Origin: Thermobaculum sp.
GTDB lineage: Bacteria > Chloroflexota > Chloroflexia > Thermobaculales > Thermobaculaceae
Assembly: GCA_016782125.1 (NCBI GenBank)
Contig: JADDPA010000170.1
Location: forward strand, 1-33,612
Direction of reading: 5' to 3'
Length of the DNA: 33,612 nucleotides
Made by a program: the position numbers and the translations under genes. Numbering within the stretch: position 1 is the stretch's first letter; each line of letters starts with the position of its first letter. This document shows positions 1 to 33,612 of the stretch, piece after piece. Under the pieces are notes generated by a model that did no database searches, was not told where the DNA came from, and worked only from the letters and a program-made list of their open reading frames with translations.

Positions 1-110
1 GTACTAGTCCAGGCAGGAGCGGCATAGGGCTGCACAACCATAGTGGATGTCGCTCGACTGATGCCTTGGGCTACTAGCCCGACGGCGGGGGGCGTTGGAG
101 GCAACTACTG

Positions 111-851
111 GTGCCAGAACCCAATCTCGACCTTCTCCACGAACTCCGGCAGCTAACTCCGGTTCAGATCGAGCCGGAGATGCTGGCACTCAGATCCACC
201 AAGTGCCGACTGAGTGGAGAAGGTGTACTTATCCAGAAGTACTTCGTCCGATTTGACGCCCATCGCCTGGCTTGGAAGACTAAGCCAGACGGCAAACGTG
301 TGATCGTGGGCGATAGCCATAACAAGAAGGCTTCGATGATCGGTGGCAGGGACAAATATGCTGAGTACGCACTCCGACACGCTCTAGAGGAGGTAGGTTG
401 GAATGCTCGCTGGGTGGACCGATACAAGCGACAGATCTGGAAAGGTGTAGATACAGGGCAAAGCAGGACCGATGATCCGCTCCCTGCCCTAGTTGAACAC
501 ATCCGTCGTGCCAAGTCCACTCTGTGTTATCAAGCTGACTACTGGACAGCCCTCGCTGGTTGCTGGGATGTGGTTGCTTGGCGTGGTGACCAACTCCTAT
601 TTGTGGAGGCGAAGCGGCAGGACGGTCCAGGTGAAGCGAGGCGGCTAGGCGTGAAGCGATGTTCTGGGGATTCTATCAACGACGAGCAGAGGGCTTGGTT
701 GGCAGCAGCCAGAGTAGTGCCGGCTTTTCCTGCACCAGTGTTCGCCGTTGTCGAGTGGGAAAAGGCCTGCCCGTCCTGCCGGACCAGGATTTGTTTTGTC
801 CCGGAAGAGCCTCATTTGTGCCCTTACTGCAGGCAGGCATTACCGAACTAA
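111..851 (+). CDS. VRR-NUC-like nuclease with C-terminal zinc ribbon
   Basis: Predicted 246-residue protein starting at GTG 111; a GGAGG at 97-101 supports that start, with ATG 180 as an in-frame alternative. The middle holds a PD-(D/E)xK-like core: WDVV (Asp153), a strand ending VEAK (Glu166, Lys168) and a helix INDEQRAWL (Gln193). This order matches the VRR-NUC branch of restriction-like nucleases, whose members act on structured DNA in repair or mobile-element functions. The C-terminus carries two CxxC pairs (Cys220/223 and Cys237/240), a zinc ribbon likely to contact nucleic acid. The first 120 residues match no family I recognise. No helicase, methylase or phage gene lies next to it in the window, so its role (repair, defence or a stray accessory gene) is open. 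The nuclease call rests on motif order only. Confidence 0.6.
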   Translation: MPEPNLDLLHELRQLTPVQIEPEMLALRSTKCRLSGEGVLIQKYFVRFDAHRLAWKTKPDGKRVIVGDSHNKKASMIGGRDKYAEYALRHALEEVGWNARWVDRYKRQIWKGVDTGQSRTDDPLPALVEHIRRAKSTLCYQADYWTALAGCWDVVAWRGDQLLFVEAKRQDGPGEARRLGVKRCSGDSINDEQRAWLAAARVVPAFPAPVFAVVEWEKACPSCRTRICFVPEEPHLCPYCRQALPN

Positions 852-977
852 GCGGTCAGTCAACCCTGTCAGCTAGTTATGGACCTCATTTTGGCACTGC
901 CCGTTTCTGCTACTCTTCGGATGGAGGCGATTTCGACAGCAGTCCTACATTGCGACGAATAGTTACCGGGCTGGCCG

Positions 978-1517
978 GTGCATGACCGTCGATTACACAG
1001 TGGAGGAGCTTTGGCGCAACCGGCAATGAGCAAGGAGTGTGAGGCGCTCCTCTCGACCCTGACCGGCCAGCGCAATCACATGCTCGGGATCCTGGACGGC
1101 CTTCCGGAGGAAGCTCTGCGACATCCGGTGTTGCCGTCGGGTTGGACGTGCCTGGGACTGGTGCGGCATCTCACCTTGGTCGTCTAGCGGTTCTGGTTCC
1201 GTGCCGTCGTCGCCGGTGAGCCGGTCGATCTCGAAGCCGGGGATGGCGCCTGGCAGGTTATCCCCGACGTGCCGGCCGCGTCCGCCTTCGACTTGTATCG
1301 GCAGGAGATAGGGCTCGCGAACGCCATCATTGTCGCCACTCCGCTGGACACCCCACTGGCCCGGTGGCCCGAGGATCATTTCCCGGCCGACTCGCGGCCA
1401 CAGGATCTGCGGGAGGTCGTCCTGCACGTGCTTGCTGAGACCGCATGCCACGCCGGCCACCTCGACGCTGCACGCGAGCTCATCGACGGCAGGACCTGGC
1501 TTATCCTGACAGACTGA
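978..1517 (+). pseudogene. DinB/DUF664 family gene interrupted by an in-frame TAG
   Basis: One reading frame runs from 978 (GTG; TTG 1011 behind GGAGG at 1002-1006, or ATG 1026, are more likely real starts) to the TGA at 1515-1517, with a single TAG at 1185-1187. The 5' part reads through LGLVRHLTLVV. After the stop the same frame continues RFWFRAVVAGEPVDL and ends with HAGHLDAARELIDG. This is the layout of the DUF664 branch of DinB-like four-helix metalloenzymes: a first metal-site His in the 'LVRHL' helix, then 'ERFWFRAVVAGE', then the late 'HAGHLD' motif. The position of the stop is normally Glu, so GAG to TAG is the simplest change. Everything else in the frame is intact, so the lesion is recent or a sequencing error. 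DinB-like proteins are thiol-dependent transferases or unknowns; the substrate cannot be told here. Confidence 0.75.
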
Positions 1518-1702
1518 GACAGGAGCCCTCCCCTCAGGGATGGCGAATGACCTCCGAGCGGGCTCATGTTTGGCCGCCGAATACAGCCTTATTGCAAGTA
1601 GTCGCATCACGGCAGCTTCGGGGACGGCGTCTATTTACCCCGCGCGAAAACTGCTCCGCCCGGAATCTCCCATATACCATCTGTGTCCCGGCGCCCAAGT
1701 GC

Positions 1703-1711
1703 TGGTAAGAT
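1703..1711 (+). promoter_or_regulatory. Extended -10 promoter for the 51-residue membrane protein
   Basis: TGG followed by TAAGAT forms an extended -10 element, with no good -35 at the expected distance. Transcription would start near 1718, leaving a leader of about 27 nt that contains the GGGGAGG ribosome binding site just upstream of GTG 1745. Confidence 0.4.
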
Positions 1712-1744
1712 GGGGGTAGAACAGCGAGCGTTAGGGGAGGGCTT

Positions 1745-1900
1745 GTGTACGACAGGTTTTCGGTTGCCGTAGTAGCGAGCGTGCTCGCGATGATCGCGAT
1801 CGCCTTTTTCTTCTTTATGGTCATCCTGGAGCCGAACCCCGGCACCGCACCCCCCGTCCTGGTGCAGGATCCCATCGTAACGGTCGAAGCCGGCGAGTAG
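1745..1900 (+). CDS. Small single-pass membrane protein (51 aa)
   Basis: A GTG start at 1745 sits about 6 nt behind a strong GGGGAGG ribosome binding site and opens a 51-codon frame ending in TAG at 1898. The peptide has a short charged N-terminus (MYDRFS), one hydrophobic stretch from about residue 7 to 28 that includes four consecutive Phe, and a Pro- and acid-rich tail (PNPGTAPP, then VEAGE). That is the layout of a one-helix membrane microprotein or an uncleaved signal anchor. I do not recognise the family. The promoter and ribosome site support expression; antisense frames over the same bases lack comparable signals. Confidence 0.5.
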   Translation: MYDRFSVAVVASVLAMIAIAFFFFMVILEPNPGTAPPVLVQDPIVTVEAGE

Positions 1901-2033
1901 ACATCCCCGTGTCGTGACCCGGTCGGCGGCGTCCCGCACCGTATCGGCACATGGACCCCGCGGATCCTGGCGGCACGCAGAGGAGAACGTGGACCAGCGC
2001 ACGAGCGCGATCCGCTGAGGATCGTGAACGGAA

Positions 2034-2198
2034 CTACCTGATCCTTTTATCCTCTTCGTCATCCTTCGACGGGTCGGGCGCCGTAAAGCCGACGATCAAT
2101 CCCCACGTGTACATAAGCTCGCGCCACCATCTATAAAGCCTGCGCCGTAGCCCCGATCGACGGTCCTTCGGTGGTGTCGCCCTCACAGGGTCAGGCAT
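2034..2198 (-). CDS. Small basic/acidic protein (54 aa), unknown
   Basis: The frame is open further upstream, but the ATG at 2198 has AAGGAGAG a few bases before it on the minus strand, which fixes the start. The 54-residue product has an Arg-rich N-terminal half (KDRRSGLRRRLYRWW), a short hydrophobic centre (LMYTWGLIVGFTA) and an acidic C-terminus (PSKDDEEDKRIR). A peripheral or single-helix membrane association is possible, but the hydrophobic stretch is short. It is the most downstream gene of the leftward series. I do not recognise the family. Confidence 0.5.
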   Translation of the reverse strand: MPDPVRATPPKDRRSGLRRRLYRWWRELMYTWGLIVGFTAPDPSKDDEEDKRIR

Positions 2199-2322
2199 CG
2201 CTCTCCTTTTCAGTAAGCGGCCGTTGTGGCTGCGCCGTCTGCGCGCACTGCTCGTGCCTCGACCGTCCGATTCTCGGCGTGGCGGATCCAATGTCACCGG
2301 TTGATCCCGAGGCTACCGGCGT

Positions 2323-2997
2323 CTACCGCCGCACGCGCAGCATCAGGTTCCCGCCGATCTGGAACTCGTACGGCACGCGCTCCGTTCGCGCATCGTAGCC
2401 CAACCCGCGCAACTCCGCCAGCACAGGCCCCAGGTGCAGCGATTGGTTGCCTCCCAGATCCAGCAGCGGGAAGATCCGTGCCTCCCGAGCGACACGGCAC
2501 ATCTCCCGCACGGACGCCACGTGGAACTCCGTGGAGAAGTGCTCCGAGTACGTGAAGAGGAAGTGCGATGAAAGGGCAAGCCCGGACCGATCCGCCGCGA
2601 AGGGCAACACCGGGAAGCCACCGGCGACGTACCGTCCTGATCGGAGCCCCAACGGGTAGTCCTGCAGGAAGGCGCGCATCGCCGCCATGCGGACATCGCC
2701 CAGCCGGGCGGGACTTTCAATGCTACCCCAGCAGTACCGATCTCTGCTCGCCTCGACGCCCGCGAGCACGGTATCATACGTCTCCGCGATGCGCGCAGCG
2801 ATTCGCTCCACATCGAACGCATACAACGGGTCGCAGGACACCGCGTCGAATCCTCGCTCCGCTATCTGCGCCGCAAAGCTCGCCGGTCCACCAGCGCAGT
2901 CGAGCACGCCGGAGCGCAGGTCCTCCTCCGAGAGCGCGAACATATCGGTATATTCCGCGAGCGATCTGCCCCACGGCACGACGCTCTCAAGACGCAT
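2323..2997 (-). CDS. SAM-dependent methyltransferase-like protein
   Basis: 224 residues. After the opening RLESVVPWGRSLAEYTDMFAL comes GVLDCAGGPASFAAQI, a Rossmann motif I in which the usual DxGxG is rewritten, and then VSCDPLY, the acidic strand-2 end that would bind SAM ribose. Later segments (SHFLFTYSEHF, VAREARIFPLLD, RVPYEFQIGGNLML) belong to a family usually annotated only as 'SAM-dependent methyltransferase', present in cyanobacteria and proteobacteria. The length fits the full family, so the gene looks intact. No clear ribosome binding site precedes the ATG. The substrate is unknown. It lies 116 nt downstream of the DUF3267 gene and may be cotranscribed with it. Confidence 0.75.
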   Translation of the reverse strand: MRLESVVPWGRSLAEYTDMFALSEEDLRSGVLDCAGGPASFAAQIAERGFDAVSCDPLYAFDVERIAARIAETYDTVLAGVEASRDRYCWGSIESPARLGDVRMAAMRAFLQDYPLGLRSGRYVAGGFPVLPFAADRSGLALSSHFLFTYSEHFSTEFHVASVREMCRVAREARIFPLLDLGGNQSLHLGPVLAELRGLGYDARTERVPYEFQIGGNLMLRVRR

Positions 2998-3113
2998 CGG
3001 AGCACACAGCCATCAGGAATCGTCCCTCAGTCTTGCGGGCAGCGTATCCGTACGCACAGCTGTCTCGAGGAGCATGGGATCGGGATGGCTCCGCCGAAGG
3101 CGGACGCTTCGCG

Positions 3114-3671
3114 CTAGCACTCATGAAACCGCACACCGGTCCTCATGTCCTCGATCATGGTGCCGCGGGGCTGCATGAGCACGACCGCGAGCACCCAGAC
3201 ATCACCGACGCACCCCCCGAGGTGGAGGCCCAGCGGCAGGACCAACCAGCCGCCATACGGGAGATACGCCACCGCAAGGCTGCCAAGCAGGGAGATCACC
3301 ACCGCCGGTGCGAGCGCGACCGCCGCGAACTGAATCCGCGTGAACCGCTCCCCTTCCGCGGTGCAGTAAAAGTACGGCAATACCTTGCCCATCACGCCCA
3401 CACCGTATCGTGGCCGTCCCCCGAAGAGCCGCATCACGAGACCGTGCAACAACTCGTGCGCGGCGATAAGTACCAGGAGGAGTAGCCCCGTGCTCAGGAT
3501 AGCCCCGATCCCCACGCCGATCTCCAGCGTGGGGCCCCGCATGACCGGATGGGTGAGGTTGTACACCTCCAGGAAGGTCGCCGCGCCCACGATGGCGAGG
3601 ACACCCCCGAGCACATTCCAGATAAGACCGATGCCGAAGCCCAGCGTCCACTCGTTCGCACCACGGCTCAT
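3114..3671 (-). CDS. DUF3267-type membrane zinc metalloprotease
   Basis: 185 residues from ATG 3671; GGGAG lies 5 nt upstream, and a GTG two codons earlier is too close to it to be the better start. The protein has about four hydrophobic helices. One carries HELLHG, the HExxH zinc motif inside a membrane segment, and a later GGCVGDVW segment probably supplies the third metal ligand. This matches the DUF3267 ('putative zincin peptidase') family, membrane-embedded metalloproteases related in layout to site-2 proteases and to Bacillus YhaQ-region proteins. The substrate is unknown. It starts 11 nt after the stop of the upstream methyltransferase, so the two are probably in one transcript. Confidence 0.75.
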   Translation of the reverse strand: MSRGANEWTLGFGIGLIWNVLGGVLAIVGAATFLEVYNLTHPVMRGPTLEIGVGIGAILSTGLLLLVLIAAHELLHGLVMRLFGGRPRYGVGVMGKVLPYFYCTAEGERFTRIQFAAVALAPAVVISLLGSLAVAYLPYGGWLVLPLGLHLGGCVGDVWVLAVVLMQPRGTMIEDMRTGVRFHEC

Positions 3672-3682
3672 CGACACTCCCG

Positions 3683-4519
3683 CTACGCCCGGGTTACGTC
3701 CGTTGTCGCGATGAAGAGCCCCATCTCCTTCGCGATGCGGATCGCACCGTGGCGCGCCAACTCTTCGTCCAGGTCCCGCCGGAGCGCGCCCAATATTCCC
3801 TCAAACTCTCGGGGAGGCAACTCGCGCTGTGCAGCTTGGGCGAACATCGTCGAACGAACGTACGCGACGAGCGGCTCGGTCTCCGTCACAACGAGCGCAT
3901 CCCGGTACCGGCGGAGCACGACGTCCGAGAAAACCTGCCGCAACTGGGCGGTCCCATTCTCCAAGGCGAACCCTTCCAGGCGCGACTCCTCCTCGGTCGC
4001 GGCGTATTGGGGGAAATACGTCCGCTTCAAAACCCTGAGCCGGTCGAGGTTGCCGGCCCCGTTCGTCGCGGCATACAGCCGGCCACCCGGAACGAGCACG
4101 CGCGCGATCTCACGAAGCGCCCGCTGCCGGTTCGGGACATGGTACAGCATGTGGCTGGCGATCACGGCATCAAACGCGCTGTCATCATACGGCAGGTCCT
4201 GCGCATCGGCGACCTGGAAGGCGCCATGGTTCAAGCCTTCGTGGAGCTTCCCACGAGCTTCCTCCAGCATCCCGGCGGACAGATCCGTCAACGTAACGCA
4301 CCAGCCGTCCGGCACACGGTCCAGGTTCTCGACCCAGAGGATACCTGGACCACAGCCGAGCTCCAGCACTCGCGTGTCGTCCGGCAGATCGAGCTGGTCG
4401 AACACCCAACGGAACCAGGGATGCGGGTTCGTGCTGTATCGCTCGTGGAGCGCTGCGCGCGCCCCGAGGTTCGCGCTGTCCCTGTACTGCTCGAGCACCG
4501 TCTCGCGGCGCGTTTTCAT
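3683..4519 (-). CDS. Class I SAM methyltransferase (Methyltransf_11 type)
   Basis: 278 residues. The SAM core is clear: motif I VLELGCGPG (about residues 51-59), acidic motif II LTDLSAGML, then the motif IV region FDAVIASHMLYHVPNRQRALREIARVLVPGGRL, which is typical of the UbiE/Methyltransf_11 group. The C-terminal about 100 residues form a variable substrate-binding region with no family-specific motif, so the acceptor (small molecule or lipid) cannot be inferred. It lies in the leftward series, 81 nt after the acetyltransferase gene and 11 nt before the DUF3267 gene. Confidence 0.85.
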   Translation of the reverse strand: MKTRRETVLEQYRDSANLGARAALHERYSTNPHPWFRWVFDQLDLPDDTRVLELGCGPGILWVENLDRVPDGWCVTLTDLSAGMLEEARGKLHEGLNHGAFQVADAQDLPYDDSAFDAVIASHMLYHVPNRQRALREIARVLVPGGRLYAATNGAGNLDRLRVLKRTYFPQYAATEEESRLEGFALENGTAQLRQVFSDVVLRRYRDALVVTETEPLVAYVRSTMFAQAAQRELPPREFEGILGALRRDLDEELARHGAIRIAKEMGLFIATTDVTRA

Positions 4520-4600
4520 CGTCTCGTCCCTTCAACTCGCTCCGAGCCAACGGCCTCGCATCGGTGCGGACTGGTAGCGGCAACCACATTGTGTACCACC

Positions 4601-5794
4601 TTAGAAGCCGTCTGCCATCCACGGCGTCGGCCCGGCGAACACCGTTGCCGCGCGCGTCAGATCGATCTCTGGTCCGTCGACGTATCCGGCGGTCCGCAGG
4701 TCCAGTGGCGATAGATAGCCGGTGTACATCGGGGCAAGTCCTCGCACGTCGACGGCGATAGCGCCCGTGCCACCCTGGCGGACCTCCGCTCGCCCTTCGG
4801 CAACGGTGAGCACCCAGCGGCCGTTGTTCGGCTCCAGCACGTCGTCGCGCACATCGAGATGTACCTCCGCCTCAAGTCCCGCGGGGTAGCCGCGGGCTGC
4901 GAGCGCGGCGGGCACATCAACGATGCGCAGCATCCACTGCTCGTACCAGCCGACCTTGTACGCCTGATTCGGAACGTGCAGCAGCAGCGGCTCTGCGGGC
5001 GCGCCAGTCCACACCAGGTTCTCCGCGGTCGAACGGTGGTCGGTGAAGAACGCGACCACCCGCCGCGCGGCGTCCGCCGTGAGCGCCACAAGGTCGCGGC
5101 AGTTGATGTCTTTCTCCTTCGCGCCGGGAGCTTGCCCCTGGGTGTATATCACGTATCCCTCGGGCGTGCCGTCACGCTCCACAAGATATATGTTCAGTTG
5201 CGCTTCCCTGGGCTCGAGTATACGAGCCCACATGTACTCACTACGATCAAGGTTGCCCGCGGTGCGGCGTGCCCGTTCGGCATAGATGTCGTGCAGCGTG
5301 GCCGTGTCCTCGTCTCCCGCCCGGCGGACTTCAAGACTGCGGTCGCCGGTGCCCAGTGCGTGCAGGGGATGCTTGTATTCGATGTTGATACCTGCCTGCT
5401 CGTACCCTACCCGGCGATACACCGGCTGAGTCGCAGGGTACAACGCCGATAGCGGCGAGCCGCCAGCGTGAGCCTCCTCGAGCATCTGGCGCAGCATACG
5501 CGACATAATACCCGTCGAGCGGTACTCCGGCGCGGTAGCGACGGCGTTGATGCCGACCATTGGCACGCTCTTCCCGCCGAACCACTGGCCCATCGGGAGC
5601 ATGCCCAACCCGGCAGCGACCACCCCGCGCACCCGCGCCACGCGCAGGTTCTCGACCCCCTGGCGTCGGACGCGCGCGATGTCGGGGGTAGACGGTGGGT
5701 TCTCGCTGAAGGCGTAATCGGCCATACCGCGGAAAGCTCGGAGCTCTTCGTCATCCGCGGGCGCGCTTATCTCAATCGTGTGCTGCGTTGTCAT
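4601..5794 (-). CDS. Eis-like GNAT N-acetyltransferase
   Basis: 397 residues, the usual length of the Eis family. AAGGAG lies 7 nt before ATG 5794. Residues 1 to about 150 form a GNAT domain with the acetyl-CoA pyrophosphate loop (VATAPEYRSTGIMSRML). A second degenerate GNAT domain follows, then a C-terminal SCP2-like domain, and the chain ends in Phe. In characterised Eis enzymes the terminal carboxylate acts in catalysis, so the preserved terminal aromatic residue is consistent with an active enzyme. Eis proteins acetylate amines at several positions, including aminoglycosides in mycobacteria; the true substrate here is unknown. It neighbours two methyltransferases and a DUF402 gene on the same strand. 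Confidence 0.85.
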   Translation of the reverse strand: MTTQHTIEISAPADDEELRAFRGMADYAFSENPPSTPDIARVRRQGVENLRVARVRGVVAAGLGMLPMGQWFGGKSVPMVGINAVATAPEYRSTGIMSRMLRQMLEEAHAGGSPLSALYPATQPVYRRVGYEQAGINIEYKHPLHALGTGDRSLEVRRAGDEDTATLHDIYAERARRTAGNLDRSEYMWARILEPREAQLNIYLVERDGTPEGYVIYTQGQAPGAKEKDINCRDLVALTADAARRVVAFFTDHRSTAENLVWTGAPAEPLLLHVPNQAYKVGWYEQWMLRIVDVPAALAARGYPAGLEAEVHLDVRDDVLEPNNGRWVLTVAEGRAEVRQGGTGAIAVDVRGLAPMYTGYLSPLDLRTAGYVDGPEIDLTRAATVFAGPTPWMADGF

Positions 5795-5938
5795 CGTGGC
5801 TCCTTGCGCCTCGTTGGACGTCGTGCGAACAGAACCACACTACACGAAGCATGGGTAGACCTCAAGCAAGTCCGAACCAGATGGCACATGAGTTGCGCCG
5901 TAGGTCCCGGCCCAGCGGACGACAAAGCTCGGCCTGGC

Positions 5939-6502
5939 TCAGTCGCTCGGCGGTACTCCTTTGTGCGCCGCCTGTTCCGCGTACAACGAGAGCAGGAGCT
6001 GCTCGGCCTCATCGATATTTGTGCAGGCGAAGAGATGTCCGCGCTCCTCCACCAGGCGCATCAGATCCCGTACCGCAGTCTCCGCCAGACGCACAATGTG
6101 AGACGGATAGCGCAGGGCCAGAGCGTTGTGCTCGAACTCCTCTCGGTCCTCCACCCGATGAGTACCGTCCGGGAGGACGATCACATCAAGGTCCAAGTCA
6201 ACATAGGAGAGTACGCCGTCCGTCAGCCGAGGGGAGGTAAGGACGTTGCAGAAGTGCTGATGGATCGCGCCCTCGGGTGTGAAAAAGCTGACGATGTTGT
6301 AGGGCTGGTCGAGCGGGAGATACTCAAGCGACCAGTACGGGCTTACCCGCGAAGCGTCCGCCCGGCGTATCACTCGGCCCGGCCGACCGCGCGCAAGGAG
6401 GAGCGACGACGAGGAGTACAGGAGATCGACGTCCATCGAGAAGCGGAACCGACCGTCGTACTTGGACGACACGATCGTAAGGCTAGAACGGGTCTCGATC
6501 AT
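5939..6502 (-). CDS. DUF402 domain protein
   Basis: 187 residues from ATG 6502. The frame is open to GTG 6586, but the 28 extra residues look like non-coding translation and no ribosome site helps to choose. Family marks are KYDGRFRFSMDVDLL near the N-terminus, PYNIVSFFTPEG, and the core YVDLDLDVIVLPDG followed by VEDREEFEHN. The acidic pairs (DLDLD and the later ED/E) form the metal-phosphate site in DUF402 proteins, which include nucleotide phosphatases such as Staphylococcus Ntdp and FomD. A nucleotide or phosphonate hydrolase is therefore a reasonable guess, with the substrate unknown. Confidence 0.7.
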   Translation of the reverse strand: MIETRSSLTIVSSKYDGRFRFSMDVDLLYSSSSLLLARGRPGRVIRRADASRVSPYWSLEYLPLDQPYNIVSFFTPEGAIHQHFCNVLTSPRLTDGVLSYVDLDLDVIVLPDGTHRVEDREEFEHNALALRYPSHIVRLAETAVRDLMRLVEERGHLFACTNIDEAEQLLLSLYAEQAAHKGVPPSD

Positions 6503-6643
6503 GGACAACCATACGACCAATCTCGGCCCGATGGACAGACTAACGAGTAGCTTCGGAACGAGAAAGGTGCGGACGGTTGGTCGCACCGTAGGTGATCGAG
6601 TCGTCCGCGGACGCTTGTAGGTGTGACACCCATAGTACGTACT

Positions 6644-7564
6644 TCAGGCGTCCGCGCGAACCGGTGTTACCGACGCAACTCCGGGTTGTAGATTCCTCTC
6701 CAGGAACGCTGCCACGCGTTCGACGTACGCGGTTCGATCCAGGAAGTACGCGTCGCAGTGTCCGGCGCCGGGGAGGGCCCACATCTCCTTCGGGTGGCCG
6801 GCAGCCGCGAACAGCGCATCCGAATCGCGAGGATCGGTGATTGCGTCACGGTCGCCGTGGATGAGCATCAGGGCGCGGGGGGCGATCCTCGCCACCTCCT
6901 GGATCGGCTCGACGGCGTTCATATCGTACGGCAGGAACAGTGCAGTTAACGGCAGCAAGGGAAAAGCAGGCAGCCGCGTTCGCCTGCTGAAGTGACGGCG
7001 CAGCACCTGCCGTTGCGATGCAAACGGTGAGTCGGCCACGACGGCGCCGATCAACTCGTCCCGGGCCGCGGCCATGATCGCGACCGCACCGCCCATGGAG
7101 AAGCCGAAGAGTCCGACCGCGGAGCCTGGTGCTTTCCGTCGCGCGAACGCAGCGGCGGCGAGCGCATCGATTGTCTCACAATACCCGAGGGTGTTGATGT
7201 GCGGGTCGGAAGCGCCGCGCCCCCGGAAGTCGAACAAGAGGACATTCATGCCTTTGCGCCAGAGCGCCGCGCCGATACCCAGCGTGTCCGAACGTCCGCC
7301 ATAGTGCCCCGTGAGCGTCACGATCGTCCGTGTCGCACCGGGGGCTTCGAGCCACCAGCCGGACAGCTTCAGGCCGTCGGAGGTCGTGAACTGCACATCC
7401 TCATACGGGATGCCCAGTTCCCATGGAGTGAAGAACTTGAGACCGAGGGTCTTCGGCGCGATGAGCCGTTGGGCGAGGCGCCAGGCACCCAGCGCCGTGA
7501 GCACGGTAGCCCACGCGGGGAAGCCAAAAAGCACGCCGCGTCCGATACGTTCAAAATCAGCCAT
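6644..7564 (-). CDS. Membrane-anchored alpha/beta hydrolase (S33-like)
   Basis: 306 residues. Residues 11-33 are hydrophobic and probably anchor the enzyme in the membrane. The alpha/beta hydrolase core shows the oxyanion region TLTGHYGG, LLFDFRGRGAS, the nucleophile elbow GFSMGG (Ser156), the acid in HGDRDAIT (Asp240) and the catalytic His in GAGHCDA (His269). This is the BAAT/serine aminopeptidase-like group of esterases and peptidases often annotated 'alpha/beta fold hydrolase'; the substrate cannot be assigned. There is no ribosome binding site before ATG 7564. Instead a promoter places transcription start almost on the ATG, so the mRNA is probably leaderless. Confidence 0.85.
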   Translation of the reverse strand: MADFERIGRGVLFGFPAWATVLTALGAWRLAQRLIAPKTLGLKFFTPWELGIPYEDVQFTTSDGLKLSGWWLEAPGATRTIVTLTGHYGGRSDTLGIGAALWRKGMNVLLFDFRGRGASDPHINTLGYCETIDALAAAAFARRKAPGSAVGLFGFSMGGAVAIMAAARDELIGAVVADSPFASQRQVLRRHFSRRTRLPAFPLLPLTALFLPYDMNAVEPIQEVARIAPRALMLIHGDRDAITDPRDSDALFAAAGHPKEMWALPGAGHCDAYFLDRTAYVERVAAFLERNLQPGVASVTPVRADA

Positions 7565-7572
7565 AGCACGCT

Positions 7573-7602
7573 AATGTACTTGCCGCCACGCGGCCTTGTC
7601 AA
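7573..7602 (-). promoter_or_regulatory. Near-consensus promoter, leaderless, for the alpha/beta hydrolase
   Basis: Reading leftward, a perfect -35 TTGACA (7602-7597) is followed by an 18-nt spacer and -10 TACATT (7578-7573). Only 8 nt separate the -10 from ATG 7564, so transcription would begin within 1-2 nt of the start codon. Confidence 0.65.
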
Positions 7603-7849
7603 ACCAGCAGCATAGACCGCAGCCGTAAGTGGAACAGTCTCCAGTTTGTGCATTAGTGTTCGACACAATGCGAGTACGTTGCGCACAGCGCTCTGTGGGC
7701 AAGGTTTCGTGCAGGTCCGGACGCCGACAACCCCAGATCTACGCGCCCTCAACCGCACGGGTCGGCCGGTAATCCGCTACCATTCAGCGAAAGGCGGCGC
7801 CTGCCCAGACTCGCGTAGACATGGCACTGGCTTGGAGGTTCCGCTCGCA

Positions 7850-8293
7850 GTGAACAGATCGATCCTTCTCCCCATACTCCCCGCGCTCGGCACGGGCGCG
7901 GCCATCGGGCTGCAAGGACCGATGAACAGCCTGCTAACCCGGAGCATCGGCATCCTGGAGAGCACGTTCGTGGTGCTCGTGAGCGGCGCCGTTGTGACAG
8001 GCCTCGCGCTCCTGCTGGGTCTCGGCAACGGCGACCTCGGCAAAATCAGCCAGGCGCCGCCGATCAGCCTTGCGGGCGGCGTGGTTGGCATCCTGATCAT
8101 CATCGGGGTGGTGTTCACGATCTCAAAGCTTGGCGTGGCGGCCGGGATCGCGGTCGCGCTTATCGCACAGCTGACCATTGGGGCACTGATCGACCATTTC
8201 GGGTTCTTCGGGTTGGAGAAGCATCCGGCAAGCCCTTGGACGTTCGTGGGAATCACGCTGCTTGTCGCTGGCGCCGTGGCAATTCGCCGCTAA
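7850..8293 (+). CDS. DUF606 (YdcZ-like) DMT-family membrane protein
   Basis: 147 residues from GTG 7850, with GGAGG at 7834-7838. The frame is open about 200 nt further upstream, but that part is hydrophilic and unlike the family. The protein has about five hydrophobic helices and opens with ILPALGTGAAIGLQGPMNSLLTR, followed by STFVVLVSGAVV, the repeat unit of DUF606. These half-size members of the drug/metabolite transporter superfamily usually act as dimers or pairs; the substrate is unknown. It ends in AIRR, which fits the family length of about 150 residues. It is divergent from the hydrolase to its left. Confidence 0.75.
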   Translation: MNRSILLPILPALGTGAAIGLQGPMNSLLTRSIGILESTFVVLVSGAVVTGLALLLGLGNGDLGKISQAPPISLAGGVVGILIIIGVVFTISKLGVAAGIAVALIAQLTIGALIDHFGFFGLEKHPASPWTFVGITLLVAGAVAIRR

Positions 8294-8394
8294 CGGCGCG
8301 AGATGCGGGCACACGTGGTGCTGCGCTCTCGACGCTCATCGTCACTCATTTCGATGCGCGTGGCGGTGCAGGAAGCAGCTCAGTAGGGCGAAGG

Positions 8395-8598
8395 ATGGCC
8401 AGTACGGCGGTCATCGTCGCCAATGAGAGGCTTGGCCTGAGTGAGGCCCCTCGAGAGCCGTGCGATTGCCTCGTACGGATTCCAATGGGTGGAGCGGCAA
8501 CATCCCTTAACCTCGCCTGCGCCACCTCCATAGTGCTTTATGAGGTCGATGCCCAGCGGCGCGCGAAGTCGGGGCGGAGGTCTGCTGGGCACGGGTAA
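8395..8598 (+). pseudogene. C-terminal remnant of a SpoU/TrmH RNA 2'-O-methyltransferase
   Basis: The frame from ATG 8395 reads TAVIVANERLGLSE, then CDCLVRIPMGGAATSLNLA and SIVLYE. These are motifs 1, 2 and 3 of the SPOUT knot in SpoU/TrmH-family rRNA/tRNA ribose methyltransferases (usual forms GNExxGLS, VRIPMxGxxxSLNVAxA and LYE). About 67 residues remain. The upstream 100 bases to the DUF606 stop contain none of the N-terminal half of the fold in any plus frame, so the gene is a fragment. No good ribosome site is present. It fills most of the 346-nt gap before the polymerase gene. Confidence 0.65.
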
Positions 8599-8624
8599 GC
8601 GGATGGGCTCGAGTGCAGGGCCTC

Positions 8625-8633
8625 TGCTACACT
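8625..8633 (+). promoter_or_regulatory. Extended -10 promoter, leaderless, for the family B polymerase
   Basis: TGC plus TACACT is an extended -10; no recognisable -35 lies 16-18 nt upstream. The -10 ends 6 nt before ATG 8640, so transcription should start on the A of the start codon. No Shine-Dalgarno precedes that ATG. Confidence 0.5.
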
Positions 8634-8639
8634 CGAACA

Positions 8640-10979
8640 ATGATCACAGATCGAGAAAAGCACACCAGCGCCGCAGACTCGCCCGGTGGCGATTCCACCC
8701 TGTTCGGCGTAGACGAGACGGCCGGCATCGTTTCCGCGCTCGCGAAGTACACGGGGCAAGCTCGGGTATGGCGCAGGCTCGACGACGGCACGACCCAGGC
8801 GGAGGACGACTCCTTCAACCCATGGCTCCTTGTTCCAGACCTCGCGCTGCTTGGTGACCTGCCGCTCGAGCGACTCGCGGTCTCGGACCGGTTTCCCACG
8901 CTACCCCACAGCAGGCAGGCGGGGTATCGAGAGCTCGACGGCGACAACCATTACCGGTTCCTGGTGCTTGCCCGCGACTTCACGATCCTGGAGCGTGCGA
9001 TCCTGCGTAGCCAGGGTCAAGACCGCCTCTGGGATCTACGCGACCACGTGTACTACCGCCCGCCCGTGGAGCAGTACCTGGTCCAAACCGGGCGCGCCTT
9101 CTACAAGGGGCTGCTTTGGGAGGACGTGCGCCGGATGCAGTTCGACCTGGAGACCACGTCGCTGAACCCCCTTGACGGCGAGATCTTCATGATCTCCGTG
9201 CGCGACAGTTCCGGCTGGGAACTAGTGCTTGATGCTAAGGCACACGGGGGGGAAGCCGGGCTCCTCTCGGCGTTCGTGCAGATCGTTCGCGAGCGCGATC
9301 CCGACGTTCTCGAAGGCCATAACGTCTTCGACTTCGACATCCCGTACCTCGTGGCCCGCTCCGCGGCGAACGGAGTCCACCTCGGCCTGGGGCGCGACAA
9401 CGACGCTCCCGTAGAAAGCCGCGACGCGCTGAAGGTCGGTGCGCGTAACCAGCAGTTCCGCCGGCACAGTGTCGCCGGCCGGGAGATCATCGACACGCTG
9501 CATGCTGTAAAGCGGCGGGACGCCATCGTCCACGATATCCGGTCGTACGGCCTGAAGTCGGCCGCGCGCTATTTTGGCCTCGCATCCGCAGACCGTGAAT
9601 ACGTCGAGGGGCCGGAGATCTACCGCACATGGCGCTCGGACCCGGAGCGGGTGCGACGATACGCGCTCGACGACGTGCGCGAAGTCGATGCGCTCTCCCA
9701 GTTGCTGATGGCAAGCTCCTACGCGCTCGCGAGCATGGTCCCGAAGGCGTACGAGCGGATCGCGACGGCGGGCACCGGCCAGGGCCTGATCGAGCCGATG
9801 CTCGTGCGCTCCTACCTGTGGGCGGGCCGATCCATCCCCCGCGCGGGAGAGGCCGTCGCAGCGGAGAAGTACATCGGCGGGTATACCCGTATGTACCTGA
9901 GCGGCATCCTCTCGAACGTGGTGAAGGCCGACGTCGCCTCGCTGTACCCCAGCATCATGCTGGCGTATGGGATCGCACCGCGTACCGACTCCTTGCTCGT
10001 CTTCCCCGGAATGCTTCGCAAGCTCACGGACCTGCGGCTGGAGCACAAGCGCCTCGGCCGCACCCAGTCCCCGGGATCGGCGGAGCGGGTGTACCACGAC
10101 GCCATGCAGGGCGCGATGAAGATCCTCATCAACAGCTTCTACGGCTCGATGGGCGCGAGCTTCGCCCTGTTCGGTGACATCGGGGCCGCCACGCAGGTCA
10201 CGCAGCGCGGCCAGGAGATCCTGCGGCAGATGATGCGCGTGCTGCGGGCGAAGGGCATGCGGCTCATAGAGGCGGACACCGACGGCGTGTACTTCACGGT
10301 GCCCGAGGGATGGACGTATGCGGACGAGCTGCGACTCGTCGAGGAGGTCGGGCGCGAGTTGCCGCAGGGCATCTCCATCGAGCACGATGGCCGGTATGCG
10401 CGGATGTACTCGTACCAGGAGAAGAACTACATCCTGCAGGGCTACGACGGCGAGATCAAGATGGTTGGCGCGGCGTTCAAGAGCTCACGGAACGAGCCTT
10501 TTGGGGAGCAGTTCTTCAACGAGGCGCTACCGAAGCTGCTCGCGCTGGATTTTGCGGGCGTTCGGGAAAGTTTCGAGCAACGAGTCATCGCGATCCGTTC
10601 GAAGGCGGTGCCAGTCGAGGACCTCGCGGTCACCGTGCAGCTTACCAAGGCGGAGGAAGCGTACCGCGCTTCGGGCAAAAAAGAGGAGCAGTATGAGGTG
10701 CTCCTTGCGGCGAACGCGCGCTGGCAGCCTGGCGACCGGGTCCGCTACTATCACGCCGCGCGCGGACGGCACGGCTACAAGAAGCTCTACACGCCGGGGG
10801 CCACAGACTACGACGCGGAATACTACGTGAGGAAGCTGCGCGACACGTACGCCGCTCGTCTGTGCCGCGCGGTCGCACCTGAGGACCTCAACAGCCTGTT
10901 CGGCGAGATGCGCGGTATGTTTGACCGCGACCCATCCGAGATCCAGCCGGTCGTGGTGGAGGAGAACCCGCCGGAATAG
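8640..10979 (+). CDS. Archaeal-type family B DNA polymerase with 3'-5' exonuclease
   Basis: 779 residues from ATG 8640; the frame can be read from GTG 8613, but the promoter favours 8640. Exonuclease domain: Exo I FDLETTSL (Asp169, Glu171), Exo II HNVFDFDIPYL (from about 227), Exo III near YALDDVREV. Polymerase domain: motif A ADVASLYPSIM (Asp431), motif B KILINSFYGSMGA (Lys494), motif C EADTDGVYF (Asp546, Asp548), then KKLY in the thumb. All catalytic acids are present, so both activities are expected. The size fits PolB/Pol II-like enzymes seen in Chloroflexota and archaea. Its likely role is repair or translesion synthesis rather than replication, since bacterial replication uses PolC/DnaE. 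No protein-priming insertions are visible, and it stands alone with its own promoter. Confidence 0.9.
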   Translation: MITDREKHTSAADSPGGDSTLFGVDETAGIVSALAKYTGQARVWRRLDDGTTQAEDDSFNPWLLVPDLALLGDLPLERLAVSDRFPTLPHSRQAGYRELDGDNHYRFLVLARDFTILERAILRSQGQDRLWDLRDHVYYRPPVEQYLVQTGRAFYKGLLWEDVRRMQFDLETTSLNPLDGEIFMISVRDSSGWELVLDAKAHGGEAGLLSAFVQIVRERDPDVLEGHNVFDFDIPYLVARSAANGVHLGLGRDNDAPVESRDALKVGARNQQFRRHSVAGREIIDTLHAVKRRDAIVHDIRSYGLKSAARYFGLASADREYVEGPEIYRTWRSDPERVRRYALDDVREVDALSQLLMASSYALASMVPKAYERIATAGTGQGLIEPMLVRSYLWAGRSIPRAGEAVAAEKYIGGYTRMYLSGILSNVVKADVASLYPSIMLAYGIAPRTDSLLVFPGMLRKLTDLRLEHKRLGRTQSPGSAERVYHDAMQGAMKILINSFYGSMGASFALFGDIGAATQVTQRGQEILRQMMRVLRAKGMRLIEADTDGVYFTVPEGWTYADELRLVEEVGRELPQGISIEHDGRYARMYSYQEKNYILQGYDGEIKMVGAAFKSSRNEPFGEQFFNEALPKLLALDFAGVRESFEQRVIAIRSKAVPVEDLAVTVQLTKAEEAYRASGKKEEQYEVLLAANARWQPGDRVRYYHAARGRHGYKKLYTPGATDYDAEYYVRKLRDTYAARLCRAVAPEDLNSLFGEMRGMFDRDPSEIQPVVVEENPPE

Positions 10980-10999
10980 GGGTGCCTTGGGGGGATCCG

Positions 11000-11212
11000 C
11001 TATCCGTCTAGTTCAACTTCGAACGTGGTCACGAGCGGCGTGGACGAAGGCGGTGGCGCACTCTGGCGCAGATACGCCTCTGTCGAGCGGGTCAGGTTTC
11101 GCAGCGCCTCCTGGACGTCTCGCCCTTCCGCTGCCGTGCCTATCTCCAGGCATTCCGCGATGTACGTGCCGTCCTCAAACTGCAACACGGCCGTGTATGT
11201 CCTCGTCGCCAT
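11000..11212 (-). CDS. HicB-like antitoxin-fold protein (70 aa)
   Basis: 70 residues from ATG 11212; a GGGGGCGAGGG stretch just upstream may serve as ribosome site. The pattern TYTAVLQFEDGTYIAECLEIGTAAEGRDVQEALRNL is the HicB partial RNase H fold: two strands ending in 'aecLeigt', then a helix beginning 'EALRNL'. HicB proteins are antitoxins for the HicA mRNA interferase, but no HicA-like ORF adjoins, and stand-alone HicB-like proteins are common, so a toxin-antitoxin role is not supported. There is no C-terminal DNA-binding domain. It is the last gene of the leftward run. Confidence 0.7.
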   Translation of the reverse strand: MATRTYTAVLQFEDGTYIAECLEIGTAAEGRDVQEALRNLTRSTEAYLRQSAPPPSSTPLVTTFEVELDG

Positions 11213-11285
11213 GCCCTCGCCCCCGATAGCTTCATGTCCGAGAGCAGTATACCGCCACGTGCGGCAGCGGGGCGCGACTCGCCCC

Positions 11286-11918
11286 TCACGCGTCGAAGGC
11301 GAGCAGGCGTTGTACCTCTTCGTCCGTCGTCTGCCGGAAGTCGTCGTACCATAAACCGATCGCCCGCAGGTCCCCTGGGGCGTGTACGTACACCACCTGA
11401 TCCACCTCCGGCGTGAGCGTCTGAATACCCTGAAACGCGCACACCGGAGCGGCGAAGACCAGGTGGTGGGCACCCTGCTGACGGGCGGAACGGACGGCGG
11501 CGAGCGCGGTGACGCCGGTTGCCAGGCCGTCGTCCACAAGTATCACCGTTCTGCCCTGGAGGCTCACGGGTGGGCGATTGCCCCGATACAGGTGCATACG
11601 TCGATTCATCTCGACGGTCTCTCGACGGGTTACCGCCTCGATGTACGCAGGCGTCACATCCGGTATGAGTGGCGCATTGGCACTCATGACGATGATGTCG
11701 CCCGGCGCGATCGCCCCAATGCCAAGCTCCGGCTGTGTGGGCGCGCCGAGCTTGCGCGCGACCAGCACGTCAAGCGGCGCATCGAGTCTCCGCGCCACCT
11801 CGTAGCCGACCGGGACCCCGCCCCGGGGCAAGGCAAGCACAATCGAATCCGTGCCCCGATATCCTTCCAACCGCTCGGCCAGTTGCCGTCCGGCGTCGTG
11901 TCTGTCCCGGAACCGCAT
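11286..11918 (-). CDS. Phosphoribosyltransferase domain protein
   Basis: 210 residues. The PRPP-binding signature VILVDDGLATGVT lies at about residues 125-137, preceded by the N-terminal PRGGVPVGYEVA loop and ARKLGAPTQPELGIGAI, the combination found in stand-alone type I PRTase proteins that are often fused or adjacent to dienelactone-hydrolase or erythromycin-esterase domains. These are usually annotated only as 'phosphoribosyltransferase'; no purine or pyrimidine specificity motif is seen. It starts 79 nt downstream of the CPBP gene, probably in the same transcript. Confidence 0.85.
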   Translation of the reverse strand: MRFRDRHDAGRQLAERLEGYRGTDSIVLALPRGGVPVGYEVARRLDAPLDVLVARKLGAPTQPELGIGAIAPGDIIVMSANAPLIPDVTPAYIEAVTRRETVEMNRRMHLYRGNRPPVSLQGRTVILVDDGLATGVTALAAVRSARQQGAHHLVFAAPVCAFQGIQTLTPEVDQVVYVHAPGDLRAIGLWYDDFRQTTDEEVQRLLAFDA

Positions 11919-11997
11919 CGCACGCTACCTTCTTTACGCCACAGCGCTGCACTCAGCAACGCCCACGCCACGAGGCGCGACGGGGTGGGGCCCGCGG

Positions 11998-12684
11998 TTA
12001 GGGGTTCGGTCTGAACAACTGTTGGCCACGCCGCGCGTTCCGCCGGACTGCCAGCCGAAACGCCGCCCATGGCCCGAAGCTCAGGAACCCACACGTTCCG
12101 CAAGCATGGACAAGCATCGGGAGGACGGCGGAGCCACCGCCCGGACCGAGTAGAAATAGCGCGCCAAAGAAGCCACCACCAACCGTCACGCCGGCAACAG
12201 CCCGCCAGCCCCAACCGGCAGGGAAGTGATACAGGCCAAACACCAGGGTGGAGACAAGCCACGCCACCGGCGCGCCAGTGTGGGTTTGCAGCCAGCCCAG
12301 CAGCAGCCCTCGAAAAAACAACTCCTCCGCCGGGGCATTCAGCACGACATAATAGAAGCTCTGCAGTATGTTATCCGCATCGGTCGGTACGACCAGGAAG
12401 CGCATATATCGCCGCCGAAACCACCAGGCGAGCCAGCCGAATGGCGGCCCGAGCAACGCACCGAGCGTTATCTGCGCCTGGAGGTGATCCGTAGTAAGTC
12501 CGATGGTGCGCGCCGAGAGAGGAGTAAGGCCAACTAGCAGCACGGGCACGAGCAGTAAGGGCAGAACGCGCAACGGCAGGTCCCAGCGTATCCAGCGCCA
12601 CGAGTCGCGCGGGGTGCTACGGGCTGCGGAGAGAAGCGACGGGCGTTCGCTCACGCGTGGTCGTCCACGGGAAGTCGTAAACAC
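11998..12684 (-). CDS. CPBP-family intramembrane metalloprotease
   Basis: 228 residues, about six hydrophobic helices. The catalytic motifs of the CPBP (CAAX protease and bacteriocin-processing, ABI) family are intact: EELFFRG (Glu120, Glu121, Arg125), a second motif with His153 in YHFP, and His193 in LVHACG. Rce1-like members cleave prenylated proteins in eukaryotes, while bacterial ones act in bacteriocin immunity, signal-protein release or unknown roles. The start is GTG 12684; GTG 12654 (at VSERPS) is an alternative that would remove a basic stretch. It begins 21 nt after the ferredoxin stop, which indicates an operon. Confidence 0.8.
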   Translation of the reverse strand: MFTTSRGRPRVSERPSLLSAARSTPRDSWRWIRWDLPLRVLPLLLVPVLLVGLTPLSARTIGLTTDHLQAQITLGALLGPPFGWLAWWFRRRYMRFLVVPTDADNILQSFYYVVLNAPAEELFFRGLLLGWLQTHTGAPVAWLVSTLVFGLYHFPAGWGWRAVAGVTVGGGFFGALFLLGPGGGSAVLPMLVHACGTCGFLSFGPWAAFRLAVRRNARRGQQLFRPNP

Positions 12685-12705
12685 GCACCCAGCGGCGGTG
12701 GAGTC

Positions 12706-13038
12706 CTACGGATCGTACGCACCGCGAGTGCCGATTCGACTCAGGTCGCGGGCCACGTACCTGCGCACGGGCTCGCCACCCGAAAGGTGCTGATGCACGA
12801 TCTCCCGCACTGCGTCCGGCGTGAGGCCCGAATACCAGATCTTGTCCGGATGGACCACCATGCTCGGGCCTTCCTCGCACAGTTTGTTGCACGCACCAGG
12901 ACGGGTGCCGACCTCATCGACCAGGTCATGCCGCGCGATCTCCGCGTCCAAGAGGTCCGCGAGCGTCGCAGAGTCGCGCGCCGAACAGTGCGGCCCGCGG
13001 CAGATGGCGACCCGCTTTCCCTTCTCGAACATGCCCAT
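12706..13038 (-). CDS. Thioredoxin-like [2Fe-2S] ferredoxin
   Basis: 110 residues from ATG 13038, with GGGAGG about 7 nt upstream. The cluster ligands are in the order of thioredoxin-fold 2Fe-2S ferredoxins: CRGPHC (Cys13, Cys18) and GACNKLC (Cys50, Cys54), followed by PSMVVHPDKIWYSGLTPDAVREIVHQHL, close to the NuoE/HoxF-like 'shethna' ferredoxins. It probably carries electrons for an unknown reductase. A C-terminal tail of about 20 residues (RRYVARDLSRIGTRG) is extra. It leads the leftward run and has its own TATAAT promoter. Confidence 0.85.
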   Translation of the reverse strand: MGMFEKGKRVAICRGPHCSARDSATLADLLDAEIARHDLVDEVGTRPGACNKLCEEGPSMVVHPDKIWYSGLTPDAVREIVHQHLSGGEPVRRYVARDLSRIGTRGAYDP

Positions 13039-13054
13039 GTCGGTACCTCCCTCG

Positions 13055-13063
13055 ATTATATCA
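13055..13063 (-). promoter_or_regulatory. Extended -10 promoter for the ferredoxin operon
   Basis: On the minus strand TGA is followed directly by a perfect TATAAT. No -35 is evident, as expected for an extended -10. Transcription would start near 13048, giving a short leader holding the GGGAGG site. Confidence 0.6.
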
Positions 13064-13074
13064 CCACACTGCTG

Positions 13075-13083
13075 TGCTACACT
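13075..13083 (+). promoter_or_regulatory. Extended -10 promoter for the Gfo/Idh/MocA gene
   Basis: TGC plus TACACT, the same nine bases as the element in front of the family B polymerase. Start would be near 13090, leaving about 28 nt of leader with GGAAAGGGGA before ATG 13118. It lies 12 nt from the divergent ferredoxin -10, so the two promoters probably interfere. Confidence 0.5.
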
Positions 13084-13117
13084 GCCGGACGGTGCGGGCG
13101 GGAAAGGGGATCCAAGT

Positions 13118-14122
13118 ATGCTGCGGATCGGCATCGTCGGGGCGGGCACACGCGGCCGGATGTACCTCCGGGCTCTTCGCACGGTCCCCGGTGTCGAGGT
13201 AGCAGCCGTCGCGGATGCTTCGCTTCCGACAGCCGAAGCCATCGCGCGCGACCTGGGCGTCCGCACGTACCCATCCCATACGGCGCTCTTCCATGGTGAG
13301 CGACTGGACGCGGTGGTGATTGCTACACCCGACTTCGCCCACCGAACTCCGGCGCTCGACGCCGCACGCGCCGGGCTGCACCTGCTGATTGAGAAGCCGC
13401 TCGCGAGCACTGTGGAGGACGCGACGGCGATCCGGGACGCGGTTGACGCCGCTGGGGTGCAGTGCATGGTGGCGTTTGAGAACCGCTGGAATCCTGCGTT
13501 CGTACGCGCACGTGCAGCAATCGACTCCGGCACGGTCGGGGATGTGGTTGCCCAATCGGCGCATCTGAGCAATACCTACGCTGTGCCATTGTCGATGCTC
13601 GCCTGGAGCGCTCAATCGAGCCCCGGCTGGTTCCTGATGCCCCATACGGTTGATCTGGCGATCTGGCTCTCCGGCAAACGGCCGGCACGGGTGTACGGCA
13701 CCGGCTTTCGAGGCCAGCTCGCGCGCCGCGGCATTGACACCTGGGACGGGATCCACGCGCTGCTCACATTCGAGGACGGAACGTCCGCCACGTTGGAATC
13801 CCTCTGGGTGCTGCCCGAGTCGATGCCATCGGTTGTCGATTTCAAGTACCGGCTTATCGGTAGTGACGCCGCGCTATACATCGACCAGCAGGACCAGGGA
13901 CTGTGGTACGCTGGCGAGCGCCTGGAGTTTCCCGCGACCAGCGTCCTCGAGGTCGACGGCACACCGCAGGGCTTTCCTACCTGGATGGCCATCTCCTTCG
14001 CCCGCAGCCTGCTCGCCGGAAAGGTGGTGTCCCCCGGCGTCGATCACGGCCTGCTTGTCACGAGGATAGTGCAGGCAATCCACGAGTCTGCTGAGGATCT
14101 GGAGCCTCGCTGGTTTTCCTGA
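13118..14122 (+). CDS. Gfo/Idh/MocA-family NAD(P)-dependent oxidoreductase
   Basis: 334 residues from ATG 13118, with AAGGGGA 7 nt upstream; the frame is open far upstream but that part overlaps the ferredoxin gene in antisense. The N-terminus is a Rossmann fold: GIVGAGTRGRMYLRAL, then VAAVADAS. The family's EKPLA motif (LLIEKPLAST) carries the catalytic Lys, and MVAFENRWNPAF plus the later PHTVDLAIWL supply the C-terminal alpha/beta sheet and active-site His. These enzymes oxidise sugars, inositols or polyols; the specificity cannot be read. The length is normal. Confidence 0.88.
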   Translation: MLRIGIVGAGTRGRMYLRALRTVPGVEVAAVADASLPTAEAIARDLGVRTYPSHTALFHGERLDAVVIATPDFAHRTPALDAARAGLHLLIEKPLASTVEDATAIRDAVDAAGVQCMVAFENRWNPAFVRARAAIDSGTVGDVVAQSAHLSNTYAVPLSMLAWSAQSSPGWFLMPHTVDLAIWLSGKRPARVYGTGFRGQLARRGIDTWDGIHALLTFEDGTSATLESLWVLPESMPSVVDFKYRLIGSDAALYIDQQDQGLWYAGERLEFPATSVLEVDGTPQGFPTWMAISFARSLLAGKVVSPGVDHGLLVTRIVQAIHESAEDLEPRWFS

Positions 14123-14230
14123 GCCGACGAGATACGCACTTGCCGAAACCTGCTCATGCCCTGTCTCGTCCATCTGCCTGGTCCTGTCAACGCAACTTGC
14201 GCCAACACCAGCTATAACTTCCAGCGTGCT

Positions 14231-14290
14231 TTGACGTTGCTCGGATGCGATATACATGATATGTTCTATGCGTACATGCATTCAATGTAC
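14231..14290 (+). promoter_or_regulatory. Candidate promoter and operator before the TIM-barrel pseudogene
   Basis: A -35 TTGACG (14231-14236) and an 18-nt spaced -10-like CATGAT (14255-14260) lie in AT-richer DNA. About 12 nt downstream, GTACAT and ATGTAC form a perfect 6-bp inverted repeat with a 7-nt gap (14272-14290), positioned where a repressor could block elongation. GGAGG follows before ATG 14314. Confidence 0.35.
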
Positions 14291-14313
14291 TTCATCAGGC
14301 GGAGGATCACATC

Positions 14314-15458
14314 ATGGTTGCCACACGGCGCTGGGTTCTTCTTTTTGCACTACCTGTTATTGCAGCGGTCCTGCTCGGGATAGTTGGTCCCATGAGTGGC
14401 CGCCAAGGCGACGAGGACGGACCGCCGGTCGAGGATACGGCTAACGCCGCGGCGGTTGCACCGTTGACAACAACCGCCATTCGACTGCCCATCGATAGCA
14501 GGCTGAACCAGTTCCCATACGGCGTGTACGGCCTTGACGAACGAGATCGCGATCCAGTGTATACGTATAGATATACGAATGGGTATCGAGAGCCGAGTGG
14601 TGACATAGACCCGGTGAACCTACTGGGTGCAATCAAGTCGGATGGTGTCTACAACGTGGTGCTATCGAGCCGGCTTGGCAGCATCAGCATCGAGGACAAG
14701 ATCATTCGCACGCTGGAAGCTGCCAAGTCACGCAACACCAAGTTGATCGTTCGACTGTTGGCCTGGAACAGCGACTCCACCGTCAATACCACAGAGACCA
14801 ACAGGCGGATGTGGCGTTTCCGGGGAGTATTCACCAAGCGCCCGGATCTGAGGCCTGTGATATATGCCTGGTATTCGTATGATGAGCCGATGCAGAAGAT
14901 GGCACAGAGCCTGAGGCTTTCAGAGGTACGCAAGGCGTACACCCTTCACAAGAACCACTTCTCTGACATCCTGGTGTTTACGGTGTACAATCAGAATCTG
15001 AACTGCACGGATGGATCAGATGCCGACCGCTTCGGTGAATGCCTGCTGGGCGAGTCGCGCAATCCCTACGGGACCGGCGTCGGAGACATTATTGGACTGA
15101 ACATTTATCCCGTGGTCTGTCGGGATGGTGTCCCGACCTATGGCACAAACGCAATCCGCAATCTGTATACACACGGCCGTCGGTTAATCGGCAGCAAGCG
15201 CATCTTTGCCGTCGCGCAGGCGCATGCCTTTGTCGCGACGCAAAGTGCCTGCCGACAGCGAGCCAGCTTTCTCTCCAGGCAAACGACTGGTTACGCGCTG
15301 GCCCGGCCGCGGGCCTGAGAACCATCGATGGGCTGATCTGGTATTCATGGCACTTTCCAGAGGACAGCGTCCAGGTGCGGAGCGATCTGGAGGGCAATGC
15401 CACGAACCGTCAGAGAGCCAAAGAAATCGGACAGCGGACGAAGGACGGAAACTGGTAG
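14314..15458 (+). pseudogene. Secreted glycoside-hydrolase-like TIM-barrel protein, frameshifted
   Basis: From ATG 14314 (GGAGG about 8 nt upstream) the frame gives a signal peptide or anchor (RRWVLLFALPVIAAVLLGIVG) and a domain with NLLGAIKSDGVYNVVLSSR, LEAAKSRNTKLIVRL, VIYAWYSYDEP, FSDILVFTVYN and GDIIGLNIYP. These alternating strands and the 'W..DEP' motif suggest a (beta/alpha)8 glycoside-hydrolase-like fold. Near 15240-15275 the frame should move by one base: the original frame runs into RSRQTTGYAL and stops at 15318, while the other frame continues NDWLRAGPAAGLRTIDGLIWYSWHFPED to TAG 15458. The region's base composition is less GC-rich than its neighbours, suggesting later acquisition. 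I cannot name the family. Confidence 0.6.
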
Positions 15459-15535
15459 GTCGGTCGAGCGCATCGATGCTCAAGTCGGGAGCAGCATTCG
15501 CTGGCTGATACGCAATCCGCGTGGACCCTGGCGCA

Positions 15536-15603
15536 TGTCATCCCGAACGCAGTGAGGGATCCGTAACCCGTAACCACGGATTCCTCGCGGGCTCGGAATG
15601 ACA
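15536..15603. repeat. Imperfect inverted repeat (dispersed stem-loop type)
   Basis: The left arm begins TGTCATCCCGAACGCAGTGA (15536) and the right arm, read on the other strand, begins TGTCATTCCGAGCCCGCGAG. Both end in GGATCCGT or GAATCCGT around an 11-nt loop. The arms are 28-29 nt and differ at a few positions plus one indel. The arm text, with GTCATYCCGA and GAGGRATCC, is the kind seen in dispersed intergenic repeats of many bacteria. No transposase or target duplication is evident. Confidence 0.7.
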
Positions 15604-15714
15604 CATGCCCTACCGCTTAGCGGAGTCCGTATGATGGCACGCTATAGTGGCAACGAGTGGCGGCAGCTTAAGTGGCACGACCTTCACCGAGGGTGTTCAA
15701 GCGTCGGCTAGTGC

Positions 15715-17322
15715 TTATCGTGGCGTATATCGGGGCCAGTGCAACTGAAAGCCCAGCCGACTGGTGAGGACCTGCCGAAAATCTGCGAGATGGGCGGGGA
15801 TGTTTCGCACCTGGCGGGGACTGACACCGAGTCGGTGGCAGTACGCCGCTAGTGCACCGGCAGCCTCGCCGATGTTCCACTCCACGGGGTGCAGACGATA
15901 GCACCCGTTGGTGATGTGCGTCGTGCCGAGATTCTTGTTCGCTGGCAGCAGGTTCTCGATCCGTACGGGTATAAGCGCGCCCAGTGGGATCTGGAAGGGC
16001 CATGAGGAGATGTCGACGTAATTGCGACCGCCGGTGCTTGGGTGGAGATCGATCCGGTAGCTGCCGATGCCTACGCTGTCCGCAAACTCCTCGGCGCCAT
16101 GAAGATCACCGCGGGCCTTCACGCCGACGTGCTGCTCCAGCACAGTGAACTCGGCCCGGATGCGCCTGCTCTCGCGGACGTAGATGCATTTCGCAAGGCC
16201 ATCGCTTGTTCCCACGACATCCGGGCGCAGGCGCAGGCCGGGATAACCCACCCCACCGTCGTGCCGGGGCGCTTCTGTCTGCATCCAGTAGAGAAAGGAT
16301 AGACTGAGCTGCCGCGCTACTTCCAGATTCCTGCGTACTTCCTCCTCGGGCACGCCAAGCAACGGCTCGAGCCAGTAATCGATCTGCGGCCAGTTAACGA
16401 GCGTGATATCGGAGGGAAACACACCTTCCGGATAATGCCCCCGGTACAAGATCCGCCGATAATGCCAGAAGTCCCAAGCGCCTCGCCCGTCGGCAGGGCG
16501 ACTGAAGATCGGCATATGGCGCGCATCGAGGGTCTGCGGGTCGACGTCCGTCCAGCCGAGGTGCGGCCCCGGCCAGAACGGCGCCCGGTATTCCTGCCAA
16601 AATTCGTACGCATCCGGTCGTTCGATCGTGTGATCCTCACCGGGTAGGTGGTCAATCGCGAAGCACCAGCTCACCGCCTGCTGATCGAGCGGCTGTGCCT
16701 CGCCCTCAACCGCGTTCGGCTCGCCCGTGTCCGCCTGACTCTCAGCCCCTATGACGTGCTCAACACCGGCAAGCGGCAGCAGATCCCCCAGCTCCGTGGC
16801 GTCGAGCACGAACGACGCGCGCACAACCACGTCCTTACCCGTTCCGGTTCGCAACGCCACGGCCCGCACCCGGTCGCTGTCGACCTCTGCGGTGACTGGC
16901 CAGTGCTCGAGCAACACCAACAGTTGGCGGCTGGACCGGTACGGGGCAAGCATCTCCTCGATGGCGGCCAATGCCGCTCGCGGCTCGTGGCACAGCGCAC
17001 TCACGTACCCTGCTCCTGGATTAAGGTACGGGTCGGCACGCGGCCCAGGCAGCAGCGGGTAGTTGCGGCGGTAGTATTCCCGGATCTTCTCTCGAAGTTG
17101 ACGGTAGCTCGCCGTGCAGCCGGACTGCTCGATCCACGGATGCTCGTCCGCCGGCACCGCCTGAGCGGTGAGCTGGCCACCGAGCCAGTCGGTTTCCTCA
17201 GTGAGAATGACCCGTGCACCGAGCCGTAGCGCTGCCAGCGCACCGGCCACGCCACCCAACCCGCCGCCGACGATCAGCACATCGGTGGCATGCTCCTTCG
17301 GTGCCTGTTCCGCAGATCTCAC
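15715..17322 (-). CDS. FAD-dependent oxidoreductase (FAD_oxidored family)
   Basis: 535 residues. The N-terminal dinucleotide-binding motif is [21 protein letters not shown] (Gly19 to Gly24) followed by [15 protein letters not shown], the hallmark of the FAD_oxidored (PF12831-like) family. Near residue 175 [23 protein letters not shown] is the second FAD-contact region. The C-terminal [32 protein letters not shown] is the closing FAD motif, in which the cofactor sits against GCYRxHP. Family members are poorly studied and often lie beside glycan or carbohydrate genes. The gene runs leftward and is convergent with the broken TIM-barrel gene. It looks intact. Confidence 0.85.
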
Positions 17323-17501
17323 CGCTCACTCCCCTTATTCATAAGATGACACCGATCGGTTGCTGACAAACCATCGCGTCGACTCCGCTGTAGATCGGAG
17401 GGCGTTCCGGTGCGTGCTGAACCCGGACGTTTCCGCCTTCGTACTGCATTGCAGCCAAGCTCGGCACTACCGGCACCTGTGTCAGCAACCTGCTTCAATC
17501 C

Positions 17502-17531
17502 TTGACACCTCTTCCGGCGTGGCAGCATACT
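17502..17531 (+). promoter_or_regulatory. Sigma-70-type promoter for the leader ORF and flavoprotein
   Basis: A perfect TTGACA (17502-17507) is followed after 18 nt by CATACT (17526-17531). Transcription should start at about 17537-17539, on or beside the ATG of a 17-codon leader ORF. Confidence 0.55.
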
Positions 17532-17536
17532 TTAGC

Positions 17537-17590
17537 ATGTGCGTAATCGGCGAGACGCCTGTAGACTCCTTGCTGAGTCCACTCCCATGA
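17537..17590 (+). CDS. 17-codon leader ORF overlapping the flavoprotein start
   Basis: ATG 17537 opens MCVIGETPVDSLLSPLP and ends in TGA 17588-17590, which overlaps the ATG (17587) of the next gene as ATGA. The promoter places transcription start at or next to this ATG, so it would be read as a leaderless ORF. The following gene has no ribosome site of its own, so translational coupling is the likely purpose. An alternative reading is that GTG 17539, in the flavoprotein frame, is itself the leaderless start of a 433-residue form of that protein. Confidence 0.4.
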   Translation: MCVIGETPVDSLLSPLP

Positions 17591-18840
17591 CCACTTCCTC
17601 GCATCCTGACCCGGAGGTCCGCTTGGCAACCAGAGACCACAGGTACGTCATCATCGGTAACGGCGCCGCAGGTACGACCTGCGCGGAAACCTTGCGGAAG
17701 AACGACCCGAACTGTAGCATCACCGTGCTCACCAACGAACCGTATCCGCTGTATAACCGCGTCGCACTGCCCCGGTTCCTCAAGGGTATCGTGCGCGAGG
17801 AGAAGGTGTTCATGCGCACCGTCGCGCAGCACGATGAGCGGCAGATCACGCTGCTCACGGGCGTACTTGTAAAGAGCGTGGACGCCGAAGGACACTCCGT
17901 GCTGCTCGAAGACGACCGCGAGCTACCGTACGACGCGCTGCTTGTCGCGACCGGGGGGTGGCCGAACCGAATGCCGTGTCCCGGCGGGGACCACCCTGCC
18001 GTGTTCAACTTTCAGACGATGGACGACACCAAGGCAATCATTGCGGAGGCCACGCCGGGCCGAAGCGCCGTCGTCGCTGGTGGCTCGTTCATCGCCTATG
18101 AGCTGGCGGAGGGCTTCGCGATGCGCGGGCTCCATACCACCTGGCTCATGCGCAACAAGCCGTTTCTGCGGCGAACGCTCGACGCCGAGGCCGGCGCGAT
18201 CGTCGACGACCTCGCGGGCGATCACGGCGTGGAGATCATCTACGGCGAGGAGGTGCGTGAGATCATTCCCGCGAACGGCATGCTGCACCACGTGGTGACG
18301 ACTTCCGGGCGCGAGGTACAGGCGGACGTGATGGGCGTCGGTGTCGGACTCACTCTCAACACGCAACTCCTCGCGGGCACCGGCGTGGAGTTGCGTAAGG
18401 GCATCGTGACCGACCAGTACCTGCGAACGAACGTGCCCGATATCTACGCCGCGGGCGATGTCGCGGATTTCTTCGATGTTCACGTCGAGAAACACAACAC
18501 GATGGGCACATGGGACAACGCGCTCTCGCACGGGCGCACGGCCGGGATAAACATGGCCGGTGGCGAAGAGGTGTACCACGAGGTGCCGACGTACACGAGC
18601 CCGCTGTTCTCCTCGAACATCGCGGTGATGGGCGTGACGGCCGAAAACCGTCCAGACCTGGAGTTCGTCACGCGCGCCGTGCCTGAGGAGCGCGAGTATA
18701 AGAAGCTCTTCTTCCTGGAAGACCGGCTCGTCGGTGCGGTCACCATTGGCCGGCCGCGCGGTCGTAAGCGACTATTGCAGATGATGCACACGGGCGAGCG
18801 GATCACCGGTTCGCGGGAGGCCTTGCTCGATGCAGGGTAG
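17587..18840 (+). CDS. Pyridine nucleotide-disulfide oxidoreductase family flavoprotein
   Basis: 417 residues from ATG 17587. The FAD-binding motif is YVIIGNGAAGTTCAETLR. NEPYPLYNRVALPRFLKG is the NirB/rubredoxin-reductase-like segment, the NAD(P) site is AVVAGGSFIAYELAEGF, and the C-terminal FAD site is VPDIYAAGDVADFFD. The closest characterised groups are NirB-type nitrite reductase N-terminal halves and NADH:rubredoxin/ferredoxin reductases. No redox-active CxxC disulfide is present, so it is not a dithiol reductase. The redox partner is unknown. It ends by overlapping the pyroglutamyl peptidase start by 11 nt, so the two are cotranscribed. Confidence 0.85.
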   Translation: MTTSSHPDPEVRLATRDHRYVIIGNGAAGTTCAETLRKNDPNCSITVLTNEPYPLYNRVALPRFLKGIVREEKVFMRTVAQHDERQITLLTGVLVKSVDAEGHSVLLEDDRELPYDALLVATGGWPNRMPCPGGDHPAVFNFQTMDDTKAIIAEATPGRSAVVAGGSFIAYELAEGFAMRGLHTTWLMRNKPFLRRTLDAEAGAIVDDLAGDHGVEIIYGEEVREIIPANGMLHHVVTTSGREVQADVMGVGVGLTLNTQLLAGTGVELRKGIVTDQYLRTNVPDIYAAGDVADFFDVHVEKHNTMGTWDNALSHGRTAGINMAGGEEVYHEVPTYTSPLFSSNIAVMGVTAENRPDLEFVTRAVPEEREYKKLFFLEDRLVGAVTIGRPRGRKRLLQMMHTGERITGSREALLDAG

Positions 18841-19471
18841 GGACGTCGTCCTGCTGACTGGCTTCGAGCCCTTCGGCGGCGAACTCATCAACCCATCCGC
18901 GCTAATCGCCGACCGGCTGCACGGCGCGGAGTTCGGAGGCGTGCGCGTTGTGAGTACCTGCTTGCCCGTTGACATTGGCCGCCTGCCGGGGGAGATCGAC
19001 CGGCTTCTGGATGGGCCGGCACCCCGGGCCATCATCAACCTCGGCCTCGCAGCGGGACGCACAGCGGTCGCCATCGAGCGGGTCGCCGTGAACGCTCTCG
19101 ATTTCGCCATCCCGGACAACTCGGGGCAGCAAGTAAGGGATTGCCCAATCGCGCCCAGCGGCCCCGCAGCATACCTGTCGCGACTACCACTGCGGCAAAG
19201 CGTCGAGCGCTTGAAGGCGAGGCGGATCCCCGCCTACATCTCCGATACCGCCGGACTCTATCTCTGCAACGCGTGCATGTACCTGGTGCTGCACGGGCTC
19301 GCGGGACGCGCGTGGGATGTTCCCGCTGGTTTCGTCCATGTACCGTACATTCCAGAGCAGACGGCACAGCAAGACGCTCCACGTGCATGCCTGCCGCTCG
19401 ACATGCTCGCGAATGCCACAACGGTGCTCATAGAGACTGCCCTGGCAGACGGCCGTACGATACCCGGCTAA
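18830..19471 (+). CDS. pcp: Pyroglutamyl-peptidase I (C15 family)
   Basis: 213 residues, the normal length. It removes N-terminal 5-oxoproline from peptides in the cytoplasm. The opening VLLTGFEPFGG is the C15 substrate-binding loop. The catalytic triad of the family is in place: Glu83 in AIERVAVN, Cys146 in SDTAGLYLCNACMY and His170 in GFVHVPYIPEQ. The start ATG overlaps the preceding flavoprotein gene by 11 nt, with GGGAGG about 9 nt upstream. The released pyroglutamate could feed the PxpB/PxpC proteins encoded 0.8 kb downstream. Confidence 0.9.
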   Translation: MQGRDVVLLTGFEPFGGELINPSALIADRLHGAEFGGVRVVSTCLPVDIGRLPGEIDRLLDGPAPRAIINLGLAAGRTAVAIERVAVNALDFAIPDNSGQQVRDCPIAPSGPAAYLSRLPLRQSVERLKARRIPAYISDTAGLYLCNACMYLVLHGLAGRAWDVPAGFVHVPYIPEQTAQQDAPRACLPLDMLANATTVLIETALADGRTIPG

Positions 19472-19702
19472 TCAGTTTCGTGCCTCAGCGTCGATAACGC
19501 GCAGCGTACCATACCCCCCGTACTACACGATGCCGACGCATATCCGGATTTGCGATCAGGTGCGGTGTGCCGGTTGAGGGCAGGCAGAAAGCACGGTAGT
19601 ACAGGAAAACAATGGTGCCTGACGTTGATAGTATCAGGGCACAGTTGCCGTTTGATCCGGAGTACGTCGTTCGTCGAGCAGCGCGCGACGATTTGATACG
19701 GA

Positions 19703-20047
19703 CTAGCGATCCTCCGGGTCCGGAGGCTCGGAGCTGTCCGCCGGTGGCTCGGTGTCTAACGCGCCGAATCCTGTGGCCCCATAGCCGCCGGAGATCCCAG
19801 GGTCGGTATCGGACCCGAAGCCGCCAGTCTCCACAGGATCCTGATGCCGTCCTGTCGTCGCGGCGACGACCCCATCAAGCGTCCGATACACCGCGGCCTC
19901 GCTCATACCTGTCGTCTGAGCAATCTCCCAGGCGGGCGTGCCGTCCGCTGCAAGCGATGCCACCTGGCGCTCCAGGGCGGGCAGCGTTTGTATGTACGTG
20001 TGGGCACCAGCCAGAACGCGGGTCAGCTCAGCTTCGTCACGCGCCAC
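19703..20047 (-). CDS. Small helix-turn-helix protein with Gly/acidic tail
   Basis: 114 residues from GTG 20047, with GGGGGTGA upstream. Residues 22-62 (LPALERQVASLAADG, WEIAQTTGMSEAAVYRTLDGVV) form a helix-turn-helix like sigma-70 region 4 or LuxR, with 'tpawEIAqttGmSeaaVyrtL' as the recognition unit. The remaining about 50 residues are Gly-, Pro- and Asp-rich and probably disordered. It lies between pcp and pxpBC and is transcribed away from pxpBC, so it is a candidate local regulator, though no operator is seen. Confidence 0.65.
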   Translation of the reverse strand: MARDEAELTRVLAGAHTYIQTLPALERQVASLAADGTPAWEIAQTTGMSEAAVYRTLDGVVAATTGRHQDPVETGGFGSDTDPGISGGYGATGFGALDTEPPADSSEPPDPEDR

Positions 20048-20108
20048 AATTCACCCCCTTGACACTGCGGGTCGCCGTCGCGCTAGCAGGCATCACTGTC
20101 ACAACAGA

Positions 20109-20117
20109 TGTTATGCT
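20109..20117 (+). promoter_or_regulatory. Candidate extended -10 promoter for pxpBC
   Basis: TGT followed by TATGCT, without a matching -35. It would start a transcript near 20124, about 90 nt before the leader ORF at 20216. A TTGACA at 20059-20064 lies too far upstream to pair with it. Confidence 0.3.
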
Positions 20118-20215
20118 CCACTGAATAGCGTCCAGACACGGTGCAAGAGCGGTGCCAGTGCCGGTTGCACGCGATGTGCTGTGTCCGTCGTCGAAGAAGG
20201 GTCAGGAGCACACCG

Positions 20216-20281
20216 ATGGAAAGCACCACCACGCACCGTTCGCGCATCGTTAATCTCGCTGTCGCGGACTACCAAGCGTGA
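20216..20281 (+). CDS. 21-codon leader ORF coupled to pxpB
   Basis: ATG 20216 has AGGAG 8 nt upstream. The 21-residue peptide begins MESTTTHRSRIVNLAV and ends in TGA 20279-20281, whose A is the first base of the pxpB ATG (TGATG). pxpB itself has no ribosome site, so this ORF probably delivers ribosomes to it. It shows no PxpA similarity. Confidence 0.45.
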   Translation: MESTTTHRSRIVNLAVADYQA

Positions 20282-20979
20282 TGATGAGACTGCGATTTGT
20301 TCCCGCGGGTGAAAGCGCGGTAATGGCGCTGGCGCCGGGGGGAGACCTTGAAGAGCGCGCGGCATACCTTCGGGGAATACTGGCGGCGCTGGAAGCCGCG
20401 CCACCTCCACACCTCGTCGATGCTATCCCAACCGGCGATACAATGCTACTGCTCTATGACCCGCTGCGGACAACCGCGGTAGAGATCGAAACGTATGTGT
20501 CCGGCTTCGCGGTGCCAGCCCCAGAAGAGCACTCCGAGTCGCGACTGATAGAGATCCCTGTCCTTTACGGCGGCGAGATGGGCGTCGATCTTGGCAGGGT
20601 GGCAGCCTTCGCGGGTGTCAGCGAGGCGGAGGTGGTGGAGTTGCACGCTCAGACGGAGTACATCGTGCGCTTTCTGGGATTTATGCCGGGCTTCCCGTAT
20701 CTCGGCCCCTTGCCAGTTCGGTTGACTACCCCACGGCACGAGACGCCGCGTACCGTCGTGCCCGCGGGAAGTGTCGCCATAGCAGAGGACCAGACCAGCA
20801 TCTATCCCGTTGCCAGTCCGGGTGGCTGGAACCTTATCGGCCGCACGCCGTGCCGGCTGTTCGACCCGCGTGAGGACCCGCCGTCTATGCTGCTGCCGGG
20901 TGACCGTGTGCGCTTCAGGCCGGTCGACGAGGCGGAGTACAGCCGCATCCATTTCGAGATCCTGGCGGGCCGGCGATGA
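20281..20979 (+). CDS. pxpB: 5-oxoprolinase subunit PxpB (KipI-like)
   Basis: 232 residues from ATG 20281 (ATG 20284 also possible). The carboxyltransferase domain 1 signature is present: VRFLGFMPGFPYLGPLP, then PRTVVPAGSVAIAEDQTSIYP and SPGGWNLIGRTP, ending LLPGDRVRF. PxpB works with PxpA and PxpC in ATP-dependent conversion of 5-oxoproline to glutamate; in Bacillus, KipI also inhibits the sporulation kinase KinA, which is not expected here. The stop overlaps pxpC by ATGA, so the two are translationally coupled. No pxpA lies in the window. Confidence 0.92.
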   Translation: MMRLRFVPAGESAVMALAPGGDLEERAAYLRGILAALEAAPPPHLVDAIPTGDTMLLLYDPLRTTAVEIETYVSGFAVPAPEEHSESRLIEIPVLYGGEMGVDLGRVAAFAGVSEAEVVELHAQTEYIVRFLGFMPGFPYLGPLPVRLTTPRHETPRTVVPAGSVAIAEDQTSIYPVASPGGWNLIGRTPCRLFDPREDPPSMLLPGDRVRFRPVDEAEYSRIHFEILAGRR

Positions 20980-22034
20980 GCAGGGACGCACTGCTCGTTC
21001 GCCGGGCCGGGCTCCAGACAACGGTGCAGGATCTCGGCCGGCCTGGCTATGGCCGCTTTGGCGTGCCGCTCAGCGGCGCGATGGACACAGAATCGTTACG
21101 ACTCGGAAACATGCTCCTTGACAATCCCGCGCATGCCGCCGGACTGGAGATGACACTGGTGGGTCCTGAGCTCGAGGCTTTGGGTAGTCTGGACTGCGCG
21201 TACACTGGCGCAGACATGAACCTGACAGTGAACGGTCGGCGCCTTCAACCCTACAGAGCATTCGCCGTGCGCGAAGGCGATGTGCTCCGGTTCGGGGCAG
21301 TCCGTACCGGCGCGCGAGCATATCTCTGCCTCCGGGGCGGTGTCGATGTCGAACCCGTGCTCGGTAGCCGCTCCACCGCGGTAACCGCTCGCATCGGCGG
21401 GTTCGAAGGCCGCCCGCTGCTTGGTGGGGACATCATCCGCGCCCTTGAGCCAGCCAGTAGTACCACGCCCCTCGTCCGTGGACTTCCGCAGTCCCTCCTA
21501 CGGCGCCACGGCCGCGAAACGACACTCCGGATCGTGGAGGGACCGCAGGTTGCCGAGATGCATGAGGCGCTCGAACATCTCCTGGCGGCAGACTGGACCG
21601 TCAATGGTCGATCCAACCGGGTCGGTGTGCGGCTCGACGGTCCACGATTGCCTGTGCGCCCGCAAGCATGGCGAACTGAGGGCGTTCCCATCGGTGCCGT
21701 GCAAGTTCCGGCGGACGGAGCGCCTATCCTCCTGCTCGCCGACCGGCAGACCACAGGCGGCTACCCGAAACCGGCGGTAATCGCGGCCGTGGATCTGCCA
21801 GCCGCGGGACAACTGCAGCCCGGCGACCGCGTGGCATTCCGGATGGTCGCGATTGAGGAAGCTGTCGAGTTGCTCCGCGAACGGGAATCCATACTGAGTT
21901 CGGCGCGACCGGAGGGGCGCTCTGCGGGTGCGATCGAAAGTACCATCAGCGCGCTGGAAACCAGCACCGTAACGGAGTTGGAAGTCCAGCGGGGATCGCT
22001 CGCGTTCAAGTGGACACGCCCTTCCACCGAGTGA
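20976..22034 (+). CDS. pxpC: 5-oxoprolinase subunit PxpC (KipA-like)
   Basis: 352 residues. The carboxyltransferase domain 2 marks are GLQTTVQDLGRPGYGRFGVPLSGAMD at the start, AYTGADMNLTVNG, AYLCLRGGVDVEPVLGSRST, and the later SNRVGVRLDGP and ILLLADRQTTGGYPK. It is the partner of PxpB in the 5-oxoprolinase complex. The length is at the upper end for the family because of a tail of about 50 residues (EEAVELLRERESIL onward). Translation begins inside the pxpB stop codon. Confidence 0.92.
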   Translation: MSRDALLVRRAGLQTTVQDLGRPGYGRFGVPLSGAMDTESLRLGNMLLDNPAHAAGLEMTLVGPELEALGSLDCAYTGADMNLTVNGRRLQPYRAFAVREGDVLRFGAVRTGARAYLCLRGGVDVEPVLGSRSTAVTARIGGFEGRPLLGGDIIRALEPASSTTPLVRGLPQSLLRRHGRETTLRIVEGPQVAEMHEALEHLLAADWTVNGRSNRVGVRLDGPRLPVRPQAWRTEGVPIGAVQVPADGAPILLLADRQTTGGYPKPAVIAAVDLPAAGQLQPGDRVAFRMVAIEEAVELLRERESILSSARPEGRSAGAIESTISALETSTVTELEVQRGSLAFKWTRPSTE

Positions 22035-22101
22035 ACCCCGCCGGGCCTCGTGAGCCCTCAAGAACAAGATGCCATATCCGGCACAGGCATCATTTGTCGC
22101 G

Positions 22102-22470
22102 CTAGAGGTCTTGCAGCTTCTTGACCGCGTTGTCCCGGGTGTCAGCGCCAGTCGTGACGCCACCCTCGGCACCTTCCTCAGCGAACGCGCCGGGCGTGTT
22201 CTCCCCACGAGGCCCATCGGCACCACCGTAATTGGACTCCGAGGCAGAGCTACCCTGATGGGCGCCGCTCGTCCCGAAGCTGCCACCTCCGCTCACTCCA
22301 CTCGGGCCTTGGGCCACAGGGTCGATCGTCTCGCTGCCCTCCGTAAACGGTGCCTCGCCTCGGTGTGGTTCGCGCTCAACCCATGGTGTGTCGCGACCGG
22401 CGAGCATATCGTCGCTGGCCTGCTCTACCTGCTTATCGAAGCGCTCTTCGCTATTCGGGGTGTTGTCCAC
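22102..22470 (-). CDS. Low-complexity hydrophilic protein (122 aa)
   Basis: The minus-strand frame is open to 22770, but AGGAGG lies 8 nt before GTG 22470, fixing the start there. The product begins MDNTPNSEERFDKQVEQASDD, is rich in Gly, Ser and Glu (SGVSGGGSFGTSGAHQGSSA) and ends with a short helix (DNAVKKLQDL). It has no hydrophobic segment and no domain I recognise; it is probably largely disordered. The composition recalls stress- or desiccation-related Gly-rich proteins, but that is only a resemblance. Confidence 0.5.
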   Translation of the reverse strand: MDNTPNSEERFDKQVEQASDDMLAGRDTPWVEREPHRGEAPFTEGSETIDPVAQGPSGVSGGGSFGTSGAHQGSSASESNYGGADGPRGENTPGAFAEEGAEGGVTTGADTRDNAVKKLQDL

Positions 22471-22931
22471 AGTTCGATCCTCCTGAATCGTATTACGGTC
22501 ATGTCCCATCGCGGGTGCAAGAAAAGTGCCAGATGGAAGCAGGCGTACGGCCAGACGAGCTACACTTGCCAGCCAAAGATCGGCGGATAGCCGTAGAATC
22601 ACCGTCATCTGCGACTTAAGACTCATTGGCACATGCCTGGACTCATGCAGGACTACCTGGCTCTGTTGGTAGGCATTGTGACCGAGCCCGGCGTGGTCGG
22701 CGGTGGTCAAACTCCCACCTCCCAGCCAGAGGAATCCACGTGCGGGCAACTCATCCGCCATTACAAACACGTGACCCCGCAGAACAACCAGGAAGTACGC
22801 TCAAAGCACCGAGGTGGCTGACGGTCCGTTATCGCCGGGACGCGGCCCTACGTTGCGCATGACCCTGCCACCCGAGTAACGGAGCAACCAGATCCGACCC
22901 AACGGTCGATAGGTGGCCGTTCCCCTGCACC
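22471..22931. other. Intergenic region without a supported gene
   Basis: Both strands carry open frames here: a minus frame running into the 122-aa gene, and plus frames from 22626 and 22633. None has a ribosome binding site or recognisable motifs. A minus-strand segment reading VVLHESRHVPMS is tempting but isolated. No terminator hairpin with a T-run was found. Confidence 0.4.
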
Positions 22932-23810
22932 TTATGCCGTCGCGAAGCTCCTGCCGTATGCCATCTGTTGCAGGCGTGCTACCCGCTCGGCGATTGGGGG
23001 GTGTGTGCTGAAGAGGCCCGAGAGCCCCCCTCCCTTGAACGGGTTGACGATGAACAGGTGTGCCGTCGCAGGGTTCACGTGCATCGGACGCACGTGCGCG
23101 CCGGCCTCCAGCCGCTGAAGCGCACTTGCCAGCGCCATCGGCTGACCGCTGATCTGCGCGCCACCGGCGTCCGCCGCGTACTCACGCGAACGCGAGATCG
23201 CCATCTGGATGAGGGTAGCCGCGATTGGCGCGACGATGATGGACACCAGTAACCCGATCGGGTTCATTCCACCCTCGTCGTCGTCCGACCTGCCCAGCCC
23301 ACCGAAGAGCGCCGCGAACTGCGCCATCTGTGCCAGAAACATGATCGTACCCGCGATCGTCGCGACGATCGTTTGAATCAGCGTGTCGCGATTCTTGATG
23401 TGGGCCAGCTCGTGCGCCATAACGCCCCGCAGCTCGTCATAGCTCAGGAGTTGCATGATGCCCGTGGTGGCCGCAACCGCCGCGTGCTTTGGATCACGGC
23501 CGGTCGCGAACGCGTTTGGCGAGGGAGTATTGATTACATACACGCGAGGCTTCGGCAACCGCGCGTTCATGGCGAGTTCCTCAACCATGCGGTGCAATTC
23601 CGGCGCTTCGGCGGAGCTGACTTCGTGTGCGCCGGACATCGCCAATGCAACCTTGTCTGAGTTCCAGTACGCGAACACGTTCGTAAGCAGCGCGAACCCG
23701 AACGCGATGATCAGTCCACCACGTCCGCCGATAGCTCCGCCGACGAGCAGCAACAAACCAGTGAGTGCTGTGAGCAAAAATACCGTCTTTACACCGTTCC
23801 GAGTCGTCAT
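22932..23810 (-). CDS. htpX: HtpX-like membrane zinc metalloprotease (M48)
   Basis: 292 residues from ATG 23810, with AGAGGAA upstream. Two N-terminal helices ([19 protein letters not shown] and [18 protein letters not shown]) precede the M48 domain. The zinc site is HELAH (His133, Glu134, His137), with the third ligand Glu in [24 protein letters not shown] and [13 protein letters not shown] are family marks. HtpX degrades misfolded membrane proteins together with FtsH in envelope stress. Length and motifs are normal. It is divergent from acsA. Confidence 0.93.
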
Positions 23811-23835
23811 CTTGTTCCTCTAAAATCTACCTTCC

Positions 23836-23863
23836 GGGAGACTATTCTCCCTGCTCAATTATA
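23836..23863 (-). promoter_or_regulatory. htpX -10 element and leader palindrome
   Basis: On the minus strand a perfect TATAAT (23863-23858) is followed, in the leader before the htpX ribosome site, by GGGAGA-ATAG-TCTCCC, a perfect 6-bp inverted repeat at 23851-23836. It lies at about +1 to +16, a repressor-like position. It does not match the CIRCE element. Confidence 0.5.
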
Positions 23864-23953
23864 TACCTTGGCGACAAAGCGCGTCGGACATGATCGTGCC
23901 AGGAAGTGCTCCCGGCTCGCGCGCCGGCGTGGTCCTGTGCCGGCGGACGACCG

Positions 23954-23962
23954 TGTTATAAT
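23954..23962 (+). promoter_or_regulatory. Extended -10 promoter for acsA
   Basis: TGT directly before a perfect TATAAT, with no clear -35. Transcription would begin near 23969, leaving about 47 nt of leader with AAAGGAGAAG before GTG 24016. Confidence 0.6.
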
Positions 23963-24015
23963 CGGCGCACTCAAACCGGTCCGGGTGAGGGTCGAAGCAA
24001 AGGAGAAGAACGGTC

Positions 24016-25980
24016 GTGACGGAGCAAACACGCGACATCACCATCGAGAGCCTGATGAGCGAGGACCGCTCGTTCCCGCCGTCAGAGGCGTTCCGCGCGC
24101 AGGCAAACGTCTCGTCCGAGAGTATCTACGAGGAGGCTGAGCGCGACCTTGAGGGGTACTGGGCGAAGCAGGCGGAGAAGCTGGACTGGTTCCGGCCATA
24201 TGACACGGTGCTGGAGTGGAACGCACCGTACGCGAAATGGTTCATCGGCGGCAAGCTCAACATCTCATATAACTGCCTCGACCGGCACGTGCGCAACGGT
24301 GGGGGCGAGAAGATCGCGTACTACTGGGAGGCAGAGGACGGTGAGCGCAGGGAGATATCCTTCGCCCAGTTGCTGGAGGATGTCTGCCGCTGCGCAAATG
24401 CGCTCAAGGAACTCGGCGTCCGCAAGGGCGACCGGGTCGCAATCTATCTGCCAATGATCCTGGAGCTGCCCGTCGCGATGCTCGCATGCGCGCGCCTGGG
24501 TGCGCCGCACAACGTGGTATTCGGCGGCTTCTCCGCGGAGTCTCTCGCCGGCCGCATAAATGACTCGGAAGCAAAGATCCTCATCACGGCTGATGGGGGG
24601 ATCCGCAAGGGGAACGTCGTACCGCTGAAGGCAAACGCCGATGACGCGCTCCAGAGTACGCCGAGCATCGAGCACGTGCTGTTGGTCCGGCGCACCGGGG
24701 AAGACGTGCCGGTGGCTGATGGACGGGACATCTGGTGGCACGACCTTGTGCCGCAGCAGCAGACAGAGTGCGAGCCGGAGCAGCTCGACTCGGAGGACAT
24801 GCTGTACCTGCTGTACACATCGGGCACGACCGCGAAGCCGAAGGGGATCGTCCATACCACCGCGGGCTACCTGCTCGGCGTGATGACCACGCATGAGATG
24901 GTGTTTGACATAAAGTCGGATGACGTGTACTGGTGCGCCGCTGATATCGGCTGGGTGACGGGGCACTCATATATAGTGTATGGCCCGCTCGCGAACCACA
25001 CAACGGGGGTCATCTACGAGGGCGTACCGGACTTCCCGGCGCGGGATCGGTGGTGGGAGATCATCGAGCGATACAAGGTGACGGTGCTGTACACCGCGCC
25101 GACTGCGATCCGAGCGCACATGAAGTGGGGCACGGAGCACGCGGAGAAGCACGACCTGTCCACGTTGCGCCTGCTCGGTTCCGTGGGCGAGCCGATCAAC
25201 CCCGAGGCGTGGCTGTGGTACCACAAGTACATCGGTGGCGAGCGGTGCCCGGTGGTGGATACGTGGTGGCAAACGGAGACCGGCGCGATCTTGATCGCCC
25301 CGCTGCCGGGGATCACCAGCCTGAAGCCGGGCAGCGCTACGCGTCCATTGCCGGGCGTGGAGGCGGACGTGGTGGACGAGCAGGGTAACTCAGTGCCGGC
25401 CGGCGGCGGCGGATACCTCGTGCTGAAGAAGCCATGGCCCTCGATGCTGCGTGGTCTCTACAAGGAACTGGAGCGCTACGAGGAGACCTACTGGAGCCGC
25501 TTCCCCGGTATGTACTTCCCCGGAGACGGCGCGAAGCGCGGCGAGGATGGCTACTACTGGCTGCTTGGGCGGGTTGATGATGTGATGAACGTCTCCGGCC
25601 ATCGAATTAGCACGATGGAAGTGGAGAGCGCACTGGTGTCCGACCAGCGGGTCGCGGAGGCTGCGGTGATCGGGCAAAAGAATGACCTGACGGGCGAGGC
25701 GATCTTTGCGTTCGTGATCCTTCGCGGTGAGACCGAGCCCGCGCCTGACCTGGGCGAGGAGCTGCGGCAATATGTGGGACGCAAGATCGGCGCGATAGCA
25801 CGACCAAAGCAGATCATGTTCACGCCGGAGCTGCCGAAGACCCGCAGCGGAAAAATCATGCGCCGGTTGCTGCGCGACATCGCGAACGACCGTGCGCTCG
25901 GCGATACCACGACGCTCGCCGACTCAAGCGTCGTCGAGACGATTCGCACCGCGAGCGCCGCCAGCAAGAGCGACGAATAA
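24016..25980 (+). CDS. acsA: Acetyl-CoA synthetase (AMP-forming)
   Basis: 654 residues from GTG 24016, behind AAAGGAGAAG. It converts acetate, ATP and CoA to acetyl-CoA in the cytoplasm. The adenylation motifs are complete: YTSGTTAKPKG (from about residue 267), the ADIGWVTGHSY loop, VVDTWWQTETG, and the C-terminal PKTRSGKIMRRLLR with the conserved Lys613, the residue controlled by reversible acetylation in Acs enzymes. WFRPYDTVLEWNAPYAKWFIGGKLNISYNCLDRH at the N-terminus marks Acs proper rather than propionyl-CoA or medium-chain synthetases. It is a single gene with its own promoter. Confidence 0.95.
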   Translation: MTEQTRDITIESLMSEDRSFPPSEAFRAQANVSSESIYEEAERDLEGYWAKQAEKLDWFRPYDTVLEWNAPYAKWFIGGKLNISYNCLDRHVRNGGGEKIAYYWEAEDGERREISFAQLLEDVCRCANALKELGVRKGDRVAIYLPMILELPVAMLACARLGAPHNVVFGGFSAESLAGRINDSEAKILITADGGIRKGNVVPLKANADDALQSTPSIEHVLLVRRTGEDVPVADGRDIWWHDLVPQQQTECEPEQLDSEDMLYLLYTSGTTAKPKGIVHTTAGYLLGVMTTHEMVFDIKSDDVYWCAADIGWVTGHSYIVYGPLANHTTGVIYEGVPDFPARDRWWEIIERYKVTVLYTAPTAIRAHMKWGTEHAEKHDLSTLRLLGSVGEPINPEAWLWYHKYIGGERCPVVDTWWQTETGAILIAPLPGITSLKPGSATRPLPGVEADVVDEQGNSVPAGGGGYLVLKKPWPSMLRGLYKELERYEETYWSRFPGMYFPGDGAKRGEDGYYWLLGRVDDVMNVSGHRISTMEVESALVSDQRVAEAAVIGQKNDLTGEAIFAFVILRGETEPAPDLGEELRQYVGRKIGAIARPKQIMFTPELPKTRSGKIMRRLLRDIANDRALGDTTTLADSSVVETIRTASAASKSDE

Positions 25981-26069
25981 CATCCGGTGCTAGCACCGCC
26001 GGACGGATAGATTTACGAACAGGCAATGCCTCGGTGTTGTAGTCGTCGGACAAACAGAAACGGGAGGTC

Positions 26070-26861
26070 ATGTCTTTGGGGCCGTCCAACGGACGTGTGG
26101 CTATAATCACGGGCGCTGCACAGGGGATCGGGCGGCGGACCGCAGCACTGCTCGGCGAGCGTGGATACGCCGTCGTGCTCAACGACGTGCGGGAACCGAC
26201 GGAAACACTGGAGGAGCTGCGGCAGCAGGGAACGGTGGCGATCTCCGTGACAGGCGATGTCTCCTCTGAGGACACCGCGCATCGCGTCTGCCGTGCCGCG
26301 CTGGACGCATCCGCCCGAGTGGACGTGCTGGTGAACAACGCCGGTGTCAGCCACATTGCGCCTGCGGAGACGACGACGCTCTCGGACTGGCAGCGCGTCC
26401 TCGCGGTGAACCTCACCGGTCCGTTCCTGCTCTGCCGGGAGATCGGACGCCACATGCTGGAGCGCGGACAGGGCAGCGTCGTGAATATCGCGTCTGTCGC
26501 CGGACTGCTCGGGGTGGCGGACCGCTCAGCCTATAACGCCAGCAAGCACGGCCTCGTCGGTCTGACGCGCACCCTCGCCGCCGAGTGGGGCGGGCGGGGC
26601 GTGCGGTGCAACGCGGTCTGTCCCGGCTGGGTGAAGACGGAGATGGACGCCGTCGACCAGGCGGCCGGCACCTACGCCGACGCCGATATCACCGGGCGCA
26701 TTCCGATGAACCGCTTCGCCTCCACGGATGATGTCGCACAGGCGGTGGCGTTTCTCGCGGATCCCGCGCTCAGCGGCTTCGTGAACGGCCATACGCTCTC
26801 GGTGGACGGGGGCTGGTACGGAGACGGGAGTTGGGAAAGCCTGCGGCTGAGCAAGCGATAG
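26070..26861 (+). CDS. SDR-family short-chain dehydrogenase/reductase
   Basis: 263 residues from ATG 26070, with GGGAGG just upstream. Classical SDR signatures: TGAAQGIG (residues 14-21) for NAD(P) binding, LVNNAG near residue 89, and the catalytic Ser142, Tyr155 and Lys159 in NIASVAG and YNASKHG. CPGWVKTEM and the closing VNGHTLSVDGGWYGDG follow. An Asp in LNDVRE at the end of strand 2 suggests preference for NAD(H). The substrate is unknown. A 12-bp perfect palindrome GGTGCTAGCACC lies in the gap after acsA (25985-25996). Confidence 0.9.
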   Translation: MSLGPSNGRVAIITGAAQGIGRRTAALLGERGYAVVLNDVREPTETLEELRQQGTVAISVTGDVSSEDTAHRVCRAALDASARVDVLVNNAGVSHIAPAETTTLSDWQRVLAVNLTGPFLLCREIGRHMLERGQGSVVNIASVAGLLGVADRSAYNASKHGLVGLTRTLAAEWGGRGVRCNAVCPGWVKTEMDAVDQAAGTYADADITGRIPMNRFASTDDVAQAVAFLADPALSGFVNGHTLSVDGGWYGDGSWESLRLSKR

Positions 26862-26920
26862 AAGCCGTGCGGGCCGACGGTGGTAGACCGAATGGGGCGA
26901 TCTGGCAAGACGCGTAGGGC

Positions 26921-26949
26921 TTGCCCCGATATGCGGGTCGGAGTATAAT
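26921..26949 (+). promoter_or_regulatory. Promoter for the 78-aa Gly-Gly protein gene
   Basis: -35 TTGCCC (26921-26926), 17-nt spacer, perfect -10 TATAAT (26944-26949). The transcript would start near 26956 and carry AGGAGGAGG before ATG 26989. Confidence 0.65.
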
Positions 26950-26988
26950 CCGCCCACGAGTGAGGCAGGAGACAGGAGGAGGCATCCA

Positions 26989-27225
26989 ATGGCACGATTG
27001 ATCATCCCGAACCGGCACGGTCACCAGACCGTCGAGTGGGACACTACGGTGGATACCGAGGAGACACGAGCTGCCATCGAGGAGGCAGAGCGCATCATCG
27101 CGGACGCGCGACGGCAAGGGTGCCTGGTCTCGCGCAAGGTCGGCGACCAGCACCTCCTGGACAACGGACCGTTCGATCCCAAGGCGGAAGAGTACCAGAT
27201 CATCGCTCCAATAGCCGGCGGTTAA
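26989..27225 (+). CDS. 78-aa protein of unknown function ending in Gly-Gly
   Basis: 78 residues from ATG 26989 behind a very strong AGGAGGAGG site. Predicted layout: strand ARLIIPN, strand HQTVEWD, an amphipathic helix TEETRAAIEEAERIIADARR, strands CLVSRKV and QHLLD, then FDPKAEEYQIIAPIAGG ending in Gly-Gly. Strand-strand-helix-strand order, length near 76 and a terminal diglycine are the outward features of ubiquitin-like (beta-grasp) proteins, but there is no sequence match to ubiquitin, Pup, UBact or ThiS/MoaD. I do not recognise a named family. Its promoter and the gene 31 nt downstream indicate a two-gene operon. No E1, JAB protease or ligase is in the window. Confidence 0.7.
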   Translation: MARLIIPNRHGHQTVEWDTTVDTEETRAAIEEAERIIADARRQGCLVSRKVGDQHLLDNGPFDPKAEEYQIIAPIAGG

Positions 27226-27256
27226 CCGCAGGAACAGCGAAAGGGACTGCCGCCTG

Positions 27257-27733
27257 GTGATGCGGTTCGTGCGGCGGCTGTTTGACGCGAATGGGCCCTC
27301 GACCGCGCGCGAGGATGTCCTCGAGTTGCCCTGGACGAGGCGGTGGAGCCATGTGCCGCGACGTAGCGCAGGGCCGGACTTCCATCGTGCGGATTATCGG
27401 CGAGCCCGCGAAAACGCCCGGCTTGTTGCGCGTTCGACCCTGGGCGAGGATCTGTGGGTGGACCTGCAACGGCAGGGTTACCTTGAGTTGCCGTCGCGCC
27501 TGTTTCCCGGTGTCACCTATCGGCTACGCGTCGGACTACGGATAGAGGTGCTCTGCGAGCCGGGGGTTCGGCCACCGTGGCGACACCCATTCCTCTGCAT
27601 CAATCCGACGTATCCGCTGCCGGAGGAGGAGTTCTTCGCCCATCTCTATTTGTACGTGCGGGACCGCGAGGAGGAGATCATCCGGGTTGCCGCCCCGCAG
27701 CCCTGGGACCAGCCTCTCGGCCGCACCTTCTAA
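27257..27733 (+). CDS. Conserved-looking protein of unknown function (158 aa), partner gene
   Basis: 158 residues from GTG 27257, or ATG 27260 one codon later; AAGGGA lies 10-13 nt upstream. The N-terminal 35 residues are basic. The rest reads RRARENARLVARSTLGEDLWVDLQRQGYLELPSRLFPGVTYRLRVGLRIEVL, then HPFLCINPTYPLPEEEFFAHLYLYVRDREEEIIRVA. The pattern helix / 'Q-x-x-GYxxL' / 'PGxxYRL' / 'CxxPxxPLP' / 'E-hxxLxLxxRDxE' occurs, as I recall, in an unnamed family of short proteins found in many bacteria. Cys residues sit in VLCEP and FLCIN. The function is unknown. It is probably cotranscribed with the Gly-Gly protein. Confidence 0.65.
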   Translation: MMRFVRRLFDANGPSTAREDVLELPWTRRWSHVPRRSAGPDFHRADYRRARENARLVARSTLGEDLWVDLQRQGYLELPSRLFPGVTYRLRVGLRIEVLCEPGVRPPWRHPFLCINPTYPLPEEEFFAHLYLYVRDREEEIIRVAAPQPWDQPLGRTF

Positions 27734-27766
27734 CAAAACCGCAGTGACGACAGCACGAGTCAGTCT

Positions 27767-28018
27767 CTAGCGGATCCTCCGCGGTGCCGCGCTAGTTTCC
27801 CGTGCAGTGCGCGCCATATACAGTGACGCCCCAAGAATGGCCGCCAGTTCGGACAGCCCGAGGTACAGGTGCGCCCGGAACGCCATGGCGATGGTGGCCA
27901 GAAGCAGGACCGTGAACAGCGACATCCTGAGCCCCGCGGCTATATGAGACGCTGAGCCACCGAGCTCCACCCGTTCACCGTTAGGGCGAGAAGTCATTGA
28001 TCGCTGTCGAATACCCAT
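27767..28018 (-). CDS. Small two-helix membrane protein (83 aa)
   Basis: 83 residues from ATG 28018, with GAGGG about 8 nt upstream. A polar N-terminus of about 25 residues is followed by two hydrophobic helices (RMSLFTVLLLATIAMAF and LGLSELAAILGASLYMA) separated by RAHLY, and a basic tail TSAAPRRIR. I do not recognise the family. It is convergent with the 158-aa gene. Confidence 0.5.
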   Translation of the reverse strand: MGIRQRSMTSRPNGERVELGGSASHIAAGLRMSLFTVLLLATIAMAFRAHLYLGLSELAAILGASLYMARTARETSAAPRRIR

Positions 28019-28196
28019 TGGTCATCCCTCTCTGATTGACAGCCGCATCGGGCCCCGATGCGGACCATATGCAGGACTGCCTTGTAACGTTCAAAAATGG
28101 TGCCAAAGCGAATCAGTCTCGCATCTGTATCGCACTCAACCGCCGCGAGGTGCTGATGCGTGCATCCATCGTCTGATCGCGTATACGGATTACTAC

Positions 28197-28205
28197 TGGT
28201 ATACT
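28197..28205 (+). promoter_or_regulatory. Extended -10 promoter for the beta-lactamase-like gene
   Basis: TGG directly before TATACT. Start would be near 28212, giving a leader of about 68 nt ending in GGAGG before ATG 28280. Confidence 0.45.
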
Positions 28206-28279
28206 ACGCGCCTTGCCTGATAAAGTGCAACGCGCGAGGGTGATAGTTGGGTAAAGGTACTGGTTTCTGGAGGTCACGG

Positions 28280-30007
28280 ATGCGGGCAGCGCCTGACGCG
28301 AGCACATTGGAGCGGCTTGCAGGTTTCGACGACTTCGCCCGTGCCGTTCGGGACCAGTGGCAAACACCTGGAGTCGCGATCGCTGTGGTAAGGGACGGAG
28401 AGGTCGTGTACGAGCATGCCCTCGGCGTGCGCGATGTGGCGCAGAACCTGGAGGTGACTCCACAGACCCTGTTCGCGATCGCCTCGTGTACGAAGGCATT
28501 TACGACCGCCGCGCTCGCGATCTTGGTGGACGAGGGACGCCTCGATTGGGATCTGCCGGTCCGTGAGTACGTGCCCTCTTTCCGCTTGCAGGACCCGCTC
28601 GCGACAGAACGAATCACCACGCGCGATCTCGTATGTCACCGCTCGGGCTTGCCTCGTCACGACCTGCTCTGGTACGGCTCAACGAAGAGCCGCTCCGAAC
28701 TGGTCCAGCGAATGCGCCACCTCGAGCGCAGCACGGACTTCCGTTCGACCTGGCAGTACCAGAACCTGATGTACATGACCGCCGGCTACGTGATCGAGCA
28801 GATCACGGGACAGAGTTGGGAGGAGTTTGTCCAGGACCGCATCTTCGCGCCGTTGAGCATGAACGGCAGTACGTTCGCGGTAGAGAAGTCCCGGCAAAAC
28901 CCGGACCATGCCCTGCCATACAAGCGGGAGCGAGATGGCACGGTGCACGAGATCCCATTCTACTCGCAGTGGGGCATCAGCCCGGCGGGTGGCATCAACT
29001 CCTCTGTGCGCGACTTGGCAAAGTGGGTCACGATGCACCTCAATGAGGGCCGGTGGGACGGGACGCAGGTTGTCTCGGAAAGCCAGGTGCGCGAGATGCA
29101 TACGCCGCAGATGGTGATGCCGCCAAACGACAAGTATCCGGAGTTGTTGCATCCAAGCTATGGCCTGGGATGGTCCATCCGGGGATACCGCGGGCACGAC
29201 CTGGTGCAGCACGGCGGCAACATCGACGGATTCGCATCGCTCGTTACCTTACTTCCTCGCGAGAACATCGGTGTGGTGGTGCTAACAAATCTGAATAGGA
29301 GCCCGGTCCCCTGGATCCTCAGCATGAGCATCTGCGACCGATTGTTGGAACTGCCGGAAGCGCCGTGGAATGACCGGGCACAACTGGAACACGACGAGAC
29401 TAAGGAAGCGCAGCGGCGGAGCGATGAGAAGGACACCGGGGACAGGAGAACGGACACATTGCCGTCGCACTCTATCGAAAACTACACCGGGGAGTACGAG
29501 CATCCTGCCTACGGGGTGATCGAGTTCGTACTCCGGGAGGGCGGGCCGCTTGTCCTGTACAACGGAATCGAGTTTCCGACGGTTCACTACCAGTACGATA
29601 CGTTCGTGGTGACACTGGAGCAGTGGGACCAGACCTTCAAGGCCACGTTCTCGACCAACGCGAGGGGCGAGGTTGAAAGCCTGCGAATCCCGCTCGAGCC
29701 TGAGGTGCGCGACATAAGTTTCGCCCGCTTGCCTGATCGCGCGCTCAGGGACCGTGAGTATCTGGAGCGATTCGCGGGGGTGTACGATCTTTCAGGTGAG
29801 ACCATGACGATCACGCTGAGAGATGACACCCTACGCGTACAGCTGCCACATCGTCTCCCCCTGGTGTTGGTCCCATCAAGAGAGAATCAGTTCACCGCGA
29901 AGGGCGTGTCTGGGTACGAGCTTGCCTTCGTGGTCGACGCCGAGGGCAGGGTAGTTGAGGCGACCATCACGCAACCGGGCGCGGTGCAACCCGCCAAAAG
30001 AATCTAA
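28280..30007 (+). CDS. Serine beta-lactamase-like hydrolase (class C / DUF3471)
   Basis: 575 residues from ATG 28280 with GGAGG 6 nt upstream; a TTG further upstream in the same frame is disfavoured. The penicillin-binding-protein fold motifs are SCTK (Ser69, Lys72), YQN (Tyr160) and HGG (His311, replacing KTG), the set found in class C-like esterases and DD-peptidases. The C-terminal about 170 residues, starting near YTGEYEHPAYGVIEF, form a DUF3471-type beta-barrel. No signal peptide is visible, so a cytoplasmic role is likely. Esterase or D-amino-peptidase activity is more likely than beta-lactam hydrolysis. Confidence 0.85.
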   Translation: MRAAPDASTLERLAGFDDFARAVRDQWQTPGVAIAVVRDGEVVYEHALGVRDVAQNLEVTPQTLFAIASCTKAFTTAALAILVDEGRLDWDLPVREYVPSFRLQDPLATERITTRDLVCHRSGLPRHDLLWYGSTKSRSELVQRMRHLERSTDFRSTWQYQNLMYMTAGYVIEQITGQSWEEFVQDRIFAPLSMNGSTFAVEKSRQNPDHALPYKRERDGTVHEIPFYSQWGISPAGGINSSVRDLAKWVTMHLNEGRWDGTQVVSESQVREMHTPQMVMPPNDKYPELLHPSYGLGWSIRGYRGHDLVQHGGNIDGFASLVTLLPRENIGVVVLTNLNRSPVPWILSMSICDRLLELPEAPWNDRAQLEHDETKEAQRRSDEKDTGDRRTDTLPSHSIENYTGEYEHPAYGVIEFVLREGGPLVLYNGIEFPTVHYQYDTFVVTLEQWDQTFKATFSTNARGEVESLRIPLEPEVRDISFARLPDRALRDREYLERFAGVYDLSGETMTITLRDDTLRVQLPHRLPLVLVPSRENQFTAKGVSGYELAFVVDAEGRVVEATITQPGAVQPAKRI

Positions 30008-30144
30008 GCACCGCTGTGGAACGCACGGCCGGGTCGCATGTCAGCTCCATACTCACGAAGCTCGACGCGACGAATCGAACGGAAGCCGTCACACGGGCCG
30101 CTGTTCGTGGGATCCCCAAACTGCCGGCGAAAAGAACCAAATGA
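30004..30144 (+). pseudogene. C-terminal remnant of a LuxR-type HTH regulator
   Basis: Starting inside the last codons of the beta-lactamase gene, in another frame, the bases read LSTAVERTAGSHVSSILTKL, then ATNRTEAVTRAAVRG and TGA at 30142-30144. This is the second half of a LuxR/GerE helix-turn-helix (usual form 'SxRTVxxHVSxILxKLxxxNRTEAVxxA'), with the recognition helix and dimer helix kept. The first helix and any receiver or ATPase domain are missing. No start signal is present, so it is a fossil. Confidence 0.65.
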
Positions 30145-30172
30145 GCAACTGGAGTTACGCTTCGCACGTGCA

Positions 30173-30201
30173 TTGACGGCGAATCGGCGGCGTGTTATCG
30201 T
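30173..30201 (+). promoter_or_regulatory. Promoter of the structured leader/ncRNA
   Basis: -35 TTGACG (30173-30178), 17-nt spacer, extended -10 TGT + TATCGT (30193-30201). It predicts a start at about 30208, 7 nt after the -10. It is the only convincing promoter between the beta-lactamase gene and the ABC exporter. Confidence 0.6.
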
Positions 30202-30207
30202 AAGAGT

Positions 30208-30454
30208 CGCGGATGGCACCTAATGTGGTGTAGCCGCCCATCGGAGTAGAAATGCATCGCTAGTATGGCCGGTGAAAGTCCTCAGCTTGGTCACATCTCA
30301 CGGGTGAGCCTTCAGGGCTTCACTGTTGTTGGGACGTGGCTGGGTGTAGCCCAGGTCCATACTGCATCCTTCAGTACAGCACAGGCGTAGCGCGCAACAC
30401 CAGAGATCCAGTAGGGCCGTGGGCGGTTGATCGGACATCGCCCACGGCCTTTTT
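30208..30454 (+). ncRNA. Structured leader or stand-alone RNA before the ABC exporter
   Basis: About 247 nt from a good promoter to an intrinsic terminator. Possible long-range closing helices: GGAT (30211) with ATCC (30406), and TGGTGT (30226) with ACACCA (30397). Local hairpins: GTGAGCC/GGGCTTCAC, GGGAC..CTGGG/CCCAG..GTCC, and TACTG/CAGTA. A competing pairing puts CCGCCCAT (30234-30241) against GTGGGCGG (30419-30426), the terminator's 5' arm, as an antiterminator would. Short ORFs lie inside: MAPNVV (30213), MHR (30252, behind GGAG) and a 41-codon frame from ATG 30265 that starts one base after the MHR stop. I see no T-box, 6S, SRP or known riboswitch core. It is either an attenuator for the exporter genes or an independent RNA. 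Confidence 0.5.
30415..30454 (+). terminator. Intrinsic terminator, 11-bp perfect stem plus T5
   Basis: GGCCGTGGGCG (30415-30425) and CGCCCACGGCC (30439-30449) form a perfect 11-bp stem with a 13-nt loop, followed by TTTTT. It lies 91 nt before the ABC exporter start and is the clearest terminator in the window. Confidence 0.85.
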
Positions 30455-30545
30455 GCGCGCTTCGTGAACATTTCCAAGAGCAGAGGCAGCAACGCCGGCG
30501 ACGGCCAAACACTGGCCGGACTCTGTGAAAAAGTGAGATGAATCC

Positions 30546-32342
30546 ATGTCAGGTTCAGGTGCGCCACTCGTACCGCGACGTCAATATCTAGACCTGCTGC
30601 TCGTCTACCTGCGGCCCCATCGCCTGCAGGCGGCGCTGCTCGCCGTGCTCCTGCTCACGACCACCGGTCTGCAGCTGCTCAACCCGCAGATCCTGCGGTA
30701 CTTCATCGACACCGCAGCCGAAGGGGGCGCAGTGCAAACGTTGCTCCTCATGGCAACCGCCTTCATCGTGGTGGCATTCGCCGGACAGGTGCTGAGCGTG
30801 TGTGCCACCTATGTGGGGGAGTGGCTGGGATGGACGGCAACCAACGCTCTGCGGGCCGATCTCGCGCAGCACTGCCTTGATCTCGACATGTCTTTCCACA
30901 ATGAGCGCACGCCGGGCGAGCTGATCGAGCGCATCGATGGCGATGTCACCACCCTCTCAAACTTCTTCTCTCGTTTCGTGATTCTCGTCGTCGGGAGCGG
31001 GCTATTGCTGATCGGCGTGTTGGTAATTCTGTTCTGGGAAGACTGGCGCGTAGGGCTCGCGCTTGCGTTGTTCGCGCTCTTTGCACTCCGAGTGCTGTGG
31101 CGGCTTCAGCACATCGCGGTACCGGCACTTGCCGAAGAGCGGCAGGCAACCGCGGAGTTGTTTGGCTTTCTTGAGGAGCGGCTTGCGGGCATCCGCGACC
31201 TGCGCGCCAACGGCGCGGGCGCGTACACCATGGGGCGGTATCACGTTCACATGCGAACCCTCTACCGTAAGGCGCGTAGAGCCTGGATGAGAGCCGAGAT
31301 CGTGTGGATGAGCACGACAATGCTGTTCGCCATAGGCTACGCGCTCGCGTTCGGCCTCGGTGCGCTGCTCTTCCGGGCAGACGCGATCACGATCGGCACG
31401 GTGTACCTCATCTTCCATTACACGGAGCTACTGCGCCGTCCGATTGAGGAGCTCTCCGGCCAGCTCCAGGACCTGCAGCGCGCCACGGCCGGCATTGGCA
31501 GGGTCAGAGAGCTACACGATACGCGCAGCACACTCCAAGACGGGCGGGGCGATCCCCTGCCGCCGGGACCGCTCGGCGTCGAGTTCCGGCACGTCTCATT
31601 CGGGTATAGTCCGGACGAGCTGGTGCTCAAGGATGTTTCACTACGCTTGGAGCCGGGCGAAGTACTCGGCCTGCTCGGGCGCACCGGCAGCGGCAAGAGC
31701 ACCATCGCCCGGTTACTGTTTCGACTGTACGATCCCTCGGATGGGGAAATTGTCCTGGGTGGCGTGGATGTGCGGCGAGTGCGCCTCGCGGAGCTACACG
31801 CCGCTGTCGGCATGGTCACGCAGCAGGTCCAGCTCTTCCAGGGTACAGTGCGCGACAACCTCACGCTCTTCACACCGAACATATCGGATGACCATATCCT
31901 GCACGTGTTGGAGGAAGTGGGGCTTGCTGACTGGTTCGCGGCCCTGCCCGACGGGCTCGACGGGCACCTTTCCTCGGGAAACGCCGGACTCTCTGCGGGC
32001 GAGGCACAGCTCCTCGCCTTCGCGCGCGTGTTTCTGCGCTCACCCCAGCTCGTTGTCCTGGACGAAGCATCATCGCGGCTAGATCCGGCGACGGAGCACC
32101 TCGTCGAGCAAGCCGTTGACCGGCTGCTGGAGGGCCGGACCGCGATTATCATCGCGCATCGGCTCGCCACCGTCGAGCGCGCGGATCGTATTCTCATCCT
32201 GGACGATGGACACGTGATCGAGCACGGCAGGAGGGAAGAACTGGCGAGAGATCCGAACTCACGCTTGCATCGCTTGTTGCGAACGGGCGAGACGATGGCC
32301 GCCGGAGCGGTGCCAGGTCGAGCGCCGGACCTGTTGAGCTAA
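30546..32342 (+). CDS. ABC exporter half-transporter (membrane + ATPase)
   Basis: 598 residues. Residues 1 to about 320 form a six-helix type IV exporter membrane domain. The ATPase domain has Walker A GRTGSGKST (Lys384), signature LSAGEAQ (about 482, diverged from LSGGQ), Walker B VVLDEAS (Asp506, Glu507) and His538 in the switch loop. The diverged signature fits one half of a heterodimeric exporter in which one ATP site is weak. The likely partner is the next gene, 12 nt downstream. Substrates may be drugs, lipids or peptides. The start is ATG 30546 with only a weak ribosome site. The stretch before it has an extra CGGCCA/TGGCCG hairpin and the structured RNA. Confidence 0.9.
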   Translation: MSGSGAPLVPRRQYLDLLLVYLRPHRLQAALLAVLLLTTTGLQLLNPQILRYFIDTAAEGGAVQTLLLMATAFIVVAFAGQVLSVCATYVGEWLGWTATNALRADLAQHCLDLDMSFHNERTPGELIERIDGDVTTLSNFFSRFVILVVGSGLLLIGVLVILFWEDWRVGLALALFALFALRVLWRLQHIAVPALAEERQATAELFGFLEERLAGIRDLRANGAGAYTMGRYHVHMRTLYRKARRAWMRAEIVWMSTTMLFAIGYALAFGLGALLFRADAITIGTVYLIFHYTELLRRPIEELSGQLQDLQRATAGIGRVRELHDTRSTLQDGRGDPLPPGPLGVEFRHVSFGYSPDELVLKDVSLRLEPGEVLGLLGRTGSGKSTIARLLFRLYDPSDGEIVLGGVDVRRVRLAELHAAVGMVTQQVQLFQGTVRDNLTLFTPNISDDHILHVLEEVGLADWFAALPDGLDGHLSSGNAGLSAGEAQLLAFARVFLRSPQLVVLDEASSRLDPATEHLVEQAVDRLLEGRTAIIIAHRLATVERADRILILDDGHVIEHGRREELARDPNSRLHRLLRTGETMAAGAVPGRAPDLLS

Positions 32343-32354
32343 GGAGACGCCTTG

Positions 32355-33612
32355 ATGAGCGGTTCCCCGCAATCGATCACACCAACATGGCGTGTACTCC
32401 TGCGCCTGGCTGGTTTCCCCCGCGGACTGTACGCAACCAATCTCGCGCTGTGGGCCCTTTGGTACAACATCCCGCTGGCGACAGGGTTGATCGCGCGAGT
32501 ATTTCGATGCGCTGACGAACGAGGCGCGGGCGGACTTCGGGATATGGACGCTCGTCGCCTTCATGGTCGGGATAGGCGCCGCGCACGTCGCCAGCTTTGT
32601 CGCCGCAATCTACGCGTTCCTTGTGTGGTGGTTCCATGGCGAGGCCCTGATGCGCAAGAACCTGCTGGACGCCGTGCTCCACGATCTACTCTCAGTCCCG
32701 GGGCTGCCTGATTCACCCGGCGAGGCGGTCAGCCGTTTCCGCGACGATGTGGACGCGGTGCTGGAGACGCTCGACAGCATTCTGGACACGCTGGGGCAGG
32801 GACTCTTCGCACTGGCGGCGCTCGGAGTGATGATCTCCATTAATCCCGCGCTTACCGCCGTTGTGTTCCTGCCCGTGCTCACGGCGGTGGGAGCGGCGAA
32901 CCTGCTGGGCACGCGCATTCAGAAGCGGCGTGCCGCAAGCCGCGCGGCGACCGGTCAGGTGACGGGCTTTATTGGTGAGATCTTCGGCTCCGTGCAGGCG
33001 GTCAAAGTGGCGTCCGCGACCCCGCACGTTATGGCTCGCTTCAAGACGCTGAACAACGCGCGCCGGGAGGCCGCACTGCGGGATAGCCTGCTCACCCGAG
33101 TGCTCGACTCGATCAACTTCAATACCGTTAACCTGGCCACGGGCCTCATGCTCTTGCTGGCGGCGCAGGTGATGCAATCGGGGCGGTTCACGGTGGGCGA
33201 CTTTGCACTCTTCGCCACCTATCTCAGCGGCGTGACCAGCTTTCCTCGGTGGATCGGCCGAGCATATGTACGCTACAAGCAGGCCAATGTGTCGATCGCT
33301 CGCATGACCGCGTTGATGGGTGGCGCACCCGGCCTCGCGATAGCCGCGCACGGGCCGGTCTATCTGCGTGGCACACAAGCTCTAACGCCCGTGCCCATTA
33401 GACAAAACCCGCAGCCCTTGGAGTGCCTCGATGCAAAGGGCCTCACGTATCGGTATGACGACGGGGGTCGCGGGATCGAGAACATGGATCTGCGCCTGCC
33501 GCGCGGTTCCTTCACGGTGGTGGTTACCGGCCGCATAGGCTCCGGCAAGACGACGATGCTGGAGGTCCTGCTTGGCTTAGAGCGAGTGAAGAAACGACTG
33601 AGGCGTGTGGCA
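32355..33612 (+). pseudogene. Second ABC exporter half-transporter, frameshifted and cut by the window end
   Basis: ATG 32355 follows AGGAG by 8 nt. The first 46 codons read NIPLATGLIA in frame, then the frame breaks at the CGCGCG run at 32492-32497. A frame two bases different reads EYFDALTNEARADFGIWTLVAFMVG and stays open with no stop to 33612, through a full exporter membrane domain and into Walker A (GRIGSGKTT). Loss of one CG from an original (CG)4 would give IAREYFDAL, the expected family text, so the lesion is a 2-nt slippage deletion. The text after Walker A (ERVKKRLRRVA) also looks odd. If the shift is real, the exporter pair is inactive. Confidence 0.75.

Follow-up and report, generated by a model that had tools for sequence, protein, structure and literature searches.

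The closest described relatives in mechanism of the element reported here are leaders with short upstream ORFs (uORFs). In Listeria monocytogenes, the rli53 leader of lmo0919 (vgaL) has a terminator in the 5′ UTR and a three-amino-acid ORF overlapping an anti-antiterminator, and lincomycin triggers antitermination (PMC8079631). The vmlR leader carries a tripeptide ORF, uORF(MIN), which is stalled by lincomycin (PMC9226507), and the leader tripeptides of cplR and VmlR2 are MR[I/M] and MK[L/Q], respectively (PMC10201436). Drugs whose action sets in immediately after initiation are those that stall such tripeptide ORFs (PMC8079631, PMC9226507). In Bacillus subtilis, bmrB-bmrCD is under ribosome-mediated attenuation by translation inhibitors, with one leader of 53 codons that contains the terminator (PMC4191407). 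Two leader peptides are found in the ermBL/ermBL2 system, where both are needed for induction (PMC8274638).

No report of such an attenuator from Chloroflexi/Chloroflexota was found in full-text literature searches of open-licence papers. The DNA analysed here (the window, 33,612 nt in all) makes up an entire contig (G000:C52) from a Chloroflexia MAG, and its positions 30173-30454 are probably a uORF-controlled, ribosome-mediated transcription attenuator of an ABC exporter operon.

Layout of the leader and its operon

The elements of the leader and the genes downstream of it, all on the forward strand, are as follows:

30173..30201, +, promoter kept in 5/5 leaders: -35 TTGACG (30173-30178), 17-nt spacer ending in TGT, extended -10 TGT-TATCGT (TATCGT at 30196-30201)
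30243..30246, +, Shine-Dalgarno (SD) GGAG of uORF1; a purine-rich SD stands at the same place in 5/5 leaders
30252..30263, +, uORF1 ATGCATCGCTAG, putative tripeptide M-H-R-stop, family consensus M-x-R-UAG, starting 5 nt after GGAG
30261..30268, +, helix A 5′ strand TAGTATGG, spanning the uORF1 stop and the uORF2 start
30265..30390, +, uORF2 MAGESPQLGHISRVSLQGFTVVGTWLGVAQVHTASFSTAQA-stop, 41 codons, 1 nt after the uORF1 stop (TAG-T-ATG)
30346..30358, +, candidate antiterminator strand GTAGCCCAGGTCC, inside uORF2; consensus GTNGCCCA...CC
30357..30364, +, helix A 3′ strand CCATACTG; pairing kept in the leaders, RNAalifold consensus
30415..30454, +, intrinsic terminator: 5′ arm GGCCGTGGGCG (30415-30425), 3′ arm CGCCCACGGCC (30439-30449), T5 (30450-30454)
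30546..32342, +, ABC half-transporter A, PF00664 + PF00005, with the usual catalytic Glu (LDEASSRLD)
32355..33612, +, ABC half-transporter B, frameshifted and running off the contig

The promoter, the leader RNA and the intrinsic terminator are real and conserved. The first-pass annotation had named a TTGACG/TGT-TATCGT promoter, about 247 nt of RNA, an 11-bp terminator stem with T5 and no other visible promoter for the exporter, and all four statements agree with the sequence; the 247 nt are counted from the TSS to the terminator. The site at 30173 is the sole sigma-70-like match within 29000-33612, a stretch for which 1.0 ± 1.0 such matches are expected by chance; the match alone is thus at chance frequency, and the promoter is credible because it is conserved. 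The family promoter reads TTGAC-N17/18-TGTTATNNT or near to that in all five known leaders, with the form TTGAC-N17/18-(TG)TTATNNT across them. No second promoter-like site was found between the terminator and the ATG of half-transporter A, which lies 91 nt 3′ of the terminator. The 5′ neighbour of the leader in the window (28247-30007) encodes a beta-lactamase-fold serine hydrolase with DUF3471 domains; a gene for a hydrolase of this fold also stands 5′ of the leader in G002:C86, and is not found there in G001.

Conservation and distribution

Related leaders were found at four other loci, each before the same ABC exporter gene, which gives five leaders (G000, that of the window; G001; G002; G002b; G003a) in four uncultured MAGs spanning two genera of one GTDB family; three of the leaders are close relatives. 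The sister genomes stand in GenBank as MAGs under the names Chloroflexia bacterium MGR_bin264 and YX1bin4. In two congeners the block from promoter to terminator is 89% and 76% identical to that of the window. The similarity to G001 (76%) spans the -35 box to the T-run, and the gene 5′ of it there encodes an unrelated response regulator; the block is therefore a discrete, selected unit. A profile search with three leaders detected G003a in another genus (L009) and a second locus in G002 (L008, G002b) with E-values of 4.5e-16 and 8.3e-12, and a transposase-like gene lies 5′ of this second copy. With a covariance model built from the five leaders, the members scored E 1e-29 to 1e-35 among 158 genomes of the class, in which nothing else fell below 0.0039 and the weaker matches were below significance. 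A pattern scan of 84,980 GTDB genomes returned the known loci and two chance matches only (L054 and L058, which are without a matching leader or terminator), and a scan of 400 genomes of the phylum yielded no new leader. The leader is a rare, family-level element that has always been seen before the same exporter. The earlier suggestion that an attenuator composed of promoter, leader and terminator precedes a bmrCD-like exporter is supported.

The contig JADDPP010000269.1 (L055), from a MAG that bears the name Rubrobacter sp. LC5_2, matches genome G003. This MAG is probably misnamed, as the collection places G003 in the Chloroflexia family of the window.

Two coupled uORFs

All five leaders have a three-codon ORF with its start, stop and SD. 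Its products would be MHR, MHR, MQR, MRR and MSR, each followed by the stop; codon 2 varies at all three bases, in the Arg codon only the synonymous third base changes, and ATG, CG and TAG are fixed throughout. This variation is codon-like, i.e. the pattern that a translated M-x-R-stop would leave. uORF2 has no SD of its own. All five leaders keep its frame open, for 40-41 codons and with a sole gap of 3 nt, and the peptide is weakly constrained (pN/pS 0.59-0.84); translation and not the product therefore seems to matter. This weak constraint, and the fact that another frame is also open in three of the five leaders, count against the proposed attenuator. Amino-acid attenuation by runs of codons was considered and rejected, since neither uORF1 nor uORF2 contains such runs. 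The first-pass annotation had pointed to three short ORFs, one of them behind GGAG and one a base after the previous stop, that could make the leader translation-sensitive; uORF1 and uORF2 recur in every leader, and this proposal is supported.

Terminator, antiterminator and helix A

An intrinsic terminator separates the uORFs from the main gene, starting 24 nt past the uORF2 stop (30390 to 30415), with a G/C-rich stem of 11 bp and a 13-nt loop. Its 5′ arm is invariant in the five leaders, whereas the 3′ arm differs at four positions, three of them kept as G-U and one breaking the pair. A constant 5′ arm with a drifting 3′ arm is what one would expect of a 5′ arm that pairs in two alternative ways.

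The candidate for the second partner is the GTNGCCCA block, which is invariant near the end of uORF2 in all five leaders. Among 190 aligned upstream windows, the nine that complement the terminator 5′ arm best all lie over GTNGCCCA, with a mean complementarity of -20.5 kcal/mol for the block and -16.0 kcal/mol for the next region. The GCCCA:TGGGC pairing of the antiterminator is kept 5/5, and mutation of the segment GTAGCCCA would be expected to disrupt the antiterminator. The first-pass annotation had proposed mutually exclusive terminator and antiterminator forms. The idea of such an attenuator has support, with a conserved complement, but the 5′ segment that was named, CCGCCCAT (30235-30242), has not: it pairs well in the window (-21.9 kcal/mol), is a good complement only there and in G002, and is lost in G001, G003a and G002b, whereas the conserved complement is GTAGCCCAGGTCC within uORF2.

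Two further searches were set aside. Counts of GGCCGTGGGCG as a genome-wide signal were mostly near those of the reversed control, save in G004 (38 vs 15), and are uninformative alone. Outside the leaders, ATGNNNCGNTAGTATG gave two more matches in seven genomes of the family, at the end of or inside other ORFs, which were taken as chance.

In the RNAalifold consensus the GTNGCCCA block lies in a long hairpin, the base of which (helix A) is formed by UAGUAUGG, at the uORF1 stop and uORF2 start, paired with CCRUACUG. Helix A has 97.5% of its cells paired, vs 22-53% for slid partners. Compensatory double changes, which had been put forward as a check, were searched for in helix A, the antiterminator and the terminator, and none occurs among the five leaders; the check is not decisive with five sequences in which most pairs do not vary, and helix A is without proof from covariation because nearly all of its pairs are invariant. 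In the consensus as a whole, a double change that keeps the pairing is seen, in one sequence or more, at 16 of the 64 pairs, and the covariation term is unfavourable (+1.28). The leader RNA shows no excess stability over shuffled sequence (MFE z = -1.34). Rfam gave no match at the gathering score in the window and none at E <= 5 in 30000-30560, known riboswitches and the T-box included, so that the earlier remark that no known riboswitch consensus is present stands; the accompanying proposal of a new RNA or riboswitch class is not supported, given the same lack of a match, the ordinary z and the missing compensatory changes in the key helices. The conserved bases of the leader coincide with the start and stop codons, with the Arg codon and with both the terminator and the antiterminator.

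Effect of a model ribosome on the switch

The switch was modelled by masking a ribosome footprint and computing the cost of opening the terminator 5′ arm, in comparison with 50 shuffles. With the footprint placed at each position in turn, opening the arm costs most with the ribosome on uORF1. As the mean of the five leaders, a ribosome on uORF1 adds 2.9 kcal/mol relative to one on uORF2 (shuffles 0.05 ± 0.52, 0/50 reaching the effect) and 2.3 kcal/mol relative to none (shuffles -0.06 ± 0.58, 0/50). For individual leaders the effect is clear in G003a (0/50), G002b (1/50) and G002 (1/50) and marginal in G001 (3/50); the two most divergent leaders show it most strongly. The window's own leader gives no significant effect (0.67 kcal/mol, reached by 16/50 shuffles; uORF1 minus none, -0.42).

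The opening cost replaced an earlier measure with mixed results: when a stalled ribosome was placed on truncated RNA, counts of the antiterminator went up in G000, G002 and G002b, were about unchanged in G003a and went down in G001. It counts against the switch that even without a ribosome the truncated RNAs of G000, G002 and G001 form the antiterminator. As to an overlap of the antiterminator and anti-antiterminator pairing with uORF1, the conserved complementarities and the significant five-leader effect stand against the lack of covariation and of significance for the window alone. The modelling supports the switch mechanism for the leader family and does not prove it for the window copy.

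The exporter and leaders of its relatives

Half-transporter B of the window is split by a frameshift relative to the G001 copy (ORFs 32352-32711 and 32563-end), and both ABC genes are frameshifted in G002:C86; sequencing error and decay cannot be told apart as causes. In G001, half-transporter B is intact (607 aa) and reads LLVFDD, with Asp replacing the catalytic Glu, as should be the case in the degenerate half of a heterodimer. Solved relatives of half-transporter A include BmrD (7m33_D) and TM_0288 (3qf4_B). Half-transporters A (LDEASSRLD) and B (LLVFDD in the G001 copy) together make a heterodimeric exporter in which one ATP site is degenerate, a trait of the targets of bmrB-type attenuators. 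The first-pass annotation had likewise compared the leader with the drug-responsive leaders of bmrCD-type exporters.

Paralogous exporters with a promoter, a leader and a strong terminator are found at L036 (upstream of 466, G003:C69), L037 (G004:C48) and L038 (G003:C110). L036 has a 23-codon uORF, MTSTTLPAHEDPRGSLKECAPFT-stop, behind GGAGG and the terminator GGCCGTGGACG...CTTCCACGGCC-TTTCT. In another family of the class, a conserved leader peptide, MQRT..PTACQS, of 21 and 20 aa stands before exporter homologues at L025 and L024 (G038, G060). At L016 and L021 (G040, G056) the leader ORFs MGQSLKSLVVENLFNES... and MLATTLKGHMIRRFFNES..., with purine-rich SDs, lie 5′ of the exporter, and repeated TTGAAG/CTTCAA segments could form an attenuating hairpin. 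In another family (L011-L013, L041, L042 and L047; G013, G019, G022), the promoters of the exporter homologues overlap near-palindromes, e.g. TTGGTTAGTT...AACTAGCTAACCAA, which suggests a repressor instead of an attenuator. Since other members are preceded by terminators or short leader peptides whose sequences are unrelated, attenuation may recur in the exporter family, as far as a brief look can tell, and leader-peptide control may be a recurring feature of it in the class.

Proposed mechanism and alternative explanations

In the attenuator that we propose, ribosomes would load at GGAG, translate uORF1 (M-x-R-UAG) and then reinitiate on uORF2 one base further on; both the translation of the uORFs and the reinitiation are presumed. 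When translation is unimpeded or absent, the antiterminator would be traversed by ribosomes or buried in the hairpin closed by CCATACTG; with the antiterminator unavailable, the terminator would fold and the exporter would be off. A ribosome stalled on uORF1 by an inhibitor would block the base of the hairpin, so that GTNGCCCA stays free, pairs with the terminator 5′ arm and allows readthrough of RNA polymerase into the exporter genes. The stalling agent would most likely be an inhibitor of early elongation or of the PTC, e.g. a lincosamide, pleuromutilin or streptogramin A, and the exporter would presumably relieve it. At the level of sequence, the proposal builds on the parts themselves, their conservation in five leaders, the complementarities and the model-ribosome effect. 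A more elaborate version, a two-stage sensor in which the stall on M-x-R-UAG is context-specific, occurring at Arg or during termination, and gates reinitiation on the antiterminator-bearing 40-codon uORF, is conceivable but rather doubtful; if true, its design would differ from that of the single tripeptide leaders of Firmicutes, and it would be the first antibiotic-type attenuator in Chloroflexota.

The leader might instead be a short stand-alone RNA, or a weak leader with an ordinary terminator, the exporter being expressed by constant leak-through and the ORFs being incidental. The ordinary folding energy, the strength of the terminator and the lack of covariation would suit this explanation, but conservation is highest in the start-stop signature of uORF1/uORF2 and in the antiterminator, the leaders all precede the same ABC gene, and no alternative promoter separates the terminator from the ATG, all of which make it improbable. 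An attenuator governed by the uORFs could also sense a cue other than a drug, such as charged tRNA-Arg, termination or RF1 efficiency at Arg-UAG, or the general rate of translation. We consider this quite improbable, given that uORF1 has a single Arg codon, unlike the codon runs of amino-acid attenuators, and that the target is an exporter and not a biosynthetic or amino-acid gene, even though the Arg codon next to UAG is the same in all leaders and codon 2 varies freely.

A ligand-binding riboswitch or a new class of structured RNA is very unlikely: a leader of 247 nt with a terminator, and the 16 of 64 consensus pairs with a kept double change, would be compatible with one, but Rfam gives no match up to E = 5, the covariation term is +1.28, and the conserved bases fall on codons and on the terminator and antiterminator, not on an aptamer core. 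That chance features of a G+C-rich intergenic region have been mistaken for a leader is scarcely credible. Promoter and terminator matches alone do occur at chance frequency, but chance would hardly preserve 76% identity with G001 where the flanks are unrelated, repeat the architecture in another genus and in a second copy, and give covariance-model matches so far above everything else in the class genomes.

Comparison with known attenuators

Like the rli53 leader, the window leader combines a terminator with a three-codon ORF at a putative anti-antiterminator, and no relation in sequence between the two was found (no Rfam match). At lmo0919, unlike here, the target is an ABC-F ribosome-protection protein, the host belongs to the Firmicutes and no second uORF for reinitiation has been described. 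With the vmlR, cplR and VmlR2 leaders it shares an SD followed by a uORF for a loosely constrained tripeptide; this uORF lies where an anti-antiterminator hairpin, putative in the window leader, has its base. Those leaders also sequester the SD of the main gene, and their targets are ABC-F proteins, whereas in the family of the window leader codon 3 is always Arg, and the candidate antiterminator lies in a second uORF of 40 codons. The main gene here is an exporter (PF00664 + PF00005) and not an ARE ABC-F or known resistance gene. The leader is therefore a look-alike of the rli53/vmlR/cplR leaders in mechanism, not a member of their family, as its target is not an ABC-F protein.

If this is true, tripeptide-uORF sensing controls an exporter in soil Chloroflexota; sensing of antibiotics in this way would be neither confined to Firmicutes nor tied to ABC-F proteins, and it would have arisen or spread in soil Chloroflexota. 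The leader would then also be an objective clue that an otherwise uncharacterised exporter family handles ribosome-targeting compounds, and the fixed Arg-stop allows inhibitors that stall at a minimal ORF to be tested.

The target is of the same type as bmrCD, which is a heterodimeric multidrug ABC exporter. Unlike bmrB, the leader has two uORFs, and its terminator lies outside the leader ORF (uORF2 stop at 30390, terminator from 30415). ermBL/ermBL2 differs from the window leader in that it is a translational attenuation of a methylase by erythromycin, and ermBL2 overlaps ermBL in another frame instead of starting past its stop. The best reading of these comparisons is that the leader would work like the rli53/vmlR/cplR tripeptide attenuators, on a bmrCD-like target.
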